64,000 nt of DNA, from positions 1 to 64,000 of the forward strand of contig NZ_JAGEKR010000016.1 of the NCBI RefSeq assembly GCF_017565405.1, written 5' to 3'. A program made the position numbers and the translations under genes. This document shows, one piece after another, positions 1 to 64,000 of this stretch; position 1 is the first letter of the stretch, and each line of letters starts with the position of its first letter. The stretch comes from Allobranchiibius sp. CTAmp26. GTDB lineage: Bacteria; Actinomycetota; Actinomycetes; Actinomycetales; Dermatophilaceae. The notes below the pieces were generated by a model. It ran no database searches and was not told the DNA's origin. It saw nothing but the letters and a program-made list of their open reading frames with translations.

Positions 1-42
1 CAGCGCTGGTCCGGGGCTCTCGTCCTGCTCGCGTCGAAGGCG

Positions 43-1308
43 TCAGCGGTTCTGCACTCCCGTGTTCGAGACGCCGATGTCGATGACCGTGCCCTTGGCG
101 AGTGTGCCGAGCGCCCGGTTGAGGGTGATCGAGACCATCACCACTCGGATGCCGGTCGTGGTCTTGGTGACCTTGTGCAGGGTCACCGTCCCGAGCTGGT
201 CGAGATTGATCGTCGTGTTCGGCTTGACCGAGTCGGTGATGGTGGGCCTCCCCGCGATCTTGAGCCCGACGAACCCGGAGCCGTCGGTCGACGTCGCCGC
301 AGAGGTAAAGCTCGCCCGGCTCGTGCTGGTCGACGCCGTGATGGTCCGAGCGCTGATCAGCGAACTGGCCACGTTGAGCCCGGTGATCTGATCGGCCGCC
401 GAGCTGGTCAGCTTCGGCGTGGTCACCGACGAGGTGGTGCTCTTGACCGCCCCGACACTCAGCAGGCTCGGGATCGCGCTCGAAGCAACGCCGACGGTGC
501 GGTCACCCCCATCGCACGCGACGCCGGCGAGTGCGGTGGGCCCGCTCTTGACCGCGCCGGCGAGGGTCGCCTCCGTGCCGTATGCCGAGCCGGTCGCGAA
601 ACCAGCCGGCGTGCCTTTCAACCCGGCGTACGAACGGCCGATGTAGACGGTCGTGCCGATGGGCAGCCCCATGTTGTTGGACGCCGTCACGGTGACGTGG
701 ATCGCGGTGGTGACCGCCTGGGTCAGGCCGTTGACCTTGGCCTGGGACTGCTCGTTGAGAACCACCGATGCGAAGGGCTTGCCGCCGAGTGCGATGGCCA
801 CCTTGGTGTTGGGGCCCACCCCTACCGCGAAGCCCTTGCCGGCGACCTTGATGCCGACGAACGCGGTGCTGTTCGAGCCGTACGACGTCTTGGTCGGTGT
901 GTAGGTGGCGCGGGTCGTAGTCTTCACCGACGTGGAGGTGATGAGACCACCCAGCAGGTTGACCCCGGAGATCTGCGAGATGCCCTGCGAGGTGCGCCCG
1001 GAGGAGTCCAGGATGCTGCGGCTCTGGCTGTAGTCCGTGCCGACCTTCCCGACCCTGCCCAGGTCGACCGATGCCACCTGGTTGGAGGTGGAGAGGTTGG
1101 AGGTCGTGGTGCAGCCGATCCCGGAGTACGCGGTGGCTCCCGAATTCAGAGCTGCCAGAGACGAGCTGACGTAGGTGCCGTATCCGTAGGCGGAGTAGCC
1201 GACAGGTGCCGGCGTCGCCGTTGCCGCCGAGGCGGTCGGCGGATGGGTGGTCAGGGTGAACCCTGCGAGGACCGTGCTGGCGACGACGACTGCTGATGCT
1301 CTTCTCAT
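43..1308 (-). CDS. secreted protein with a duplicated beta-rich domain (choice-of-anchor P-like)
   Basis: 421 aa. A Sec signal peptide is visible (MRRASAVVVA followed by a hydrophobic stretch, likely cleaved near ASA-AT at residues 27-30). The mature part is Ser/Thr/Gly/Val rich and built from two related halves, about residues 37-230 and 235-415. Each half starts with an AYGT-type segment and a single-Cys motif (SGIGC, LAGVAC), has a central FVGxKxAG motif, and ends in a TxxxIG segment. It resembles actinobacterial secreted proteins annotated as choice-of-anchor P, but that name is tentative. No sortase motif or C-terminal membrane helix is visible, so free secretion or non-covalent wall binding is likely. 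A strong ribosome binding site (AAGGGGAAGAG) precedes the ATG. The upstream DNA carries two dyad symmetries at 1388-1404 and 1431-1450. Confidence 0.7.
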   Translation of the reverse strand: MRRASAVVVASTVLAGFTLTTHPPTASAATATPAPVGYSAYGYGTYVSSSLAALNSGATAYSGIGCTTTSNLSTSNQVASVDLGRVGKVGTDYSQSRSILDSSGRTSQGISQISGVNLLGGLITSTSVKTTTRATYTPTKTSYGSNSTAFVGIKVAGKGFAVGVGPNTKVAIALGGKPFASVVLNEQSQAKVNGLTQAVTTAIHVTVTASNNMGLPIGTTVYIGRSYAGLKGTPAGFATGSAYGTEATLAGAVKSGPTALAGVACDGGDRTVGVASSAIPSLLSVGAVKSTTSSVTTPKLTSSAADQITGLNVASSLISARTITASTSTSRASFTSAATSTDGSGFVGLKIAGRPTITDSVKPNTTINLDQLGTVTLHKVTKTTTGIRVVMVSITLNRALGTLAKGTVIDIGVSNTGVQNR

Positions 1309-1387
1309 GAGCTCTTCCCCTTGGACGTGCTGGTCGACCGGCGTGGGAGCCAGGTCGGCACGGCCGCAAAGCGGTCGGTAGTTGAAA

Positions 1388-1450
1388 AGTACGTCCGTCG
1401 TACTAAATTTCGGGGGCTAAGAATCTGGTTAACTTTACGTGGCGTAAGTT
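1388..1450. promoter_or_regulatory. two adjacent dyad symmetries upstream of the secreted protein gene
   Basis: AGTACG-n5-CGTACT spans 1388-1404. A second near-palindrome, AACTTTACG-n3-CGTAAGTT, spans 1431-1450. They lie 80-140 bp upstream of the start at 1308, in an AT-richer stretch than the surroundings, which suits an operator or promoter region. No regulator is identified. Confidence 0.35.
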
Positions 1451-1467
1451 ACTCATGTGTAGTTATC

Positions 1468-2841
1468 TCACCCGTATTCGAGACATAGGTCGCCGGAGAG
1501 CGGGGCGACGTCGATTCGCTTGGCCAATGCGTGTTCGAGTCGTGAGCGATGCCGGGTCGGGGAGGGCGGCGGCTCACTGCGGTAGACGTGACCGGTGGGG
1601 GTGATGGTGTGCACTCCGTGCCGGTATCCGTCGCCCGGTGCGCGGGCGGCGTGCCAGCCGGGATGCTCCTTGCGGTAGTTGCACTGCTCGCAGAGCCCTT
1701 GCGCGTTGGCGTAGGAGGTAGGTCCCCCGGTGGCGTGCGACTGGATGTGGTCGATGTGTCGGATGGGTGCGTCGCAGTACGGCGTGCGGCAGACCTCGTC
1801 GCGCACCGTCACCAGCTCACGCAGCAGCCCGGTGAACGCACGAGCTGTGGTCTCCATTTGCACCAGGTCGCCCTCACCCGGTGAGGTGAAGAGGCGCCGG
1901 AGGGTGACTCGCGCGTCGTTCAGGTCGGGGCCGGATTTCGCTCCGACGAGCTGGCGGGCGAGGTCGGCGGGGATCGACCCGTAGCCCTCCAGTCGGGCCG
2001 GGGTGCTGCCGCCGGCGAAGAGCGTCTCGGTGTCCATGACCAGGTTGAGGCGTACGTCGCAGGGGCCGGCGGTCTCGCGCCCGGTGAGGAGCGCAACGAA
2101 CAGGTCGGCCATCCGTTGTCCGCGCGAGCCGTGGGCGCGGTCGGTGGTGTCCCTGTCCACCTGGTGCTGCAGCGCCAGGTGCGCGGCGATCGCATCGGCG
2201 CAGGGGAGCACGGCGGTCAGGATCGCCATGCCGTCCGGCGCCGGTCGCACCGACACCCGCCGGGACGCGACGGCGCGCGAGCGTCGGGCGACGACGCTTG
2301 CGGCATCCTGCTGGGCGGTGAGGCCGGCGGCCATCGCGTGCGCGCGCCGGTCGGAGAACCGTGCCAGGTCTGGCGCGAGCTGCTCGTCGACGATGCCGCG
2401 AATCTGCCGGGTGGTGCAGGCGGTCTCCTGCGTGACGATGGCGGCTCGCCACTCGCTGATCTCACCGCGGCGCAACGCGCCGTACGTGTGCGGCATCTCG
2501 TCGACGAGGGCGCGCGCCAGGCCGAGGTGCCGTGAGCCGCGGGACGGCGATTCACGGCGCGCCAGCGCGACCTCGCCCCCCACGGAGCGTGCCGTGTCGG
2601 CCTGGCGGATGCCGCGTGACTGGTCGGCGGCCCGTTGCTCGTCGTAGTGGTCGACGGTCAGGGTTGCTTGGGCTGCAGCAGCAGCACCCTTCAGATGCTC
2701 CAGTGCGGCAATCTGGTCGATCCGCTCGGCACCGGACAGGCAGTAATCGACTCCCAGCAGCCGCACCAGCCAGGCGCGGATCTCACTGCTGGACAGCGGC
2801 GAGGAGCTCTCCGGATCGATGGTCTGCTGTGGATCGAACAT
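1468..2841 (-). CDS. HNH endonuclease, DUF222 / 13E12 repeat family
   Basis: 457 aa from the ATG at 2841. The N-terminal and central region is the DUF222-type helical region typical of actinobacterial 13E12 repeat proteins. The C-terminus carries an HNH nuclease motif: CRTPYCDAPIRHIDHI, then HATGGPTSYANAQ, then LCEQCNYRKEHPGW, giving the His-Asn-His metal site and paired Cys. These proteins are often multicopy in actinobacterial genomes and sit near mobile or phage-attachment regions; their physiological role is not established. The frame stays open upstream to 3039, but that extension has unrelated composition and the ATG at 2841 is preceded at the right distance by a TACGCT box (2848-2853). 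Confidence 0.85.
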   Translation of the reverse strand: MFDPQQTIDPESSSPLSSSEIRAWLVRLLGVDYCLSGAERIDQIAALEHLKGAAAAAQATLTVDHYDEQRAADQSRGIRQADTARSVGGEVALARRESPSRGSRHLGLARALVDEMPHTYGALRRGEISEWRAAIVTQETACTTRQIRGIVDEQLAPDLARFSDRRAHAMAAGLTAQQDAASVVARRSRAVASRRVSVRPAPDGMAILTAVLPCADAIAAHLALQHQVDRDTTDRAHGSRGQRMADLFVALLTGRETAGPCDVRLNLVMDTETLFAGGSTPARLEGYGSIPADLARQLVGAKSGPDLNDARVTLRRLFTSPGEGDLVQMETTARAFTGLLRELVTVRDEVCRTPYCDAPIRHIDHIQSHATGGPTSYANAQGLCEQCNYRKEHPGWHAARAPGDGYRHGVHTITPTGHVYRSEPPPSPTRHRSRLEHALAKRIDVAPLSGDLCLEYG

Positions 2842-2847
2842 GTGTAT

Positions 2848-2853
2848 AGCGTA
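2848..2853 (-). promoter_or_regulatory. candidate -10 element for a leaderless transcript of the HNH gene
   Basis: TACGCT on the minus strand is followed by 6 nt and then the ATG at 2841, so transcription would begin at or next to the start codon. No Shine-Dalgarno sequence is present. The same hexamer and spacing recur before the genes starting at 51203 and 61403. Confidence 0.45.
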
Positions 2854-3001
2854 TGGCGCGGGTGTGACAACGCCCGGAGTGCGAGGGCAGCAGGTGCGTG
2901 GACCTCCTCTTGAGGACGGAAATGCCGCGGTCCGCGGTCCGCAGTCGGCGTGCAGGCCGATGGCATGATGAGGCGACCCGCCCGCCGAGCAAGGATGTCG
3001 A

Positions 3002-3793
3002 ATGCCCCGCGCCACCGCCCGTCGCAGCACGCGCCTCACGTCGGCGGTGCGTCAAGGTCTGCCCGACGCGACACTGGCGGTGGGGGCGATCGCGGCAGTG
3101 GTTATCGCGGGGGTGGCCATCGCCGACGGGAGCGCAGGCGCTGCAGGCTCGGCGAACGCCTCGCCGTCGGCAGCGAGTACGCCGACTGCTACCGCGAGCA
3201 CAGCCGGGGGGCCCACCGGAACGACGACGACCGCTCCGCTTACCGCGGTGTTCATCGGGGACTCCTATACGACGGGCGTCGGCGGCGGTGGCACGAAGTG
3301 GACCACGTTGCTGGCCCAGCGCGAGGGGTGGCGCGAGGTCAACGTGGGCTACCGCGGCACCGGGTACGGCAAGGAGTTCCACGCCGCCGACTGCCCCGCC
3401 AACGGGTGCCCGGACTACCTGCAGGTCGTCAGTCGCGCGGTCGCCGCGCACCCCGACGTCGTCATCGTGTCCGGCGGGCGCAATGACATGACCAACCAGA
3501 ACCGGGCCGCCACGAACATCCCGAAGGTCTTCCAGGAGCTGCGCCAGCAGTTGCCGAAGGCGCGGATCGTGGCCGTGTCGCCGTTCTGGGACTCCACGTC
3601 CTACCCGGCGGGGCTCGCCGTGCTCGGCACAGACGTGCGCACCGCCGTCGCGAAGGTCGGCGGCCAGTACGTCGACGTCGGCTCCCCGCTCAGCGGCAAG
3701 ACGGGCCTGCTGAGCACCGGCGGCGTCTACCCCAACGCCGATGGATACCGGGCGCTCGCGAAGGCCGTCGAGGCCGCGCTCCAGACGACCTGA
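3002..3793 (+). CDS. exported SGNH/GDSL hydrolase-like protein with altered block V
   Basis: 263 aa with an N-terminal membrane segment (about residues 22-41) and a Ser/Thr/Ala linker to residue 80, then an SGNH-fold domain. Block I is FIGDSYTTG with the nucleophile position Ser88. Block III is GGRND with Asn161. Family members close with D-x-x-H followed by P; here the corresponding segment is GGVYPNADGY, so Gly240 and Tyr243 stand where the catalytic Asp and His are expected. The protein may be a non-catalytic SGNH protein or use different residues. AAGG lies 8 nt before the ATG. It is separated by about 180 bp from the polysaccharide locus and may or may not belong to it. Confidence 0.75.
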   Translation: MPRATARRSTRLTSAVRQGLPDATLAVGAIAAVVIAGVAIADGSAGAAGSANASPSAASTPTATASTAGGPTGTTTTAPLTAVFIGDSYTTGVGGGGTKWTTLLAQREGWREVNVGYRGTGYGKEFHAADCPANGCPDYLQVVSRAVAAHPDVVIVSGGRNDMTNQNRAATNIPKVFQELRQQLPKARIVAVSPFWDSTSYPAGLAVLGTDVRTAVAKVGGQYVDVGSPLSGKTGLLSTGGVYPNADGYRALAKAVEAALQTT

Positions 3794-3976
3794 GACCCGC
3801 GTCACACCCCACGCGGCCGGGTGGTGGAAAACCGCCGAACTTACCGGAATGTAAAGCTTCTGGTGGAGTTAAAGATCTGGGTTGGACTACGTGTTGACCA
3901 GCCTGCGAAGCGCTTTCGAGGGCCACGCCGCGATTACCCTTTCAGGCGTTCTGACCGGCTCATGGAAGCAGTTCTT
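3794..3976. other. leader and probable promoter region of the polysaccharide locus
   Basis: 183 bp without a credible gene. A short inverted repeat CCGCGT-n8-ACGCGG (3797-3816) could be a weak terminator for the SGNH gene. The rest is AT-richer than the flanks and contains the 8-bp palindrome AAGCGCTT (about 3908-3915). The reading frame of the dehydrogenase is open back to 3821, but that part lacks family similarity. Confidence 0.3.
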
Positions 3977-5281
3977 GTGAAGATCGCAGTTGTCGGGCTG
4001 GGCAAAATCGGCCTGCCGCTCGCTGTCCAGTTCGCCCGAAGCGGTCACCGCGTCTTCGGCGCCGACGTCAACACCCAGGTCGTCGATCAGGTCAACGCCG
4101 GCACGGAGCCGTTCCCGGGGGAGGCGCACCTGGCGGACTACCTCGCCGAGGCGGTGAGCGCCGGGAATCTGAGTGCAACGGCCGACACCGCAGCCGCTGT
4201 CGCCGAGAGTGACGCCGTCGTGGTGGTGGTCCCTCTCTTCGTGGACGACGAAGCGCGTCCGGACTTCGGTTGGATGGACTCGGCGACCGCGGACATCGCG
4301 CGCGGCCTGAGGCCGGACACGCTGGTGGTCTACGAGACGACGCTGCCGGTCGGCACGACTCGCTCCCGGTGGAAGCCGATGCTCGAGGAAGGATCCGGGC
4401 TGAGCGAAGGGCGCGATTTCCACCTCGTCTTCTCACCCGAGCGCGTGCTGACCGGTCGGGTGTTCGCCGACCTGCGCAAGTACCCCAAGCTCGTCGGTGG
4501 CCTGAGCCCCGAGGGCGCCAAGGCGGCGACGTCGTTCTACGAGCAGGTGCTTCAGTTCGACGAGCGCGCTGACCTCGCCCGCGGCAACGGTGTGTGGGAC
4601 CTCGGCTCGGCGGAAGCCGCCGAGATGGCGAAGCTGGCCGAGACGACGTACCGCGACGTGAACATCGGTCTGGCGAACCAGTTCGGTCGGTTCGCCGCCG
4701 CCAACGGCATCGACGTCTACCAGGTGATCGAGGCCAGCAACTCCCAGCCCTACAGCCACATCCACCAGCCGGGGATCGCCGTGGGCGGACACTGCATCCC
4801 GGTCTACCCGCGCCTCTACCTCTGGAACGACCCCGACGCCACGGTCGTGCGCTCGGCCCGCGAGGCGAACGCCGCGATGCCGGCCTACACGGTCGGGCTT
4901 GCGACGGGCGCCGCCGGCGGCAGCCTTGCCGGGATGTCCGCGGTCGTGCTCGGTGCGTCCTATCGCGGAGGAGTCAAGGAGACGGCGTTCTCCGGGGTCT
5001 TCGCGACGGTCGATTCATTGCGGGAGGCCGGTGCCAAAGTGACAGTGCATGACCCGATGTATTCCGCCGGTGAGCTTGGTCGATTCGGCTGGGACGCATA
5101 CGAGTACGGCCAGCAGGTCGATGTCGTCATCGTGCAGGCGGACCACGCCGAGTACGCCGACCTCTCGCCCGAGCAGGTGCCCGGCGCGCGCGTGATCGTC
5201 GACGGACGCAGGATCCTGGACCGGTCGAGGTTCCTGGACGCGGCGTTCCTGGTGGTCGGTCAGCCATCCGCTTCGGCATGA
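3977..5281 (+). CDS. wbpA: UDP-N-acetylglucosamine 6-dehydrogenase (WbpA-like nucleotide-sugar dehydrogenase)
   Basis: 434 aa from the GTG at 3977, chosen because the family begins MKIAVVGLG and a GGAAG ribosome site lies 8 nt upstream; an ATG at 3962 is possible. It would oxidise C6 of UDP-HexNAc to the uronic acid using two NAD+. Visible are the Rossmann motif GLGKIG (7-12), the SPERV segment (153-157) and the catalytic-Cys motif GGHCIPVYP with Cys273. Homologues include WbpA, WbpO and TviB. The three downstream genes match WbpD, WbpE and WbpB functions, so UDP-GlcNAc is the likely substrate rather than UDP-Glc or UDP-ManNAc. The stop overlaps the next start as ATGA. Confidence 0.8.
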   Translation: MKIAVVGLGKIGLPLAVQFARSGHRVFGADVNTQVVDQVNAGTEPFPGEAHLADYLAEAVSAGNLSATADTAAAVAESDAVVVVVPLFVDDEARPDFGWMDSATADIARGLRPDTLVVYETTLPVGTTRSRWKPMLEEGSGLSEGRDFHLVFSPERVLTGRVFADLRKYPKLVGGLSPEGAKAATSFYEQVLQFDERADLARGNGVWDLGSAEAAEMAKLAETTYRDVNIGLANQFGRFAAANGIDVYQVIEASNSQPYSHIHQPGIAVGGHCIPVYPRLYLWNDPDATVVRSAREANAAMPAYTVGLATGAAGGSLAGMSAVVLGASYRGGVKETAFSGVFATVDSLREAGAKVTVHDPMYSAGELGRFGWDAYEYGQQVDVVIVQADHAEYADLSPEQVPGARVIVDGRRILDRSRFLDAAFLVVGQPSASA

Positions 5282-5883
5282 GGACGCCGCCGAGGATCGT
5301 CGAATCTGCCGATGTCGCCGAGAGCGCACGGATCGGCGACGGTTCGTCGATCTGGCATCTGGCGCAGGTGCGTGAGGACGCGGTCCTGGGCGCGGACTGC
5401 ATCGTGGGCCGGGGCGCGTACGTCGGGACGGGCGTGCGGATGGGTGACTCCTGCAAGCTGCAGAACTATGCGCTGGTCTACGAGCCGGCAGTCCTCGAGG
5501 ACGGGGTATTCGTCGGCCCCGCAGTCGTTTTCACCAACGACCACTACCCCCGCTCGATCAGCCCCGACGGCGCCTTGAAGCGCGGCGACGACTGGGAGGC
5601 GGTCGGTGTCACGTGTCGGACCGGCTCCTCCATCGGTGCCCGCGCGGTCTGCGTGGCGCCGGTGACGATCGGCCGGTGGGCGATGGTCGCCGCGGGGTCC
5701 GTGGTGACCAAGGACGTGCCCGACTTCGCTCTCGTCGCCGGCGTGCCGGCGCGGCGCATCCGCTGGGTGGGCCGAGCGGGCGTGCCACTGGAGCAGATCG
5801 ATGACCACACCTGGCGCTGCCCCGAGACCGGGGAGCGCTATCTCGAACACCATGAACAACTGACGGAGGCATCAGCACAATGA
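5278..5883 (+). CDS. wbpD: hexapeptide-repeat N-acetyltransferase (WbpD-like)
   Basis: 201 aa left-handed beta-helix acyltransferase. Isoleucine/valine hexads run through most of the protein (ESARIGDGSSIW, GADCIVGRGAYVGTGVRMG, PVTIGRWAMVAAGSVVTKDVP). The FTNDHYPR segment matches WbpD-type enzymes that acetylate the 3-amino group of UDP-GlcNAc(3NH2)A using acetyl-CoA. It starts inside the wbpA-like gene and its own stop overlaps the aminotransferase start (5880-5883), so translation of the module is coupled. A generic sugar O- or N-acetyltransferase is the alternative if the neighbours are ignored. Confidence 0.8.
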   Translation: MRTPPRIVESADVAESARIGDGSSIWHLAQVREDAVLGADCIVGRGAYVGTGVRMGDSCKLQNYALVYEPAVLEDGVFVGPAVVFTNDHYPRSISPDGALKRGDDWEAVGVTCRTGSSIGARAVCVAPVTIGRWAMVAAGSVVTKDVPDFALVAGVPARRIRWVGRAGVPLEQIDDHTWRCPETGERYLEHHEQLTEASAQ

Positions 5884-6968
5884 CGGATTTCATCGCACCG
5901 GCGAAGCCGATCATCGGCGACGAGGAGCGCGCAGCCGTCGATCGGGTCATGCGCAGCGGGATGCTCGCTCAGGGCCCGGAGGTGAAGGCGTTCGAGGAGG
6001 AGTTCGACGAGCACTTTGGACTCGGCCGCGCGTGCGTTGCGGTCAACTCCGGCACCTCGGGTCTGCACCTGGGGCTGTTGTCCTCAGGGGTCAAGGCCGG
6101 TGACGAGGTGATCGTGCCGTCGTTCACCTTCGCCGCCACCGCGAACTCCGTCGCGCTGACCGGCGCGACGCCGGTCTTCGCGGACATCAGCGCGGACGAC
6201 TTCTGCCTCGACCCGGCCGCCGTCGAGGCGGCGATCACCGAGCGCACCGTCGCCATCATGCCGGTGCACCTCTACGGCCATCCGGCGAAGATGGAGCAGC
6301 TGCTCGCGATCGCCGACCGGCACGGTCTGGCCGTCTTCGAGGACGCAGCGCAGGCGCACGGCGCGTCGTTGAACGGCACTCCGGTCGGCGCGTTCGGCAA
6401 GTTCGGGATGTTCTCCCTCTACCCGACCAAGAACATGACCTCGGGTGAGGGCGGCATGGTCACCGCGGCGGACGCCGAGACCGAGCGGCTGCTTCGCCTC
6501 TACCGCAACCAGGGGATGGCGCAGCAGTACCACAACGAGGTCGTCGGGCTGAACAACCGGATGACCGACATCCACGCGGCGATCGGTCGTGAGCAGCTGA
6601 AGAAGGTCGGCGGCTGGACCAAGCAGCGGCAGGAGAACGCGGCGTACCTGACCGCGAATCTCGAAGGGGTCACCCCGCCGCCCGTTGCCGATGGTGCCGT
6701 GCACGTCTACCACCAGTACACGGTCCGGGTGCCGCAGGACCGGGACGGCTTCGCCAAGGCACTGCGCGAGGAGTACAACATCGGCTCGGGGATGTTCTAC
6801 CCCGTGCCGAACCACGAACTGCGCCCGTTCCAGGTGGACGTCGAGCTGCCGGAGACGGCCAAGGCCGCCGCGGAATGCCTTTCGTTGCCGGTGCACCCGT
6901 CGCTGTCCGAGGACGATCTCGGCCGGATCGTCGGCGCCGTGAACGCGCTCGCTGCGGCAGGTGCCTGA
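5880..6968 (+). CDS. wbpE: PLP-dependent nucleotide-sugar aminotransferase, DegT/DnrJ/EryC1 family (WbpE-like)
   Basis: 362 aa, the family length. The PLP lysine is Lys184 in LYPTKNMTSGEGG and the cofactor-binding Asp is Asp155 in EDAAQAHGA; NSGTSGLHL (56-64) forms the phosphate-binding turn. In this gene set it would transaminate UDP-3-keto-GlcNAcA, made by the oxidoreductase encoded next, to the 3-amino sugar with glutamate as donor. A second, different DegT enzyme (18706-19839) lies in the minus-strand operon and differs at the lysine motif, consistent with two separate amino-sugar pathways. Confidence 0.85.
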   Translation: MTDFIAPAKPIIGDEERAAVDRVMRSGMLAQGPEVKAFEEEFDEHFGLGRACVAVNSGTSGLHLGLLSSGVKAGDEVIVPSFTFAATANSVALTGATPVFADISADDFCLDPAAVEAAITERTVAIMPVHLYGHPAKMEQLLAIADRHGLAVFEDAAQAHGASLNGTPVGAFGKFGMFSLYPTKNMTSGEGGMVTAADAETERLLRLYRNQGMAQQYHNEVVGLNNRMTDIHAAIGREQLKKVGGWTKQRQENAAYLTANLEGVTPPPVADGAVHVYHQYTVRVPQDRDGFAKALREEYNIGSGMFYPVPNHELRPFQVDVELPETAKAAAECLSLPVHPSLSEDDLGRIVGAVNALAAAGA

Positions 6969-6969
6969 G

Positions 6970-7968
6970 ATGGCGAACCTGCGCGCGGGCCTGATCGGGC
7001 TCGGCATGATGGGGCGCAACCACGCCCGGGTGCTCGGCAGCCTCGACGGCGTCGACCTGGTGGCCGTGGCGGACCCCGGCGGGGACAAGTTCGGCGTCGC
7101 CGGCGGCCGCGAGGTGCTGTCCGGCATCGACGAGCTCATCGCGGTGGGCGTCGACTACTGCATGGTCGCGGTGCCGACGGCGTACCACCTCCTGGTGGGC
7201 ACCGCTCTGGCCGAAGCCGGAGTGCATGCACTCATCGAGAAACCGCTGGCCGAGAGCCTCGAGACCGCGGAGCAGCTGGCGAAGGAGTTCGACAGTCGCG
7301 GTGTCCTAGGCGGCGTGGGGCACATCGAGCGCTACAACCCGGCGCTGCAGTCGGCGCGAAGCCGTATCGAAGCCGGTGACCTGGGAGAGGTATTCCAGCT
7401 CGTCACCCGGCGCCAGGGCCCGTTCCCGGGGCGCATCGCCGATGTGGGCGTGGTGATGGACCTCGGCACCCACGACATCGACCTCACCGCGTGGGTGACC
7501 CAGCAGGCGTACACCTCGGTGTCGGCGCGTACGGCGCACCGCTCGGGCCGCGAGCACGAAGACCTGGTCGCCGTCGTCGGCCAGCTCTCCGAGGGCACTG
7601 TCACCAACCACCTGGTGAACTGGCTGTCGCCGCTGAAGGAGCGCACCACCGTCATCACGGGGGAGAAGGGCACCTTCGTCGCCGATACGCTGACCGCCGA
7701 CCTGACGTACTACGCGAACGGTCAGGTCGAGACCACGTGGGACGACATCAGCCGTTTCCGTGGGGTATCGGAGGGCGATATCACGCGCTACGCCATCGCC
7801 AAGCCCGAGCCGCTGCGCGTCGAGCACGAGAACTTCCGTGATGCCGTGCTCGGCAAGGACGCGGATATCGTCACCCTGCAGCAGGGGCTGGAGACCGTTC
7901 GCGTCGCCCAGGGCTGCATTGAGTCAGCCGCGGAGGGTCGCACCGTCCTGCTCGAGGCGACACCCTGA
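6970..7968 (+). CDS. wbpB: Gfo/Idh/MocA-family UDP-sugar 3-dehydrogenase (WbpB-like)
   Basis: 332 aa from the ATG at 6970, which keeps the family start ahead of GLIGLGMMGRNHARVL; a GTG at 6961 would add three residues. It has an N-terminal Rossmann fold, the EKPLAES motif typical of Gfo/Idh enzymes (catalytic Lys-Pro), and HIERYNPA and DLGTHDIDL in the second domain. With the preceding three genes it completes the chain UDP-GlcNAc to UDP-GlcNAcA, 3-keto, 3-amino, 3-acetamido. Only the next base separates its start from the preceding stop. Confidence 0.8.
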   Translation: MANLRAGLIGLGMMGRNHARVLGSLDGVDLVAVADPGGDKFGVAGGREVLSGIDELIAVGVDYCMVAVPTAYHLLVGTALAEAGVHALIEKPLAESLETAEQLAKEFDSRGVLGGVGHIERYNPALQSARSRIEAGDLGEVFQLVTRRQGPFPGRIADVGVVMDLGTHDIDLTAWVTQQAYTSVSARTAHRSGREHEDLVAVVGQLSEGTVTNHLVNWLSPLKERTTVITGEKGTFVADTLTADLTYYANGQVETTWDDISRFRGVSEGDITRYAIAKPEPLRVEHENFRDAVLGKDADIVTLQQGLETVRVAQGCIESAAEGRTVLLEATP

Positions 7969-7970
7969 CG

Positions 7971-9296
7971 ATGCGGGCGCGTCTGGCCGGCTGGTCCCCG
8001 GCACGCAGGGGACTGATCGCGATCGTGGGCGGAGTTGCTGGCGGACAGCTGCTCGCGCTGCTGGCATCGCCGATCCTCGGTCGACTCTTCCCGCCTGTGC
8101 AGTACGGGGCCTTCGCGGTCATCACCGCGGCGATCCTGCCGCTCGGGACCGTCGCCGCGCTGCGACTGGAACTGGCGATCCCTCTCCCACAACAAGAGCG
8201 GCATGCGTGGGACCTTGCGACCCTGGGCCTGCGGATGTGCGCGGGTCTCGGACTCCTCGGGCTGCTCGTCACGTGGTTCCTGCGAGGGCCGATAGCCTCT
8301 GCGCTCGGCCAGGGGCACGCGGTGGCGAACCTGCTGCCGTGGGTGCCGGTCGTGGCGGCGGAAGTCGGAGCTTTCGCCGTGCTCAACCAGTTGGCGATCC
8401 GCCAGAAGGCGTATGGAGCGATCGCGCGCCGCAGCCTGCTGCAGGCAGCCGCAACCCTCGTAGCGCAAATCACCGGTGGTTTCCTCGGGCTCGGTGCGCA
8501 GGGACTGGCCATGGGTCTTGCGATCGGTCAGGGCGTAGGCGTCGCCACCCTTGCCCTCAGCGTGCGGCAGAACGCCGACGCGGGACCTGATCACCGTGCC
8601 AGCGCTCGCAGTCTGCTCAGCCGCTACCGGTCGTTCCCTCTGTTGCTCGCACCCGCAGGCCTGTTGAACACTCTGGGCCTGCAAGCCCCTGTGCTGATCG
8701 CTTCGGCCCTCTTCGGCGTCGAGGTGTCAGGTTGGCTCGGCATGACGCAGAGGATCCTCGCGCTGCCCATCGGACTTCTCGGCACCACCCTGGCACAGGT
8801 CTACCTCGGTGAATTCGGTGAGGCAAAGCGCACGGGCAGCGCTCAGCTCGCCCCGCTCTTCACGCGCACGTCCAAACGGCTGGCCTTAGTTGGTGTGGTC
8901 ATCGCCGCCATCGTGATGGCGGCGGGTCCCCTGGGCTTTTCTCTCGTGCTCGGCAGCCGATGGGAGACGAGCGGGCAGTACGCCCGGGCGCTCGCCGTCG
9001 GACTCGTCGTGCAGATGGTCGCGTCCCCGCTGTCGCAGACCCTCATCGTCATGGAGAAGAACCTGCAGCAGTTCGTCTGGGATATTGCCCGACTCGCCGC
9101 ATGCTCGGGAGCAGTTTGGACCGGGTGGAAGCTGGGATACGGCGCGACGGCGACCATGTGGATCCTCGGAGCAGCGACCGCCCTCATGTATGCAATCGTC
9201 TGGTACCTATCCTGGAGAGCAGTGAGACACACCGGTACTTTCGACCTCAAGGAATACACGTTGCAAACAGATGGGGTCGTCGGTGAGATCAACTGA
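7971..9296 (+). CDS. polysaccharide repeat-unit flippase, Wzx/MATE-like
   Basis: 441 aa with about 12 hydrophobic segments spread over the whole length, short charged loops, and the early PILGRLFPPVQYGAFAVI motif seen in O-antigen/teichoic export (RfbX, Wzx, PST) proteins. It should move the lipid-linked repeat unit across the membrane to the polymerase encoded at 10791-12203. It follows the oxidoreductase after 2 bp, and the next gene begins 1 bp after its stop, so it belongs to the plus-strand operon. Substrate specificity cannot be read from the sequence. Confidence 0.8.
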   Translation: MRARLAGWSPARRGLIAIVGGVAGGQLLALLASPILGRLFPPVQYGAFAVITAAILPLGTVAALRLELAIPLPQQERHAWDLATLGLRMCAGLGLLGLLVTWFLRGPIASALGQGHAVANLLPWVPVVAAEVGAFAVLNQLAIRQKAYGAIARRSLLQAAATLVAQITGGFLGLGAQGLAMGLAIGQGVGVATLALSVRQNADAGPDHRASARSLLSRYRSFPLLLAPAGLLNTLGLQAPVLIASALFGVEVSGWLGMTQRILALPIGLLGTTLAQVYLGEFGEAKRTGSAQLAPLFTRTSKRLALVGVVIAAIVMAAGPLGFSLVLGSRWETSGQYARALAVGLVVQMVASPLSQTLIVMEKNLQQFVWDIARLAACSGAVWTGWKLGYGATATMWILGAATALMYAIVWYLSWRAVRHTGTFDLKEYTLQTDGVVGEIN

Positions 9297-9297
9297 C

Positions 9298-10824
9298 ATG
9301 CACGGATTGTGGAGCCGACCGGGCATCAAGTCCGCAATCATTGCGCTCATTGCTCTGATCGCCTTGGTCCCCATCGTCACATGGGCCGTTCGTTCGCCCG
9401 GGTCGCGCAGTTTGCAAGTGAACCCCCAGCATGCTCCGTCACAGTCGGCTCAGCCTCAGCTCCACCGGGGTCTTTACTCCAGCGCGGTCACCGATTCGTC
9501 TGGCCACCTTGACGTGAACCAGACGCTTGCCCAGACGGTGGCGGTACATGCCGACACCTACTACTACCTGATCTGGGATCGAAATCCACGAACGACATCC
9601 CAGCCGGCGACAGCGACCCAAGGAGTGAGCCAGGACCGCTGGGACAAGCTGCCTTCATTCGCTGCTCAGGCTGCGAAAAAAGGAATCAAGGTTGTTGTGT
9701 ACCTGGTTCCACCGAGCGAATCCGTCGAATCAACATACCGACCATTCGGCTGGAACTACGAAAAATGGTTCAGGAGCATCGGAACCGTCGCCGTGACCCA
9801 TCCGGCGATTGTGGGAATCGCGATGGACGATATCTCATCCAATTTCGCAGAAGCCGGCTCGCCCCCCGGCAAGTTCACCCTTTCCACGTTGATGCAGATG
9901 CGCGATGCCGCACGTAGCACAGCTCCATGGATGCGGTTTTATGCTCTGGTCTATGGCCAGGACGTGATCGGTGCAACGCGTGTGCTCCCGTCGTTTCGCG
10001 CGGCCGTGGACGGCATTATCTACGCATTTGCCGGTCCCGGTCAGATTCGGCATGCCCGGCAGAACACGACCGATGCCCAGGGGCTGGCCAGCACGACAGC
10101 GCGTATTCGTGCGGTGACCGGGTGCGCCGGGCTTTCTCAGTGCTGGCAAGCGGACTTCAAGCCCGCAGCGCGCACCTCCGTGACCAAGTCGGTGCACGCC
10201 AGTACGAGCTTGTTGCCAGCGCGAGCGAGCCGTCGCCTATCCATCGCTCTCGCAGATGACAGGTCAGGGTCTGACGGCACCACGTATTCGGTGAAGCTGA
10301 CCCTCAACGGGAAAGCGATCACCACGAGCCGTCAGACCAGAAAGGACGGTGCTTCGGTGTTTACCGCATCGGTGCCCGCCTCCAGTGGATCGAACCGCGT
10401 GACGTTGGGCTTGGACATCACGAAGTCGGCAGTGGGCCGCGCGTTGGCTGTATTCGTCGACAGTGTCGATCTCGCGAGTGGAGGAGGTGTCACTCATTTG
10501 TTGCAGGGGAGTGGCACGAGCTGGTCTTTTGCGACCGCTCCCGGTGCACAGTGGAGCGTTGTGAAGCCGCTGCAACTCATCACGATGTTCTATTGCTCTC
10601 GTTTCGGAATCGAAGCCGACACGCCGGGCGCGGCCGACGTCGGATATGTCAATCAACTCATTCCGCAATTGCGCCAGGTAGTCCAGCAGCACCTTGCGGA
10701 TGGCGTCGTCGCGTACAGGTTGAACGTGACAGGGACGCGACACTCGCTGTACGAGGGTGACACGAACAACTTCAACGTTGTCCGCGCCCTCTATACGGGT
10801 TTGGCCAGCGCTTCGACCTCGTGA
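9298..10824 (+). CDS. membrane-anchored extracellular protein of unknown function, possibly a carbohydrate-active enzyme
   Basis: 508 aa from the ATG at 9298; an in-frame ATG at 9271 would overlap the flippase gene. One N-terminal membrane helix (about residues 10-32) is followed by an extracellular region. Alternating segments such as GIKVVVYLVPPSE and HPAIVGIAMDDISSN look like strands of a TIM barrel with an acidic Asp-Asp pair. Residues about 300-395 look like a beta-sandwich (SIALADDRSGSDG, VKLTLNGKAI, VFVDSVDLASGG). Barrel-like sequence then resumes to the end. I do not recognise a named family. A role in trimming or modifying the polymer is inferred only from position. Its 3' end overlaps the convergent polymerase gene by 34 bp, and its base composition is clearly lower in G+C than the flanks. 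Confidence 0.6.
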   Translation: MHGLWSRPGIKSAIIALIALIALVPIVTWAVRSPGSRSLQVNPQHAPSQSAQPQLHRGLYSSAVTDSSGHLDVNQTLAQTVAVHADTYYYLIWDRNPRTTSQPATATQGVSQDRWDKLPSFAAQAAKKGIKVVVYLVPPSESVESTYRPFGWNYEKWFRSIGTVAVTHPAIVGIAMDDISSNFAEAGSPPGKFTLSTLMQMRDAARSTAPWMRFYALVYGQDVIGATRVLPSFRAAVDGIIYAFAGPGQIRHARQNTTDAQGLASTTARIRAVTGCAGLSQCWQADFKPAARTSVTKSVHASTSLLPARASRRLSIALADDRSGSDGTTYSVKLTLNGKAITTSRQTRKDGASVFTASVPASSGSNRVTLGLDITKSAVGRALAVFVDSVDLASGGGVTHLLQGSGTSWSFATAPGAQWSVVKPLQLITMFYCSRFGIEADTPGAADVGYVNQLIPQLRQVVQQHLADGVVAYRLNVTGTRHSLYEGDTNNFNVVRALYTGLASASTS

Positions 10825-12203
10825 TCAAGCGCGTCCTGCTCGTCGCTGGCCTCGACAGGTATCTCCTGCCGCAGAGACCATAGTGATCGTGGCGCAAAGA
10901 CGAAAAGCAGGACGCTCAGCGCGAATCCGTTTGAGAGGATCGCGGTGATGGGACTCGAGTTCACCAGGGCCACGATGGGCGTGAAGAGAACACCGGCTGA
11001 CATTGCGAGGGGCAGCCTCCGGGCTGCACTCGACGACACCGAAATGAGGACGGCCGCCACCGCGGCCTCGATCACGATGCCTAGGACGCCCAGGTTGACG
11101 TACCCGTCGGCGACGTAGTTGCTGTTGGCGAAGACGTGGGAATTGCCGGTCAGGTAGTTACCCACGGTGTACGCAGGGTTAGTGGCTAACGGCGACGCGC
11201 CCAGTACGGACAGGAAACTGTCGCGCCATTCGACTCGTGGCTGACTACCGAAGACCTGAAAATACGCAGACGGTAGGTTTCCGGACACCAGGATGAAACG
11301 GTCGACGAAGATGGCTGCGAACGTAGAGGTGTTGCGAGCTACGTCTACCGCCACAGCGATAAGAACCAGAACTGCAGCCCCCGCGCCGAGAACCAAGCTG
11401 CTGGCTCGTTCTCTATTGCGCAGGTAGACGACGATCAGGAACGTTGCGATCACGGACAGAATTGTCAGTTTGTAACCTGTCACGGAATAAATGACAAACT
11501 GTCCTGCAATGCCGACCAGAAGGTTTACCTTTCGACCGCCCGTGAGGCCACGCGTGATCAGGAAAGGGTTGATCACATTTCCCTGTAGTCTGACGATGTA
11601 TCCCAGCAGGGGTCCGGAAGAAACAATCGTGTCACGGTAGTTGTCGCGGATGTTGTAGACCTTGGTGAGGTCGAGCGAAGCGATTTGAAAATGAGTGACG
11701 CTGAAGATGTAGAGGTACGAACATGTGGTGATCGCGATAATAATGATCCAGAATACTTCCTCCCGCATCGGGAGGACGGGGACAAGGTCCTTCGGCAAGA
11801 CCTTGACAAGCGCGAGGATGAATAGGAATGTCCCAGCGCTAATCATTGAGATATTGAAAGCTGTTCCAACAGGTGCGATGTCTGCGTATAGGGGCACCAG
11901 CATCAAGGGAACAATCATCAGCACATAGAGTATCCACAGGGTGAATTGAGAAACGCCCGAGAGCCGGCGTGGCAGGAATAGTCCGACCAGATAGAGTATC
12001 GCAAAGCTGACCGCGTAGTGGCCTGCCGGTGGCTCTCGATACTGCTCGCCCAGATAGTAGTAAACCGGCGATATCTTGAACTCGTACGTCCATTTCAATA
12101 TCGCGGTATAGGCGAACAAGGTGGGCAAAAGAAGAACTGCATATCGCAAGTTCTCGTCACGTGGGAGGGCTGACAACGGAGCTCTCACAGTTGTGTTGGT
12201 CAT
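10791..12203 (-). CDS. oligosaccharide repeat-unit polymerase, Wzy-like
   Basis: 470 aa from the ATG at 12203, which overlaps the preceding stop as ATGA. The open frame continues to 12248 without support. About a dozen membrane helices are visible with a long extracytoplasmic loop in the second half (residues about 300-390, including the VEWRDSFLSVLG and NSNYVADGYVNLGVLG segments); the latter resembles the conserved tail of oligosaccharide-repeat polymerases. It would join lipid-linked repeat units after flipping. The gene is less G+C-rich than the sugar-nucleotide genes, usual for the variable polymerase of such loci. It is the last gene of the minus-strand operon. Confidence 0.75.
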   Translation of the reverse strand: MTNTTVRAPLSALPRDENLRYAVLLLPTLFAYTAILKWTYEFKISPVYYYLGEQYREPPAGHYAVSFAILYLVGLFLPRRLSGVSQFTLWILYVLMIVPLMLVPLYADIAPVGTAFNISMISAGTFLFILALVKVLPKDLVPVLPMREEVFWIIIIAITTCSYLYIFSVTHFQIASLDLTKVYNIRDNYRDTIVSSGPLLGYIVRLQGNVINPFLITRGLTGGRKVNLLVGIAGQFVIYSVTGYKLTILSVIATFLIVVYLRNRERASSLVLGAGAAVLVLIAVAVDVARNTSTFAAIFVDRFILVSGNLPSAYFQVFGSQPRVEWRDSFLSVLGASPLATNPAYTVGNYLTGNSHVFANSNYVADGYVNLGVLGIVIEAAVAAVLISVSSSAARRLPLAMSAGVLFTPIVALVNSSPITAILSNGFALSVLLFVFAPRSLWSLRQEIPVEASDEQDALDHEVEALAKPV

Positions 12204-13387
12204 GACGGCGCGCCCTCCAGAAGTTGTGCGGCGATGGTGTCGGAGCACAACCAGGCGCTCCCGTCAGCGAGCGCTGTCCGCTCGTGATCGGTCCGAGTTC
12301 GAGTGTTGATTGCCACGGCCAGGGTTTCGGTGAGACTCTCACTGAGCGAGTCTCCATGAAGAGCCAGCGCTGATGTCCCGGCACTCAGCAGGTGGCTCGT
12401 GAAGCTGTTGTCGGGTATCACCGTGGTGAGGCCAGTGGCCATGGCTTGCTGGATGGTGATGGCGGGCATCGCCGGCCAAGCGCCGATATCTGCCGCATTG
12501 AACAGTGCATTCAGTTCAGATGCTCCGACAAAAGGTTTCATAATCGTCGCATCGGACAGGCCGGCGCCCTCGATACGATCCTGCAGGGCTCGAGATGTAT
12601 CCGTCGAGTCCAAGCCGACCAGGACGAGCCGCAGATTCGGGTGCTCGCTACGGAGGTTCGACACCGCGTCGACAAGCGCATCCAGCCTCTTCTGCGGCTG
12701 AATCTTGCCCGCAGCGATAATGGCGATGTCATGTGACGACAGCCCGAGGCTATCCCGAGTCCGCCTTCGCGTCGTGGAATCGAACGCGTAGACGGTGCTG
12801 TCGAACGCGAGGGGCAGGAGCTTCATCGTCCGTTTTACGCCGAACCACCGCAGGCGTTCAAGGGTGTCCGGGGTGTATCCGTACACCGCGTCCGCACGGG
12901 AGTTGACGAGGCTGTACAGGATTCCCTTGGTGGCAGCGAACGCTGTGAATTTGACACGCGCGGCGCGCTTGGACAGCCCGGCATACATGGCTGCGTTGTC
13001 GCCGTAGAGGGAGACACGCCGTCGTGCGCGTCCCAACGACGCCCCCGCCGGCAGGAGTTGTCCTGGCATCACTTGGACCACGAGGTCGTAGTCGCCTGCG
13101 GTGACCGCCTTGGCCACCTGGCTCGACCACACCATCGATCGCAGCTCGCGGACCGGGAGGCGGGTGATGCTCACGCCATTCTCCAGCGTCGTTCCAGGCT
13201 CGTACGTGCGGTCCTGTCCTATCCGACGCAGGTGGTCGTCGGAGAAGATCGGGCTCACGAGGTTTCCTGCTAGCACGCTTGTATCGGCGAGACGTGCCAA
13301 CGCACGAGCCAAGACGGTCTCCTGGTAACCGCTGAACCAGTCGAAGTAACCGGCCACGACCAGGACCCGTGCCTTCGCGTCAGGCAT
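12200..13387 (-). CDS. glycosyltransferase, GT4 family
   Basis: 395 aa from the ATG at 13387, giving an 8-bp overlap with the upstream acyltransferase gene; the frame is open to 13576 but antisense-like there. Two Rossmann-like domains are apparent: the N-terminal half (VLVVAGYFDWFSGYQ) for the acceptor and the C-terminal half (AGKIQPQKRLDALVDAV, LVGLDSTD, FVGASELNALFNAADIG) for the nucleotide sugar. In the usual E-x7-E motif the residue next to AMATG is Gln (ITIQQAMATG) instead of Glu, a deviation from typical GT4 enzymes. It likely adds one of the two non-initiating sugars of the repeat unit; donor unknown. Confidence 0.75.
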   Translation of the reverse strand: MPDAKARVLVVAGYFDWFSGYQETVLARALARLADTSVLAGNLVSPIFSDDHLRRIGQDRTYEPGTTLENGVSITRLPVRELRSMVWSSQVAKAVTAGDYDLVVQVMPGQLLPAGASLGRARRRVSLYGDNAAMYAGLSKRAARVKFTAFAATKGILYSLVNSRADAVYGYTPDTLERLRWFGVKRTMKLLPLAFDSTVYAFDSTTRRRTRDSLGLSSHDIAIIAAGKIQPQKRLDALVDAVSNLRSEHPNLRLVLVGLDSTDTSRALQDRIEGAGLSDATIMKPFVGASELNALFNAADIGAWPAMPAITIQQAMATGLTTVIPDNSFTSHLLSAGTSALALHGDSLSESLTETLAVAINTRTRTDHERTALADGSAWLCSDTIAAQLLEGAPS

Positions 13388-13958
13388 TCGGCGCTCCCAG
13401 CCGTTGGGGTGCGGCGAAGCGCACTGCAACATTGTCGAGCTTGAGTGCGGCGCGGTGCGCGGCGCGATCTTCGGAGGTGAATCGGTCTCGGATCTTGCGG
13501 GCCGGAACACCACCCCAGATCTCGAACTCAGGCACGTCGGACGTAACGACTGAACCGGCCGCGACAACCGCTCCATCCCCGATGTGCGTGCCGCGCATCA
13601 GGATGGCGCCGTAGCCGATCCACGCGTCGATTCCGATCTCGGTCTTCTGCTGTGTGGGCCGGCCCGTGAACTGGATGGGCACACCCACCTGGTCCCACAC
13701 GTGGTCGTCGCCCACGATTCCGACCCGGGGCGCGAACATCGTGTAGGCACCGACGGTCGTCTGAGGAGCGAGCCAGCAGTCGGCCCCGATGAAGACGTAG
13801 GGCCCGGCCTTCAGATCGCGAGGCACGTACGCGCTGCGATGGATGTAGGCCGTTGGATCAACGTCGGAGAGACGCTTCACAAGGTGGATCGAGCGGCTGC
13901 GGACCGAGCGGATCGTCCGGTAGGTGGCGCTGTCGCGCGGCAGGAGTCTGTTCAGCAT
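13380..13958 (-). CDS. hexapeptide-repeat acyltransferase (WcaF/CapG-transferase type LbH protein)
   Basis: 192 aa. The beta-helix is visible as YVFIGADCWLAPQTTVGAYTM, VGIVGDDHVW, IGYGAILMRGTHIGDGAVVAAGSVVTSDVP and ends in the common GGVPARKIRDRF closing motif. Such enzymes O-acetylate sugars of extracellular polysaccharides with acetyl-CoA. The pathway N-acetyltransferases (WbpD-like, PglD-like) are accounted for elsewhere, so modification of the finished repeat unit is the likelier role. It starts 3 bp downstream of the epimerase stop. Confidence 0.75.
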   Translation of the reverse strand: MLNRLLPRDSATYRTIRSVRSRSIHLVKRLSDVDPTAYIHRSAYVPRDLKAGPYVFIGADCWLAPQTTVGAYTMFAPRVGIVGDDHVWDQVGVPIQFTGRPTQQKTEIGIDAWIGYGAILMRGTHIGDGAVVAAGSVVTSDVPEFEIWGGVPARKIRDRFTSEDRAAHRAALKLDNVAVRFAAPQRLGAPNA

Positions 13959-13961
13959 CGG

Positions 13962-15086
13962 TCACCGACTCCTGAGACCGGACCACTGGTGGTGGCGGTG
14001 AGCCGTGGAGAGGATGAACTTCACGGTGCGCTCGCTGGTGTTAGCGATGAGGTAGTCCTCAGGAATGTCGGTTGTTTCGCCGCTCTGGTTGCCGGACCGC
14101 ACGAGCGACACGGCGGCGACCATATCGTCCGCGTTCAACCCGGTCATCATGATCGACCCGGTGTCCAAAGCTTCGGGGCGCTCGATGGCGTCTCGCAGCG
14201 TGACCGCCGGGAAGCCCAGCAGTGAGGACTCCTCCGCGATGGTGCCGGAGTCGCTCAGCACGCACGCGGCATTGAGCTGGAGCTTGTTGTAGTCGTGGAA
14301 GCCCAGTGGGTCACTGAAAGTGATGTGCGGCGACTCTGACCAATCCGGAAGTGCCTCGAGACGCTTGCGCGTCCGCGGATGCGTCGAGACGAACACGTCG
14401 AGACCCTGGGACGCCTGGACGGCGTGCAGGCCGGCGAGCAGGCTGCGGAGGCGATCGGGGGAGTCGACGTTCTCTTCGCGGTGAGCGCTGACCAGCAGGT
14501 ACTGACCCGACGTCAGCCCACGGTCTGCAAGGACGGTCGAAGCGTCGATCTGCGTGCGGTAGGACTGGAGCACCTCGCGCATCGGTGAACCGGTCTTGAG
14601 GATGCGGCGGGGGTGGATGCCTTCGGCGAGCAGGTTGCGGCGTGCGTGCTCGGTGTAGACCAGGTTGAAGTCGGCGACGTGGTCGACCAGGCGCCGGTTC
14701 GTCTCCTCGGGCACGTTCTCGTCGAAGCAGCGGTTCCCGGCCTCCATGTGGTACACGGGAATCCGCATGCGCTTGGCCATTACGGCGGCGATGGCGCTGT
14801 TCGTGTCGCCGAGGATGAGCACGGCGTCAGGGCGCTCAGCGATGAGGACCTGCTCGATTTTGATCAGGGTCTCGCCGAGGACATGCCCGAGGCTGGAGGT
14901 GTCGACTTCGAGGAAGTGGTCCGGTGACCGCAGACCGAGGTCCTCGAAGAACACCCCGTTCAACTGGTAGTCGTAGTTCTGGCCCGTGTGCACCAGGACG
15001 TGGTCCACGGTCTCGTCGAGCCGGACGATGACCCGTGCGAGTCGAATGATCTCCGGCCGGGTCCCGACGATCGTCATCACCTTCAT
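13962..15086 (-). CDS. capG: UDP-N-acetylglucosamine 2-epimerase family enzyme, CapG/WbjD/FnlC-like
   Basis: 374 aa, family length. The sequence opens MKVMTIVGTRPEIIRLARV and continues HTGQNYDYQLNGVFFEDLG, with HMEAGNRCFDENVPEETNRR (catalytic Glu/His region) and SDSGTIAEESSLLG, all hallmarks of the WbjD/CapG subgroup rather than the shorter WecB enzymes. In the FucNAc pathway CapG epimerises C2 of UDP-6-deoxy-L-talose-type intermediates to give UDP-L-FucNAc. The adjacent CapF-like gene supports this. An alternative is C2 epimerisation of UDP-GlcNAc3NAcA, the WbpI reaction, which would serve the plus-strand module. Confidence 0.85.
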   Translation of the reverse strand: MKVMTIVGTRPEIIRLARVIVRLDETVDHVLVHTGQNYDYQLNGVFFEDLGLRSPDHFLEVDTSSLGHVLGETLIKIEQVLIAERPDAVLILGDTNSAIAAVMAKRMRIPVYHMEAGNRCFDENVPEETNRRLVDHVADFNLVYTEHARRNLLAEGIHPRRILKTGSPMREVLQSYRTQIDASTVLADRGLTSGQYLLVSAHREENVDSPDRLRSLLAGLHAVQASQGLDVFVSTHPRTRKRLEALPDWSESPHITFSDPLGFHDYNKLQLNAACVLSDSGTIAEESSLLGFPAVTLRDAIERPEALDTGSIMMTGLNADDMVAAVSLVRSGNQSGETTDIPEDYLIANTSERTVKFILSTAHRHHQWSGLRSR

Positions 15087-16192
15087 ACGGCAGCGACTGC
15101 CTTCTCGACGGGCTCCCAGTAGGTGTCGGGCGCCGCAGGGTTGAAGAGCTGATCGGCCCAGAACATCGTGATCAGAGGCTCGGTGCCGACGTTCGTGATG
15201 TTGTGCACCCAGAGGGTCGGCATGTCGATGACCGCGGGCCGCTCGCCGGTGACATCGAAGGTGATCACCTCATCGGTGAGCACCTTGCGCAGGGAGATGT
15301 GCGCGTGGCCGCTGAGGACGACGAACCGCTCGATCTTGGACAGGTGGTAGTGCTCACCGCGCGTCTGCTCCGGGTGCGTCCAACTCACGAACGACTGCCC
15401 GCCGCTGCCGTGGGCGCGCATGGTCTCGATGAGCTCGCCGCGGTTGTCGGCGTTCACCATCAGCGAGAACGGATACTTCGCCGGGAATTGGGCTGCCCGG
15501 TACGTGTTGAACAGATCCGTGTGGAACTGGGTGGGCAGCTTGGGAATCTCTCCCCGACCGTAGATGTCGTGGAACGACTCCAGCAGGCTGAGGACCTCGG
15601 GCACCCGTGTCTGGTGTCCGTGCGCCCGGATCAACCGGTCACGGCTGCTCAGCCCCTCGATGAGCGCCGCGGCTGCCGCCTGGGCGTGGATCAACTCGAC
15701 CGGGTTGTCGTTGACCGACGGCTGTTCACCCCTGCCGAGTAACTCGATGAACGTGGCCACGAAGGTGTTGTAGTGCGGGCGTGCGTGCTCCCCGAAGACG
15801 CCGGGCAGGCGCACCTCGACATACACGCCGCCGACGTCGGCAGCCGCTGCGCGCAGCAACTCGCCGGCCTCTTCTTTGGACTTCCCGTACGGCGAGCCGT
15901 TTCCGACCTGAGTCGAGCTCGCGTAGACGATCCGGATGGGGCGGTCGATGGAGCGCACGGCATCGGCAAGGTCACGAGCGAGATCGAGGTTGCCCGAGGC
16001 GACCTGGTCGTCGGTGTCCGCGCGGTTGACCCCAGCGAGGTGCAGGACTGCGTCGCTCTCGGCTACGAGGGACTTCAGCTGCGACCAGTTCTCCCGGGTG
16101 ACGGGGGTGACCTCATGGTCGGTGAGAGTGTGTAGTCGGGCGCGGGTGTGCCAGCCGAGGAACCCGGCGGACCCGGTCAGGGTGATCTTCAA
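15083..16192 (-). CDS. capF: CapF/WbjC/FnlB-like bifunctional SDR-cupin reductase of UDP-FucNAc synthesis
   Basis: 369 aa starting at a TTG (16192) that overlaps the upstream stop. The N-terminal two-thirds is an extended SDR (TGSAGFLGWHTRARL nucleotide loop; SSTQVGNGSPYGKSK with the Tyr-x-x-x-Lys pair). The C-terminal third is a cupin (HPEQTRGEHYHLSKIERFVV, then MFWADQLFNPAAPDTYWEP), the two-domain architecture specific to CapF, which reduces the C4 keto group of the CapE product. No CapE-like short 4,6-dehydratase/5-epimerase is in the window, so the first step must be encoded elsewhere or done by another enzyme. Confidence 0.88.
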   Translation of the reverse strand: MKITLTGSAGFLGWHTRARLHTLTDHEVTPVTRENWSQLKSLVAESDAVLHLAGVNRADTDDQVASGNLDLARDLADAVRSIDRPIRIVYASSTQVGNGSPYGKSKEEAGELLRAAAADVGGVYVEVRLPGVFGEHARPHYNTFVATFIELLGRGEQPSVNDNPVELIHAQAAAAALIEGLSSRDRLIRAHGHQTRVPEVLSLLESFHDIYGRGEIPKLPTQFHTDLFNTYRAAQFPAKYPFSLMVNADNRGELIETMRAHGSGGQSFVSWTHPEQTRGEHYHLSKIERFVVLSGHAHISLRKVLTDEVITFDVTGERPAVIDMPTLWVHNITNVGTEPLITMFWADQLFNPAAPDTYWEPVEKAVAAV

Positions 16193-17466
16193 GAGCTTGT
16201 CCTTTGAACGTGAAGGGTGAGGTCCTGTGCAGGAGGTGTCAAGCGAGTCGCGTGGTGCAGCATCTGTTCGAGCCTGTCGAGCCCGGCTTCCTGGGTGAAG
16301 CGAGCTTCGTAGACGGCACGTGCCCGTCGACCCATCGCCAAGAGTTCCGCCGAGTCGGCTGATGACAGCAGCCGAATGGCCGCCCGCAGGTCATTAGGAA
16401 CGCCAGGCCGTGCGACCGCCCCGACATTTTCGGAGCGGACGATCGCGGCCACGTCTCCGCCGGCGTGCGCAAGGACCGGCCGGGCCGCCGCCAGGGAGAA
16501 CTGCATCTTGCTCGGCATCGTCGCGCGCAGCAGCGGGGTGTCCTGCAGGGAGACGATCTGCACGTCGGACGCCGCGATGTAGTCACCCACCTCGGCCACC
16601 GGCCGCGGGCCGAGCACATGCACGTTGGTGATGGATTTCTGTGCGACGAGTTCCTCGATCGGTGTGCGGCGAACGCCGTCCCCGATCAACGCGAGGTGCG
16701 CCTCTGGGAACATCCCGAAGGCCTCGACGATGCCTTCCAAGGCCTGCAGGTGGCCGAGGTTCCCGACGTACATGAAGAGACGCCCGGACGGCAGGCCCAG
16801 TCGCTCGCGCGCTTCGGGGGTGGACGCCTGGTGGGGCCGCAGCAGGTCGTCGGACGACCAGTTGGGAGTGTCGAGAATCTTGCCGTCCGGCACGCCTCGG
16901 GATACAAGGATTTCGCGCATCGACGGTGAGATGACTCCGATCGCGTCGGCACGGCGGTAGGCCAGTGAGCAGAATCGGTCGAGCACGGGGCGCACCACAG
17001 ATCTGGCCCGTGCGGGCATCATGCCGCTGTCGGTCACGCTGTCCGGCCACAGGTCTTGGATGACCAGGCAGTTCGGGCGGGACGTGAAGGTCTTGTCGAC
17101 GACTGCGGCGAGTGCCGCTGTCGCCGGCGACGAGTAGGTCAACCAGACGTCGGGGGTCGGCATCTTGAACCTGCCGACCGCGGCGGACGAGGCAGCGAAG
17201 CTGCCGTAGTTCATCATTCGCCGGACCGCTGAACTGTCGTGGCTCGGATACAGCGGCGCCCGGTGGACTGTTACCCGCTCGGAATGATTCTCGCGAAGAT
17301 AGGGACGCATCTTGTAGCCGGGCGCCAGTCGTCCCGTCGGGTAGTTCGGAAATCCGGTGAGCACGTCGACGTGATGACCGCGACCGGCAAGGCCGGTGGC
17401 GATGGACTCCGCGAGGTGCGTGCCGGCCTCCGGTGGGAACCACTGGGTGACGAATCCGATTCTCAT
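16189..17466 (-). CDS. GT4 glycosyltransferase, WbuB/WcaI-like, candidate FucNAc transferase
   Basis: 425 aa from the ATG at 17466, which overlaps the pglD stop (ATGA). It begins MRIGFVTQWFPPEAG and has the GFPNYPTGRL segment typical of WbuB/WcaI proteins, then YVGNLGHLQALEGIVEAF and PSKMQFSLAAARPVLAHAGGD in the donor domain. WbuB-type enzymes are often encoded beside fnl/cap FucNAc genes and transfer L-FucNAc, which fits the next two genes; specificity is inference. The open frame extends upstream to 18069 through pglD on another frame and is not coding there. Confidence 0.8.
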   Translation of the reverse strand: MRIGFVTQWFPPEAGTHLAESIATGLAGRGHHVDVLTGFPNYPTGRLAPGYKMRPYLRENHSERVTVHRAPLYPSHDSSAVRRMMNYGSFAASSAAVGRFKMPTPDVWLTYSSPATAALAAVVDKTFTSRPNCLVIQDLWPDSVTDSGMMPARARSVVRPVLDRFCSLAYRRADAIGVISPSMREILVSRGVPDGKILDTPNWSSDDLLRPHQASTPEARERLGLPSGRLFMYVGNLGHLQALEGIVEAFGMFPEAHLALIGDGVRRTPIEELVAQKSITNVHVLGPRPVAEVGDYIAASDVQIVSLQDTPLLRATMPSKMQFSLAAARPVLAHAGGDVAAIVRSENVGAVARPGVPNDLRAAIRLLSSADSAELLAMGRRARAVYEARFTQEAGLDRLEQMLHHATRLTPPAQDLTLHVQRTSS

Positions 17467-18095
17467 CGAGCAGGCACGCCCTTCACTGTGGTGTGCGGGG
17501 CCACGTCGCGCACGACCACCGCTCCGGCGCCGACGATGCCGTCGTCGCCGACATGCAGTCCCTGCAGGACGGTGGCGTTCGCCCCGACGTACGCGCCGGC
17601 GCCGATGTCGACACTCCCTGAGATGCAGGCCTGTGGGTTGAGGCGGCAGAAGTCGCCGAGCCGGGTGTCGTGGCCCACCGTGACGTTCTGGTCGATCTGG
17701 ACGTGGGCGCCCACGTCGATGTGGGTGCTCAGACGGCTCCCGGGCGCGATCACGGCGCCCGGCGCCAGAGTCACATCGGAGCCGAGGGTGGCTGCGGGGT
17801 GCACCAGCGTCGCCCACCGCCGATCCGGGTGACGCGCGCTGATGACGCGGCGCGCGGCGGGTGATCCGATGCCGAGCACCGCGTACGTCGTGGACGGCAG
17901 GTCGGCGAGCACCCCGACACCCCCGAGGTGGTCGACGTCGCGCTCCTTGAGCAGGCGCAGGTCGGTGTCGCGCGGCTCGTCGTCGAGCACGCCGACGATG
18001 TGCCAACCGGCCCGGTCCCGGTTGATCGCGGCGACGATCTCCAGCACCTCGCGCCCGAAGCCCCCGCATCCGACGACGACGAGGTCGCGGATCAT
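17463..18095 (-). CDS. pglD: UDP-4-amino-sugar N-acetyltransferase, PglD/NeuD family
   Basis: 210 aa. The N-terminal Rossmann-like subdomain (LVVVGCGGFGREVLEIV, then IVGVLDDEP) binds the UDP sugar. The C-terminal left-handed helix starts near residue 100 (HPAATLGSDVTLAPGAVIAPGSRL) and carries the NVTVGHDTRLGDFC segment with the general-base His of this family. It would acetylate UDP-4-amino-4,6-dideoxy-GlcNAc to UDP-diNAc-bacillosamine. It is flanked by PglC- and PglE-like genes, in the order F-E-C-D along transcription, which strongly supports the assignment. The start overlaps the pglC stop by 4 bp. Confidence 0.85.
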   Translation of the reverse strand: MIRDLVVVGCGGFGREVLEIVAAINRDRAGWHIVGVLDDEPRDTDLRLLKERDVDHLGGVGVLADLPSTTYAVLGIGSPAARRVISARHPDRRWATLVHPAATLGSDVTLAPGAVIAPGSRLSTHIDVGAHVQIDQNVTVGHDTRLGDFCRLNPQACISGSVDIGAGAYVGANATVLQGLHVGDDGIVGAGAVVVRDVAPHTTVKGVPAR

Positions 18096-18706
18096 CGGGC
18101 CACCTCGCTGCCCATGAACTCCGTCATCGAGACCGATCCGGACGCGGTGACCCCGTCGCGGGAGACCACCGGTCGGATGGTGCGCCAGATCAGCTGCAGG
18201 TCACCAGGAATCGAGTGGTTGTCGACGTAGTGCACGTCCAGCCGCAGCCGTTCGTCCCACTCGACCGCGTTACGCCCGGAGACCTGCGCCAGCCCGGTGA
18301 GGCCGGGCTTCACGTGGTGACGACGGGCCTGCTCGGGGGAGTAGCGGTCGAGGTAGCGCATCAGCAGCGGCCGCGGGCCGACCAGTGACATGTCACCGCG
18401 CACGATGTTCCACAGCGCGGGCAACTCATCGAGGCTGGTCGCCCGCAATGCGGCACCGAACGGCGTGAGGCGCTCGGCATCCGTGACCAAGCCGCGCGCC
18501 GGGTCCGGATCGACCATGGTGCGGAACTTCAGCATCCGGAACGGTCGGCCGTGCAAGCCGGGTCGGGTCTGGCGGAAGAGCACCGGGCTCCCGAGCCGGC
18601 GGCGTACGGCGACGGCGACCGCGACCTGGACAGGAGCCGTGAGCACCAGGGCGGGCACCGCGAGCGCCAGATCGAACGCCCGCTTCGCGACAGCGGAGGT
18701 GGGCAT
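18092..18706 (-). CDS. pglC: undecaprenyl-phosphate phosphoglycosyltransferase, small PglC-like form
   Basis: 204 aa, the size of the minimal monotopic PglC fold. The ATG at 18706 shares one base with the upstream stop (TAATG); the frame is open to 18961 but that part lies antisense-like within pglE. One hydrophobic re-entrant helix (FDLALAVPALVLTAPVQVAV, residues about 10-29) is followed by FRMLKFRTM and the catalytic Asp-Glu dyad in SLDELPALWN, then LVGPRP and KPGLTGLAQVSGRN. It would start repeat-unit assembly by moving a phospho-sugar, most likely phospho-diNAcBac, onto undecaprenyl phosphate at the inner face of the membrane. Confidence 0.88.
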   Translation of the reverse strand: MPTSAVAKRAFDLALAVPALVLTAPVQVAVAVAVRRRLGSPVLFRQTRPGLHGRPFRMLKFRTMVDPDPARGLVTDAERLTPFGAALRATSLDELPALWNIVRGDMSLVGPRPLLMRYLDRYSPEQARRHHVKPGLTGLAQVSGRNAVEWDERLRLDVHYVDNHSIPGDLQLIWRTIRPVVSRDGVTASGSVSMTEFMGSEVAR

Positions 18707-19839
18707 TACTGCCGGATCAGGGTCGACGCGATGTCGATGACGTGGTCGATGTCGTCGCTCGCGAGGGCCGATCCGCTCGGCAGCGTGATCCCCGAGGCGA
18801 AGAGCGACTCGGACACCCCGCCCGCGAACATCTGGCTCTTGGCGTAGAGCGGCTGCATGTGCATCGGCTTCCACAGGTGCCGCGCCTCGATGTCCGCGGC
18901 CTCGAGGCCGGCGATCACATCGTTCGCGCTCACCGGGTGGTCGGGGGCCAGCACCATGCACGTGAGCCAGCAGTTGTCCTCAGCGTCGGACAGGCCATCG
19001 CCGCGCCCGAGGAAACGCACGCCGGGCAGCCCTCCGAGCGCGTCGACGTACCGCTGGCGGTGTGCGCGACGGCGCGCGATCATCTCGTCCAGGCGGGAGA
19101 GCTGGGCGACGCCGATCGCGGCCAGGATGTTGGAGAGCCTGTAGTTGAAGCCCATCTCGGTGTGCTCGTACCACGGGGCCGGCTGGCGGGCCTGCGTCGA
19201 GAGGTAACGGGCTCGGTCGATCAGGTCGCCGTCGTTGCTCAGCAGCATGCCGCCGCCCGAAGTCGTCATAATCTTGTTGCCGTTGAAGGACAGCGCGGCA
19301 GCCGTGCCGAACGACCCGGCGCCCTTCCCGCGGTGCGTGGCGCCCAGCGCCTCGGCGGCATCCTCGACGAGCGGGATGCCGCGCTGCGCGAGGGCCGGCA
19401 CCAGGGAGTGGTAGTCCGCGCTGCGTCCGAAGAGATCCACCGACAGGACGCACGCGACCTCCCGGCCCTGAGCGGCCAACTCGTCGACGGCTTCGAGGGT
19501 GAGATCGACGTCGAGGTTGGCGTCGTCCAGCCGGGCGTCGACGAAGACCGGCTCCGCGCCGGTGTAGAGCACCGCGTTGGCCGTGGCCGCGAACGTCATC
19601 GAGGGGAGTAGGACGACGGTGCCCGGGCCCGCACCGTGGTGCAGGAGGGCCAGGTGCAGCGCCGCCGTACCGGAGGAGAGTGCAAGAGCGTGCTCGACGC
19701 CGACCTTCTGCGCGACCTCGGCCTCGAAGCGGTCGACCATCGGGCCCAGGGGAGCGACCCAACCGGAGCGTAGGGCCTCCAGCACGAGGGACTCCTCCAG
19801 GACGGACACGTCCGCCTTGGAGAGATGGATGCGTGTCAC
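18706..19839 (-). CDS. pglE: UDP-4-keto-6-deoxy-GlcNAc C4 aminotransferase, PglE-like (DegT family)
   Basis: 377 aa. The PLP lysine lies in SFNGNKIMTTSGGGML, the variant typical of PglE/LegC-like C4 aminotransferases and unlike the YPTKN motif of the plus-strand DegT enzyme. ALSSGTAALHLAL and VEDAAEALGATHRGK supply the phosphate and ring-Asp contacts. It would convert the PglF product to the 4-amino sugar that PglD acetylates. The start overlaps the pglF stop by 4 bp and the stop shares a base with the pglC start, so the four genes are translationally coupled. Confidence 0.87.
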   Translation of the reverse strand: MTRIHLSKADVSVLEESLVLEALRSGWVAPLGPMVDRFEAEVAQKVGVEHALALSSGTAALHLALLHHGAGPGTVVLLPSMTFAATANAVLYTGAEPVFVDARLDDANLDVDLTLEAVDELAAQGREVACVLSVDLFGRSADYHSLVPALAQRGIPLVEDAAEALGATHRGKGAGSFGTAAALSFNGNKIMTTSGGGMLLSNDGDLIDRARYLSTQARQPAPWYEHTEMGFNYRLSNILAAIGVAQLSRLDEMIARRRAHRQRYVDALGGLPGVRFLGRGDGLSDAEDNCWLTCMVLAPDHPVSANDVIAGLEAADIEARHLWKPMHMQPLYAKSQMFAGGVSESLFASGITLPSGSALASDDIDHVIDIASTLIRQ

Positions 19840-21731
19840 GCCTGTTCCCTCACATGGATCGGTTCGGTGGCCTCGTAGCGCATCCGCGCGGTCGCCTCGG
19901 CGCCGTCCTGCGGCTCCGCAGTGAGGACAGAACTGGTTGAGATCGGTGGCACGTCGACGTAACTCACGAGCGGGTGGGGGGACTGACGGATGTCCTCGCC
20001 AGGAGTGAAGAGCTCCTCCGTCAACTTCTCGCCCTGCCGCAGGCCGGTGTAGACGATCCTCACGTCGCGCTCACCGGACAGCTCGATCAGCGTCTTGGCG
20101 ACGTCGACGATCTTCACCGGAGTGCCCATGTCGAGCACCATCACGTGCCCGTCGCGGCCGATGGCGGACGCCTGCAGCACCAGCTGGCTCGCCTCCGGGA
20201 TGAGCATGAAGTAGCGCTCGACGTCCGGGTGGGTCACGGTGATCGGACCCCCGCGTTCGATCTGCGCGGTGAACGCGGTGATGACCGACCCGCGCGAGCC
20301 CAGCACGTTGCCGAAGCGGACGCTGACGTAGCGGCCGGCGTTCCTCTCCGAGAAGTGCGCGGTCAGCCGCTCGGCGATGCGCTTGCTGTAGCCGAGGACG
20401 CAGGTGGGGCGCGCGGCCTTGTCGGTGGAGATGTTGACGAATGTCTCGACGTCGACCTCGCGCGCCGCCTGCAGCACGTTCATGGTGCCGAGGACGTTGG
20501 TCTTCCAGCCCTCCAGCGGGTACTGCTCGAGCAACGTGAGGTGCTTCAGGGCCGCCGCGTGGAAGACCATCTGCGGGCGCTCGCGGGCGAACACGCTGCG
20601 CAGGGCATCCAGGTCGCGGATGTCGACCAGAGCAAGCGTGCCGTCGTCCAGCAGGGCACGCCCGGTGATGCTCATCTGCACCCCGTGCAGCGCGGACTCG
20701 TCGCGGTCCAGCAGGATCAGCTTCCTCGGGCCGAATCGCGAGATCTGGCGCGCCAGTTCGGAGCCGATCGAACCGCCGGCGCCGGTCACCAGGACCGTCT
20801 TGCCGTTGATCGACTCGGCGATCGCGGTCTCGTCCAGCACGACCTGGCGACGACCGAGCAGGTCCTCCAGGTTGAGCCGCCGCAGATCTCCCTTACGCGG
20901 GTTGGCGCCCATCAACTCGCTCAGCGTGGGCAGGATCAGCACGTCGAGATCCGCGTCGGCGGCCAGGGCACGAAGGTCGCGGATCAGGTCGGTGTCGGCC
21001 GACGGGATCGCGATGACCAGAGCGGTCGCCCCGCTCGCCTCGGCCAGTTCGCGCAGCCGTCCCCGGCCGCCGCGCACCGGCACACCGTCGATCTTGAGGT
21101 GCCGTTTGCGCGGGTCGTCGTCCAGCAGGCAGATGGGCGCGTACGTCGCATGGCCGTCGCGGCGCAGGTCGCGCACGAGCCGTCGGCCCGCTTCGCCCGC
21201 ACCGAAGACGATGACCTTCTGGGTGCTCTCGCTCGACACGGTGCGACCCCATCGGTAGGAGCGCACGATGAAGCGCAACGTGAACATGCCGACCAGCGCC
21301 AGCGCCGGCACCAGCAGCGCGAAGCTGCGCGGCACCATGTGGAACCACGGCGTGGCCATCATCATCAGGACCAGCAACGCGGCGTCGAAGAGGACCGTCA
21401 GGCCGATGTCCGCGGTCTCCTCGAACGACCCGCGCTGGTGGCCGATCCGATAAGGGCCGGCGGCGATCCCGGCCGCCACGTGCACGAGTGCCGCCACGAT
21501 CGCGAAATTCAGGATCGCGACCGTAAAGAACCGGTCGAAGTCCAGGTCGTAGCGCAACCACGATGCGGCGTACGTCGCCAGGATCACGACGCCCGCGTCA
21601 GCGGACGCCCAACCCCCTTGGACGAGCCACTCGCGCTTGCGTGAGTTCAGGGGCAGCGTCGTACGCGGCGTGGGCTCGTGCTCCACGACGAGTGGGTGCG
21701 CGGCCTGCCCCTCCGCGCTGTGCTGCTCCAT
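19836..21731 (-). CDS. pglF: membrane UDP-GlcNAc 4,6-dehydratase, PglF/WbpM/CapD family
   Basis: 631 aa. Four to five N-terminal membrane helices (residues about 40-170), a CoA-binding-like Rossmann domain (KVIVFGAGEAGRRLVRDL), then the SDR dehydratase domain (TGAGGSIGSELARQI, AALKHLTLLEQYP, NISTDKAARP, LRQGEKLTEELF). It removes water from UDP-GlcNAc to give the 4-keto-6-deoxy sugar, the first step of bacillosamine synthesis. Long-form family members replace the SDR Tyr by Met; here the equivalent position in PTCVLGYSKR reads Leu. The gene begins 9 bp after the kinase stop and heads the pglFECD block. Confidence 0.88.
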   Translation of the reverse strand: MEQHSAEGQAAHPLVVEHEPTPRTTLPLNSRKREWLVQGGWASADAGVVILATYAASWLRYDLDFDRFFTVAILNFAIVAALVHVAAGIAAGPYRIGHQRGSFEETADIGLTVLFDAALLVLMMMATPWFHMVPRSFALLVPALALVGMFTLRFIVRSYRWGRTVSSESTQKVIVFGAGEAGRRLVRDLRRDGHATYAPICLLDDDPRKRHLKIDGVPVRGGRGRLRELAEASGATALVIAIPSADTDLIRDLRALAADADLDVLILPTLSELMGANPRKGDLRRLNLEDLLGRRQVVLDETAIAESINGKTVLVTGAGGSIGSELARQISRFGPRKLILLDRDESALHGVQMSITGRALLDDGTLALVDIRDLDALRSVFARERPQMVFHAAALKHLTLLEQYPLEGWKTNVLGTMNVLQAAREVDVETFVNISTDKAARPTCVLGYSKRIAERLTAHFSERNAGRYVSVRFGNVLGSRGSVITAFTAQIERGGPITVTHPDVERYFMLIPEASQLVLQASAIGRDGHVMVLDMGTPVKIVDVAKTLIELSGERDVRIVYTGLRQGEKLTEELFTPGEDIRQSPHPLVSYVDVPPISTSSVLTAEPQDGAEATARMRYEATEPIHVREQA

Positions 21732-21740
21732 GGTCCTTCG

Positions 21741-23162
21741 TTACTTCCTGCTCGAGGCGTGATCGGACTTGGCACGGCTTGCGGCGCGAGTGCCGTCGTC
21801 CGCCGGGTTCGGGCGGTAGGAGTAGTAGTCGTAGTAGCCGGCCACTCGGTTGGCGCGGGGGACGCGGTTGAGCGCCACACCGAGCACGGTGCCGTTGACA
21901 GCGCGCAAGGACTCCAGCGCGGTGCTGAGCTGGTCACGACTGACCAGACCGCTTCCGACCACCACGACGGCCCCGGTCGCCAAGGTGCTGAGCACCGCGG
22001 CGTCGGTGACGGGCAGCAGCGGCGGGGCGTCGATGAGCACGTAGTCGTACTGCTCGCTCAGGCGTCGCAACGTCTCGCTCATGGCGGGGGAGCCGAGCAG
22101 CTCGCTCGGGTTCGGAGGCAGCTGGCCGGCGCCGAGCACCGACAGGCGGTGCTTGCCGTACGGCTGCAGCACGTCGGCCAGCGTCGCCCGCTCGATGAGC
22201 ACGTCGGTCAGGCCGACCGCTCCTTCCAGACCGAGGTAGTCCAGCAGTCGCGGACGCCGCAGGTCGCCCTCGATGAGGCAGACACTCACGCCGTTCTCGG
22301 CCAGGGTCAGCGCGAGGTTGGCGGTGGTCGTGGTCTTGCCCTCGCCGGCCAGCGCCGAGGTCATGACGATGATCCGGTTGTGGTGGGCGGCGTCGACGAA
22401 CCGCAGGTTGGTGCGCAGCGACCGGAACGACTCCGAACGCGTGGAGTGGGTGTCGGACGCCAGCAACAGCGGGTGCTTCGCCGCGTCGGTGTCGAAGGGG
22501 ATCGTGCCGATCACCGTAAGGTTGTCGGACAGCTCCTCGACGTCCTCCTTGGTGCGGACCCGGTTGTCCAGCAGCGAGCGCAGCACGGCCAAGCCGATGC
22601 CGAGCAGCAGACCGAGCACGAGGCCGAGCAGCACGTTGCGCACCGGTCGGGGGCTCACCGGACCGCTGTTGACGATCGGCGTCTTGGTGGTGGTCACCTT
22701 GACCGGGCTCTGCGACGTGACCGAGACCCGCTCGATGCCCTCGACCGTCTTCGGGAACTGCTGAGCGAGCGCAGCGGCGATGCGCTGCGCCTGGTAGGCG
22801 CTCTTGTCGGTCACCGCGACGTTGATCAGCACGGTGTTGGGCGGCACCGTGGCCGAGACCTGGGTGCCGAGCTCGGCGGCGGTCATCGGCAGCTTCAGCT
22901 CGTCGATCACCGGCTGCAGCACCACCGGGGCGGTGACGAGCTGGGTGTACGACGTCACCCGCGCCTGGCTGAACGTGCTGCCCTGGGCCAATTGAGCGGA
23001 GTCGCTCGAATCGGATGTCGAGACGAAGAACTGTGCAGTGGACTGGTAGGTCTTTGTGCTCGCCAGCGTGTATGCCGACGCGAGAGCGACCATGACAACC
23101 ACGGTTGCCACGACAATTCTCCACCGCTTGCGCAGCACTCGCAGATAGGTCCGGAGATCCAC
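21741..23162 (-). CDS. polysaccharide co-polymerase with tyrosine autokinase domain, Wzc/CapAB-like
   Basis: 473 aa. A Wzz-type chain-length domain lies between two membrane helices (about 14-34 and 176-196). The cytoplasmic BY-kinase follows, with Walker A SALAGEGKT (269-277), Walker A' VCLIEGDLRRP (295-304) and Walker B YVLIDAPP (374-381). A tyrosine cluster near the C-terminus (GYYDYYSY, residues 442-449) is the usual autophosphorylation site. It would control chain length and export of the polymer and be dephosphorylated by the phosphatase encoded divergently at 23607. It is the first gene of the minus-strand operon. Confidence 0.9.
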   Translation of the reverse strand: MDLRTYLRVLRKRWRIVVATVVVMVALASAYTLASTKTYQSTAQFFVSTSDSSDSAQLAQGSTFSQARVTSYTQLVTAPVVLQPVIDELKLPMTAAELGTQVSATVPPNTVLINVAVTDKSAYQAQRIAAALAQQFPKTVEGIERVSVTSQSPVKVTTTKTPIVNSGPVSPRPVRNVLLGLVLGLLLGIGLAVLRSLLDNRVRTKEDVEELSDNLTVIGTIPFDTDAAKHPLLLASDTHSTRSESFRSLRTNLRFVDAAHHNRIIVMTSALAGEGKTTTTANLALTLAENGVSVCLIEGDLRRPRLLDYLGLEGAVGLTDVLIERATLADVLQPYGKHRLSVLGAGQLPPNPSELLGSPAMSETLRRLSEQYDYVLIDAPPLLPVTDAAVLSTLATGAVVVVGSGLVSRDQLSTALESLRAVNGTVLGVALNRVPRANRVAGYYDYYSYRPNPADDGTRAASRAKSDHASSRK

Positions 23163-23606
23163 GGAAAACCTTTCGAACTGATCAATAAGAATGGAGCGTC
23201 GCTCGAATTGGCGACGGCAGACTGGCGACGCTGTGTCATGCCGATCGGGGTGCTCTCCCCCGAGATGAGCCCGTCGCTGCGTCCGCTAAGTTACTGTGGA
23301 GTCAGTTGGTGCAGTCGCACTCCACCGGTCGGTGCCGACCCGTCGTACGACGGTCATCCCAGGGCGGAAGCGTAACCATATGGCAGACCTCTCGAGGAGG
23401 GTGGCCGTCGCTGAACGGGCAGCCTGGCGGGCAGAACGCGGTAGACGCTAACAGCCGTTTCGGGGGTCCAGTCGCCTTAAGGGATGGTCTCTTTTGCAAG
23501 GCGGGCAGATCACCAGTGCACATCGGCCTTATTTGTATTTTCAGCACTGATTCTTGACGCATTCTTTACTTTCGCGGCCACTGCCGCGTGGGCCTACCAT
23601 TCAGGC
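23163..23606. promoter_or_regulatory. divergent control region between the tyrosine kinase and phosphatase genes
   Basis: 444 bp with no credible gene. It must hold the promoter of the long minus-strand polysaccharide operon and that of the phosphatase. Two perfect 14-bp palindromes lie end to end: GGTCGGTGCCGACC at 23328-23341 and CCGTCGTACGACGG at 23341-23354, sharing one base. A GTGGAGT/ACTCCAC pair surrounds 23297-23326. The part nearest the phosphatase (23480-23590) is AT-rich. The paired palindromes are good candidates for a regulator-binding site. Confidence 0.45.
23595..23600 (+). promoter_or_regulatory. candidate -10 element for leaderless phosphatase transcript
   Basis: TACCAT followed by 6 nt and the ATG at 23607. 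No Shine-Dalgarno sequence precedes this ATG. A TTGACG at 23554-23559 is too far upstream to pair with it as a -35 box. Confidence 0.35.
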
Positions 23607-24266
23607 ATGACTGATGCTGGGGCCGTGCTCATCGTGTGCACCGGCAACGTCTGCCGCTCGCCCTACATCGAGCGCCTGCTGCGTGCCGAAATCGGCGACC
23701 TCGGCGTCACCGTCACAAGTGCCGGCACCCAGGCGCTGGCCGGGGAACCCATGCAGGACGGTTCGGCCGAGCTGCTCTCGCAGGCCGGCGTCGATGCGGA
23801 AGGGTTCGTGGCGCGACAACTCACCCCCGCGATGGTCGAGGGGGCCGACCTCGTGTTGACCGCGACCAGAGAACACCGCAGGTCGGTGGTCCGCACCGCG
23901 CCGCGTGGGCTGCGCTACGTCTTCGCGATCGACGACTTCAGCGACCTGGTGGCGGACGCTCCGGGCGCCGTCGCCCCCACGGGCGCCGTCGCCACCACTG
24001 ACGACTCGCTCCTCTCCGGGGACTCGACCCTGTCCGGCGGCCCGCCTCTGTCCGGTCTGTCCAGCGGCTCGGGAGGGGCGATCGGCCGGCTCCTCGCGCT
24101 GGCTTCCTCACGGCGGGCCGACGTCGCGGCGCGTACGGGCGACGACTCCGGCATCGAGGACCCGTTCCAGCAGGGACCGGCGGCGTACGCCCGGATGGCT
24201 TCACAGGTCTCGCAGGTGCTGCCCCCGATCGTGGCGGCGTTCAGGCGGCTCTCCCCGACCCCCTAG
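23607..24266 (+). CDS. low-molecular-weight protein tyrosine phosphatase, Wzb-like
   Basis: 219 aa from the ATG at 23607. The phosphate loop is CTGNVCRS, with nucleophile Cys11 and Arg17, and the general-acid Asp is Asp185 in EDPFQQG. Typical family members are 145-170 aa; the excess is a Gly/Ser/Pro/Ala-rich stretch at about residues 118-157 containing repeated LSG units (SLLSGDSTLSGGPPLSGLSSG), inserted before the DPF acid loop. It probably removes phosphate from the tyrosine cluster of the divergently encoded Wzc-like kinase, the standard capsule regulatory pair. An upstream in-frame ATG at 23484 lacks support. Confidence 0.85.
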   Translation: MTDAGAVLIVCTGNVCRSPYIERLLRAEIGDLGVTVTSAGTQALAGEPMQDGSAELLSQAGVDAEGFVARQLTPAMVEGADLVLTATREHRRSVVRTAPRGLRYVFAIDDFSDLVADAPGAVAPTGAVATTDDSLLSGDSTLSGGPPLSGLSSGSGGAIGRLLALASSRRADVAARTGDDSGIEDPFQQGPAAYARMASQVSQVLPPIVAAFRRLSPTP

Positions 24267-24273
24267 CCCCTCT

Positions 24274-24347
24274 GCCGAGTGGCATACATATGTATCGAGT
24301 GCACCCCTTACAACTGCGCCACTGGAAACATATGTATGCCACTCGGC
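24274..24347. repeat. long hairpin, family A copy 1 (probable terminator)
   Basis: The outer arms GCCGAGTGGCATACATATGT (24274-24293) and its exact complement (24328-24347) form a perfect 20-bp stem; the inner segments pair partly through a GAGTG/CACT block. The hairpin begins 7 bp after the phosphatase stop, so it likely ends that transcript. Three related copies lie at 25411-25482, 47127-47198 and 57984-58055. Confidence 0.75.
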
Positions 24348-24399
24348 GGGGCTGTGGATGACTTCTGCGGCGGACCGTTCGTTCCTGTCACCGTGCGGG

Positions 24400-25449
24400 A
24401 TGGACGCACCCCCCTTCTCCGGCCGACGTCGCCCCCGAGGATGCGTCGAACGGGTCGACGCCGACGCTGCTGCAGCCCTCCCGTTGGTGGCCGGAGGGCT
24501 GTGCGTTGTAACCGCGGCCGAGGACGGCCCGGCAGCGCAGCAAGCGCACGCCGCCCGGTTGCAGCGCGTCCGTCGCGGCGCGTACGTCGATCGCGATGGC
24601 TGGGAGGAGCTGTCCACCGATGCGCAGCTTCTCGTGCGGGCGCATGCGATCTCTGACTCGGCCGAGCGGGGACGCCTGTTCTCCCACTGCACGGCGGCGC
24701 GGGCTTGGGGTCTGCCCACCATCGGCAGGCAGCAGTCGTCCGTCGAGATCTTGGTCGACGACGGCCGGACGGGCAGATCACCTGGGCTGATTCGTCGACG
24801 CACCCAGAACCTGCCCGACGGCGTCGAACTGGACGGCCTGCTCGTCACCAACCCCGCGCGTACCGCGGTGGACATCGCGAGAGTGCAGTCGCTCGCTTCA
24901 GGGGTGAGCGTGATGGATAGCGCCCTTACCCGAGGACTCGCATCGCGCGACGAGCTCCAGGCCGAGGTGTGGGCTGTGCCACGCGGCGGGAGGGGCCGGC
25001 AGTTCGCCGCGCTGGCACTCGCGCTCGCTGACAAGGGGGGTGAGTCAGCGGGCGAGTCCCTCAGTCGGGTGCAGCTCTACATGGCGGGTTTTCCGCGCCC
25101 GAGCCTTCAGGTGGAGTTCCGCGACGACCAGGGATTCATCGGACGGGTTGACATGTTCTGGAGGGAACTTGGCGTCGTCGGAGAATTCGACGGCAAGACC
25201 AAGTACGGCGTCGACGCCAGGCAATCGTCAGCGCAGGCGGCAGAAATCCTCTGGCGTGAGAAGCAACGCGAAGACCGCCTCCGGGCACTAGGTCTCACGG
25301 TGGTCCGGTGGATCTGGTCCGACGCGTGGGATGTGACCCCGCTGCTGCGACGTCTGCGCGCAGCGGGGCTACGCACCGGGCATTCGCAGCAGTGGCCAGT
25401 GCCCGACCTGTCGAGTGGCAGGGAAACTCGTCGAGTGGCGCACTCCTAG
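24400..25449 (+). CDS. AbiEi-antitoxin-domain / DUF559 protein with a restriction-endonuclease-like C-terminus (copy 1)
   Basis: 349 aa from the ATG at 24400, or 363 aa from 24358; neither has a clear ribosome site. The N-terminal part resembles the winged-helix AbiEi-type domain (LQRVRRGAYVDRDGW, SHCTAARAWGLP, VTNPARTAVDIAR). The C-terminal DUF559 domain shows a Vsr-like nuclease signature: GRVDMFW, then GEFDGKTKYG, then REDRLRALGLTVVRW. Such genes are common and multicopy in actinobacteria; no function is established, and AbiEi-type antitoxin activity cannot be assumed. The last 13 codons and the stop (25411-25449) lie inside the left part of hairpin A copy 2, and hairpin A copy 1 precedes the gene. 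A related gene is at 35656-36579. Confidence 0.7.
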   Translation: MDAPPFSGRRRPRGCVERVDADAAAALPLVAGGLCVVTAAEDGPAAQQAHAARLQRVRRGAYVDRDGWEELSTDAQLLVRAHAISDSAERGRLFSHCTAARAWGLPTIGRQQSSVEILVDDGRTGRSPGLIRRRTQNLPDGVELDGLLVTNPARTAVDIARVQSLASGVSVMDSALTRGLASRDELQAEVWAVPRGGRGRQFAALALALADKGGESAGESLSRVQLYMAGFPRPSLQVEFRDDQGFIGRVDMFWRELGVVGEFDGKTKYGVDARQSSAQAAEILWREKQREDRLRALGLTVVRWIWSDAWDVTPLLRRLRAAGLRTGHSQQWPVPDLSSGRETRRVAHS

Positions 25450-25482
25450 GGGGTGCACTGGAAACATATGTATGCCACTCGG
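25411..25482. repeat. long hairpin, family A copy 2, overlapping the end of a coding region
   Basis: The right arm (GAAACATATGTATGCCACTC, ending about 25480) and the centre match the other copies, but the outer left arm is degenerate (TCGAGTGGCA kept, the ATACATATG part replaced). The left half codes for the C-terminus of the DUF559 protein and the loop supplies its TAG stop at 25447-25449. It lies between convergent genes and may terminate both. Confidence 0.65.
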
Positions 25483-25496
25483 GGTAGGAGTACGGG

Positions 25497-27423
<1,927 letters not shown>

Positions 27424-27428
27424 CTTCG

Positions 27429-27980
27429 ATGCAGACCATCGGCGTCTCGTTCGCAGTGCCGGAGCCGTGGGCGGCGCAGTTGCAGGAGGCGCGGCGCCGC
27501 GCCGGCGACGACCTCGCCGACGCCGTGCCCCCGCACGTCACCCTGATGCCCCCGACGGAGATCGAGGACGCCGACCACGACGCGCTGCGTACGCACCTGG
27601 CGTCGGTGGCCACGCGTCACAACCCTTTTCGGATGACGCTGCGTGGCACCGGCACCTTCCGGCCCACCTCCGAGGTGGTCTTCGTCGCGGTCGCCGAAGG
27701 CATCAGCAGCTGCGAGCAGATCGAGGCGGACGTGCGCTCCGGCCCGGTCACTCGCACGCTGCAGTTCCCGTACCACCCGCACGTCACCATCGCGCACGAC
27801 GTCCCCGAGGACGGGTTGGACCGCGCGTTCAGCGACCTGGCGGGCTTCGAGGCGCGCTTCCAGGTCGAGGGTTTCGACCTGTACGAGCACGGCACGGACG
27901 AGGTATGGCGCCCGGTACGCCACTTCTCCTTTGCGGGCCTTCCCGCGAGACGGGGTGTGTCCGTCTCCGCAGGGAACTGA
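27429..27980 (+). CDS. 2'-5' RNA ligase superfamily (2H phosphoesterase) protein
   Basis: 183 aa with the two HxTx motifs that define 2H phosphoesterases: PPHVTLMPP near residue 37 and HPHVTIAHD near residue 119, supplying both catalytic His/Thr pairs. Such proteins hydrolyse 2',3'-cyclic phosphodiesters or ligate 2'-5' RNA ends in vitro; the physiological substrate is usually unknown. It is probably cotranscribed with trpS, being only 5 bp downstream. The last 20 residues (after FSFAGLPARR) have no clear counterpart in the family and reach toward the terminator at 27995. Confidence 0.85.
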   Translation: MQTIGVSFAVPEPWAAQLQEARRRAGDDLADAVPPHVTLMPPTEIEDADHDALRTHLASVATRHNPFRMTLRGTGTFRPTSEVVFVAVAEGISSCEQIEADVRSGPVTRTLQFPYHPHVTIAHDVPEDGLDRAFSDLAGFEARFQVEGFDLYEHGTDEVWRPVRHFSFAGLPARRGVSVSAGN

Positions 27981-27994
27981 CCGCGAGGCCGATT

Positions 27995-28021
27995 CCCCAC
28001 CTGAGGGTGCCTCTGGTGGGG
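27995..28021 (+). terminator. hairpin terminator after trpS and the 2H phosphoesterase gene
   Basis: CCCCACCTGAGG (27995-28006), loop GTG, CCTCTGGTGGGG (28010-28021): 12-bp stem with one mismatch, followed by a G run rather than the usual U tract. Confidence 0.55.
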
Positions 28022-28105
28022 GGGGGTCGTGCTGCCGGCTGATGTTTCTGGCGCCTGGACGAGAGCCGCGTGCCTCGTCTGCCCCTTCTGCGCCACCTCG
28101 CATGT

Positions 28106-28345
28106 CGGGAAGTGACCGCAGTGCCGATTACCGACCCGTGCGCGTACGCCGACCGCAGGAAAGTGACCGCAGTGCCGATTACCGACCCGGTCGCGTACGG
28201 CGACCGCAGGGAAGTGACCGCAGCGCCGACAAGCCACCCGGTCGCGTACGGCGACCGCAGGGAAGTGACCGCAGAGTCGACAACCCACCCGTGCGCGTAC
28301 GCCGCACGTCGGAAAGCGACCGCAGCGCCGACAACCCGCCACGAA
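28106..28345. repeat. 51-bp tandem repeat array 1 (about 5 units)
   Basis: The motif AGTGACCGCA occurs at 28111, 28162, 28213 and 28264, with AGCGACCGCA at 28315: an exact 51-bp period. Each unit also carries GCCGACAACCCACCC-type and GCGTACGC blocks; units 2 and 3 are nearly identical, the outer ones more divergent. The same unit occurs at 39767-39861 and, inverted, at 62097-62286. There are no unique spacers, so this is not a CRISPR array. Confidence 0.9.
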
Positions 28346-28443
28346 AGCGCACGAACTCACCCGTTCGGGAAAGGCACCCTGTGTCCCACGCCACATCGGC
28401 CGGGTGAGGCCCACCTAAGCGTGGCCTGAGAGCCGGTGCGCAG

Positions 28444-28449
28444 TAATCT
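28444..28449 (+). promoter_or_regulatory. candidate -10 element for leaderless sdhCAB transcript
   Basis: TAATCT, 7 nt, then GTG at 28457. This is the best match to a consensus -10 hexamer among the leaderless candidates in the window. No ribosome site precedes the GTG. Confidence 0.45.
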
Positions 28450-28456
28450 CCAGGCT

Positions 28457-29182
28457 GTGGCTATTTCAACCCTCCCTGCGAAGCGCGCCAAGCGCACGGG
28501 GAAGACGGGCAGCAGCGTCTACCTGAAGACCGTCATGGCGGTCACGGGCATCATCTTCGTGCTGTACGTGCTCGCGCACATGTACGGCAACCTCAAGCTC
28601 TTCGCCGGGCACGCCGCGTACAACGAGTACGCGGAGGGCCTGCGCACGCTGGGCACGCCGGAACTGCCGCGGCACGGCTTCCTCACGATCATGGAGATCG
28701 TGCTGGGCGTCAGCGTCGTGCTGCACATCTACGCGGCCGTCACGCTGTGGAAGCGCTCCAAGACCGCCCGGCCGCAGCGCTACGCGGTGAAGAAGACCGT
28801 CGTGCAGTCCTTCTCGTCCAAGTGGATGCGCTGGGGCGGGCTCGCGCTGCTGCTCTTCATCATCTGGCACCTGATCGAGTTCACCCTCTTCAAGGTCAAC
28901 GTCGGCTCCGGCGGGCAGGGCGCGCAGGTCACGCAGGACCCGTTCGAGCTGGTCGTGCACACCTTCGACACGTGGTGGATGACCCTGATCTACCTGGTCG
29001 CCATGGCTGCGCTGCTCATGCACCTGCACCACGGGGTCTGGAGCGCCTCGCAGACCCTCGGCCTCGCGGGCACGCCCGCGGCCCGGCGGTACTGGAAGCT
29101 CGCGGGCCTGGCCATCGGCGTGATCGTCGCCGTCGGTTTCATCGTCCCGCCCCTGTTCATCCTGTTCGGCGTCATCAAGTAA
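28457..29182 (+). CDS. sdhC: succinate dehydrogenase cytochrome b subunit, single-subunit type B anchor
   Basis: 241 aa from the GTG at 28457. Five hydrophobic segments are visible (about 35-55, 80-100, 125-145, 170-190, 210-235). Conserved His residues occur in or near helices (AHMYGNLKLF, VVLHIYAAV, IWHLIEFTLF, MHLHHGVWSA), as needed for a di-haem type B anchor that hands electrons to menaquinone. It heads sdhCAB, with sdhA starting 9 bp after its stop. No separate sdhD exists, which distinguishes this operon from the four-gene mycobacterial type. Confidence 0.9.
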   Translation: MAISTLPAKRAKRTGKTGSSVYLKTVMAVTGIIFVLYVLAHMYGNLKLFAGHAAYNEYAEGLRTLGTPELPRHGFLTIMEIVLGVSVVLHIYAAVTLWKRSKTARPQRYAVKKTVVQSFSSKWMRWGGLALLLFIIWHLIEFTLFKVNVGSGGQGAQVTQDPFELVVHTFDTWWMTLIYLVAMAALLMHLHHGVWSASQTLGLAGTPAARRYWKLAGLAIGVIVAVGFIVPPLFILFGVIK

Positions 29183-29191
29183 GGGCCGCAG

Positions 29192-31177
29192 ATGTCTGAC
29201 CTGATCCAAGACCTGTACCGCGAGGGCGAGCCGATCGCGGACACCAAGTGTCCCGACGGCCCCATCGAGAACCGCTGGACCGAGGCGAAGTTCGAGAACA
29301 AGCTCGTCAACCCCTCGAACCGGCGCAAGCTGTCGGTGATCATCGTGGGCACCGGGCTGGCCGGCGGGGCCGCCGCCGCCACGCTCGGCGAGGCCGGGTA
29401 CCACGTGAAGTCCTTCTGTTACCAGGACAGCCCGCGCCGTGCGCACTCGATCGCCGCTCAGGGTGGCATCAACGCCGCCAAGAACTACAACGACGACGGC
29501 GACTCGACGTACCGGCTCTTCTACGACACGGTCAAGGGCGGCGACTACCGCTCCCGCGAGACCAACGTCTACCGCCTGGCCGAGGTCAGCACCGCGATCA
29601 TCGACCAGTGCGTCGCGCAGGGCGTCCCGTTCGCGCGTGAGTACGGCGGCCTGCTCGACAACCGCTCGTTCGGCGGCGTGCAGGTCGCGCGCACCTTCTA
29701 CGCCCGCGGCCAGACCGGCCAGCAGCTGCTGATCGGCGCGTACCAGGCCATGGAGCGCCAGGTCACCGCCGGCACCGTCGAGGCGTTCACCCGCCACGAG
29801 ATGCTCGAGGTGATCGTCGTCGACGGTCGCGCCCGCGGCATCATCGCCCGCGACATGGTCACGGGTGAGATCGAGACCCACCTGGCCGACGCCGTGGTGC
29901 TCGCCTCCGGCGGCTACGGCAACGTCTACTTCCTGTCGACCAACGCGATGGGATGCAACGTCACGGCGACATGGCGCGCGCACCGCAAGGGCGCCTACTT
30001 CGGCAACCCCTGCTACACGCAGATCCACCCCACCTGCATCCCGGTCTCCGGTGAGCACCAGGCCAAGCTCACGCTGATGAGCGAGTCCCTGCGCAACGAC
30101 GGTCGTATCTGGGTGCCGAAGAACCGCGACGACTGCGACAAGGACCCCCGGGACATCCCCGAGGAGGACCGCGACTACTACCTGGAGCGCATCTACCCGG
30201 CGTTCGGCAACCTGGTGCCGCGTGACATCGCGTCCCGCCAGGCGAAGGCCATGTGCGACGACGGCCGCGGTGTCGGCCCGAAGGTCGGTGACTTCCGCCG
30301 CGGCGTCTACCTCGACTTCGCCGACGCCATGGAGCGTCTGTCGCGCGATCAGGTCGCCGCGAAATACGGGAACCTCTTCGACATGTACCAGCGGATCACC
30401 GGTGAATCGCCGTACGAGGTGCCGATGCGCATCTACCCGGCGGTGCACTACACGATGGGCGGGCTGTGGGTCGACTACGACCTGGAGACCACGATCCCCG
30501 GGCTGTTCGCGGCCGGTGAGGCCAACTTCTCCGACCACGGTGCCAACCGGCTGGGTGCGTCCTCGCTGATGCAGTGCCTGGCCGACGGCTACTTCGTGCT
30601 GCCCAACACGATCCGCGACTACCTGGCCGCCGGACCGTTCGAGAAGGTCGACGAGCAGCACGAGGCCGTGGTCGAGGCGCGCGCCGAGGTCACCGGTCGG
30701 ATCGAGAAGCTGCTGTCGATCAACGGCGAGCGCACTGTCGACTCCTTCCACCGCGAGCTCGGCCACATCATGTGGGAGTACTGCGGCATGGAGCGCAGCG
30801 AGGAAGGCCTGAACAAGGCCATCGAGCTGATCCGCTCACTGCGCGCGGAGTTCTGGCGCAACGTGCGGGTGCTCGGCAGCGCCGACACGCTCAACCAGTC
30901 CCTGGAGAAGGCCGGCCGGGTCGTGGACTTCCTCGAGCTCGGCGAGCTGATGTGCATCGACGCGCTGCACCGGCGCGAGTCGTGCGGTGGGCACTTCCGG
31001 GCCGAGAGCCAGACCGAGGACGGCGAGGCGCTGCGCGACGACGACAAGTTCGCGTACGTCGCAGCGTGGGAGTTCGGTGCCGACCGCACCGGCGACGACG
31101 TGGCCCTCACGCCGACCCTGCACAAGGAAGACCTCGTCTACAACTTCATCGAGTTGAAGCAACGGAGCTACAAGTAA
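29192..31177 (+). CDS. sdhA: succinate dehydrogenase / fumarate reductase flavoprotein subunit
   Basis: 661 aa. The FAD-binding motif [19 protein letters not shown] starts near residue 52, and the covalent-FAD histidine is His85 in [11 protein letters not shown]. Substrate-site segments include [27 protein letters not shown] and [29 protein letters not shown] binds FAD. The length and motifs match the Bacillus/actinobacterial type B enzyme. It oxidises succinate to fumarate in the TCA cycle at the cytoplasmic face, passing electrons to SdhB. Its stop is 2 bp before the sdhB start. A 766-codon open frame on the opposite strand is an artefact of G+C-rich codon use. Confidence 0.95.
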
Positions 31178-31179
31178 CC

Positions 31180-31923
31180 ATGAACCTCACCCTCAAGATC
31201 TGGCGTCAGTCCGGACCCGACGACCGCGGTGACTTCGCGACGTACGACGTCCGCGACATCTCCGACGACATGTCGTTCCTGGAGATGCTCGACGTCCTCA
31301 ACGAGGACCTCATCGGCAAGGGCCAGGAGCCCGTGGCGTTCGACTCCGACTGCCGCGAGGGCATCTGCGGCACGTGCGGATTGATGATCTCCGGCCAGGC
31401 GCACGGCCCCGAGGTCACCACCACCTGCCAGTTGCACATGCGCTCGTTCAGCGACGGCGAGACGATCACCGTCGAGCCGTGGCGCGCGTCGTCGTTCCCG
31501 GTGCTGCGCGACCTGGTCGTCGACCGGTCGGCGTTCGACCGGATCATCCAGTCCGGCGGCTACATCTCGGTGAACACCGGGGCCGCCCCGGAGGCGCACT
31601 CGGTGCCGGTGCCCAAGGCGAACGCCGACCGCGCGTTCGACACGGCCACCTGTATCGGCTGCGGCGCGTGTGTCGCCGCCTGCCCGAACGCGTCCGGGAT
31701 GCTCTTCATGGGTGCCAAGATCGCCCACCTCGGCGAGCTGCCTCAGGGTCAGCCCGAGCGGGACTCCCGGGTGGTCTCGATGGTCAACCAGCACGACGCC
31801 GAGGGCTTCGGCGGTTGCACCAACATTGGGGAGTGCGCCGCGGCGTGCCCCAAGGAGATCCCGCTCGACGTGATCAACCAGCTCAACAAGGACTTCCGCA
31901 AGGCCAAGAAGGGCGCTCACTGA
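31180..31923 (+). CDS. sdhB: succinate dehydrogenase iron-sulfur subunit
   Basis: 247 aa with all three cluster ligand sets: 2Fe-2S in [17 protein letters not shown] plus a distal TTTC, 4Fe-4S in [16 protein letters not shown], and the third cluster in [17 protein letters not shown]. It bridges SdhA and the membrane anchor. The ATG at 31180 follows the sdhA stop by 2 bp; the longer open frame upstream is out of register with sdhA. A terminator hairpin lies 16 bp after the stop. Confidence 0.95.
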
Positions 31924-31938
31924 GCGACCGGTCTGTGC

Positions 31939-31967
31939 GGCGCCCGGGTCCTTTGGACTCGGGCGTC
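31939..31967. terminator. bidirectional terminator between sdhB and the convergent mannosyltransferase gene
   Basis: GGCGCCCGGGTCC (31939-31951), loop TTT, GGACTCGGGCGTC (31955-31967): 13-bp stem with two G-T wobbles. It ends 1 bp before the convergent gene's stop codon. Confidence 0.65.
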
Positions 31968-31968
31968 G

Positions 31969-33102
31969 TCATATGGCGACCTGCCGGGCGTACGCCGGGT
32001 GGGTGACCCGCCCGTAGTGCGTCAGTAGCTGCTCGACCACCGGCGCCCAGCCGCGGTGCAGCGCGTCCTCGCGACCGGCCGCACCCATCCGCCGGCGCCC
32101 CAGCGGGTCCGCCAGCAGCCCGCCCACCGCCTCCCGCAACGCGCCGGGCTGGTCGGGATCGAAGTGCAGGCCGTGCGTGCCCGCGCGGATGACGTCCAGT
32201 GGGCCGCCTCGGGCCGGCGCGACGACCGGGAGTCCGGAGGCCATCGCCTCCTGCAGGGTCTGTCCGAAGGTCTCGCAGGTGCCGGTGTGCACGAAGACGT
32301 CGAACGCGGCGTACGCGCGCGCCAACTCGGCCCCCTGCAGATATCCGAGGAAGTGCGCCCGAGGCAACAGTCGCTGCAGCTTGGGGCGGCTCGGCCCGTC
32401 GCCGACGACGACCAGCTCGACGTCCGGCAGATCGGCGATCTCCGCGAGCCGGTGCACCTCCTTCTCCGGGGCCAGCCGTCCGACGTACCCCACGACCGTC
32501 TGCTCCTCCGGCGCGAGGGATCGGCGCAGCTCGTGCGTCGCTGTGTCGGCGGGGCAGCGGGGGCGGAACAGGTCGGTGTCCACGCCGCGGCCCCACTGCG
32601 CGACGCGCGGAATGTCGTGTCGCTCCAGGTCGGCCGCGCAGGTGCTGCTCGGCGCCAGGGTGACGTCGGCGAGGGAGTGCACGTGCCGCAACCACTGCCA
32701 GGTGGCGAGCTTCATGGCTCCGGCGGCGGGGCCGGCGTGCTGGGCCAGGTAGGTCGCCATGTCGGTCTGGAAGACGGCGACCGTGGGAATCGACAGGTCG
32801 CGCGCCGCAGCCAGCCCCCGCGCGCCGAGCGCGAACGGCGACGCTGCGTGCACCACATCGGGCCGGAAGGCGGCCAGGATCGCGCCCAGGTCGACGAACG
32901 GAACGCCGACCCGGAAGTCGCGCAGCGTGACGCCGGGGACCGTGTGCACCCGTGCCCCCCGGTACGACGCGGGCGCGGGCGAGGGGCAGACGATCAGGAC
33001 CTGGTGACCGCCGTCCAGCAGGTGGTCGGCGACCCGGCAGACGCTGGTCGTGACGCCGTTGAGGGTGGGCAGGAACGACTCGGTGACGATGGCGACCCGC
33101 AT
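31969..33102 (-). CDS. GT4 glycosyltransferase, GDP-mannose-dependent alpha-mannosyltransferase (MgtA-like)
   Basis: 377 aa from the ATG at 33102; a GTG at 33111 would add three residues. The start MRVAIVTESFLPTLNGVTTSV and the segments VFQTDMATYL, WGRGVDTDLF, YVGRLAPEKEVHRL, VVGDGPSR and GTCETFGQTLQEAMASG are characteristic of actinobacterial MgtA/PimB-type mannosyltransferases working on mannolipids or lipomannan. The divergent neighbour encodes mannose-1-phosphate guanylyltransferase, which makes GDP-mannose, so donor and enzyme are paired here. Exact acceptor not determinable. Confidence 0.85.
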   Translation of the reverse strand: MRVAIVTESFLPTLNGVTTSVCRVADHLLDGGHQVLIVCPSPAPASYRGARVHTVPGVTLRDFRVGVPFVDLGAILAAFRPDVVHAASPFALGARGLAAARDLSIPTVAVFQTDMATYLAQHAGPAAGAMKLATWQWLRHVHSLADVTLAPSSTCAADLERHDIPRVAQWGRGVDTDLFRPRCPADTATHELRRSLAPEEQTVVGYVGRLAPEKEVHRLAEIADLPDVELVVVGDGPSRPKLQRLLPRAHFLGYLQGAELARAYAAFDVFVHTGTCETFGQTLQEAMASGLPVVAPARGGPLDVIRAGTHGLHFDPDQPGALREAVGGLLADPLGRRRMGAAGREDALHRGWAPVVEQLLTHYGRVTHPAYARQVAI

Positions 33103-33261
33103 GCGGCACACGCTGGTGGCGCTCGTCGACGGGAGGGTGAACGCCCGGTGCCGGGCAAGGTGGCGATTCGGTGAAGAGACGCTGTTGGATCGTGTGACAT
33201 ATCCGACGGTCCAAGTTGCAGTGCCGGGTCGTTCATCCGACCACCGTCCGATTCTTTCGGT

Positions 33262-33267
33262 TAGCGT
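33262..33267 (+). promoter_or_regulatory. candidate -10 element for leaderless manC transcript
   Basis: TAGCGT, 6 nt, then ATG at 33274. No Shine-Dalgarno sequence. Confidence 0.4.
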
Positions 33268-33273
33268 TCAGCC

Positions 33274-34383
33274 ATGTCCGAATCCCTCCTGCCGACGGCG
33301 ATTCCCGATTTCTGGGCGATCATCCCCGCCGGCGGTTCCGGTACGAGGCTCTGGCCGCTCTCGCGGGAGTCGTCGCCGAAGTTCCTGCACGACCTCACCG
33401 GATCGGGACAGTCCCTCCTGCAGGGCACCGTCGACCGTCTCGTCCCGCTGTGCGAGGAACGCTTCATGGTCGTGACCGGCGTGCCGCACGTGGACGCCGT
33501 ACGCGAGCAGCTGCCGACTCTGGGCTTCGACAACCTGCTCACCGAGCCGTCACGGCGTGAGTCGCTGCCGGCCATCGGACTGGCTGCCGCGATTCTGGAG
33601 CAGCGCAACCCCGAGGCGATCATCGGCTCCTTCGCGGCCGACCATGTCATCAACGACGTCGTTGCCTTCTGTGAGTGCGTCTCCGAGGCGGTGCACGTCG
33701 CGCGGACCGGCAAGCTGGTCACCATCGGCATCGAACCCAACCACCCCGCAACGGGATTCGGCTACATCAAGGTCGGCGACGAGTTGCTCGTCGAGGGTGC
33801 GCCGCGCGCTCGTGAGGTCGACGCGTTCGTCGAGAAGCCCGACGGGCCGACGGCGGAGGAGTACGTCGAGAGCGGCGCGTACTGGTGGAACGCCGGAATG
33901 TTCGTGGTGCAGGCCAAGTCGCTGATGGACCTGATCGCGCACTACCAGCCGTTGCTCGCGGAGTACCTGCGCGCGATCGCCGCCCGGCCGCTGCGGCTCG
34001 CGGAGCTGTGGCCGCGGCTGACCAAGATCACCATCGACAACGCGATCGCGGAGCCCGCGTCGGTGGACGGCCAGGTCGCGGTCATCCCGGCGACCTTCGG
34101 CTGGGACGACGTCGGCGACTTCGCCTCTTTGGCCACGCTGCTCATGGATCGCCAGGACGAACCGGGCGTGAAGGTGCTCGGGGAGTCGTCCCTCGTCGTG
34201 ATGAAGGACGCGACCGGTGTGGTCGCCCCCGGCTCGGGTCGCACGGTCGTCGCACTCGGCATCCAGGACGTCGTCGTCGTCGACACGATGGACGCCGTGC
34301 TCGTCACCACCCGTGACCGGGCGCAGGACGTGAAGATCCTCGTCGAGCAGATGCGACTCAACGGGCGCGCGCACCTGACCTGA
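33274..34383 (+). CDS. manC: mannose-1-phosphate guanylyltransferase
   Basis: 369 aa nucleotidyltransferase. The signature loop is PAGGSGTRLWPLSRESSPKFL (residues about 18-38). FAADHVI, NHPATGFGYIKVG, FVEKPDG and YWWNAGMFV are the usual sugar-phosphate and metal contacts. C-terminal ends after a beta-helix-like tail; there is no fused phosphomannose isomerase domain, so it is the short actinobacterial form. It makes GDP-mannose for mannosylated lipids and glycans, matching the divergent mannosyltransferase. pyrD follows after 47 bp with its own -10 candidate. Confidence 0.92.
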   Translation: MSESLLPTAIPDFWAIIPAGGSGTRLWPLSRESSPKFLHDLTGSGQSLLQGTVDRLVPLCEERFMVVTGVPHVDAVREQLPTLGFDNLLTEPSRRESLPAIGLAAAILEQRNPEAIIGSFAADHVINDVVAFCECVSEAVHVARTGKLVTIGIEPNHPATGFGYIKVGDELLVEGAPRAREVDAFVEKPDGPTAEEYVESGAYWWNAGMFVVQAKSLMDLIAHYQPLLAEYLRAIAARPLRLAELWPRLTKITIDNAIAEPASVDGQVAVIPATFGWDDVGDFASLATLLMDRQDEPGVKVLGESSLVVMKDATGVVAPGSGRTVVALGIQDVVVVDTMDAVLVTTRDRAQDVKILVEQMRLNGRAHLT

Positions 34384-34417
34384 CGCGGGTCGTTCGCGCG
34401 CACCCGTCATACCTTCG

Positions 34418-34423
34418 TAAGCT
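34418..34423 (+). promoter_or_regulatory. candidate -10 element for leaderless pyrD transcript
   Basis: TAAGCT, 7 nt, then GTG at 34431. No ribosome site precedes the GTG. Confidence 0.4.
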
Positions 34424-34430
34424 GCCCTGT

Positions 34431-35498
34431 GTGGACCTGCTCGCCAAGACGATGGAAGCCGGTTACACACGTGTGCTCCGGCCGGTGCTCTTCCGCTCCG
34501 ACGGTGGCGACGCCGAGTCGGCGCATCACAAGACACTGCAACGGCTTTCGACTCTCGCCGAGCGGCCACGGATCCTCGATCTGGTGCGCCGGGCGTGCGC
34601 CGTACCGACCGAACCGGTGGACGTCGCGGGCATCACCTTCCCCGGCAAGGTCGGCCTCGCGGCAGGCGTCGACAAGGACGGGCTCGCGCTGAAGGGGTGG
34701 TCGGCGCTCGGTTTCTCCCACATCGAGGTGGGGACCGTAACGCCGATGGCGCAGCCCGGCAACGACAAGCCGCGACTGTTCCGGGTCTACGACAGCTCCG
34801 GGATCATCAACCGGATGGGTTTCAACAACGACGGCGCCGAGGCGCTTGCCACCCGCCTGCGCTTGATCGGCCCGCTGTCGATCCCCGTCGGGGTCAGCAT
34901 CGGCAAGAACAAGACGACGCCGGTTGACGACGCGGTCCTGGACTACCTGACCTGTCTGCGGACGCTGGACGGCCTCGCCGACTACATCGCGGTCAACGTC
35001 TCCAGCCCCAACACGGCCGGCCTGCGCGGGTTGCAGGGTCGCGAACCGCTGGGCGAGCTGCTCGCCACCCTCGTGCAGGAAGCCGCGCAGCTGGCGCAGG
35101 CCCGGTCCGCCACCCCCGTCCCGATCTTCGTCAAGATTGCCCCCGACCTGAAGAACGACGCCATCGACGACGTCCTCGAGGTCGCCGGGCACGCCGACAT
35201 CGCGGGCATCATCGCCACCAACAGCACCCTCAGCCGCGACGGACTGCGCGGCCCGGACCTCGCGTTGATCGACGAGGAGGGCGGCCTGTCCGGCTCGCCG
35301 CTCACCCGCCGTACACGCAGGATCGTGCGGTACGTCGCCGAGCACACCACCCTGCCCGTCATTGGGGTGGGCGGGGTCATGACGGTGGCCGACGGGCAGG
35401 CCCTGATCGACGCGGGTGCGGCACTTGTGCAGGTCTACACCGGGTTCGTCTACCACGGTCCGTCGCTGGTGCGCGACCTCAACCGCGCCCTCGGCTGA
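34431..35498 (+). CDS. pyrD: dihydroorotate dehydrogenase (quinone), class 2
   Basis: 355 aa. The N-terminal helical extension (MDLLAKTMEAGYTRVLRPVLF) that binds the membrane marks class 2. FMN contacts include LAAGVDKDG and VEVGTVTP-type segment HIEVGTVTPMAQPGN; the catalytic Ser is in NVSSPNTAGLRGLQ; IGVGGVMTVADG and YTGFVYHGP bind FMN phosphate. It oxidises dihydroorotate to orotate in pyrimidine synthesis, giving electrons to menaquinone. Start at GTG 34431 by family comparison and the leaderless promoter box. Confidence 0.94.
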   Translation: MDLLAKTMEAGYTRVLRPVLFRSDGGDAESAHHKTLQRLSTLAERPRILDLVRRACAVPTEPVDVAGITFPGKVGLAAGVDKDGLALKGWSALGFSHIEVGTVTPMAQPGNDKPRLFRVYDSSGIINRMGFNNDGAEALATRLRLIGPLSIPVGVSIGKNKTTPVDDAVLDYLTCLRTLDGLADYIAVNVSSPNTAGLRGLQGREPLGELLATLVQEAAQLAQARSATPVPIFVKIAPDLKNDAIDDVLEVAGHADIAGIIATNSTLSRDGLRGPDLALIDEEGGLSGSPLTRRTRRIVRYVAEHTTLPVIGVGGVMTVADGQALIDAGAALVQVYTGFVYHGPSLVRDLNRALG

Positions 35499-35526
35499 CC
35501 CCCCCCCGCCCCAGCGCACCGCGGTT

Positions 35527-35566
35527 GTCCGCATTTCCGTGCGGACGGGTGCGCGAAAGTGCGGAC
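35527..35566. repeat. hairpin element, family B copy 1
   Basis: GTCCGCA (35527-35533) can pair with TGCGGAC at 35540-35546 or with a second TGCGGAC at 35560-35566; the two right arms are separated by GGGTGCGCGAAAG. It lies 28 bp after the pyrD stop. The second copy at 36586-36625 is identical except for the six loop bases. Confidence 0.75.
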
Positions 35567-35655
35567 ACTCGCGGCCCGGCCCGTCGTGCACATCCCCTGA
35601 GCTCGTCCACACCCGTCCTGGCAGGAGATGCGGTAGGTACGTCGCAGCCTCTTGC

Positions 35656-36579
35656 ATGGCGCGCATGCACCCGACGTACGACGCCGCAGGTCGACTCCAT
35701 CAGCTGGCGGGGGACACAGACGGTGTCATCACGCGACGAGACGCCCGGCACGGCGGCGTCACCCGACGACGGATCGCTCAGGAGGTCGCCCGGGGGCGTT
35801 GGGAGGTAGCGCGACGTGCAGTCAAGATCGTCGGTGCGCCCGCAACGCTGGAGAGTGCGTGGCGGCTCGCGCTCGCTGGTGCGTCGCCGCGGGCCGCGCT
35901 CGACGGTGTGAGCGCCCTGCAGTGCGCGGGCATGGTGGGCTTCGAAGATCTCGTCCACCTCAGCGTCCCCAAGGGTGATCGCGTCATACGTGATCAGGGG
36001 GTACGCGTACACGAGTTGCGCTCCTGGGACGACGCCGACGTGCTGGAACTCCCGGTACGGCGCGTGCGACCCGAGCTCGCCACCCTGCGCGCCGCGCGCT
36101 GGGCGGTCAGCGAGCGCGCCGCCCAGACCATCCTCGCGATGTCCGTGCAGCAGGGGCTGACCACCCCGCAGCGCCTGATCACGATGCTCGAGCGATTACC
36201 GAGATCCCGTCGCGCCGCTCTCATCGCCGCAGCCGTCTCGGAGATCGCCGGCGGATCGCAGGCACTGGGGGAGCTGGATCTGGTGCGGCTGTGCCGATCG
36301 CACGATCTGCCGGTGCCGGCGAGACAACAGCTGCTACGTCGCCCGAGTGGCACGTATTACCTGGACGCCCGGTTCGCGGCGTACGCCCTCACCGTCGAGG
36401 TGGACGGTCTGGGCCATCGCGACATCTCCCAGACGAGGGTCGATCAGCGCAAGCACAACGAGCTGCAGATCGACGGCGACGTCGTACTGCGGGTGATGTC
36501 GATGGACCTGCGTGATGACCCCGAGCCTTTCCTGCGGCAGCTGCGCCGGGCACTGATGGCGCGGGGTTGGGGTGGGTAG
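35656..36579 (+). CDS. AbiEi-like / DUF559 protein with restriction-endonuclease-like C-terminus (copy 2)
   Basis: 307 aa from the ATG at 35656 (an ATG at 35665 is also possible; no strong ribosome site). The N-terminus resembles the AbiEi-type winged helix (LAGDTDGVITRRDARHGGVTRRRI, VARGRWEVARRAVKIV). The C-terminal domain shows YYLDARFAAYALTVEVDGLGHRD, then RQRKHNELQIDGDVVLRVMSMDL in outline (actual spacing DQRKHNELQ), consistent with the DUF559/Vsr-like nuclease fold: Asp in LDARF, Glu-Val-Asp, then a basic residue. Architecture matches the gene at 24400-25449 although the sequences are diverged. It is bracketed by identical family B hairpins 90 bp upstream and 7 bp downstream. Confidence 0.7.
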   Translation: MARMHPTYDAAGRLHQLAGDTDGVITRRDARHGGVTRRRIAQEVARGRWEVARRAVKIVGAPATLESAWRLALAGASPRAALDGVSALQCAGMVGFEDLVHLSVPKGDRVIRDQGVRVHELRSWDDADVLELPVRRVRPELATLRAARWAVSERAAQTILAMSVQQGLTTPQRLITMLERLPRSRRAALIAAAVSEIAGGSQALGELDLVRLCRSHDLPVPARQQLLRRPSGTYYLDARFAAYALTVEVDGLGHRDISQTRVDQRKHNELQIDGDVVLRVMSMDLRDDPEPFLRQLRRALMARGWGG

Positions 36580-36585
36580 GCGAGT

Positions 36586-36625
36586 GTCCGCAACCCCGTG
36601 CGGACGGGTGCGCGAAAGTGCGGAC
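36586..36625. repeat. hairpin element, family B copy 2
   Basis: Same arms and spacing as copy 1: GTCCGCA (36586-36592), TGCGGAC (36599-36605) and TGCGGAC (36619-36625), with the same 13-nt segment between the right arms. It begins 7 bp after the DUF559 stop. Confidence 0.75.
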
Positions 36626-36664
36626 AACCGGCGCGGTGAGCGGAGCCGATAACCTCGGGGCATC

Positions 36665-38242
<1,578 letters not shown>

Positions 38243-38251
38243 ACGCGAACG

Positions 38252-38725
38252 ATGTTGTCCTTCAGCATGATTCGTCGACGGTTCGTGCCGTTGGTGCTCG
38301 GGGTGCTGGTCGTGGCCCTGATCATCGGCTGGGTCGCGCACCAGACGTCGGGCAGCAAGGCCCCGGGGACGTCCAGGACCACCGTGCTGTCGGTGACGCC
38401 GCGCGCGGCCTCGACGAGCAGCAGCGCCAGCAGCGCCGATGCGTCCGGACTCGGCACCGTGGCGTACGTCGATCTGCCGAGCGGCGCCCGCCATACGCTG
38501 GCGCTCGTCGACAAGGGCGGTCCCTATCCGTATCGGCAGGACGGCACGGTCTACCAGAACCGCAACAAGGACCTGCCGGCACAGCCCCGCGGCTACTACC
38601 ACGAGTACACCGTCGTCACTCCCGGCTCGGGCGATCGCGGCCCGCGGCGGATCGTGGTCGGGCGCGACGGCACGGCGTACTACACCGCCGACCACTACGA
38701 CACCTTCCGCCGGGTGCGGCGGTGA
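38252..38725 (+). CDS. exported guanyl-specific ribonuclease, RNase Sa/barnase (N1/T1) family
   Basis: 157 aa; start 38252 or ATG 38267. A basic-hydrophobic N-terminus (IRRRFVPLVLGVLVVALIIGW) is a signal or membrane anchor, then a Ser/Thr/Ala linker to about residue 65. The RNase domain carries QDGTVYQNRNKDLPA, GYYHEYTVVTPG with Glu118, RGPRRIVVG with Arg133, and YYTADHYDTF with His148, the complete catalytic set of microbial guanyl RNases. It cleaves RNA after G. The barstar-type inhibitor gene overlaps its stop (GTGA at 38722-38725), which protects the cytoplasm. Role: nutrient RNase or antagonistic toxin. Confidence 0.9.
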   Translation: MLSFSMIRRRFVPLVLGVLVVALIIGWVAHQTSGSKAPGTSRTTVLSVTPRAASTSSSASSADASGLGTVAYVDLPSGARHTLALVDKGGPYPYRQDGTVYQNRNKDLPAQPRGYYHEYTVVTPGSGDRGPRRIVVGRDGTAYYTADHYDTFRRVRR

Positions 38726-39144
38726 CGGACGGGCGGCGCGCGACGGGCGAGGGTCCGGAGGTGGTGGCGAGGCTCGCGCTCGCCCGGGCGATGGCCACCG
38801 CGGCGTCGGGGGCGCTGATCCTAGAGATCGGCCCCACGGTCGCTGCCGCGGAGGGCGAGCGCGCCGGGTGGAATGTGGTCCGGCTCGAGGCGTGGGGCGA
38901 CCGGGCGGCGTTCCTGCAGGCGTGTCGACGGGCGTTCGACCTGCCCGACTGGTTCGGCCACAACTGGGATGCGCTCGCCGACTCGCTGTCGGACGTGCAG
39001 CACCGGCCCGGCACGCTGGTGGTCTGGGCCGGCGCGCGGGAGTTGGCGGACGACGTACGCGCCACCGCGACCGCGATCTTCGCCGAACGTGCCGACGACG
39101 GGCCGGCGCCCTTCCTGGTCGTCGACGTGGGGAGCGAACGGTGA
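38722..39144 (+). CDS. barstar-family ribonuclease inhibitor
   Basis: 140 aa from the GTG at 38722, overlapping the RNase stop. The barstar helix-2 motif is FDLPDWFGHNWDALADSLSDV; Asp83 and Asp87 align with barstar Asp35 and Asp39, which block the RNase active site, while barstar Trp38 corresponds to Ala86. About 45 extra N-terminal residues precede the barstar domain (which starts near AGWNVVRLEAWGD). The overlap with the upstream RNase and the downstream lipoprotein gene (GTGA again) implies one translationally coupled unit. It should bind the RNase before export. Confidence 0.9.
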   Translation: MTDGRRATGEGPEVVARLALARAMATAASGALILEIGPTVAAAEGERAGWNVVRLEAWGDRAAFLQACRRAFDLPDWFGHNWDALADSLSDVQHRPGTLVVWAGARELADDVRATATAIFAERADDGPAPFLVVDVGSER

Positions 39145-39764
39145 CGAAGCGAGTCGGTGGTCGTCCGGTCATGGCGACGACCGCGCTCGCGGTCGGGGCG
39201 GCGGTCATGTGCGGCTGCGGCACGCAGAGCGCACCCGGTGCGCCGTCCTACACCCCGTACAGCTTCGTCACGCAACCCAGTTCGGCTGCGCCGCAGAGCG
39301 CTCCGCTGTACGACGAGGCGACGATGGATCTGGCCCAGTCCATCCAGGCTGCCGGAAGCGGCGCCCGTTACGCGAACAGCTTCGGGCTGGTGCGGCTCAA
39401 CGATTCGCAGCGCGGGATGAGGGTGGAGATGACCGACCTGGCGCTCGCCCGGAAACTGGTCGCGGGTGCTCGCGCCGGCCATCCGACGTGGGCCCGTGTG
39501 CCGGTCGCCCTGGTCGAGGTGCCCTACTCGATGAAGCGGTTGGAGGCGGCCGAGAAGGCCGTACCGGATGCGGACTGGAAGCGGTATCAGCTGGTCAGCG
39601 TCGGGGTCGAGACCTGTCGCCACCTGTCGGTGACGTCGTCCGACGTGCGGCTCGAGGATCCGGTGGGCGGTCGGGCGGCGCGGACCAAGCTCGCGCAGCG
39701 GCTCGCGCACGCGGTCGGGGTGCCGGTGGTCGTGACCTACTCCACGCCTGCGCACGCCGAGTAG
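39141..39764 (+). CDS. putative lipoprotein coupled to the RNase-barstar pair
   Basis: 207 aa from the GTG at 39141, whose GTGA overlaps the barstar stop. The N-terminus has a signal peptide ending in AAVMCGCG, a plausible though imperfect lipobox (Met at -1 is unusual). The rest (YDEATMDLAQSIQAAGSGARYANSFG, GMRVEMTDLALARKL, VETCRHLSVTSSDVRL) shows no family I recognise; it looks like a small alpha/beta extracytoplasmic domain. Position suggests a link to the RNase system, for instance cell-surface immunity or display, but chance operon membership is possible. Array 2 of the 51-bp repeat begins 2 bp after its stop. Confidence 0.6.
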   Translation: MTKRVGGRPVMATTALAVGAAVMCGCGTQSAPGAPSYTPYSFVTQPSSAAPQSAPLYDEATMDLAQSIQAAGSGARYANSFGLVRLNDSQRGMRVEMTDLALARKLVAGARAGHPTWARVPVALVEVPYSMKRLEAAEKAVPDADWKRYQLVSVGVETCRHLSVTSSDVRLEDPVGGRAARTKLAQRLAHAVGVPVVVTYSTPAHAE

Positions 39765-39766
39765 CT

Positions 39767-39861
39767 GCGCCGGGCGCAGGAAAGTGACCGCAACGCCGAC
39801 AACCCACCCGGGCGCGTACGCCGGGCGCAGGAAAGTGACCGCGGGGCCGACAACCCACCCC
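39767..39861. repeat. 51-bp tandem repeat array 2 (about 2 units)
   Basis: AGTGACCG occurs at 39783 and 39834, exactly 51 bp apart, each followed by GCCGACAACCCACCC. A partial unit (GCGCCGGGCGCAGGAA) precedes the first. Orientation is the same as array 1. It fills most of the gap between the lipoprotein gene and the amidohydrolase gene. Confidence 0.9.
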
Positions 39862-39909
39862 ACCCGACCCACCTGCGACCGGCTCCATAGGGAGAGCAAC
39901 TAACATCGG

Positions 39910-41151
39910 GTGATCGTGAGCAGTCTTCCCACCCGCAACAGTGCCGCCTTCGATCTGCCCCAACTGGTCGCGACGACGGTGCAGGAACTGACGCCCGAGC
40001 TGGTCCGGATCCGCCGCGCGCTGCACAGCGACCCCGAGCTGGGCTTCAACGAGGTGCGCACCACCACGCGCGTCGTCGAGGCCCTCGCCGCTGCGGGAAT
40101 CGAGCCCCACACCTTCGAGGGGACGGGGTTGACGGCCGAGATCGGCGCCGCGCAACCGTCGTACCGGGTCGCGCTCCGCGCCGACCTCGACGCGCTGCCG
40201 ATCGCCGAGCGCACCGGCCTCGACTTCTCCTCGACCAACGACGGCATCGCGCATGCCTGCGGTCACGACGTGCACACCAGCGTCGTGCTGGGCGCCGGGC
40301 TCACCCTCAAACGCTTCGAGCAGGAGCTCATCGAGCGAGACATGGCCGTGCGGCTGGTCTTCCAGCCCGCCGAGGAGGTCGTGCCGGGCGGCGCGCACAC
40401 CGCCGTCAAGGAGCACGCGCTCGACGACGTCGACCAGGTCTTCGCGCTGCACTGCGACCCGAGCATCGACGTGGGCACGGTGGGTCTGAAGGTCGGCGCG
40501 ATCACCGCGGCCTGCGACGCGATCCGGGTGCGCCTCTCCGGGCGCGGTGGGCACACCAGCCGTCCGCATCTGACCGGCGACCTGACGTACGCGCTCGCCA
40601 AGGTCGTCACCGACGTGCCGGCCGCGCTGTCGCGCCGGCTCGACCCCCGCGTCGGAGCGGCCCTGGTCTGGGGCACCGTCGTGGCCGGCAACGCCGCGAA
40701 CGTGATCCCCGCGATGGGCGAGTGCGTCGGCACGTTGCGGATGCTCGACATCGACGCGTGGGAGCAGGCCGGCGAGCTGGTGCAGACGCTGGTGCACGAG
40801 GTCGTGGCGCCGTACGGCGTGACGGCCGAGGTGGAGTACACCCGCGGCGTGCCGCCGGTGGTCAACGACGCGACCGCCGTGGAGCTGCTGACCTCGGCCT
40901 GCCGTTCGGCCGTCGGGCCGGACGCCGTCGTGCCGACCAAGCAGTCGCTCGGCGGTGAGGACTTCAGCTGGATGCTGGCCCGCGCACCGGGTGCGATGGG
41001 CCGGCTCGGCACCCGCACCCCCGGCGGACCGACGTACGAACTGCACCAGGGCGACCTGGTCGTGGACGAACGCGCCATCTCCGTGGGGGCCACGCTGTTG
41101 GCCGCGACCTGCCTGCTGCGGCCGGACACCGCGGCCGACGCCGCTGTCTGA
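39910..41151 (+). CDS. M20 family amidohydrolase (M20D-like)
   Basis: 413 aa from a GTG at 39910 or 411 aa from the GTG at 39916. Metal-site motifs are visible: ADLDALPIAERTG, HACGHDVHTSVVLGAG and FQPAEEVVPGGAH with the catalytic Glu pair; the dimerisation domain begins near GGHTSRPH. KQSLGGEDFSWML closes the metal site. Relatives hydrolyse N-acyl amino acids, hippurate or indole-acetyl conjugates; the substrate cannot be assigned. A TAACAT sequence at 39901-39906 may be a -10 box. An inverted repeat follows the gene at 41174-41209. Confidence 0.85.
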   Translation: MIVSSLPTRNSAAFDLPQLVATTVQELTPELVRIRRALHSDPELGFNEVRTTTRVVEALAAAGIEPHTFEGTGLTAEIGAAQPSYRVALRADLDALPIAERTGLDFSSTNDGIAHACGHDVHTSVVLGAGLTLKRFEQELIERDMAVRLVFQPAEEVVPGGAHTAVKEHALDDVDQVFALHCDPSIDVGTVGLKVGAITAACDAIRVRLSGRGGHTSRPHLTGDLTYALAKVVTDVPAALSRRLDPRVGAALVWGTVVAGNAANVIPAMGECVGTLRMLDIDAWEQAGELVQTLVHEVVAPYGVTAEVEYTRGVPPVVNDATAVELLTSACRSAVGPDAVVPTKQSLGGEDFSWMLARAPGAMGRLGTRTPGGPTYELHQGDLVVDERAISVGATLLAATCLLRPDTAADAAV

Positions 41152-41173
41152 GGCTCGCCACGACCGCGGCGCA

Positions 41174-41209
41174 ACCGTTTGATAACGGTCCCGCCGACAC
41201 GGCGGGACC
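41174..41209. terminator. two overlapping hairpins between the amidohydrolase and the BMP lipoprotein gene
   Basis: ACCGTT-TGAT-AACGGT spans 41174-41189. GGTCCCGCC-GACAC-GGCGGGACC spans 41187-41209, a perfect 9-bp stem. They share three bases (GGT), so only one can form fully at a time. The second is a plausible terminator for the amidohydrolase gene; together they could act in the leader of the transporter operon. Confidence 0.5.
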
Positions 41210-41314
41210 TGCGCGAACGCGCCGGTAACCTTTCCGGGTCCGCACCCCGCCCGACGTCTACGCACATGCGCGTGAGTCGGCGCCGATGTGCCCCCCACCT
41301 ACAAGGAGATGTCT

Positions 41315-42406
41315 GTGCGTTCGGTGATGAAGATCGCGGCGGTTGCCGCACTCGGCTCGCTGGCCCTGACCGGCTGTGGCAGCAAGCCCGGATCGGGAAC
41401 GAGCGGTAGTGGCAGTTCAGGAGCCACGTCCGCCGCGAAGGCCGTCGGCAAGAAGATCAACGCGTGCATGGTGCTGGACACCGGTGGCGTCGACGACCGC
41501 TCGTTCAACCAGTCGTCGTACGACGGCATGAAGGCCGCCAACAAGGCCAACCCGAACATCTCGATCAAGTACGTGCCGAGCAACTCGGGCGCGGACTACA
41601 CCCCGAACCTCACCAAGCTGGCCACCGGCGGATGCGCCACCGTGATCGGCGTCGGCGGCCTGATGTCCGACAACGTCAAGACCGCGGCCAAGACCTACCC
41701 CAAGGTGCACTTCGCCGAGGTGGACGCCCCGGGCACGGGCGCCAACTTCTACGGCATCCAGTACAACACCGCGCAGGCCGGCTTCCTCGGCGGTTACCTC
41801 GCGGCCAGCCTCACCAAGACCGGCAAGGTCGGCACCTGGGGCGGTCTGAACATCCCGCCGGTGACGATCTACATGGACGGCTTCACCGAGGGTGTGCAGT
41901 ACTACAACACCCAGAAGAAGAAGAACGTGCAGGTGCTCGGCTGGAACGAGAAGTCCAAGAAGGGCACCTTCTCCAACAGCTTCACCGACCAGAACAAGGG
42001 CAAGTCGGTCAGCCAGTCGATGGCCAGCAACGGCGCCGACATCATCTTCCCCGTCGCGGGCGGGTCCGGCCTCGGCGCGGGCGCGGCGGCGCAGGCCTCC
42101 GGCGGCAAGCTGAAGATCATGTGGGTCGACACAGACGGCTGCGTGAGCGCCGCGCAGTACTGCAAGTACATGGTCGGCAGTGTCACCAAGAACCTCAGCG
42201 GCGGTGTGCAGGCGTACCTGAAGTCCTCCGCGGACGGCACGTACCCGACCGGCAACTACATCGGCACCCTCGCCAACGCCGGCGTCGGACTGGTCGACGA
42301 CAACAACAGCCAGCCGGCGGCGCTGAAGGCGGAGCTGGCGAAGGTCAAGGCCGGCATCACCTCCGGCTCGATCAAGATCACCTCACCGAGCCAGCCCACC
42401 AGCTGA
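41315..42406 (+). CDS. BMP-family nucleoside-binding lipoprotein of an ABC transporter
   Basis: 363 aa from the GTG at 41315: AAGGAG at 41303-41308 sits 6 nt upstream, whereas the ATG at 41309 directly abuts it. The signal peptide ends in the lipobox LTGC, followed by a Gly/Ser linker. The mature part matches the PnrA/Med/BMP family: CMVLDTGGVDDRSFNQSSYDGM, VIGVGGLMSDNVK, FAEVDAPG, GFLGGYLAASL, WVDTDGCVSAAQYC. BMP proteins bind purine or pyrimidine nucleosides and deliver them to the permeases encoded downstream (NupNOPQ/YufNOPQ type). A strong terminator separates it from the ATPase gene. Confidence 0.92.
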   Translation: MRSVMKIAAVAALGSLALTGCGSKPGSGTSGSGSSGATSAAKAVGKKINACMVLDTGGVDDRSFNQSSYDGMKAANKANPNISIKYVPSNSGADYTPNLTKLATGGCATVIGVGGLMSDNVKTAAKTYPKVHFAEVDAPGTGANFYGIQYNTAQAGFLGGYLAASLTKTGKVGTWGGLNIPPVTIYMDGFTEGVQYYNTQKKKNVQVLGWNEKSKKGTFSNSFTDQNKGKSVSQSMASNGADIIFPVAGGSGLGAGAAAQASGGKLKIMWVDTDGCVSAAQYCKYMVGSVTKNLSGGVQAYLKSSADGTYPTGNYIGTLANAGVGLVDDNNSQPAALKAELAKVKAGITSGSIKITSPSQPTS

Positions 42407-42422
42407 CACCGGTCAACGCAGG

Positions 42423-42452
42423 GGCGGGGCGAGCCGTGGGGCTCGCCCCGCC
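42423..42452 (+). terminator. strong intrinsic terminator inside the nucleoside transporter operon
   Basis: GGCGGGGCGAGCC (42423-42435), loop GTGG, GGCTCGCCCCGCC (42440-42452): a perfect 13-bp stem followed by TTCTGT. It starts 17 bp after the binding-protein stop and 111 bp before the ATPase start, so it probably sets a higher dose of binding protein than of transporter. Confidence 0.75.
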
Positions 42453-42562
42453 TTCTGTATGACGATCGGGCGGGTGCCCGCGACCGCCGCCGTACCGGCG
42501 GGGGTTGGCAGGGCGGGTAATCTCGCGCGCAGCGTCGACGAGCAACGGAGCGGGCCTTCACG

Positions 42563-44092
42563 ATGAAACTGCAGCTGCAGGGGATCACCAAGCGGTTCGG
42601 CACCTTCACCGCGAACGACCAGATCGACCTGGTCGTGCAGCCGGGGGAGATCCACGCCCTGCTGGGCGAGAACGGCGCCGGCAAGAGCACCCTGATGAAC
42701 GTGCTCTACGGGCTGTACGAGCCCACCGAGGGCACGATCCTGGTGGACGACGCACCGGTCGCCTTCAAGGGTCCCGGTGACGCGATGGCCGCGGGGATCG
42801 GCATGGTGCACCAGCACTTCATGCTCGTGCCGGTGCTCACCGTGGCCGAGAACATCATGCTGGGCGCCGAGCAGACCTCGCGAGGCATGCTCGACCTGCG
42901 ACGTGCCCGCAAGCTCGTGCGCGAGCTGTCCGACCGCCACCACCTGGAGGTCGACCCCGACGCGAAGGTCGAGGACCTCCCGGTCGGCATCCAGCAGCGG
43001 GTGGAGATCCTGAAGGCGCTGGCCCGCGAGGCCAAGGTGCTGATCCTCGACGAGCCGACCGCGGTGCTCACCCCCCAGGAGACCGATCACCTGATGGAGG
43101 TGATGCGCTCGCTCAAGGAGCAGGGCACCTCGCTGGTCTTCATCAGCCACAAGCTGCGCGAAGTGCGCGAGGTCGCCGACACGATCACCGTCATCCGGCG
43201 CGGGAAGGTGGTCGGCACCGCCGAGCCGACCGCGACGGCCGCCGAGCTGGCCGCGCTCATGGTCGGACGCACCGTGCAGCTGCGGGTCGACAAGGAGCCC
43301 GCGCAGCCGCGCGACGTCATCCTCGACGTGGACAAGCTGCGGGTCGTGGACGCCGCCGGTCAGGTGCTGGTCGACGACATCTCGTTCTCGGTGCGCGGCG
43401 GCGAGATCTACGCGATCGCCGGCGTCCAGGGCAACGGGCAGACGGAGTTGACCGAGGCCATCGTGGGGTTGATCGAGCCGGCGTCCGGGCGGGTGGTCAT
43501 CGACGGCGAGGACGTCACCGAGGACACGACGTACGACATCCTGCGCGCCGGTGTCGGTTACGTGCCCGAGGACCGCGCCCACGACGGACTGGTCTCCAGC
43601 TTCAGCATCGCGGAGAACCTCGTGCTCGACATGCACGACCAGGCGCCGTTCGGCGGGCGGATCCAGTTGAACAACAAGGAGATCGCCAAGAACGCGATCG
43701 CCCGGGTGGAGGAGTTCGACGTCCGTACGACGTCGGCGAGCGCCCCCGCGTCGACCCTGTCCGGCGGCAACCAGCAGAAGGTGGTGCTGGCCCGTGAGCT
43801 GTCGCGGCCACTGCGCCTCTTCGTGGTGTCGCAGCCGACTCGCGGTGTCGACGTCGGGTCGATGGAGTTCGTGCACAAGCGGATCGTCGCCGAGCGCGAC
43901 CGGGGAGCCGCGGTGCTCCTGGTGTCCACGGAGCTGGACGAGGTCGTGAGCCTGGCCGACCGGATCGGCGTCATGTACCGCGGCGCCATCGTCGGGGAGC
44001 TGCCGCCGACCGCGTCCGCGCAGGAGTTCGGCCTGCTCATGGGCGGCCAGCAGGGCGACACCGGCGATCACGACACGAAGGAGTCCGCGTGA
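42563..44092 (+). CDS. nucleoside ABC transporter ATP-binding protein with two nucleotide-binding domains
   Basis: 509 aa. Domain 1 has Walker A GENGAGKS (35-42), signature LPVGIQQRVEILKAL and Walker B VLILDEPTAVLTP. Domain 2 has a degenerate Walker A (GVQGNGQTEL, lacking the Lys-Ser), signature LSGGNQQKVVLAREL and SQPTRGVD in the Walker B region. This fused, asymmetric layout is that of NupA/YufO and RbsA-like sugar-nucleoside importers. It powers the permeases encoded next, whose first gene overlaps its stop by 4 bp. Confidence 0.94.
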   Translation: MKLQLQGITKRFGTFTANDQIDLVVQPGEIHALLGENGAGKSTLMNVLYGLYEPTEGTILVDDAPVAFKGPGDAMAAGIGMVHQHFMLVPVLTVAENIMLGAEQTSRGMLDLRRARKLVRELSDRHHLEVDPDAKVEDLPVGIQQRVEILKALAREAKVLILDEPTAVLTPQETDHLMEVMRSLKEQGTSLVFISHKLREVREVADTITVIRRGKVVGTAEPTATAAELAALMVGRTVQLRVDKEPAQPRDVILDVDKLRVVDAAGQVLVDDISFSVRGGEIYAIAGVQGNGQTELTEAIVGLIEPASGRVVIDGEDVTEDTTYDILRAGVGYVPEDRAHDGLVSSFSIAENLVLDMHDQAPFGGRIQLNNKEIAKNAIARVEEFDVRTTSASAPASTLSGGNQQKVVLARELSRPLRLFVVSQPTRGVDVGSMEFVHKRIVAERDRGAAVLLVSTELDEVVSLADRIGVMYRGAIVGELPPTASAQEFGLLMGGQQGDTGDHDTKESA

Positions 44093-45366
44093 GCGAGCAG
44101 AAGGCCGGGGGCGAGCCTGCCGTGAGCACGCCCGAGAGCGGCAGCAGCAAGATCGAGACACCGGACGGCGGGGCGGGCCGGCTGCGTGAGGTCTTCCGCA
44201 GCGACCACCCGGCGGTCCTCACGATCCTCGCGATCGTCGCCGCCGTGGTCATCGGGTCGATCCTGATCATCGCCTCGGACCAGGCGACCCGCACCGCGGC
44301 GAGCTACTTCACCGCGGCGCCGATGGACACCTTCTCCGCCGCGTGGCACGCGGTGTCCGGCGCGTACGTCGCGATCTTCGAGGGATCGATCCTCAACCCG
44401 TCGAGCCTGTCCAGCGGCGACACCGCGACCATCTTCGGACCGATCTCGGAGACCATCGTCAGCGCGACGCCGCTGATCTTCGCCGGGCTCTCGGTGACGC
44501 TGGCGTTCCGCGCCGGCCTGTTCAACATCGGCGCGCAGGGCCAGATCCTGCTCGCCGCGATCTTCGCCGGATACGTCGGCTTCAGCTGGCACCTGCCGGT
44601 GGTGCTGCACGTCATCGTCGCCGTGCTCGCCGGGATCCTCGGCGGTGCGCTGTGGGCCGGGCTGGCGGGCGTGCTCAAGGCCAAGACCGGGGCGCACGAG
44701 GTGATCACCACGATCATGCTCAACTATGTCGCGCTCGGGCTGATCCAGTACCTGCTGGGCGTGCACGGCTTCCAGGCCAAGCCCTACAACCAGGCCATCT
44801 CGCCCCCGGTCGACCACAACGCGCTCTACCCGCACCTCTTCGGGTCGGCGTTGCGCGCGAACGTCGCGTTCCTGGTCGCAATCGCCGCGACCGTGGCGGT
44901 GGCGTGGCTGCTGGGCCGCAGCACCTTCGGTTTCCGGCTGCGCACGGTCGGCGCCAACCAGGACGCGGCGCGTACGGCGGGCATCAGCATCTCGCGGGTC
45001 TACATCGTGGTGATGCTGATCGTCGGAGCACTCGCCGGACTCGCCGGCAGTGCGCAGGTGCTCGGCACCTCCCCGCAGGTCACCAGCGACATCGACGCCG
45101 GCTTCGGGTTCGACGCGATCACCGTGTCGCTGCTCGGCCGCGGGTCGCCGATCGGCACCTTCTGGGCCGGGATGCTCTTCGGCGCGCTGCGCGCCGGGTC
45201 GGTCCAGTTGCTGGCCTCCACCAACACCCCGTCGGACCTGGTGCAGGTGCTGCAGGCGCTGATCGTGCTCTTCATCGCCGCGCCGGGACTGGTGCGGTTG
45301 ATCTTCCGGCTACGCCGCGGTGCCGGCGGCCAGACCGCCGTCGTCGCGAAGGGATGGAACGGATGA
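44089..45366 (+). CDS. nucleoside ABC transporter permease 1 (NupP/YufP-like)
   Basis: 425 aa. A hydrophilic N-terminal tail of about 40 residues precedes the membrane domain with about 9-10 helices. Typical BPD_transp_2 segments are FRAGLFNIGAQGQILLAAIFAGYVG, KTGAHEVITTIMLNYVALGLIQYLLG and GANQDAARTAGISISRVYI. It pairs with the permease encoded at 45422 to form the membrane channel. The start overlaps the ATPase stop (ATGA-type, 44089-44092). A 55-bp gap precedes the next gene. Confidence 0.92.
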   Translation: MSEQKAGGEPAVSTPESGSSKIETPDGGAGRLREVFRSDHPAVLTILAIVAAVVIGSILIIASDQATRTAASYFTAAPMDTFSAAWHAVSGAYVAIFEGSILNPSSLSSGDTATIFGPISETIVSATPLIFAGLSVTLAFRAGLFNIGAQGQILLAAIFAGYVGFSWHLPVVLHVIVAVLAGILGGALWAGLAGVLKAKTGAHEVITTIMLNYVALGLIQYLLGVHGFQAKPYNQAISPPVDHNALYPHLFGSALRANVAFLVAIAATVAVAWLLGRSTFGFRLRTVGANQDAARTAGISISRVYIVVMLIVGALAGLAGSAQVLGTSPQVTSDIDAGFGFDAITVSLLGRGSPIGTFWAGMLFGALRAGSVQLLASTNTPSDLVQVLQALIVLFIAAPGLVRLIFRLRRGAGGQTAVVAKGWNG

Positions 45367-45421
45367 TCACCCCACGAAGTTCTCCGCTCGTACCTCACTC
45401 CGATACTTCGCGAGGACCCCG

Positions 45422-46726
45422 ATGAGCGCCCCCACCACCGATGAGGAACTGGTCGTCCACCACAAGGTGGTGCAGGTCGGCCCGTCCCGCGCCCGGCAGA
45501 CCGCCGTCGCGATCGCGCTGATCGTGATCGGCCTCTTCGTCGCGATCGTGTTGGCGAGCACCGGCACCCACCCGAACGCCAAGTTCGGCTTCGACGCGGG
45601 CGGGGCTCGGGTGCACGTACCGACGCTCAGCCTTCCCGAGGCGCCGTTCTGCATCGTGGTCGGCGCGTTGATCGTGCTGGCCGGGATCTACCACCTGGTG
45701 CGTGGTTTCACCCCTGCCGCGATGCGCTGGGTCGGCAGCGCCGTCGGCGTGCTCTTCCTGCTGGCGTTCCTCGCATGGGCCGGCACCGGCGGCCGGACCG
45801 TGCAGTTCACCAGTCTGCTGCAGCAGGGACTGTTCCTGGCCGCCCCACTCATCCTGGGCGCGATGGGCGGCATCCTGTGCGAGCGCAGCGGCGTCATCAA
45901 CGTCGCGATCGAGGGGCAGATGCTCGCCGGCGCCTTCGCAGGGGCGCTGCTCGGGACGGTCGCCGGCCTCTTCGCCGGCATCGTCGCCGCGATCGTGGTC
46001 GGCGGCCTGCTCGGGCTGCTGCTGGCCGTCTTCGCGATCAGGTTCCTGGTCAACCAGGTGATCCTCGGTGTCGTGCTCAACGTGCTCGCGCTCGGCCTGA
46101 CCGGCTACCTCTTCGACGCGATCATGGCGAACAACTCCAACGGCACCGACAATCCCGGCTTCTTCGGACCTGCCAAGGTGCCACTGCTGGGCGACATCCC
46201 GGTGATCGGCCCGGTGGTCTTCGACCAGAACTACATCATCTATGCGATGTACGTGATCGTCATCGTGATCGACGTAGCGCTCATTCGCACCCGCTGGGGG
46301 CTGCGCACCCGCGCCGTCGGCGAACACCCGCAGGCCGCCGACACGGTGGGCATCAACGTGCTGCGCCTGCGCTACCAGAACGTCGTGCTCGGCGGCTGCG
46401 TCGCGGGTCTGGCGGGCGCGCTTCTGACCATCGGCAGCGTCGGAGCGTTCACCAAGAACATCTCCTCCGGTCAGGGGTTCATCGCGCTGGCCGCGGTCAT
46501 CTTCGGTCGCTGGACCCCGCGCGGCGCGCTCGGTGCGGCGCTGCTCTTCGGCTTCGCCGGCGCGCTGCAGTCGGTGCTGTCCTTCCTGAACCCGCCGCTG
46601 CAGATCAACTCCAACCTGCTGGGCATGCTCCCGTACGTCGTCACCATCTTCGCGGTGGCCGGTCTGGTCGGCCGGGTGCGCGCTCCCGCGGCGGACGGCG
46701 AGCCCTACGTGAAGGGCTCGGCGTGA
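45422..46726 (+). CDS. nucleoside ABC transporter permease 2 (NupQ/YufQ-like)
   Basis: 434 aa from the ATG at 45422; an open frame back to 45320 overlaps the previous gene. About ten membrane helices. Family segments are GAMGGILCERSGVINVAIEGQMLAGAF, NQVILGVVLNVLALGLTGYLF, TRAVGEHPQAADTVGINV and ISSGQGFIALAAVIFGRWTP. It completes the importer. The stop overlaps the cytidine deaminase start (GTGA, 46723-46726), tying nucleoside uptake to deamination. Confidence 0.92.
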   Translation: MSAPTTDEELVVHHKVVQVGPSRARQTAVAIALIVIGLFVAIVLASTGTHPNAKFGFDAGGARVHVPTLSLPEAPFCIVVGALIVLAGIYHLVRGFTPAAMRWVGSAVGVLFLLAFLAWAGTGGRTVQFTSLLQQGLFLAAPLILGAMGGILCERSGVINVAIEGQMLAGAFAGALLGTVAGLFAGIVAAIVVGGLLGLLLAVFAIRFLVNQVILGVVLNVLALGLTGYLFDAIMANNSNGTDNPGFFGPAKVPLLGDIPVIGPVVFDQNYIIYAMYVIVIVIDVALIRTRWGLRTRAVGEHPQAADTVGINVLRLRYQNVVLGGCVAGLAGALLTIGSVGAFTKNISSGQGFIALAAVIFGRWTPRGALGAALLFGFAGALQSVLSFLNPPLQINSNLLGMLPYVVTIFAVAGLVGRVRAPAADGEPYVKGSA

Positions 46727-47118
46727 CGAACGCGGCCCAGGTCGACTGGGAGGTGTTGCACCGCATCGCGATCGAGGCGATGGAGCGCGCGTACGCGCCG
46801 TACAGCGACTTCCCCGTCGGTGTCGCGGGATTGGTCGACGACGGCCGGATCGTGTCCGGTTGCAACGTCGAGAACGCGTCGTACGGCGTGGGGCTGTGCG
46901 CCGAGTGCGGGATGGTCGGCGACCTCGCGCGCACCGGGGGCGGCCGCCTGGTGGCGGTGTGGTGCGTGGACCGCTCGGGGGAGGCGCTGATGCCCTGCGG
47001 GCGCTGCCGCCAACTGCTGTGGGAGCACGGGGGCCCCGAGTGCCTGCTGCAGACCCCGCTCGGTGTCCGGTCGATGAGCGAGATGCTGCCGCAGGCCTTC
47101 GGGGCCCACAACCTCTAG
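46723..47118 (+). CDS. cdd: cytidine deaminase
   Basis: 131 aa from the GTG at 46723, the length of tetrameric CDAs. The zinc and proton-shuttle motifs are GLCAECGMV (Cys and catalytic Glu) and PCGRCRQLL; AYAPYSDFPVGVAG and SGCNVENASYG bind the nucleoside. It converts cytidine or deoxycytidine to uridine or deoxyuridine, which thymidine phosphorylase encoded at 47864 can then cleave. It is coupled to the permease by a 4-bp overlap and ends 9 bp before family A hairpin copy 3. Confidence 0.94.
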   Translation: MTNAAQVDWEVLHRIAIEAMERAYAPYSDFPVGVAGLVDDGRIVSGCNVENASYGVGLCAECGMVGDLARTGGGRLVAVWCVDRSGEALMPCGRCRQLLWEHGGPECLLQTPLGVRSMSEMLPQAFGAHNL

Positions 47119-47126
47119 CGCCACCG

Positions 47127-47198
47127 CCGAGTGGCATACATATCTTTCGGGTGCACCCCCTGTAGGTGCGCCACTGGAAACATCTGTATGCCACTCGG
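47127..47198. repeat. long hairpin, family A copy 3, between convergent genes
   Basis: CCGAGTGGCATACATAT starts the left arm at 47127 and TGTATGCCACTCGG ends the right arm at 47198; inner blocks GGGTGCACC and GGTGCGCC also pair, with a TGTA loop. Located between cdd (plus) and the lipoprotein gene (minus), it is a natural bidirectional terminator. Confidence 0.75.
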
Positions 47199-47204
47199 GG
47201 GCGG

Positions 47205-47705
47205 TTACTTGCGCAGACCGACCTCCTTGCCGCACGCCGCAGCCGCGGCCACGTAGACCACGTTGTCCTTCGGGTCGAGCTTGGCGTTCTTGTCCGCGGC
47301 GGCGAAAGCCTGCAGCGTCTTGTTGCTGACCTTGGCGTAGGTCTTGCCGACGATGCACGCGGCGACCTTCTGCACGAGGGCCGGCTTGAGCTTGGCTCCC
47401 TGCGGGGTCTGCTCCAGGCCCTTGGTGAGACCGGCGGTCGCCGCTGCCTTGGTGGGCTTGGCGCCACCTGCGGCTGCGGCGGAGGAGCTGGTGGTGGTGC
47501 TCGACGGCGTGGTTGTGGTGGGTGCGCTGCTGGAGGAGCTGGTCGTGCTGCTCGGTGCGCTCGACACACTGCTCGAGGAGCTGCTGCTCGAGCTGGCCGA
47601 GCTCACGCTGACCTTGTTGCTGCTGCCGCACGCGGCAAGGCCGAGCGGCAGGGCGAGCAGGGTCGCGGTGGCGGCGGTGCGGGTGAGTGTGGACGTGATC
47701 GACAT
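47205..47705 (-). CDS. small secreted lipoprotein with Ser/Thr-rich linker
   Basis: 166 aa from the ATG at 47705, supported by an AAGGGGAA ribosome site; the frame is open to 47744. The signal peptide ends in the lipobox GLAAC. Residues about 30-85 are almost entirely Ser, Thr, Ala and Pro, a flexible wall-spanning linker. The C-terminal domain (about 80 aa) contains two Cys (AACIVGKTY, AAAACGKEV) that may form a disulfide and a helix-rich sequence (GLTKGLEQTPQGAKLKP). No family recognised; function unknown. Confidence 0.7.
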   Translation of the reverse strand: MSITSTLTRTAATATLLALPLGLAACGSSNKVSVSSASSSSSSSSSVSSAPSSTTSSSSSAPTTTTPSSTTTSSSAAAAGGAKPTKAAATAGLTKGLEQTPQGAKLKPALVQKVAACIVGKTYAKVSNKTLQAFAAADKNAKLDPKDNVVYVAAAAACGKEVGLRK

Positions 47706-47863
47706 CGGTGGGTTCCCCTTGAACGTGACGGACGCGCCCATCACGTGGGCGCGTGCCCGCGAGCCTACGGGCCAGGAGGGCGCGTGCGGGGTGGAACGCG
47801 CTTGCGCGAGCGAGCGATCGGAGTGCGGCGAAGCGCGCCGCGCGACCGTGGCAGGATCGGTGG

Positions 47864-49150
47864 ATGCCTGAATCGCACGACGCCGTCGATGTCATCCGCA
47901 CCAAGCGCGACCGTCACGAGTTGGACGACGGTCAGATCGACTGGGTGATCGACGCGTACACGCGTGGCGTGGTGGCCGACGAGCAGATGTCGGCGCTCGC
48001 GATGGCGATCCTGCTCAACGGCATGACCCGCCGTGAGATCGCCCGGTGGACGGCGGCGATGATCGCCTCGGGCGAGCGGATGGACTTCTCCGGGTTGTCG
48101 CGCCCGACCGCCGACAAGCACTCCACCGGTGGCGTCGGCGACAAGATCACGCTCCCGCTCGCGCCCCTGGTCGCGGCCTGCGGCGTCGCGGTGCCGCAGC
48201 TGTCGGGGCGCGGACTCGGCCACACGGGCGGCACCCTCGATAAGTTGGAGTCGATCCCCGGGTGGCGCGCGGACCTGACCAACGAGGCGATGCTCTCGCA
48301 GTTGGAGTCGGTCGGCGCGGTCATCTGCGCGGCCGGCGCCGGTCTCGCACCCGCCGACAAGAAGCTCTACGCACTGCGTGACGTGACCAGCACCGTCGAG
48401 GCCATCCCCCTCATCGCCAGCTCCATCATGAGCAAGAAGATCGCCGAGGGCACCGGCGCGCTCGTGCTGGACGTGAAGGTGGGCTCGGGCGCCTTCATGA
48501 AGGACGTCGCGAACGCGCGGGAGCTTGCGACGACGATGGTCGGTCTCGGCACGGACGCCGGTGTCCGCACCGTCGCTCTCCTGACCGACATGTCGACGCC
48601 GCTCGGTCTGACGGCGGGGAACGCGCTCGAGGTCGCGGAGTCCGTCGAGGTGCTCGCGGGAGGCGGGCCCGCCGACGTACGCGAACTCACCCTCGCGCTC
48701 GCGCGCGAAATGGTCTCTGCCGCAGGGGTCTCCGATGTCGACCCGGCGGAGGCCCTGGACGACGGCCGCGCGATGGACGCCTGGCGGGCGATGATCGCGG
48801 CACAGGGCGGTGACCCGTCGGCGACGCTGCCGGTGGCCCGCGAGCAGCACGTCGTCACCGCGCCGCGCGACGGCGTGCTGACCCGGCTGGACGCGTTGCA
48901 GGTGGGTGTCGCCGCCTGGCGACTCGGCGCGGGACGTGCGCGCAAGGAGGACGTCGTACAGGCGGGCGCCGGCGTCCAGTGGCACGCGCGGCCGGGTGAC
49001 TCCGTGCGCGCGGGGGCGCCGCTGCTGACGCTGCACACCGACACCCCGGAGCGCTTCGAGCGGGCGCTCGCCTCGCTGGACGGGGCGTTCGACATCGCGG
49101 ACGTCGACGTCCCCGACCGGCTGCCGCTGGTCATCGACCGGATCGCCTGA
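47864..49150 (+). CDS. deoA: thymidine phosphorylase
   Basis: 428 aa from the ATG at 47864. The signature SGRGLGHTGGTLDKLESIPG (about residues 109-128) and the phosphate-binding KHSTGGVGDK are intact; SSIMSKKIAEG and DVKVGSGAFMK contribute substrate contacts. It phosphorolyses thymidine and deoxyuridine to base plus deoxyribose-1-phosphate. Its products feed a phosphopentomutase step and then DeoC (60420-61403). CAGGAT at 47852-47857, 6 nt before the ATG, may be a -10 box. adenosine deaminase follows after 30 bp. Confidence 0.95.
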   Translation: MPESHDAVDVIRTKRDRHELDDGQIDWVIDAYTRGVVADEQMSALAMAILLNGMTRREIARWTAAMIASGERMDFSGLSRPTADKHSTGGVGDKITLPLAPLVAACGVAVPQLSGRGLGHTGGTLDKLESIPGWRADLTNEAMLSQLESVGAVICAAGAGLAPADKKLYALRDVTSTVEAIPLIASSIMSKKIAEGTGALVLDVKVGSGAFMKDVANARELATTMVGLGTDAGVRTVALLTDMSTPLGLTAGNALEVAESVEVLAGGGPADVRELTLALAREMVSAAGVSDVDPAEALDDGRAMDAWRAMIAAQGGDPSATLPVAREQHVVTAPRDGVLTRLDALQVGVAAWRLGAGRARKEDVVQAGAGVQWHARPGDSVRAGAPLLTLHTDTPERFERALASLDGAFDIADVDVPDRLPLVIDRIA

Positions 49151-49168
49151 CGGCGGCGCCGACCGCCG

Positions 49169-49174
49169 TACAGT
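49169..49174 (+). promoter_or_regulatory. candidate -10 element for leaderless add transcript
   Basis: TACAGT, 6 nt, then ATG at 49181; it lies between deoA and add, so add may have its own promoter in addition to read-through. Confidence 0.4.
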
Positions 49175-49180
49175 GACCGG

Positions 49181-50272
49181 ATGCCGGAGACCCACGCGCC
49201 CCTGACCCTCGAGGAGATCGTCCAGCTGCCGAAGGTGCTGCTGCACGACCACCTGGACGGCGGTGTGCGGCCGGAGACCGTGGCGCAGTTGGCGCGCGAG
49301 ACGGGGTACGCCGGGTTGCCGACGAGCGATCCGGCGCAACTCGCGGTGTGGTTCCGGGAGAACGCCGACTCCGGTTCGTTAGTGCGGTATCTGGAGACCT
49401 TCGCGCACACCGTCGGGGTCATGCAGACCGCGGACTCGCTGCGCAGGGTCGCACGCGAGGCGGTCGAGGACCTGGCCGCCGACGGGGTCGTCTACGCCGA
49501 GATCCGCTACGCGCCGGAGCAGCATCTCGAGCAGGGGCTGAGCCTGGACGACGTGGTGGAGGCCGTCAACGCGGGGCTGCGCGAGGGGGAGGCGCTGGCA
49601 GCGGAGCGGGGCCGCACGATCCGTGCGCGGGCGCTGCTGACCGCGATGCGGCACGCGGCTAAGAGCACCGAGATCGCAGCGTTGGCAGTGCGATACCGCG
49701 ACGACGAGGTCGCCGGATTCGACATCGCGGGCGCCGAGGCGGGCAACCCGCCGACCCGTCACCTCGACGCGTTCGAGTATCTGCGCCGCGAGAACGCGCA
49801 CTTCACCATCCACGCCGGCGAGGCGTTCGGGTTGCCGAGCATCTGGGAGGCCCTCCAGTGGTGCGGCGCGGAGCGGCTCGGCCACGGCATCCGGATCGTC
49901 GACGACATCGAGGGCCTGGGCACATCTCGCGCGCAGCTCGGCCGGCTCGCGTCGTACGTCCGCGACCTGCGCATCCCGCTGGAACTGTGTCCCTCGTCCA
50001 ATGTGCAGACCGGTGCCGCGACCTCGGTCGCCGCCCACCCGATCACGCAGTTGCGCGACCTGCGTTTCCGGATCACCGTCAACACCGACAACCGGCTGAT
50101 GAGCGACACGTCGATGTCGCGGGAGATGTGGCTGCTGGTGCAGGACGCCGGGTGGGATCTGGACGACCTGCGCTGGGTGACGATCAACGCCATGAAGTCG
50201 GCGTTCCTGCCGTTCGACGAGCGGCTGGCGATCATCGACGAGCAGATCAAGCCGGGCTACGAGGTGCGCTGA
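49181..50272 (+). CDS. add: adenosine deaminase
   Basis: 363 aa TIM-barrel metal hydrolase. Zinc ligands and catalytic residues lie in [23 protein letters not shown] (His and Glu), RLGHGIRI and [11 protein letters not shown] (the Asp that binds zinc). [12 protein letters not shown] is conserved in Add. It converts adenosine and deoxyadenosine to inosine forms. The order cdd, deoA, add is conserved in actinobacteria. A 60-nt hairpin follows 16 bp after the stop. Confidence 0.94.
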
Positions 50273-50288
50273 CCTGCTTTCCCGACCA

Positions 50289-50348
50289 TGACACAGGTGA
50301 GCCCTGGAGCCACAGGTATTCCTGCGGCTCCCGGACTTACCTGTGTCA
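50289..50348. terminator. 60-nt hairpin between convergent add and RDD genes
   Basis: Left arm 50289-50316 and right arm 50321-50348 pair over 28 positions with three mismatches and one G-T wobble, closed by loop TATT. The outer part is TGACACAGGT/ACCTGTGTCA and the middle GGAGCC/GGCTCC. It has the same design as the family A and C hairpins but a different sequence. Confidence 0.75.
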
Positions 50349-50357
50349 CAGTGAGAT

Positions 50358-51203
50358 TCAGCGGCCGGTGAGTTCGTCGACGGGTACGACGCGCGCCCGT
50401 AGTCTGCTGTCGCGGGCGAGCCGCTGCTGGTCGCGGCGGCGGCGTTCGGCCAGTACGGCGGCCAGGAAGTCCTCGTCGGGCGTGCCGGGTGGCGGGGGCG
50501 GCGCGACGTTCGGTCGCACCGCCGCGGTGAGCTCGGTGCTCAGTCGAGCGCGCGCCGCGGGCGTGAGCGTCCTACGGCGCAGCAGGAACTGTCGCACCGC
50601 GAGGGCGACGCCGTCGGGCAGGGCCGAGATGTCGGCCGCCCGCGCCCACGGCTCCAGCCGCCAGGGAACCTCCGGTGGCGCGGAGAGCTGCAGGCGCACG
50701 TCCTCGTGCACGACGTACGTGCCGGCGGCGAGGTCGCCGAGTCGCTTGACCCGCGTGGTGGCGATCGCGGCGATCACGGCCGGTATGCCGTACGCCACGA
50801 AGAACTCCACCACGCCCACCAGTCCGCGGACGAACGCGTGCCGGAAGACGATCGGGCCGCCGTCGTCGCGCACCACGCGCAGGCGGCAGATCAGCTTGCC
50901 GAGCGACCGCCCGCGGGTGAGTGTCTCGACCGCGACGGGGACGACCAGGAGGGAGCCGACGATGCTGATCAGTGCCAGCGTCTCGCTGCTGGCCACGCTC
51001 GCGTCGGACGACTGCGCGACGACCACGACGAGCAGCAGGATCACGAGCAGGAGATAGAGGATCGTGTCGATCACCCGGGCGACGGCGCGGATGGGCAGTG
51101 AGGCCGGCGGGATGTCGATCAGGACGGCCTCACCCGTGACCATGGTGTCCGCCTCGGCACCGCGCAGCGGGCGTGGTCGCGCGGGTTTCCCCCGGTCCGT
51201 CAC
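50358..51203 (-). CDS. RDD family membrane protein
   Basis: 281 aa from the GTG at 51203. The RDD domain occupies about residues 30-165: PASLPIRAVARVIDTILYLLLV with the Arg and Asp that name the family, then further helices (LALISIVGSLLVVPVAVETL, then AYGIPAVIAAIATTRV) and the GRSLGKLICRLRVVRDDGG segment. A C-terminal cytoplasmic tail of over 100 residues is Arg/Pro rich. Function unknown; RDD genes often accompany SpoIIM, DUF58 and MoxR genes as here. It starts 24 nt from the divergent SpoIIM gene. Confidence 0.85.
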   Translation of the reverse strand: MTDRGKPARPRPLRGAEADTMVTGEAVLIDIPPASLPIRAVARVIDTILYLLLVILLLVVVVAQSSDASVASSETLALISIVGSLLVVPVAVETLTRGRSLGKLICRLRVVRDDGGPIVFRHAFVRGLVGVVEFFVAYGIPAVIAAIATTRVKRLGDLAAGTYVVHEDVRLQLSAPPEVPWRLEPWARAADISALPDGVALAVRQFLLRRRTLTPAARARLSTELTAAVRPNVAPPPPPGTPDEDFLAAVLAERRRRDQQRLARDSRLRARVVPVDELTGR

Positions 51204-51210
51204 GTCGGTC

Positions 51211-51220
51211 AGCGTACCTT
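51211..51220. promoter_or_regulatory. back-to-back -10 elements for divergent leaderless genes
   Basis: The 10-bp core AGCGTACCTT holds a minus-strand TACGCT (51211-51216, 7 nt before the GTG at 51203) and a plus-strand TACCTT (51215-51220, 6 nt before the ATG at 51227). The two boxes share the central TA. Neither gene has a ribosome binding site and only 23 bp separate the start codons. Confidence 0.55.
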
Positions 51221-51226
51221 TGCGCC

Positions 51227-52222
51227 ATGGATCTGGACGCGTACGTCGCAGCCCACCACCTGGAGTGGGAGCGCCTGCGTGACCTGGGGGCGCGGCGGCG
51301 GCTGAATGCCGCCGAGGCGGACGAATTGCTCGACCTCTACCAGCGGACCGCCACGCACCTGTCGCGGATTCGTTCTGCCGCAGCCGATCCCGCGCTCGTG
51401 CAGTACCTCTCGGCGTTGCTGTCGCGGGCGCGCGCCAAGTCGATGGGCCGGCGTACCAGCACCTGGTCGGGGGTCGCGCGGTTCTTCGCGGTGACCTTCC
51501 CCGCGGTGCTCTACGGGTTGCGCCGATGGTGGCTGACCGTGCTCGTGGTCAATGTCGCGGTGGCGTTCGTCATCGGTGTGTGGGTCGCGCGGCACCCGGG
51601 CGTGCAGTCCTCGTTCGTCAGCGGCCGGCAGGCCGACCAGCTCGTCAACCACGACTTCGCCGACTACTACTCGCAGTACTCCGCGACCGATTTCGCCACC
51701 CGCGTGTGGACCAACAACGTGTGGGTCGCGGCGCTGTGCATCGCGGTCGGTGTGCTGGGAGTGCCGGTGATCTACCTGCTGTTGCAGAACGTGCTGAACG
51801 TCGGGATCATCGGCGGCCTGATGGCCGCACACGGCAAGCTGTCGCTCTTCTTCGGACTGATCCTGCCGCACGGGATGCTCGAGCTGACAGCGGTGTTCGT
51901 CGCCGCGGCGGGTGGGTTGAAGCTCTTCTGGTCGTGGGTCGAGCCGGGTGACCGCACCCGTCCCGACGCGATGGCCGCCGAGGGCAGGTCGGTGATCACG
52001 CTGGCGCTCGGGCTGATCGTCGTTCTCCTCGTGACCGGCGTGATCGAGGCGTTCGTGACGCCGTCCGGGCTGCCGACCGCGGCACGCATTGGGATCGGCG
52101 TCCTCGTCGAGGTGCTCTTCTTCCTCTACGTCTTCATCGTCGGTCGTCGAGCATGGCTGAGCGGTGAGACCGGCGACGTGGCCGAGATCGACCGCAGCGC
52201 CGCCCTCCCCACCGTCGGCTGA
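51227..52222 (+). CDS. stage II sporulation protein M (SpoIIM) family membrane protein
   Basis: 331 aa from the ATG at 51227. An N-terminal cytoplasmic helical segment (MDLDAYVAAHHLEWERLRDL, ELLDLYQRTATHLSRI) precedes five to six membrane helices. PLYLLLQNVLN-type sequence (VIYLLLQNVLNVGIIGGLMAAHGK) and FFGLILPHGMLELTAVFVAAAGG match the SpoIIM family, which in non-sporulating actinobacteria has no established role. The latter helix pair is the best conserved part. Together with the RDD, MoxR, DUF58 and DUF4129 genes it forms a common actinobacterial envelope-linked block. Confidence 0.85.
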   Translation: MDLDAYVAAHHLEWERLRDLGARRRLNAAEADELLDLYQRTATHLSRIRSAAADPALVQYLSALLSRARAKSMGRRTSTWSGVARFFAVTFPAVLYGLRRWWLTVLVVNVAVAFVIGVWVARHPGVQSSFVSGRQADQLVNHDFADYYSQYSATDFATRVWTNNVWVAALCIAVGVLGVPVIYLLLQNVLNVGIIGGLMAAHGKLSLFFGLILPHGMLELTAVFVAAAGGLKLFWSWVEPGDRTRPDAMAAEGRSVITLALGLIVVLLVTGVIEAFVTPSGLPTAARIGIGVLVEVLFFLYVFIVGRRAWLSGETGDVAEIDRSAALPTVG

Positions 52223-52230
52223 CCCCAGTC

Positions 52231-52276
52231 TTGGACATGCACGCCGGGGCAGATGTGCCCCGGTGTGCATGTCCAA
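52231..52276. repeat. long hairpin, family C copy 1
   Basis: TTGGACATGCAC begins the left arm at 52231. The left arm (52231-52251) pairs with 52256-52276 over 21 bp, broken by a single G-T wobble, around a GATG loop. It lies 8 bp after the SpoIIM stop and 6 bp before the convergent RidA stop, so it can terminate both. Confidence 0.8.
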
Positions 52277-52282
52277 AACGGG

Positions 52283-52687
52283 TCAGATGAGTGCGGCGAC
52301 GGCTTCGACCTCGACGAGCTGGTCCGGGTAGCCGAGCACGGTCACTCCGAGGAGGGTGCTCGGCGGATCATGATCGCCGAACGCGTCCCGCACCACCTGC
52401 CACGCGGTCACCAGGTCGTGCCGGTCGGTGGTCGCGACGAGTACGCGGGTGGAGACGACGTCCGTCAGCTCGGCCCCCGCGTCGGCCAGTGCGATCTCCA
52501 GGTTGAGCATCACCCGGTGCGCCTGAGCCGCCACGTCGCCGGGAGCGAGCGTCCGGCCCCCGTCGTCCAAGGGGCAGGATCCGGCGAGGAAGATCAGCCG
52601 CGCGTCGGCGGGTGCGGTTGCGGCGTAGGCATATTCGACGGTGTCAGTCAGCGTGGAGGAGCGGATCAGTTGCACGGCGGAGGTCAC
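52283..52687 (-). CDS. RidA/YjgF/UK114 family protein
   Basis: 134 aa from the GTG at 52687, preceded by a GAGGGTGGGG ribosome site. A longer frame from an ATG at 52714 would start inside hairpin C copy 2 and is rejected. Family features: LIFLAGSCPLDDGG, DVAAQAHRVMLNLEIALADAGAELTDVVSTRVLVA and TLLGVTVLGYPDQLVEVEAVA. The usual C-terminal Arg of the imine deaminase site (in an RhxP context) is not evident in STLLGVTVLG, so enzymatic activity is uncertain. RidA proteins remove reactive enamines or imines. It is bracketed by two near-identical hairpins. Confidence 0.8.
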   Translation of the reverse strand: MTSAVQLIRSSTLTDTVEYAYAATAPADARLIFLAGSCPLDDGGRTLAPGDVAAQAHRVMLNLEIALADAGAELTDVVSTRVLVATTDRHDLVTAWQVVRDAFGDHDPPSTLLGVTVLGYPDQLVEVEAVAALI

Positions 52688-52704
52688 CGCCCCACCCTCT
52701 CGCC

Positions 52705-52754
52705 TTTTGGACATGCACGCCGGGGCAGATGTGCCCCGGTATGCATGTCCAAAA
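52705..52754. repeat. long hairpin, family C copy 2
   Basis: Nearly identical to copy 1: TTGGACATGCAC starts at 52707 and the right arm ends at 52752, with outer T/A pairs extending the stem to 52705-52754; one base differs (GTATGCATG instead of GTGTGCATG). It lies 10 bp after the DUF58 stop on the minus strand and upstream of RidA, so it should end the MoxR operon. Confidence 0.8.
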
Positions 52755-52763
52755 CAAGAGGGG

Positions 52764-54059
52764 TCAGAGGAGGGCTTGCCGCTTCAGCATCAGGTAGTGG
52801 TCGACGAGGGCGGTGGGGAGCTCGTCGGGCGACTCGTCCAGCACGGTGACGCCGAGTTGGCCGAGGGCGGTCGCCGCCCGCTCGCGCAGAGTGAGGGTGC
52901 GCTCGGCCGCCGCTGCGTCGTAGGTCTCGAACGCCGTCCGACGCTGTGACGCCATCTGGCGCAGCACCGGATCGGTCACCGAGGCGACGACCACCCGGTG
53001 GCGGGCGGTGAGGGCGGGGAGCACCGGCAGGAGCCCCTCCTCGATCGCTGCGGGTTCGAGCGAGGTGAGGAGGACGACCAGGGCGCGCTGACGCGACAGG
53101 CCGTCGACCGCACCGGCGAGCCGGGACCAGTCCGCCTCGACCAGTGCCGGCTCCAGCGGGGTCATCGCGGTGACCAACCGGTGCAGCAACTGCCCGCGGT
53201 CGTGCACGCCGATCACGCGTGCACCGATCGCACGGTCCCCGGCCAGGAACTGCACCCGGTCACCCGCCCGCGACGCCAGCGCGCCGAGCAGCAGCGCGGC
53301 GTCCATGCTGTGGTCGAGCCGGGTCGTGTCGCCGACCCGCCCGGCGCTGGTGCGTGAGGTGTCGAGCAGGATCACCACCCGACGGTCGCGTTCGGGCTGC
53401 CAGGTGCGTACGACGAGGTGTCGGCGCCGGGCCGTGGCGCGCCAGTCGAGACTTCGCACGTCGTCGCCGTCGACGTAGTCGCGCAGCGAGTCGAACTCGG
53501 TGCCCTGCCCGCGCACCCGCACGGCCGCCCGACCGTCGATCTCCCGCAGCACGCGCAGCCGGCTGGGGAGGTGCCGCCGCGAGGGGAACGCCGGCAGCGC
53601 GCGCACCGTGCCCGGCACGGCCACCGACCGCTGCCGGGCCGCCAGCCCCAACGGCCCGTACGAGCGCAGCGTGGTGCGGTCCGCGCGCCGGTCACCCCGC
53701 CGTACCGGCGTCAGTTCCGTTGTCAGCCGGACGCTTTCACCCGGCGGCAGCGTGGCCGTATGGCGGGAACCGCCGGCCCCCGCTGACGGCTGCCACGCGT
53801 CGCGGACCAGCGCGCGCACCCGCCGCCGGCCATCGTTGCGGACCAGTAGTGAGGTCGACGTGGACTCCCCGAGCACCACCTGCGCGCCGGGGGAGCGGGT
53901 GAGGTCCAGCCCCGCCGGCGACCCGGCGAGCAGCACATCGACGATCACCAGCACCGCCACGACCGCCAACCACACCAGCACCGACCACGCGCGCGGCACC
54001 AGCGCGACGTAGATCAGACCCAGTGCCGCCAGCAGGACGGCGCGTCCGGTGATCGCCAC
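52764..54059 (-). CDS. DUF58 domain protein with von Willebrand-like fold
   Basis: 431 aa from the GTG at 54059, 5 bp after the MoxR stop; the frame is open to 54233 without support. Two N-terminal membrane helices (about residues 4-50) are followed by an extracytoplasmic beta domain and the DUF58 motif VRGQGTEFDSLRDYVDGDDVRSLDWRATARR. A VWA-like region follows with RRVVILLDTSRTS, corresponding to a DxSxS metal site in form DTSRTS. DUF58 proteins are partners of MoxR ATPases; a role in assembly of envelope complexes is proposed for the family but unproven. It ends before hairpin C copy 2. Confidence 0.88.
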   Translation of the reverse strand: MAITGRAVLLAALGLIYVALVPRAWSVLVWLAVVAVLVIVDVLLAGSPAGLDLTRSPGAQVVLGESTSTSLLVRNDGRRRVRALVRDAWQPSAGAGGSRHTATLPPGESVRLTTELTPVRRGDRRADRTTLRSYGPLGLAARQRSVAVPGTVRALPAFPSRRHLPSRLRVLREIDGRAAVRVRGQGTEFDSLRDYVDGDDVRSLDWRATARRRHLVVRTWQPERDRRVVILLDTSRTSAGRVGDTTRLDHSMDAALLLGALASRAGDRVQFLAGDRAIGARVIGVHDRGQLLHRLVTAMTPLEPALVEADWSRLAGAVDGLSRQRALVVLLTSLEPAAIEEGLLPVLPALTARHRVVVASVTDPVLRQMASQRRTAFETYDAAAAERTLTLRERAATALGQLGVTVLDESPDELPTALVDHYLMLKRQALL

Positions 54060-54064
54060 GGCGG

Positions 54065-55045
54065 TCAGCGCGGGACGGGGACCGAGCCGGCGGCCGAGTC
54101 GAGCACAGCGGACGCGCCCACGCCCTCGAGCTCGGCTTCCGGCCGCAGCGTGATGCGGTGGGCCAGCGTCGAGCGGGTCATCGTCTGGACGTCGTCGGGC
54201 GTCACGAAGTCGCGCCCGGCGAGGAACGCCCACGCGCGGCTCGTGGCCAGCAACGCGGTCGCGCCACGCGGGCTGACGCCGAGGGCCACTGAGGGGGAGG
54301 TGCGAGTCGCCCGGGCGATGTCGACGATGTAACCGGCGACCTCGGGAGCGACGCGCACCCGACGGACCGCCCGAGCACCCGTGGCGATGTCGTCGGCGCC
54401 GGCGACGGGCCGTACGCCGGCCGCCTCGAGGTCGCGCGGGTCGAAGCCGTCGGCATGGCGCTGCACGACCACCAGCTCCTGCTGACGGTCCGGCAGCGCG
54501 ACGGCGACCTTGAGCAGGAACCGGTCGAGCTGGGCCTCGGGCAGAGGGTAGGTGCCCTCGTATTCCACCGGGTTCTGGGTCGCCGCGACCATGAACGGTG
54601 CCGGGAGCGCACGCGGCGTGCCGTCGACCGAGACCTGCCGCTCCTCCATGGCCTCCAGCAGTGCGGACTGGGTCTTCGGCGGGGTGCGGTTGATCTCGTC
54701 CGCGAGCAGCAGGTTGGTGAAGACCGGGCCGGGCCGGAAGACGAAGTCGGACGAGCTGCCGTCGTACACCAGGGAGCCGGTCAGGTCGCCGGGCATCAGG
54801 TCGGGGGTGAACTGCACCCGCTTGGTCTGCACCGACAGCGACCGGGCCAGCGCGCGCACGAGCAGCGTCTTGGCCACGCCCGGCACTCCCTCGAGCAGCA
54901 CGTGGCCGCCGGCGAGGAGCGCCACCACCAGGCCACCGATCGCCGAATCCTGTCCGACCACAGCCTTGTTGACCTCGGTGCGGACGTCGATCATCGCCTG
55001 GCGTGCGCGGTCGGCGTCGGCGTGCAGCGACGTGGATTGCGTCAT
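54065..55045 (-). CDS. MoxR family AAA+ ATPase
   Basis: 326 aa. Walker A variant LLEGVPGVAKTLLVRAL (Gly-Val-Ala-Lys-Thr), Walker B NLLLADEINRTPPKTQSALLEAMEERQVSVDG, sensor 1 MVAATQNPVEYEGTYPLPEAQLDRF, and sensor 2 near the C-terminus (GVSPRGATALLATSRAWAFL). It acts as a chaperone-like ATPase for the DUF58 partner. Start at 55045 overlaps the DUF4350 stop (ATGA). Confidence 0.93.
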   Translation of the reverse strand: MTQSTSLHADADRARQAMIDVRTEVNKAVVGQDSAIGGLVVALLAGGHVLLEGVPGVAKTLLVRALARSLSVQTKRVQFTPDLMPGDLTGSLVYDGSSSDFVFRPGPVFTNLLLADEINRTPPKTQSALLEAMEERQVSVDGTPRALPAPFMVAATQNPVEYEGTYPLPEAQLDRFLLKVAVALPDRQQELVVVQRHADGFDPRDLEAAGVRPVAGADDIATGARAVRRVRVAPEVAGYIVDIARATRTSPSVALGVSPRGATALLATSRAWAFLAGRDFVTPDDVQTMTRSTLAHRITLRPEAELEGVGASAVLDSAAGSVPVPR

Positions 55046-56169
55046 GGGCGGTGTACCTGTCTCTCGAGGTTCTGGAGTTCCTGGGCGGTGCGGATCAGCT
55101 GCGCCTCGTCGTCGACCGGGCCGCCGACGAGAACGTCGTGTACCTCGCGGGCATCACGTCGGGTCGCCTGCGCAGTCTCGCGGACCAGCTCCGCCGCGGG
55201 TGTGGTGGGTGCGAGGCCGAGGTAGCGGGCGAGCCGGTGCCGGGACGCGATCCGCAGCACCTCCGCGGTGCGAGCGGTGTCGCGGGCGCGGCGGTAGAGC
55301 TGTCCCCGGCTGAGGGTGGTCTCCACGGCGGGTACGACGACCGGCAACGGCTCGGTGACCAGCCTCCCGAGTCGGCGCCCGCGCCACAGCATCAGCAGCA
55401 CGACGCACGCGGCGACCAGCCAGGTCCCGGGGCCGAGCCATCGCGGCCAGGGCGATGCTTCACCGGATCCGGTCGCCGAGGCGTCGGCGTGCGCGGTGTC
55501 GGCGGCCACCCACACCAGTCGGGGGTGGGATCCCAGCGCTCGCAGCGCGATCGCCGCATCGTCGGCGGACAGCACGCCGCGATTGCGCAGGAACTGGTCG
55601 GACCCGATGACGACGACGGCCGGCCGTAGGCCGGGGACCGCCGGCAGCGTCCGGATGGCGTCGCCACCGTCGTCGAGCCGGGCGCATCCGGCGCCGACGG
55701 TGGAGGTGTAGGAGCGTGGCGCCACCCCACCGTCGAACCTCAGGCCGTCGAACGGAGGTGTGCTGCAACGCAGTTGGCCAGGGTCACTGCGCGCGCCGGG
55801 CACCTCGCGGATCGGGAGCCCGAGGTCGGCCAGGACGGGAGCCGTCGGTGCGATCAGGACGAGGGAACCGGCGGAGCTCGACGTCTGTGCGATGCGGTGT
55901 AGCGATGCCCGGCCGAGCAATCCGGCGCGGGTGACGACGACGGTGGAGTCCGGTCCTGCCGACTGTTGGACGAGACCGGCGGCGGTGTGGGTGACGTGCA
56001 CGGAAACCCCCTGCGCGCGCAGTACCTGAGCCACCGCGCGCGCACCGTCGGGGGCGGCCGATCCGGGGTCGAGGGGCTGCTTGCGAGAGCCGGCGGTGAG
56101 CACCGCGACGAGCGCCAGGGCGACCAGTGCCAGCACCAGCGACGCCCCGATCAGGCGACCGCGCGTCAT
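55042..56169 (-). CDS. DUF4350 domain membrane protein
   Basis: 375 aa. One N-terminal helix (LIGASLVLALVALALVAVLTAG), an extracytoplasmic GATase-like region (DGARAVAQVLRAQGVSVHVTHT, STVVVTRAGLLG, VVIGSDQFLRNRGVLSADDAAIALRAL), a second helix near residue 255 (LGPGTWLVAACVVLLMLWRGRR), then a cytoplasmic helical tail. This matches DUF4350 proteins of MoxR-linked actinobacterial operons. Function unknown. The start overlaps the DUF4129 stop. Confidence 0.85.
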   Translation of the reverse strand: MTRGRLIGASLVLALVALALVAVLTAGSRKQPLDPGSAAPDGARAVAQVLRAQGVSVHVTHTAAGLVQQSAGPDSTVVVTRAGLLGRASLHRIAQTSSSAGSLVLIAPTAPVLADLGLPIREVPGARSDPGQLRCSTPPFDGLRFDGGVAPRSYTSTVGAGCARLDDGGDAIRTLPAVPGLRPAVVVIGSDQFLRNRGVLSADDAAIALRALGSHPRLVWVAADTAHADASATGSGEASPWPRWLGPGTWLVAACVVLLMLWRGRRLGRLVTEPLPVVVPAVETTLSRGQLYRRARDTARTAEVLRIASRHRLARYLGLAPTTPAAELVRETAQATRRDAREVHDVLVGGPVDDEAQLIRTAQELQNLERQVHRP

Positions 56170-56807
56170 ACGGGCTGCCCGGTGCGAAGGGGGTTCGGGC
56201 GCGCGTGCTCCAGCACCTCGTCAAGGTCGCGCATGCGGGTGCAGTCGGCGGCGTCCGCGGCCCGGCCGCCGTAGAGGACCGCGTCGAAGATTGCTGCCGC
56301 TTCGGACAATCGAGTGGTCGATGCCGGGAATCTCGCCGCGAGCACGCGGGCGATCTCGTGCGCCGTCAGACCGGGCGCCGCGTCGATCAGCGCCCGCTCC
56401 ACCCCGCGTACGGCGATCGCGCGGAACCGGTCGAGGGTGGCCGCGTCCAGGTCTCCGGCGCGCTCCGCCGCGGTGGCGCGGGACCGCAGCTCGTCGGCCG
56501 AGGTCTGTCGGTCCCCGAGCACCGCGTCGTCGTCATGACCGCGCGCGCGCACCCGGCCGCGGCGTAACCCGGTGGCAGCGAGTATGACGATCAGGATCAC
56601 CAGCAGCAGACCGACCAGCCACGCGATCGCAGGGAGAGTGCCCGTGCTGCCGGAGAGGAGATGATCGAGCTGGCGAGCGATCCAGTCGTACGCCGTCTGC
56701 AGCAGGCCCTTGTGCTGGTCGTATTCGCCCTTGGCCAGCTCGCGGCGCAGCAGCTGGCGACCCTGGTCGCCGCTCGGTGTGAGAGGTGTGGCGTCAGCGC
56801 GGAGCAT
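56166..56807 (-). CDS. DUF4129 domain membrane protein
   Basis: 213 aa. One membrane helix (IAWLVGLLLVILIVILAATGL, about residues 60-80) lies between an N-terminal extracytoplasmic segment and a cytoplasmic DUF4129 domain, with RATAAERAGDLDAATLDRFRAIAVRGVERALI and LTAHEIARVLAARFP as the conserved helices. Overlaps the upstream membrane protein gene by 14 bp and the downstream gene by 4 bp. Usual partner of MoxR/DUF58 genes. Confidence 0.87.
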   Translation of the reverse strand: MLRADATPLTPSGDQGRQLLRRELAKGEYDQHKGLLQTAYDWIARQLDHLLSGSTGTLPAIAWLVGLLLVILIVILAATGLRRGRVRARGHDDDAVLGDRQTSADELRSRATAAERAGDLDAATLDRFRAIAVRGVERALIDAAPGLTAHEIARVLAARFPASTTRLSEAAAIFDAVLYGGRAADAADCTRMRDLDEVLEHARPNPLRTGQPV

Positions 56808-57948
56808 CGTCGCGCGAGGCCGCCGCGGACATGAGGGTCACGTCAAGGCCCTCCTTGCGCATCCGCTGGTCGATGTAGAGCAGCCCGGTGGTGCCCGTGA
56901 CGAACGGGGCGACGGCCGCGCTCACGACGGCGGTCCAAAGCTGCCCACCCACCAGCAGCAGCACGCTGCCGGTCCCGTCGGTCGCGTAGCCGCCGAGGTT
57001 GAGCAACGATCCCGGCACTCCGACGACCGCACTGACGGTCCCCGCGACGAGCGTGGCCAGGAACGAGATCCCGAGCAGTCGCCAGAACGCGTGATGGGTC
57101 AGCGCCCACGACCGCTTGATCGCGGGCACCGGGCCGATGCCCTCCAGCACCAGGGCAGGGCTCGCCAGCATCAGGCGGATGCTGAGGAAGAAGACCCCGA
57201 CGAGGAGTCCGAGCCCGAGCAGCACGCCCAGGACCACGGCGAGCACGGTGCCGGCGGTCAGCGCGGCGACGACGACGATGCCGACGACGACCGCCACGGC
57301 GAGCAGAGCCAGCGCGGCGAGCAGCACGGTGAGTCCGAGCAGCGGCCACAACCGCGGGCGGATCCGGGTCCACGTCTCGCGCATGCTGATCCGCCGACCG
57401 AGGACGGCGTCGGAGACGACCACGATGAGCATGCCGGCGAGCACGATGCCGCCGATGTAGGTGAAGATCTGCGCGGCCGGCGCGATGAGGTCGACCTTCA
57501 GCAGATCCGGGTTGGAGCCTCCCGTGTCGCTCTTGGACGAGAGGTCCAGGCCGTTCGGGAAGACCACGCGCTTCAGGAAGAGCGTGACCGCCAGGGTCGG
57601 CACGGCGACGATCAGATGCACGATCAGGGCGAGTCCGAGGGTGGCGGCCGGGTTGCCGCGGATGGTGGCGAAGGCGCCGCCGAAGATGTCACCGAGGGTG
57701 AGCGGGCGCAGCGGCACGACACCGGGTTTCGGTGCCATCGGCCGGAACGGCGGCGCGGTGTACTGCGGCTGACCGCCCTTGGTCGGCGGACCCTGGGGTG
57801 GTCCGGCGGGGGGCACCGGTCCGTAGGCGCCGTACTGCGGGGGTGGTCGCTGGCCGGTCTGCTGCGGCGGGGGTGCCTGCGTGCCGTAGGCCGGCTGCTC
57901 ACCGGTGTGGTTCGGACCCCCCGACGGGCTCACCCATCCGTCACTCAT
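56794..57948 (-). CDS. polytopic membrane protein, glycerophosphoryl diester phosphodiesterase membrane-domain type
   Basis: 384 aa. Residues 1-75 are a cytoplasmic Pro/Gln/Gly-rich low-complexity segment (QAPPPQQTGQRPPPQYGAYG). The rest has about six membrane helices in a layout typical of actinobacterial proteins annotated with the GDPD membrane domain: PLTLGDIFGGAFATIRGNPAATLG after the tail, then paired long helices and VLEGIGPVPAIKRSWALT before the fifth. No phosphodiesterase catalytic domain is present. It heads the MoxR operon; transcription likely begins at the box at 57955-57960. Confidence 0.8.
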   Translation of the reverse strand: MSDGWVSPSGGPNHTGEQPAYGTQAPPPQQTGQRPPPQYGAYGPVPPAGPPQGPPTKGGQPQYTAPPFRPMAPKPGVVPLRPLTLGDIFGGAFATIRGNPAATLGLALIVHLIVAVPTLAVTLFLKRVVFPNGLDLSSKSDTGGSNPDLLKVDLIAPAAQIFTYIGGIVLAGMLIVVVSDAVLGRRISMRETWTRIRPRLWPLLGLTVLLAALALLAVAVVVGIVVVAALTAGTVLAVVLGVLLGLGLLVGVFFLSIRLMLASPALVLEGIGPVPAIKRSWALTHHAFWRLLGISFLATLVAGTVSAVVGVPGSLLNLGGYATDGTGSVLLLVGGQLWTAVVSAAVAPFVTGTTGLLYIDQRMRKEGLDVTLMSAAASRDDAPR

Positions 57949-57954
57949 GGCCGA

Positions 57955-57960
57955 ACCTTA
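57955..57960 (-). promoter_or_regulatory. candidate -10 element for the MoxR operon
   Basis: TAAGGT on the minus strand, 6 nt, then ATG at 57948; leaderless geometry. Hairpin A copy 4 ends its left arm start 24 bp upstream of this box (57984). Confidence 0.4.
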
Positions 57961-57983
57961 ACCGGCGCCGTCTGCCCATCCCG

Positions 57984-58055
57984 CCGAGTGGCGTACATAT
58001 GTTTCGAGTGGCGCACTCCTACGGGGTGCACTCGAAATATATGTACGCCACTCGG
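57984..58055. repeat. long hairpin, family A copy 4
   Basis: The most symmetrical copy: CCGAGTGGCGTACATATGTT starts at 57984 and pairs nearly throughout with the segment ending GTACGCCACTCGG at 58055, around a TACG loop (stem about 33 bp with few mismatches). It lies 8 bp after the stop of the short aldehyde dehydrogenase gene (minus strand) and just upstream of the MoxR operon promoter, so it probably insulates the two. Confidence 0.8.
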
Positions 58056-58063
58056 GAAGGGAG

Positions 58064-58957
58064 TCAGGTGCCCTTGGGGTGCCAGACCGTCTTCGTCTCG
58101 AGGAATGCCCGCATCCGACGCAGGCTGGGAGCGGGCGCGAAGTCGGGTTCGACGGCGTCCGGCCCGTCGCCGGCGGGCCGCAGCACGCGCTTGACGGTGC
58201 CGGCGGCTGATGCCTCCAGCGCGGCCCAGTCGACGTCGGCGGCATTCGCCGCGCCAGTCAGGTCGATGGCGTTCACGTCATGGTGGGACGCGAGCCAGGG
58301 AGCGAGCTCCGCGGTGCGCCCCGTGACGATGTTGACCACGCCGCCGGGCACGTCGGAGGTCGCGAGCACCTCGGACAGCGTGACGGCCGGCAGCGGCCGA
58401 TCCTCGCTGGTGAGCACCACCACGGTGTTACCCGAGACGATCGCCGGGGCGATCACACTGATCAGTCCCAGCAGCGAACTGCGTTGGGGCGCAAGAATGC
58501 CCACGACACCAGTCGGTTCGGGCGCCGACAGGTTGAAGTACGGGCCGGCGACGGGGTTGAGGTTGCCGAGCACCTGGGCGAGCTTGTCGGGCCACCCGGC
58601 GTACCAGACCCACCGGTCGATGGCGGCGTCGACCAGTCGTTCCGCGCGGGGGCGGGTCACGCCCTCGCTCGCGATCACGTCGGCCACGAACTGCTCGCGG
58701 CGACCCTCCAGTACCTCGGCCACGCGGTAGAGCACCTGACCGCGGTTGTACGCCGTCGCCCCGGACCAGCCGGCGAACGCCCCCCGCGCCGCGACCACGG
58801 CGTCGCGGACGTCCTTGCGGGAGCCCTGTGCGGCGTTGGCCAGGAAGGACTGCGAACGCCCCTGGGACACAACGGCGTACGAACGCCCGGACTCACTGCG
58901 CGGGAACTTGCCGCCGATGTAGAGCTTGTAGGTCTTGCGCACGTCCACCCGAGCCAT
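58064..58957 (-). CDS. aldehyde dehydrogenase-like protein lacking the catalytic half
   Basis: 297 aa; full enzymes have about 485. It covers the N-terminal oligomerisation and NAD-binding part: YKLYIGGKFPRSESGRSY, VVAARGAFAGWSGATAYNRGQVL, GVVGILAPQRSSLLGLISVIAPAIVSGNTVVV and VPGGVVNIVTGRTAELAPWL. The PWN motif of active enzymes reads PQR, and the catalytic Glu and Cys regions are missing; after residue 235 the sequence is family-unlike and ends FLETKTVWHPKGT. The frame is intact with no sign of recent decay. It is coupled (TGATG) to the full-length aldehyde dehydrogenase gene upstream; a regulatory or structural partner role is inferred. Confidence 0.8.
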   Translation of the reverse strand: MARVDVRKTYKLYIGGKFPRSESGRSYAVVSQGRSQSFLANAAQGSRKDVRDAVVAARGAFAGWSGATAYNRGQVLYRVAEVLEGRREQFVADVIASEGVTRPRAERLVDAAIDRWVWYAGWPDKLAQVLGNLNPVAGPYFNLSAPEPTGVVGILAPQRSSLLGLISVIAPAIVSGNTVVVLTSEDRPLPAVTLSEVLATSDVPGGVVNIVTGRTAELAPWLASHHDVNAIDLTGAANAADVDWAALEASAAGTVKRVLRPAGDGPDAVEPDFAPAPSLRRMRAFLETKTVWHPKGT

Positions 58958-60414
58958 CAGTCCTCACTCCCCGCCGCGACATAGGCCTCCAGGCCGTGTC
59001 GACCGGCCTCGCGGCCGTATCCGCTCTCCTTGTAACCGCCGAAGGGCGACGTCGGGTCGAACTTGTTGAACGAGTTCGCCCACACCACCCCGGCGCGCAG
59101 CCGGTCGGCGGTCCAGAGCACCCGCGATCCCTTGTCGGACCAGATGCCAGCGGACAGCCCGTACGGCGTGTTGTTGGCCTTGGCGACCGCCTCGGCCGGC
59201 GTGCGGAAGGTCAACACGGACAGCACCGGTCCGAAGATCTCCTCCTGCGCGACCCGGTGCGCCTGCGACACGTCGGTGAAGATCGTCGGCGCGAACCAGT
59301 AGCCACGGTCGGGCAGCTCGCACGGCGCGCTCCAGCGGGTCGCGCCCTCCGCCTCGCCGGCCTCGACGAGCGCGGTGATGCGGGCGAGCTGCTCGGCGGA
59401 GTTGATGGCGCCGACATCGGTGTTCTTGTCCATCGGGTCGCCGACCCGCAGCGTGCCGAGGCGGCGCTGCAGACGGCGTACGACGTCCTCGGCCACCGAC
59501 TCCTGCACCAGCAGCCGCGACCCGGCGCAGCAGACGTGTCCCTGGTTGAAGTAGATGCCGCTGACGATGCCCTCGACGGCCTGGTCGATCGCAGCGTCGT
59601 CGTAGACGATGTTGGCGCCCTTGCCGCCCAGCTCCAGGGTGAGCCGCTTGCGGGTGCCGGCGATGGTGCGCGCGATCTGCTTGCCGACGTCGGTGGAGCC
59701 GGTGAAGGCGATCTTGTCGACGTCGGGGTGCTCGGTGAGCGCCTGTCCGGTCGCGCCGGCGCCGGTCACGATGTTGACGACCCCGGCGGGCAGGTCGGCC
59801 TGCTGGCACACTTGCGCGAAGAGCAGCGCCGTGAGCGGAGTGGTCTCGGCGGGCTTGAGCACCACCGTGTTGCCGGTCGCCAACGCGGGCGCGATCTTCC
59901 ACGCCAGCATCAGCAGCGGGAAGTTCCATGGGATGACCTGGCCGATGACACCGAGAGGTGCCGGGCGCGCGCCCGTGGTGAGACCGGCGTACTCCAGTTT
60001 GTCGGCCCATCCCGCGTGGTAGAAGAAATGCGCCGCCGCCAGGGGGATGTCGACGTCGCGCGACTCCTTGATCGGCTTGCCGTTGTCGAGCGTCTCCAGC
60101 ACCGCGAACTCGCGGGCCCGCTCCTGCAGCAGCCGTGCGATCCGGAAGAGGTACTTGCCGCGCTCAGCACCCGACATCGGACCCCACACCTGCGTGTAGG
60201 CCCGCCGGGCGGCGCGTACGGCGGCGTCGACGTCGGCCGCGCCGGCCTCGGCGACGTCGCTCAGCCGTTCACCGGTGGCCGGGTTGACGGTCTTGAACGA
60301 ACCGCCGTCCGCCGGATCGACGAACTCGCCGCCGACGAAGAGTCCGTAGGAGGACGCGATGTCGACGACCCCCCGCGATTCCGGCGCCGGAGCGTATTCG
60401 AAACCCGTTGGCAT
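58957..60414 (-). CDS. aldehyde dehydrogenase, probably acting on acetaldehyde from DeoC
   Basis: 485 aa from the ATG at 60414; the frame is open to 60525 but overlaps deoC. PWNFPLLMLAWKIAPALATGN binds NAD, FTGSTDVGKQI follows, general-base Glu261 is in LTLELGGKGANIV, and nucleophile Cys295 is in FNQGHVCCAGSR. SFNKFDPTSPFGGYKESGYGRE closes the family pattern. It starts 5 bp after deoC, whose reaction yields acetaldehyde and glyceraldehyde-3-phosphate, so oxidation of acetaldehyde to acetate is the likely role. Confidence 0.9.
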   Translation of the reverse strand: MPTGFEYAPAPESRGVVDIASSYGLFVGGEFVDPADGGSFKTVNPATGERLSDVAEAGAADVDAAVRAARRAYTQVWGPMSGAERGKYLFRIARLLQERAREFAVLETLDNGKPIKESRDVDIPLAAAHFFYHAGWADKLEYAGLTTGARPAPLGVIGQVIPWNFPLLMLAWKIAPALATGNTVVLKPAETTPLTALLFAQVCQQADLPAGVVNIVTGAGATGQALTEHPDVDKIAFTGSTDVGKQIARTIAGTRKRLTLELGGKGANIVYDDAAIDQAVEGIVSGIYFNQGHVCCAGSRLLVQESVAEDVVRRLQRRLGTLRVGDPMDKNTDVGAINSAEQLARITALVEAGEAEGATRWSAPCELPDRGYWFAPTIFTDVSQAHRVAQEEIFGPVLSVLTFRTPAEAVAKANNTPYGLSAGIWSDKGSRVLWTADRLRAGVVWANSFNKFDPTSPFGGYKESGYGREAGRHGLEAYVAAGSED

Positions 60415-60419
60415 GTCTC

Positions 60420-61403
60420 TCAATCCTCGGTGACGTAGTCGGATCCGGAGTAGGCGCCGGTGCGCAGCTTCTGCCGTTGCAGGAGCAGGTCGGTCAGCAG
60501 ACTCGACGCGCCGAACCGGAACCACTGCGGGGTCAGCCAGTCCGGACCTGCCGTCTCGTTGACGGTGACCAGATGCTTGACGGCGTCCTTGGTGGTGCGG
60601 ATGCCGCCCGCGGGCTTCACCCCGACCATCGCGCCGGTCAGCCCGCGCCAGTCGCGGACGGCCTCCAGCATGACCAGGATCACCGGGAGGGTCGCCGCGG
60701 GCGAGATCTTGCCGGTGGAGGTCTTGATGAAATCGGCGCCGGCGAGCATCGCCAGCCAGGAGGCGCGGCGCACGTTGTCGTACGTCGCGAGCTCGCCGGT
60801 CTCGAGGATGACCTTCAGGTGCGCGTCGGCCCGGTCGGGGTTGCTGCGGCAGACCTCCTTGACGGCGGCGATCTGGTCGAAGACGGTGCGGTAGTCACCG
60901 GACAGGAACGCTCCACGGTCGATCACCATGTCGATCTCGTCGGCGCCGGCGGTGACAGCGTCCTGGGTGTCCAGCAGCTTCACGGGCAGCGACGCGCGCC
61001 CCGAGGGGAAGGCGGTGGTCACGGCGGCCACGTTGATCCCGCTGTCGCCCAACGCCTCTCGCGCGACGGTGACCATGTCGTTGTAGACACAGATCGCTGC
61101 GACGCGCGGGGTCGACGGGTCGGCGCGGTCGGGGAGCATCGCCTTGGCGCACAGGTTGCGCACCTTGCCGGGGGTGTCCGACCCCTCCAATGTGGTGAGG
61201 TCGATCATCGAGATGGCCGTGTCGATCGCCCACGCCTTGCTGGTGGTCTTGATCGAGCGGGTGCCGAGCGCCGCTGCGCGGGCCTCGGCTCCGACCTGGT
61301 CGACCGCCGGGAGGCCGTGGAGCCAGGTGCGCAGGGACCGATTGGACAGGGCGGACACCCCGAGAAGGTCCCTCGCCTGCGACGTTGCAGTGGTTGCTGA
61401 CAC
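60420..61403 (-). CDS. deoC: deoxyribose-phosphate aldolase
   Basis: 327 aa from a GTG at 61403, the longer actinobacterial/animal-type DeoC. The Schiff-base Lys is in GADFIKTSTGKISPAAT; the second active-site Lys is in MVGVKPAGGIRTTKDA; DEIDMVIDRGAFLSGDY and AAICVYNDMV are conserved. It splits 2-deoxyribose-5-phosphate to glyceraldehyde-3-phosphate and acetaldehyde, ending the path that begins with DeoA. It heads the operon with two aldehyde dehydrogenase genes and shares a divergent promoter core with the PH-domain gene. Confidence 0.93.
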   Translation of the reverse strand: MSATTATSQARDLLGVSALSNRSLRTWLHGLPAVDQVGAEARAAALGTRSIKTTSKAWAIDTAISMIDLTTLEGSDTPGKVRNLCAKAMLPDRADPSTPRVAAICVYNDMVTVAREALGDSGINVAAVTTAFPSGRASLPVKLLDTQDAVTAGADEIDMVIDRGAFLSGDYRTVFDQIAAVKEVCRSNPDRADAHLKVILETGELATYDNVRRASWLAMLAGADFIKTSTGKISPAATLPVILVMLEAVRDWRGLTGAMVGVKPAGGIRTTKDAVKHLVTVNETAGPDWLTPQWFRFGASSLLTDLLLQRQKLRTGAYSGSDYVTED

Positions 61404-61409
61404 CGACGC

Positions 61410-61419
61410 AGCGTACCGT
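61410..61419. promoter_or_regulatory. back-to-back -10 elements between deoC and the PH-domain gene
   Basis: The 10-bp core AGCGTACCGT contains a minus-strand TACGCT (61410-61415, 6 nt before the deoC GTG at 61403) and a plus-strand TACCGT (61414-61419, 7 nt before the ATG at 61427). The start codons are 24 nt apart, the same as at 51203/51227, and the core matches that site at nine of ten positions. Confidence 0.55.
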
Positions 61420-61426
61420 CAGCGCC

Positions 61427-62083
61427 ATGCCGTCCCGACTGGCTCACACCCCCGACACCACAGCCCAGCGCCGGCAATTCCGGCAGACCGGGTCCATGGC
61501 GCTCGGCATCGTCACGATCGCGGTCTGCGCGCTGATCCTGCTGCTCGGCGTCCGGACGCTGGGCCGGCTGCATGTGCTCGACGTCGCCCTGCCCGTGGCC
61601 GTCGCCGTGTTCGCCTGGGCGATCTTCGTGCGCCCGTGCGTCGTCCTCACCGACCAGGCGATCGTGATTCGCAACCTCGTGCGCGACGTGCAGATCCCCT
61701 GGCAGTGCGTGAAGTCGACGCAGTCGCGGTGGAACCTGAAGGTGATCACCACCGGCGACGCGGGATACGGATCGTGGGCCATCACCAGCCAGCGCCGCCG
61801 CACGCCCCGCGTGCAGCGGTTGGGCTTCGGGGGCGGCGGCATCATGCCGTCGCGGGCCGAGCGTAGGCAGCCGATCGACACGGCGGCCTACCGGAACGCC
61901 CCCGAGCGTCCCCAGTCCGCGGCCGCGGTCGCCGCTCGGATCGGCGAGGAGAAGGCGCTGTTCGATCAGCGGCCGACGGACCTGGGCACTGGCGACGCCG
62001 TCGTACGCGTGCAACCCGCCTGGTGGGGCATCGCGGCTCTCGTCGGGGCCGTGGTCCTGGTGGTCGTCGGCATTCTGGGCTGA
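61427..62083 (+). CDS. PH-domain membrane protein
   Basis: 218 aa from the ATG at 61427. Two membrane helices near the N-terminus (about residues 25-65, with ALGIVTIAVCALILLLG and VALPVAVAVFAWAIF), then a bacterial PH-like segment PCVVLTDQAIVIRNLVRDVQIPWQCVKSTQSRWNLKV, a basic Gly-rich region and a final helix (GIAALVGAVVLVVVGILG). Such small proteins are frequent in actinobacteria without known function. It ends 14 bp before array 3 of the 51-bp repeat. Confidence 0.8.
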   Translation: MPSRLAHTPDTTAQRRQFRQTGSMALGIVTIAVCALILLLGVRTLGRLHVLDVALPVAVAVFAWAIFVRPCVVLTDQAIVIRNLVRDVQIPWQCVKSTQSRWNLKVITTGDAGYGSWAITSQRRRTPRVQRLGFGGGGIMPSRAERRQPIDTAAYRNAPERPQSAAAVAARIGEEKALFDQRPTDLGTGDAVVRVQPAWWGIAALVGAVVLVVVGILG

Positions 62084-62096
62084 GCCGCCCCCGGCG

Positions 62097-62286
62097 CGTG
62101 GGTTGTCGGCGCTGCGGTCACTTTCCTGCACGCGCATACGCCGGCCGGGTGGGTTGTTGGCGCTGCGGTCACTTTCCTGCACGCGCGTACGCCGGCCGGG
62201 TGGGTTGTTGGCGCTGCGGTCACTTTCCTGCACGCGCATACGCCGGCCGGGTGGGTTGTCGGCGCTGCGGTCACTTTCCTGCACGC
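62097..62286. repeat. 51-bp tandem repeat array 3 (4 units, inverted)
   Basis: GCGGTCACTTTCCTGCACGC (complement of the array 1 motif) occurs with starts at 62114, 62165, 62216 and 62267, an exact 51-bp period. Units are almost identical to one another, the most homogeneous of the three arrays. It fills the convergent gap between the PH-domain gene and the mutase gene. Confidence 0.9.
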
Positions 62287-62302
62287 AAGCCCGGCGGCAG
62301 CG

Positions 62303-63937
62303 TCACTCCGGCGCGGTCAGGCGCTCCATGTCGGCGCGGATGGCCGCGAGCCGGCTCTGTGCGCTCGCCCGGTCGGCGTCGATCGCCTCCAGGTAGACCT
62401 TCAACTTGGGCTCGGTGCCGCTCGGCCGCACGATCACGCGGGTGTCGTCCGCCAGCAGATAGCGCAACCCCTCGGTGGGGGGCAGGCCGCCGTCACCCCG
62501 CGCCAGGTCATCGATGGACGAGACGCCCTGTCCGCCGACGCTGCCGGGCGGTGTCGTCCGCAGACGCGCCATGACGTCCCCGATCACCCCCAGATCCTCG
62601 ACTCGCACCGAGAAACTGTCGGTCAGGTGATGGCCGTACGTCGCGGCGAGTTCGTCGAGCGCGTCCAGGAGAGTGGCGCCACGGCCGGCGAGCGACGCGG
62701 CGTACTCCGCTACCAGCAGCGCCGCGCTCACGCCGTCCTTGTCGCGCACCTGCGTCGGATCCACGCAGTAGCCGAGCGCCTCCTCGTAGCCATAGACCAG
62801 GCCGGGCACCCGGCTGATCCACTTGAAACCGGTCAGCGTCTGCTCGTGGCGCACGCCGTGGGCCGCGCACATCGCGGCCAGCAGCCGGGACGACACGATC
62901 GAGTTGGCCATCACCGCGTCGGCCGGCCAGTCCCGGCGCAGCAGGTGGTCGCCGAGCAGCGCACCGACCTCGTCGCCGCGCAGCATCCGCCACCCGTCGG
63001 TGTCCGCCACCGCGACGGCGCATCGGTCGGCGTCGGGGTCGTTGGCGATGACCAGGTCCGCATCGACCTCTCGCGCCAGGTCGAGGGCGAGGTCGATCGC
63101 ACCTGGCTCCTCGGGGTTGGGGAAGGCGACCGTCGAGAACTCCGGGTCGGGCGTCTCCTGCTCGGCGACCGAGTGCACATCGTGGAAACCGACGCGGGCC
63201 AACGCATTTCGCGCCACCTGGGATCCCACGCCATGGAGGGCGGTGTGCACGATCCGTAGCGCACGCGGACCGCCGGGGGTGACGACGCGGCATACGGAAT
63301 CGAGGTAGTCCGCCACGATCCCGTCGTCGAGGGTCTGCCAGCCGTCCTGCGCCTGTGGCACGGAGGCGGCGTCGGGCACCGCGGTGATGGCGTCGGCGAT
63401 CTGCTCGTCGACCGGCGACACGATCTGGCTGCCGTCGCCGAGGTAGACCTTGTAGCCGTTGTCCTGCGGCGGATTGTGGCTCGCGGTGACCATGACGCCG
63501 GCATCAGCGCCGAGATCGCGGATCGCGAAGGCCAGCACCGGTGTCGGCAGCGGGTGCGGCAGCACCATCGCGTGCCCGCCGGCCGCCGTCACGACCGCCG
63601 CGGTGTCGCTGGCGAAGACGTCGGAGTTGTGCCGGGCGTCGTAGCCGATCACCACGGTGGCGTCGCGCGCGCTGCGCTGCTCCTGCAGGTACGCCGTGAG
63701 GCCGGCTGCTGCTCGCAGCACGACGACACGGTTCATCCGGGCCGGCCCTGCGCCCAGCGCGCCGCGAAGGCCGGCGGTGCCGAACTGCAGCAGTCCCGCG
63801 AACCGGTCCTCCAGGTCGGCCACCGCATCGGCGTCGCCGGCTTGCACGGAGGTCAGCACCCCCTCCAGCTCAGCGCGGGTCTGCGGGTCGGGGTCGTCGG
63901 CGATCCAGGCCCGCGCCCGCGCCTCGAGGGAGGCCAT
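62303..63937 (-). CDS. pmmB: phospho-sugar mutase (phosphoglucomutase/phosphomannomutase family)
   Basis: 544 aa from the ATG at 63937; the frame extends to 63976 into the upstream gene. The phosphoserine loop is VTASHNPPQDNGYKVY, the metal loop NDPDADRCAVA, the sugar-binding loop GYEEALGYCVD and the phosphate-binding loop RPSGTEPKLKVYL. It corresponds to actinobacterial PmmB, which lies next to a purine nucleoside phosphorylase gene. In this setting it may interconvert (deoxy)ribose-1- and -5-phosphates, linking DeoA and PNP to DeoC; glucose or mannose phosphates are alternatives. Confidence 0.9.
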   Translation of the reverse strand: MASLEARARAWIADDPDPQTRAELEGVLTSVQAGDADAVADLEDRFAGLLQFGTAGLRGALGAGPARMNRVVVLRAAAGLTAYLQEQRSARDATVVIGYDARHNSDVFASDTAAVVTAAGGHAMVLPHPLPTPVLAFAIRDLGADAGVMVTASHNPPQDNGYKVYLGDGSQIVSPVDEQIADAITAVPDAASVPQAQDGWQTLDDGIVADYLDSVCRVVTPGGPRALRIVHTALHGVGSQVARNALARVGFHDVHSVAEQETPDPEFSTVAFPNPEEPGAIDLALDLAREVDADLVIANDPDADRCAVAVADTDGWRMLRGDEVGALLGDHLLRRDWPADAVMANSIVSSRLLAAMCAAHGVRHEQTLTGFKWISRVPGLVYGYEEALGYCVDPTQVRDKDGVSAALLVAEYAASLAGRGATLLDALDELAATYGHHLTDSFSVRVEDLGVIGDVMARLRTTPPGSVGGQGVSSIDDLARGDGGLPPTEGLRYLLADDTRVIVRPSGTEPKLKVYLEAIDADRASAQSRLAAIRADMERLTAPE

Positions 63938-64000
63938 CACATCGCCCGTACGACGTCGGCGAGCAGCGCCCCGCACCGTGCGGCGGCGGCCTGCCCGGCC
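63937..64000 (-). CDS. C-terminal end of a probable purine nucleoside phosphorylase (partial)
   Basis: The last 20 codons of a minus-strand gene entering from the right edge: the peptide ends GALLADVVRAM before TGA, and that stop shares a base with the mutase start (TGATG). The fragment is too short for family identification. Purine nucleoside phosphorylase is inferred from the conserved actinobacterial deoD-pmmB gene order and the Ala/Arg-rich helix typical of such C-termini. Confidence 0.4.
   Translation of the reverse strand, partial: AGQAAAARCGALLADVVRAM

Follow-up and report, generated by a model that had tools for sequence, protein, structure and literature searches.

AbiEi-Vsr genes between paired palindromes in actinobacteria: candidate REPtron-like units with an unrelated enzyme

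The cassette in the window and its counterparts in the same genome

The window, the whole stretch of 64,000 nucleotides analyzed here, carries on its plus strand a gene at 24400..25449 that is located between two palindromes of the same repeat family, family A, one upstream at 24274..24347 and one overlapping the 3' end at 25411..25482 (no strand is assigned to the palindromes and repeats described here). Its predicted product combines an AbiEi-like N-terminal part with a Vsr/EDxHD-like nuclease domain; the start codon is uncertain and may be the ATG at 24400 or the in-frame ATG at 24358. The palindromes are 72 to 74 nt long. The upstream copy is near perfect, with a folding energy of −43.7 kcal/mol (z −10), and the 3' copy (−32.2 kcal/mol, z −4.1) has a degenerate 5' arm, much of which is lost; its clear match to the upstream copy comprises 25431-25482 (87%), and the TAG stop codon of the gene falls within it. 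The AbiEi-Vsr gene is alone between the palindromes, with no second gene there, and the neighbors of the cassette are a phosphatase-like frame, judged by eye, and a DeoR regulator. No Rfam RNA family matched in the window, and 19 other loci yielded one tRNA only.

Two solo palindromes of family A, at 47127..47198 and 57984..58055, fold as well and form one repeat family with the flanking pair, all at 62 to 82% identity to the first copy. The first of them is common to the sister species, genome G001, and the second is absent from the same site there. Strong palindromes occurred six times in the window and not once in any of three Markov shuffles (3/3), and family A, counted with the flanking pair, occupies at least 31 distinct places in the genome. 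A preliminary description of this DNA had reported the duplicated hairpin around the gene and both solo copies, and was right about them. It had also inferred that the gene arrived as a cassette whose target was a terminator hairpin, duplicated in the process on either side of the gene. Both other genomes of the genus compared, G001 and G002, contain the gene between palindromes at this location, with both flanks aligning in G001 and the right flank only in G002. The gene is therefore no recent arrival, and a recent insertion of this gene is ruled out by an observation that the preliminary description itself had named as speaking against its proposal. The window locus is best explained as one resident copy of a self-contained unit composed of palindrome, AbiEi-Vsr gene, and palindrome.

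Ten class genes were found in this genome (G000). Eight of the nine that could be evaluated are flanked by a repeat pair, and the pair has a different sequence for each gene. The exception, L016, is not bracketed, and L020 is located at the start of contig C28 with only its 3' palindrome visible. The pair of L018 is short (23 nt, 91%), and in the case of L017, 51-nt tandem arrays take the place of the single hairpins on the two sides. Other 51-nt tandem arrays, of a family different from those of L017, are found in the window at 28056-28361, 39728-39880, and 62039-62344 and are dispersed in the genus; the corresponding site in G001 lacks the array at 62084-62299, and none of the genus loci examined provided a cognate gene for the window arrays.

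A second cassette of the window contains a gene of the other subfamily at 35656..36579 on the plus strand, between a repeat of the family TGTCCGCA...TGCGGACA at 35521..35567 and its 3' counterpart at 36580..36626 with 89% identity. Palindromes of the family cognate to L020 enclose a passenger gene: they are located at 52231..52276, to the left, and at 52705..52754, to the right of a RidA-family gene at 52283..52714 on the minus strand. Both palindromes are kept in G001, where the RidA gene appears degraded as judged by eye. The two further cases to which the preliminary description alluded are probably these, 35521-36626 and 52231-52754.

Copies away from the gene were present for eight of the nine repeat families of this genome that were tested in a sample of 577 kb that was partly chosen for its family A copies, with none for L018 and none in shuffled sequence. 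A palindrome scan of about 691 kb, comprising the contig of the window and 20 stretches of which several were already known to hold family A copies, returned seven bracketed intervals. Two contained class genes, two contained other genes (RidA and an alpha/beta hydrolase), and the other three intervals were of different kinds: one was a weak pair, and inspection by eye attributed the other two to probable coding noise and to ordinary terminators. The same sequence holds two further class genes, the one at 35656, with a bracketing repeat below the palindrome threshold of the scan, and the unbracketed L016. The hydrolase gene, assigned by eye, lies between two palindromes at G000:C8:170495-171573 and is absent from G001, where a short one-arm remnant is kept.

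Predicted structure of the AbiEi-Vsr protein

The AlphaFold2 model of the window protein, for which an alignment of 72 proteins was used, has high confidence (pLDDT 86.3, pTM 0.84) except for residues 1-28, where confidence is low. It resembles the AbiEi antitoxin (6y8q) over residues 32-211 (Z 11.1, rmsd 5.8, 164 aligned) and, over residues 216-325, the catalytic domain of I-Bth0305I (3r3p; Z 10.3, rmsd 2.4, 92 aligned) as well as Vsr (Z 9.6, rmsd 2.9, 106 aligned). Foldseek alone found no PDB match for the window protein at an E value of 0.001 or better, the top match being AbiEi at 0.0023, and a profile search for sequence relatives with solved structures gave none that was convincing. The predicted product of the gene is thus a fusion of an AbiEi-antitoxin-like part with a nuclease fold of the Vsr/EDxHD type, and the class was named AbiEi-Vsr.

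Residues D251, E262, D264, G265, and K268 are invariant among the 72 aligned proteins, a conservation that is partly built in, for one locus scan used E-x-D-G patterns, while the HMM-found sets are free of this bias. Eleven of the 80 loci, with broken or partial frames, were left out of the protein set, and L087 was subsequently left out of the alignment. In the second subfamily, found by profile and without the E-x-D-G bias, D237 and E248 are kept in 29 of 29 proteins; its model resembles AbiEi more closely (Z 13.4, rmsd 3.8, 183 aligned) and the nuclease 3r3p more weakly (Z 6.3). The frame of the class gene is broken in six of the 80 loci (L060, L067, L077, L080, L098, and L110), as expected of decaying selfish genes.

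The gene had been labeled DUF559 in the preliminary description. Part of this label stands: the E-x-D-G signature of DUF559 (PF04480) is common to the class, and three of the ten class genes of the genome pass the cut-off of this family, with weak matches in others. The window protein itself does not match, remaining below the Pfam gathering score, and one of the 72 aligned proteins matches at an E value of 0.01. Four class proteins compared with NCBIfam had no match. PADLOC models label the protein AbiEi, and AbiEi-type systems appear in that defense database.

Pairing and specificity of the repeats across actinobacteria

To score pairing, the flanks of each gene were aligned locally with one another, and the best score was taken. 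At a score of at least 22, 59 of 76 loci from named records were paired, compared with 9 of 1756 control window pairs, the 9 coming from two loci. The second subfamily within the taxonomic family gave 20 of 27 loci compared with 1 of 365 control pairs; 28 of 1500 cross-locus pairs also passed in this set, which is read as some related loci sharing repeats. A sample of the phylum, from which L271 of the window's own genome had been removed beforehand, gave 15 of 26, compared with 0 of 312 controls and 0 of 1500 cross-locus pairs. Scores below 18 were obtained for 14/76, 6/27, and 7/26 loci of the three sets, respectively, after 4 of 80 named-record loci near contig ends, 3 of 30 second-subfamily loci, and 3 of 29 phylum-sample loci had been left out. 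Random genes are not bracketed as often as class genes, and the data support the view that paired palindromes are a property of the AbiEi-Vsr class and not of genes in general.

In a sample of 149 genomes of the phylum, 40 contain the class (E 1e-25), with up to 13 matches per genome. Of the 80 named-record loci, 78 are actinobacterial by their titles and two, L054 and L099, come from metagenome bins titled otherwise. Carriage of the class by plasmids or phages was considered and rejected: five weak matches only were found in plasmids, and tblastn at an E value of 1e-5 gave no relative in phage records.

The repeats are specific for their genes and often dispersed in the genome of that gene. 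The repeat of L089 from Pseudonocardia spinosispora is present in full or almost full length at no fewer than 46 places in its own genome (40 of 113 candidates scored, pair beside the gene included) and had no match in 15 other genomes, two of them from Pseudonocardia. The L118 repeat occupies seven places in its own genome, again including the flanking pair, and was not matched in any of 15 others. Comparison of the 75 loci with a repeat pair indicated that repeats and proteins diverge together. Repeats were alike, with a score of at least 18, in 6/6 pairs with a protein identity of at least 80%, in 69% of 13 pairs at 60 to 80%, in 7% of 85 pairs at 50 to 60%, in 2% of 384 pairs at 40 to 50%, and in 0.3% or less below 40%. 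The Spearman correlation of repeat similarity with protein identity was 0.29, and the largest value in 999 permutations was 0.23.

Palindromes of the L089 family contain the 9-mer ACACCGCGC four times, twice per arm at a distance of 20 nt, with hardly any variation among the 20 copies compared. An internal direct repeat at an offset of 19 was present in 29 and at an offset of 20 in 18 of 98 paired loci, with 1.1 and 1.6 expected; the remaining paired loci had no repeat at these offsets at that stringency. This spacing looks like a recognition pattern for a protein on double-stranded DNA, and the palindromes look more like cognate sites of the protein than like a generic terminator target. The palindrome as a bare hairpin structure was rejected as a description, since the four 9-mers of the L089 family are conserved and the spacers vary as judged by eye.

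The data lend no support to the proposal that a terminator is targeted and a copy left on each side. Besides the palindromes being gene specific, no target-site duplication was found around 20 palindromes of the L089 family, solo or flanking (mean junction repeat 2.4, expected 2.23), which also distinguishes them from classical insertion sequences; the evaluation of target-site duplication at single sites of the window's own genus is suggestive only. The flanks of about 20 copies, inspected by eye, vary and contain no conserved GTAG or CGTC tag at the foot of the hairpin. TGATCA palindromes were observed beside 7 of 20 copies of the L089 family (L152, L170, L171, L172, and others), compared with 16 of 220 background windows, as if these copies were nested inside another repeat family.

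Of 20 copies of the L089 repeat, 15 had the 3' end of an open reading frame no more than 90 nt away, compared with 35 of 100 control positions. This location bears on the alternative that the unit serves autoregulation only, the flanking palindromes being operators for AbiEi-like repression, the scattered copies forming a regulon or acting as decoys or terminators, and the nuclease having an unrelated duty such as defense. The clear AbiEi fold in both subfamilies (Z 11.1 and 13.4) and the naming of the protein as AbiEi by PADLOC models suit this alternative, as does the binding of two 23-bp inverted repeats by AbiEi and of four by Rv2827c, described in PMC7319586. The second copy is found at the 3' end, which has no need of an operator, and in the L089 family the preference of copies for the 3' ends of open frames is against this alternative, too; nor would autoregulation explain the exchange and inversion of cassettes described below. 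We regard it as unlikely.

Exchange, turnover, and comparison with known systems

Sister species differ in their solo palindromes, which are gained and lost. About 260 kb of G000 were aligned with G001, and the palindromes of G000 were counted. Ten had no counterpart at the same site in G001, and five of these, at 50279, 67293, 86262, 181724, and 297558, had none in G002 either, as judged by eye; their absence from both genomes suggests a gain in G000. The site of 181724 in G001 contains a weak palindrome of another sequence. Within the window, the solo palindrome at 50289..50348, of an unassigned family, is not seen at its site in G001 and G002, again by eye. The palindrome at 246789 is present in G002, which suggests a loss in G001, and a possible relic of that at 243662 is found in G002.

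Whole cassettes are exchanged and inverted, with breaks often near the palindromes. G001 has no L013 cassette; the two flanks are almost adjacent there, and the foot of one palindrome is retained. A diverged class gene with a different palindrome occupies this site in G002, and the L013 repeat has matches at about a dozen places in G001. Empty sites in relatives, which the preliminary description had suggested looking for, are thus represented by the near-empty L013 site, while the window locus is occupied in both congeners. The class gene that G001 carries at the L014 site is another one, with reversed orientation. Of the pairs formed by 102 loci, 43 had both flanks in common, 38 of them with the same gene orientation and five, from three distinct sites, inverted. 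Twelve pairs, one among these 38, can be aligned continuously from flank to flank across the gene and look vertical. Every break is within 111 nt of a palindrome in four inverted pairs, and the fifth has one break 1.8 kb away; in the pairs with the same orientation, the breaks are 0 to more than 2 kb from the palindromes, many at hundreds of bases or more.

The synonymous divergence (dS) of the gene exceeded that of both flanks in 24 of 24 pairs tested, for example 0.71 compared with 0.06 and 0.28, in a set of overlapping pairs, many from one Cellulomonas site, that were chosen with both flanks at 83% or more, with flank frames picked automatically, NG86 values that saturate, and five loci with broken or partial frames excluded. 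Exchange, inversion, and the raised dS of the gene indicate that the unit between the palindromes often has a history of its own. Fast evolution of the protein in situ as the sole cause of the divergence is disfavored, since the synonymous divergence is raised, too. The preliminary description was right about the gene class with paired palindromes and about its mobility in general, in agreement with the exchange and the near-empty site.

Intact active sites and palindromes occur together in the genus. At a score of at least 18, 17 of 22 loci were paired (L041 at exactly 18): all 16 with an intact D, E, D and one (L037) of six with a changed position. Fisher's exact test, by hand, gave about 0.0002 for this comparison, in which several loci are orthologues and not independent. 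This has to be considered for a second alternative, that hairpins are spread passively by host replication and repair and that homologous recombination inverts, deletes, or swaps the genes between them, the nuclease gene being a bystander. Two unrelated genes, for RidA and the alpha/beta hydrolase, are indeed bracketed, and the scars are compatible with deletion. A bystander role does not agree with the strong enrichment of palindromes at class genes, their gene-specific sequence, their co-divergence with the protein, or, within the limits of orthologous loci, the association with an intact active site, and we regard it as very unlikely.

Similarly improbable is a defense nuclease, restriction-like or anti-phage, that is anchored or stored by the palindromes, with the fast change of gene and palindrome reflecting an arms race. 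AbiEi-type systems are listed in a defense database, and the divergence of the gene, its exchange at fixed sites, and the up to 13 matches per genome would fit such a nuclease; yet the cassette contains a single gene with no partner toxin seen at the window locus, tblastn at an E value of 1e-5 revealed no phage-encoded relative, and the nuclease would find targets in self DNA at the scattered cognate sites.

A REPtron-like unit driven by the AbiEi-Vsr nuclease is the probable explanation for these data; binding, cutting, and the causation of movement by the protein are what we infer. In many palindromes, each arm presents a motif of about 8 to 9 nt twice at 19 to 20 nt, offering up to four sites. 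AbiEi and Rv2827c bind inverted repeats, and the AbiEi-like part is therefore the likely reader of the palindrome; by analogy with these two proteins, it probably binds the motif sites. The Vsr-like domain may then nick or cut at the palindrome, and repair of the cuts by the host could copy, move, invert, or remove the palindrome or the whole cassette. Solo palindromes near gene ends would be non-autonomous offspring. The chances are about even that this extends further, to one class of selfish DNA across the phylum: an AbiEi-Vsr nuclease, without relationship to known transposases, would read a palindrome with four sites, disperse it, and cause palindrome-bounded cassettes to be exchanged and inverted, as a non-homologous counterpart of REPtrons.

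Several observations count against the REPtron-like explanation. The L013 and hydrolase sites in G001 keep a remnant of the palindrome, which suits deletion as well as excision. L037 has palindromes despite its changed active site, two ordinary genes are bracketed, no target-site duplication was found in the L089 family, and 12 pairs look vertical. The occupied window locus in both congeners, the loci with pairing scores below 18, the distant breaks in many exchange pairs of the same orientation, and the weak Foldseek E values likewise count against it. To our knowledge, there is no strand-transfer chemistry known for a Vsr-type nuclease fold.

The unit points to unrecognized selfish or mobile DNA that resembles REP repeats but has an unrelated enzyme. 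No link of AbiEi-Vsr or DUF559 genes to palindromic repeats was found in the open-access literature of PubMed Central, which does not establish its absence from print. REP-type palindromes are widespread bacterial repeats. If the interpretation is true, they would have a second, unrelated enzyme partner with a repeat grammar of its own, many unnamed actinobacterial genes would obtain a role, and the scattered hairpins near gene ends would be explained. Ready-made pairs of proteins and sites would also be at hand for studying how REP-type repeats spread.

Among the known systems, the EDxHD homing endonuclease I-Bth0305I and Vsr share the fold of the catalytic domain, and the near-empty site and the exchange at fixed sites recall homing. 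In contrast to homing, the AbiEi-Vsr protein contains an AbiEi DNA-binding part and is associated with palindromes instead of an intron or intein, with many cognate sites in self DNA. The AbiE type IV toxin-antitoxin systems share the AbiEi fold and, as described in PMC7319586 for AbiEi and Rv2827c, have two or four inverted repeats adjoining the gene; AbiEi-Vsr differs by its additional nuclease domain and by repeats that are located on both sides and dispersed. An AbiEii nucleotidyltransferase toxin was not seen beside the gene at the window locus, where the phosphatase-like neighbor was judged by eye.

The closest likeness is that to REPtrons. As described in PMC3733652 and PMC8266576, these are single genes bracketed by palindromes, with dispersed cognate copies often near gene ends and repeat-specific enzymes that co-evolve with the repeat; the enzyme partner described there is the HUH protein RAYT, and some REP-type palindromes are apparently without a dedicated transposase (PMC3733652). 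AbiEi-Vsr genes are likewise bracketed by cognate palindromes, the copies of which are dispersed, repeat specific, and co-diverging. The differences are that the L089 family, the one inspected, lacks a GTAG tag, that the enzyme is predicted to consist of an AbiEi-like part and a Vsr/EDxHD nuclease fold and not of an HUH/Y1 transposase, and that the palindromes are actinobacterial, often 60 to 75 nt long, and contain a motif repeated at 19 to 20 nt.
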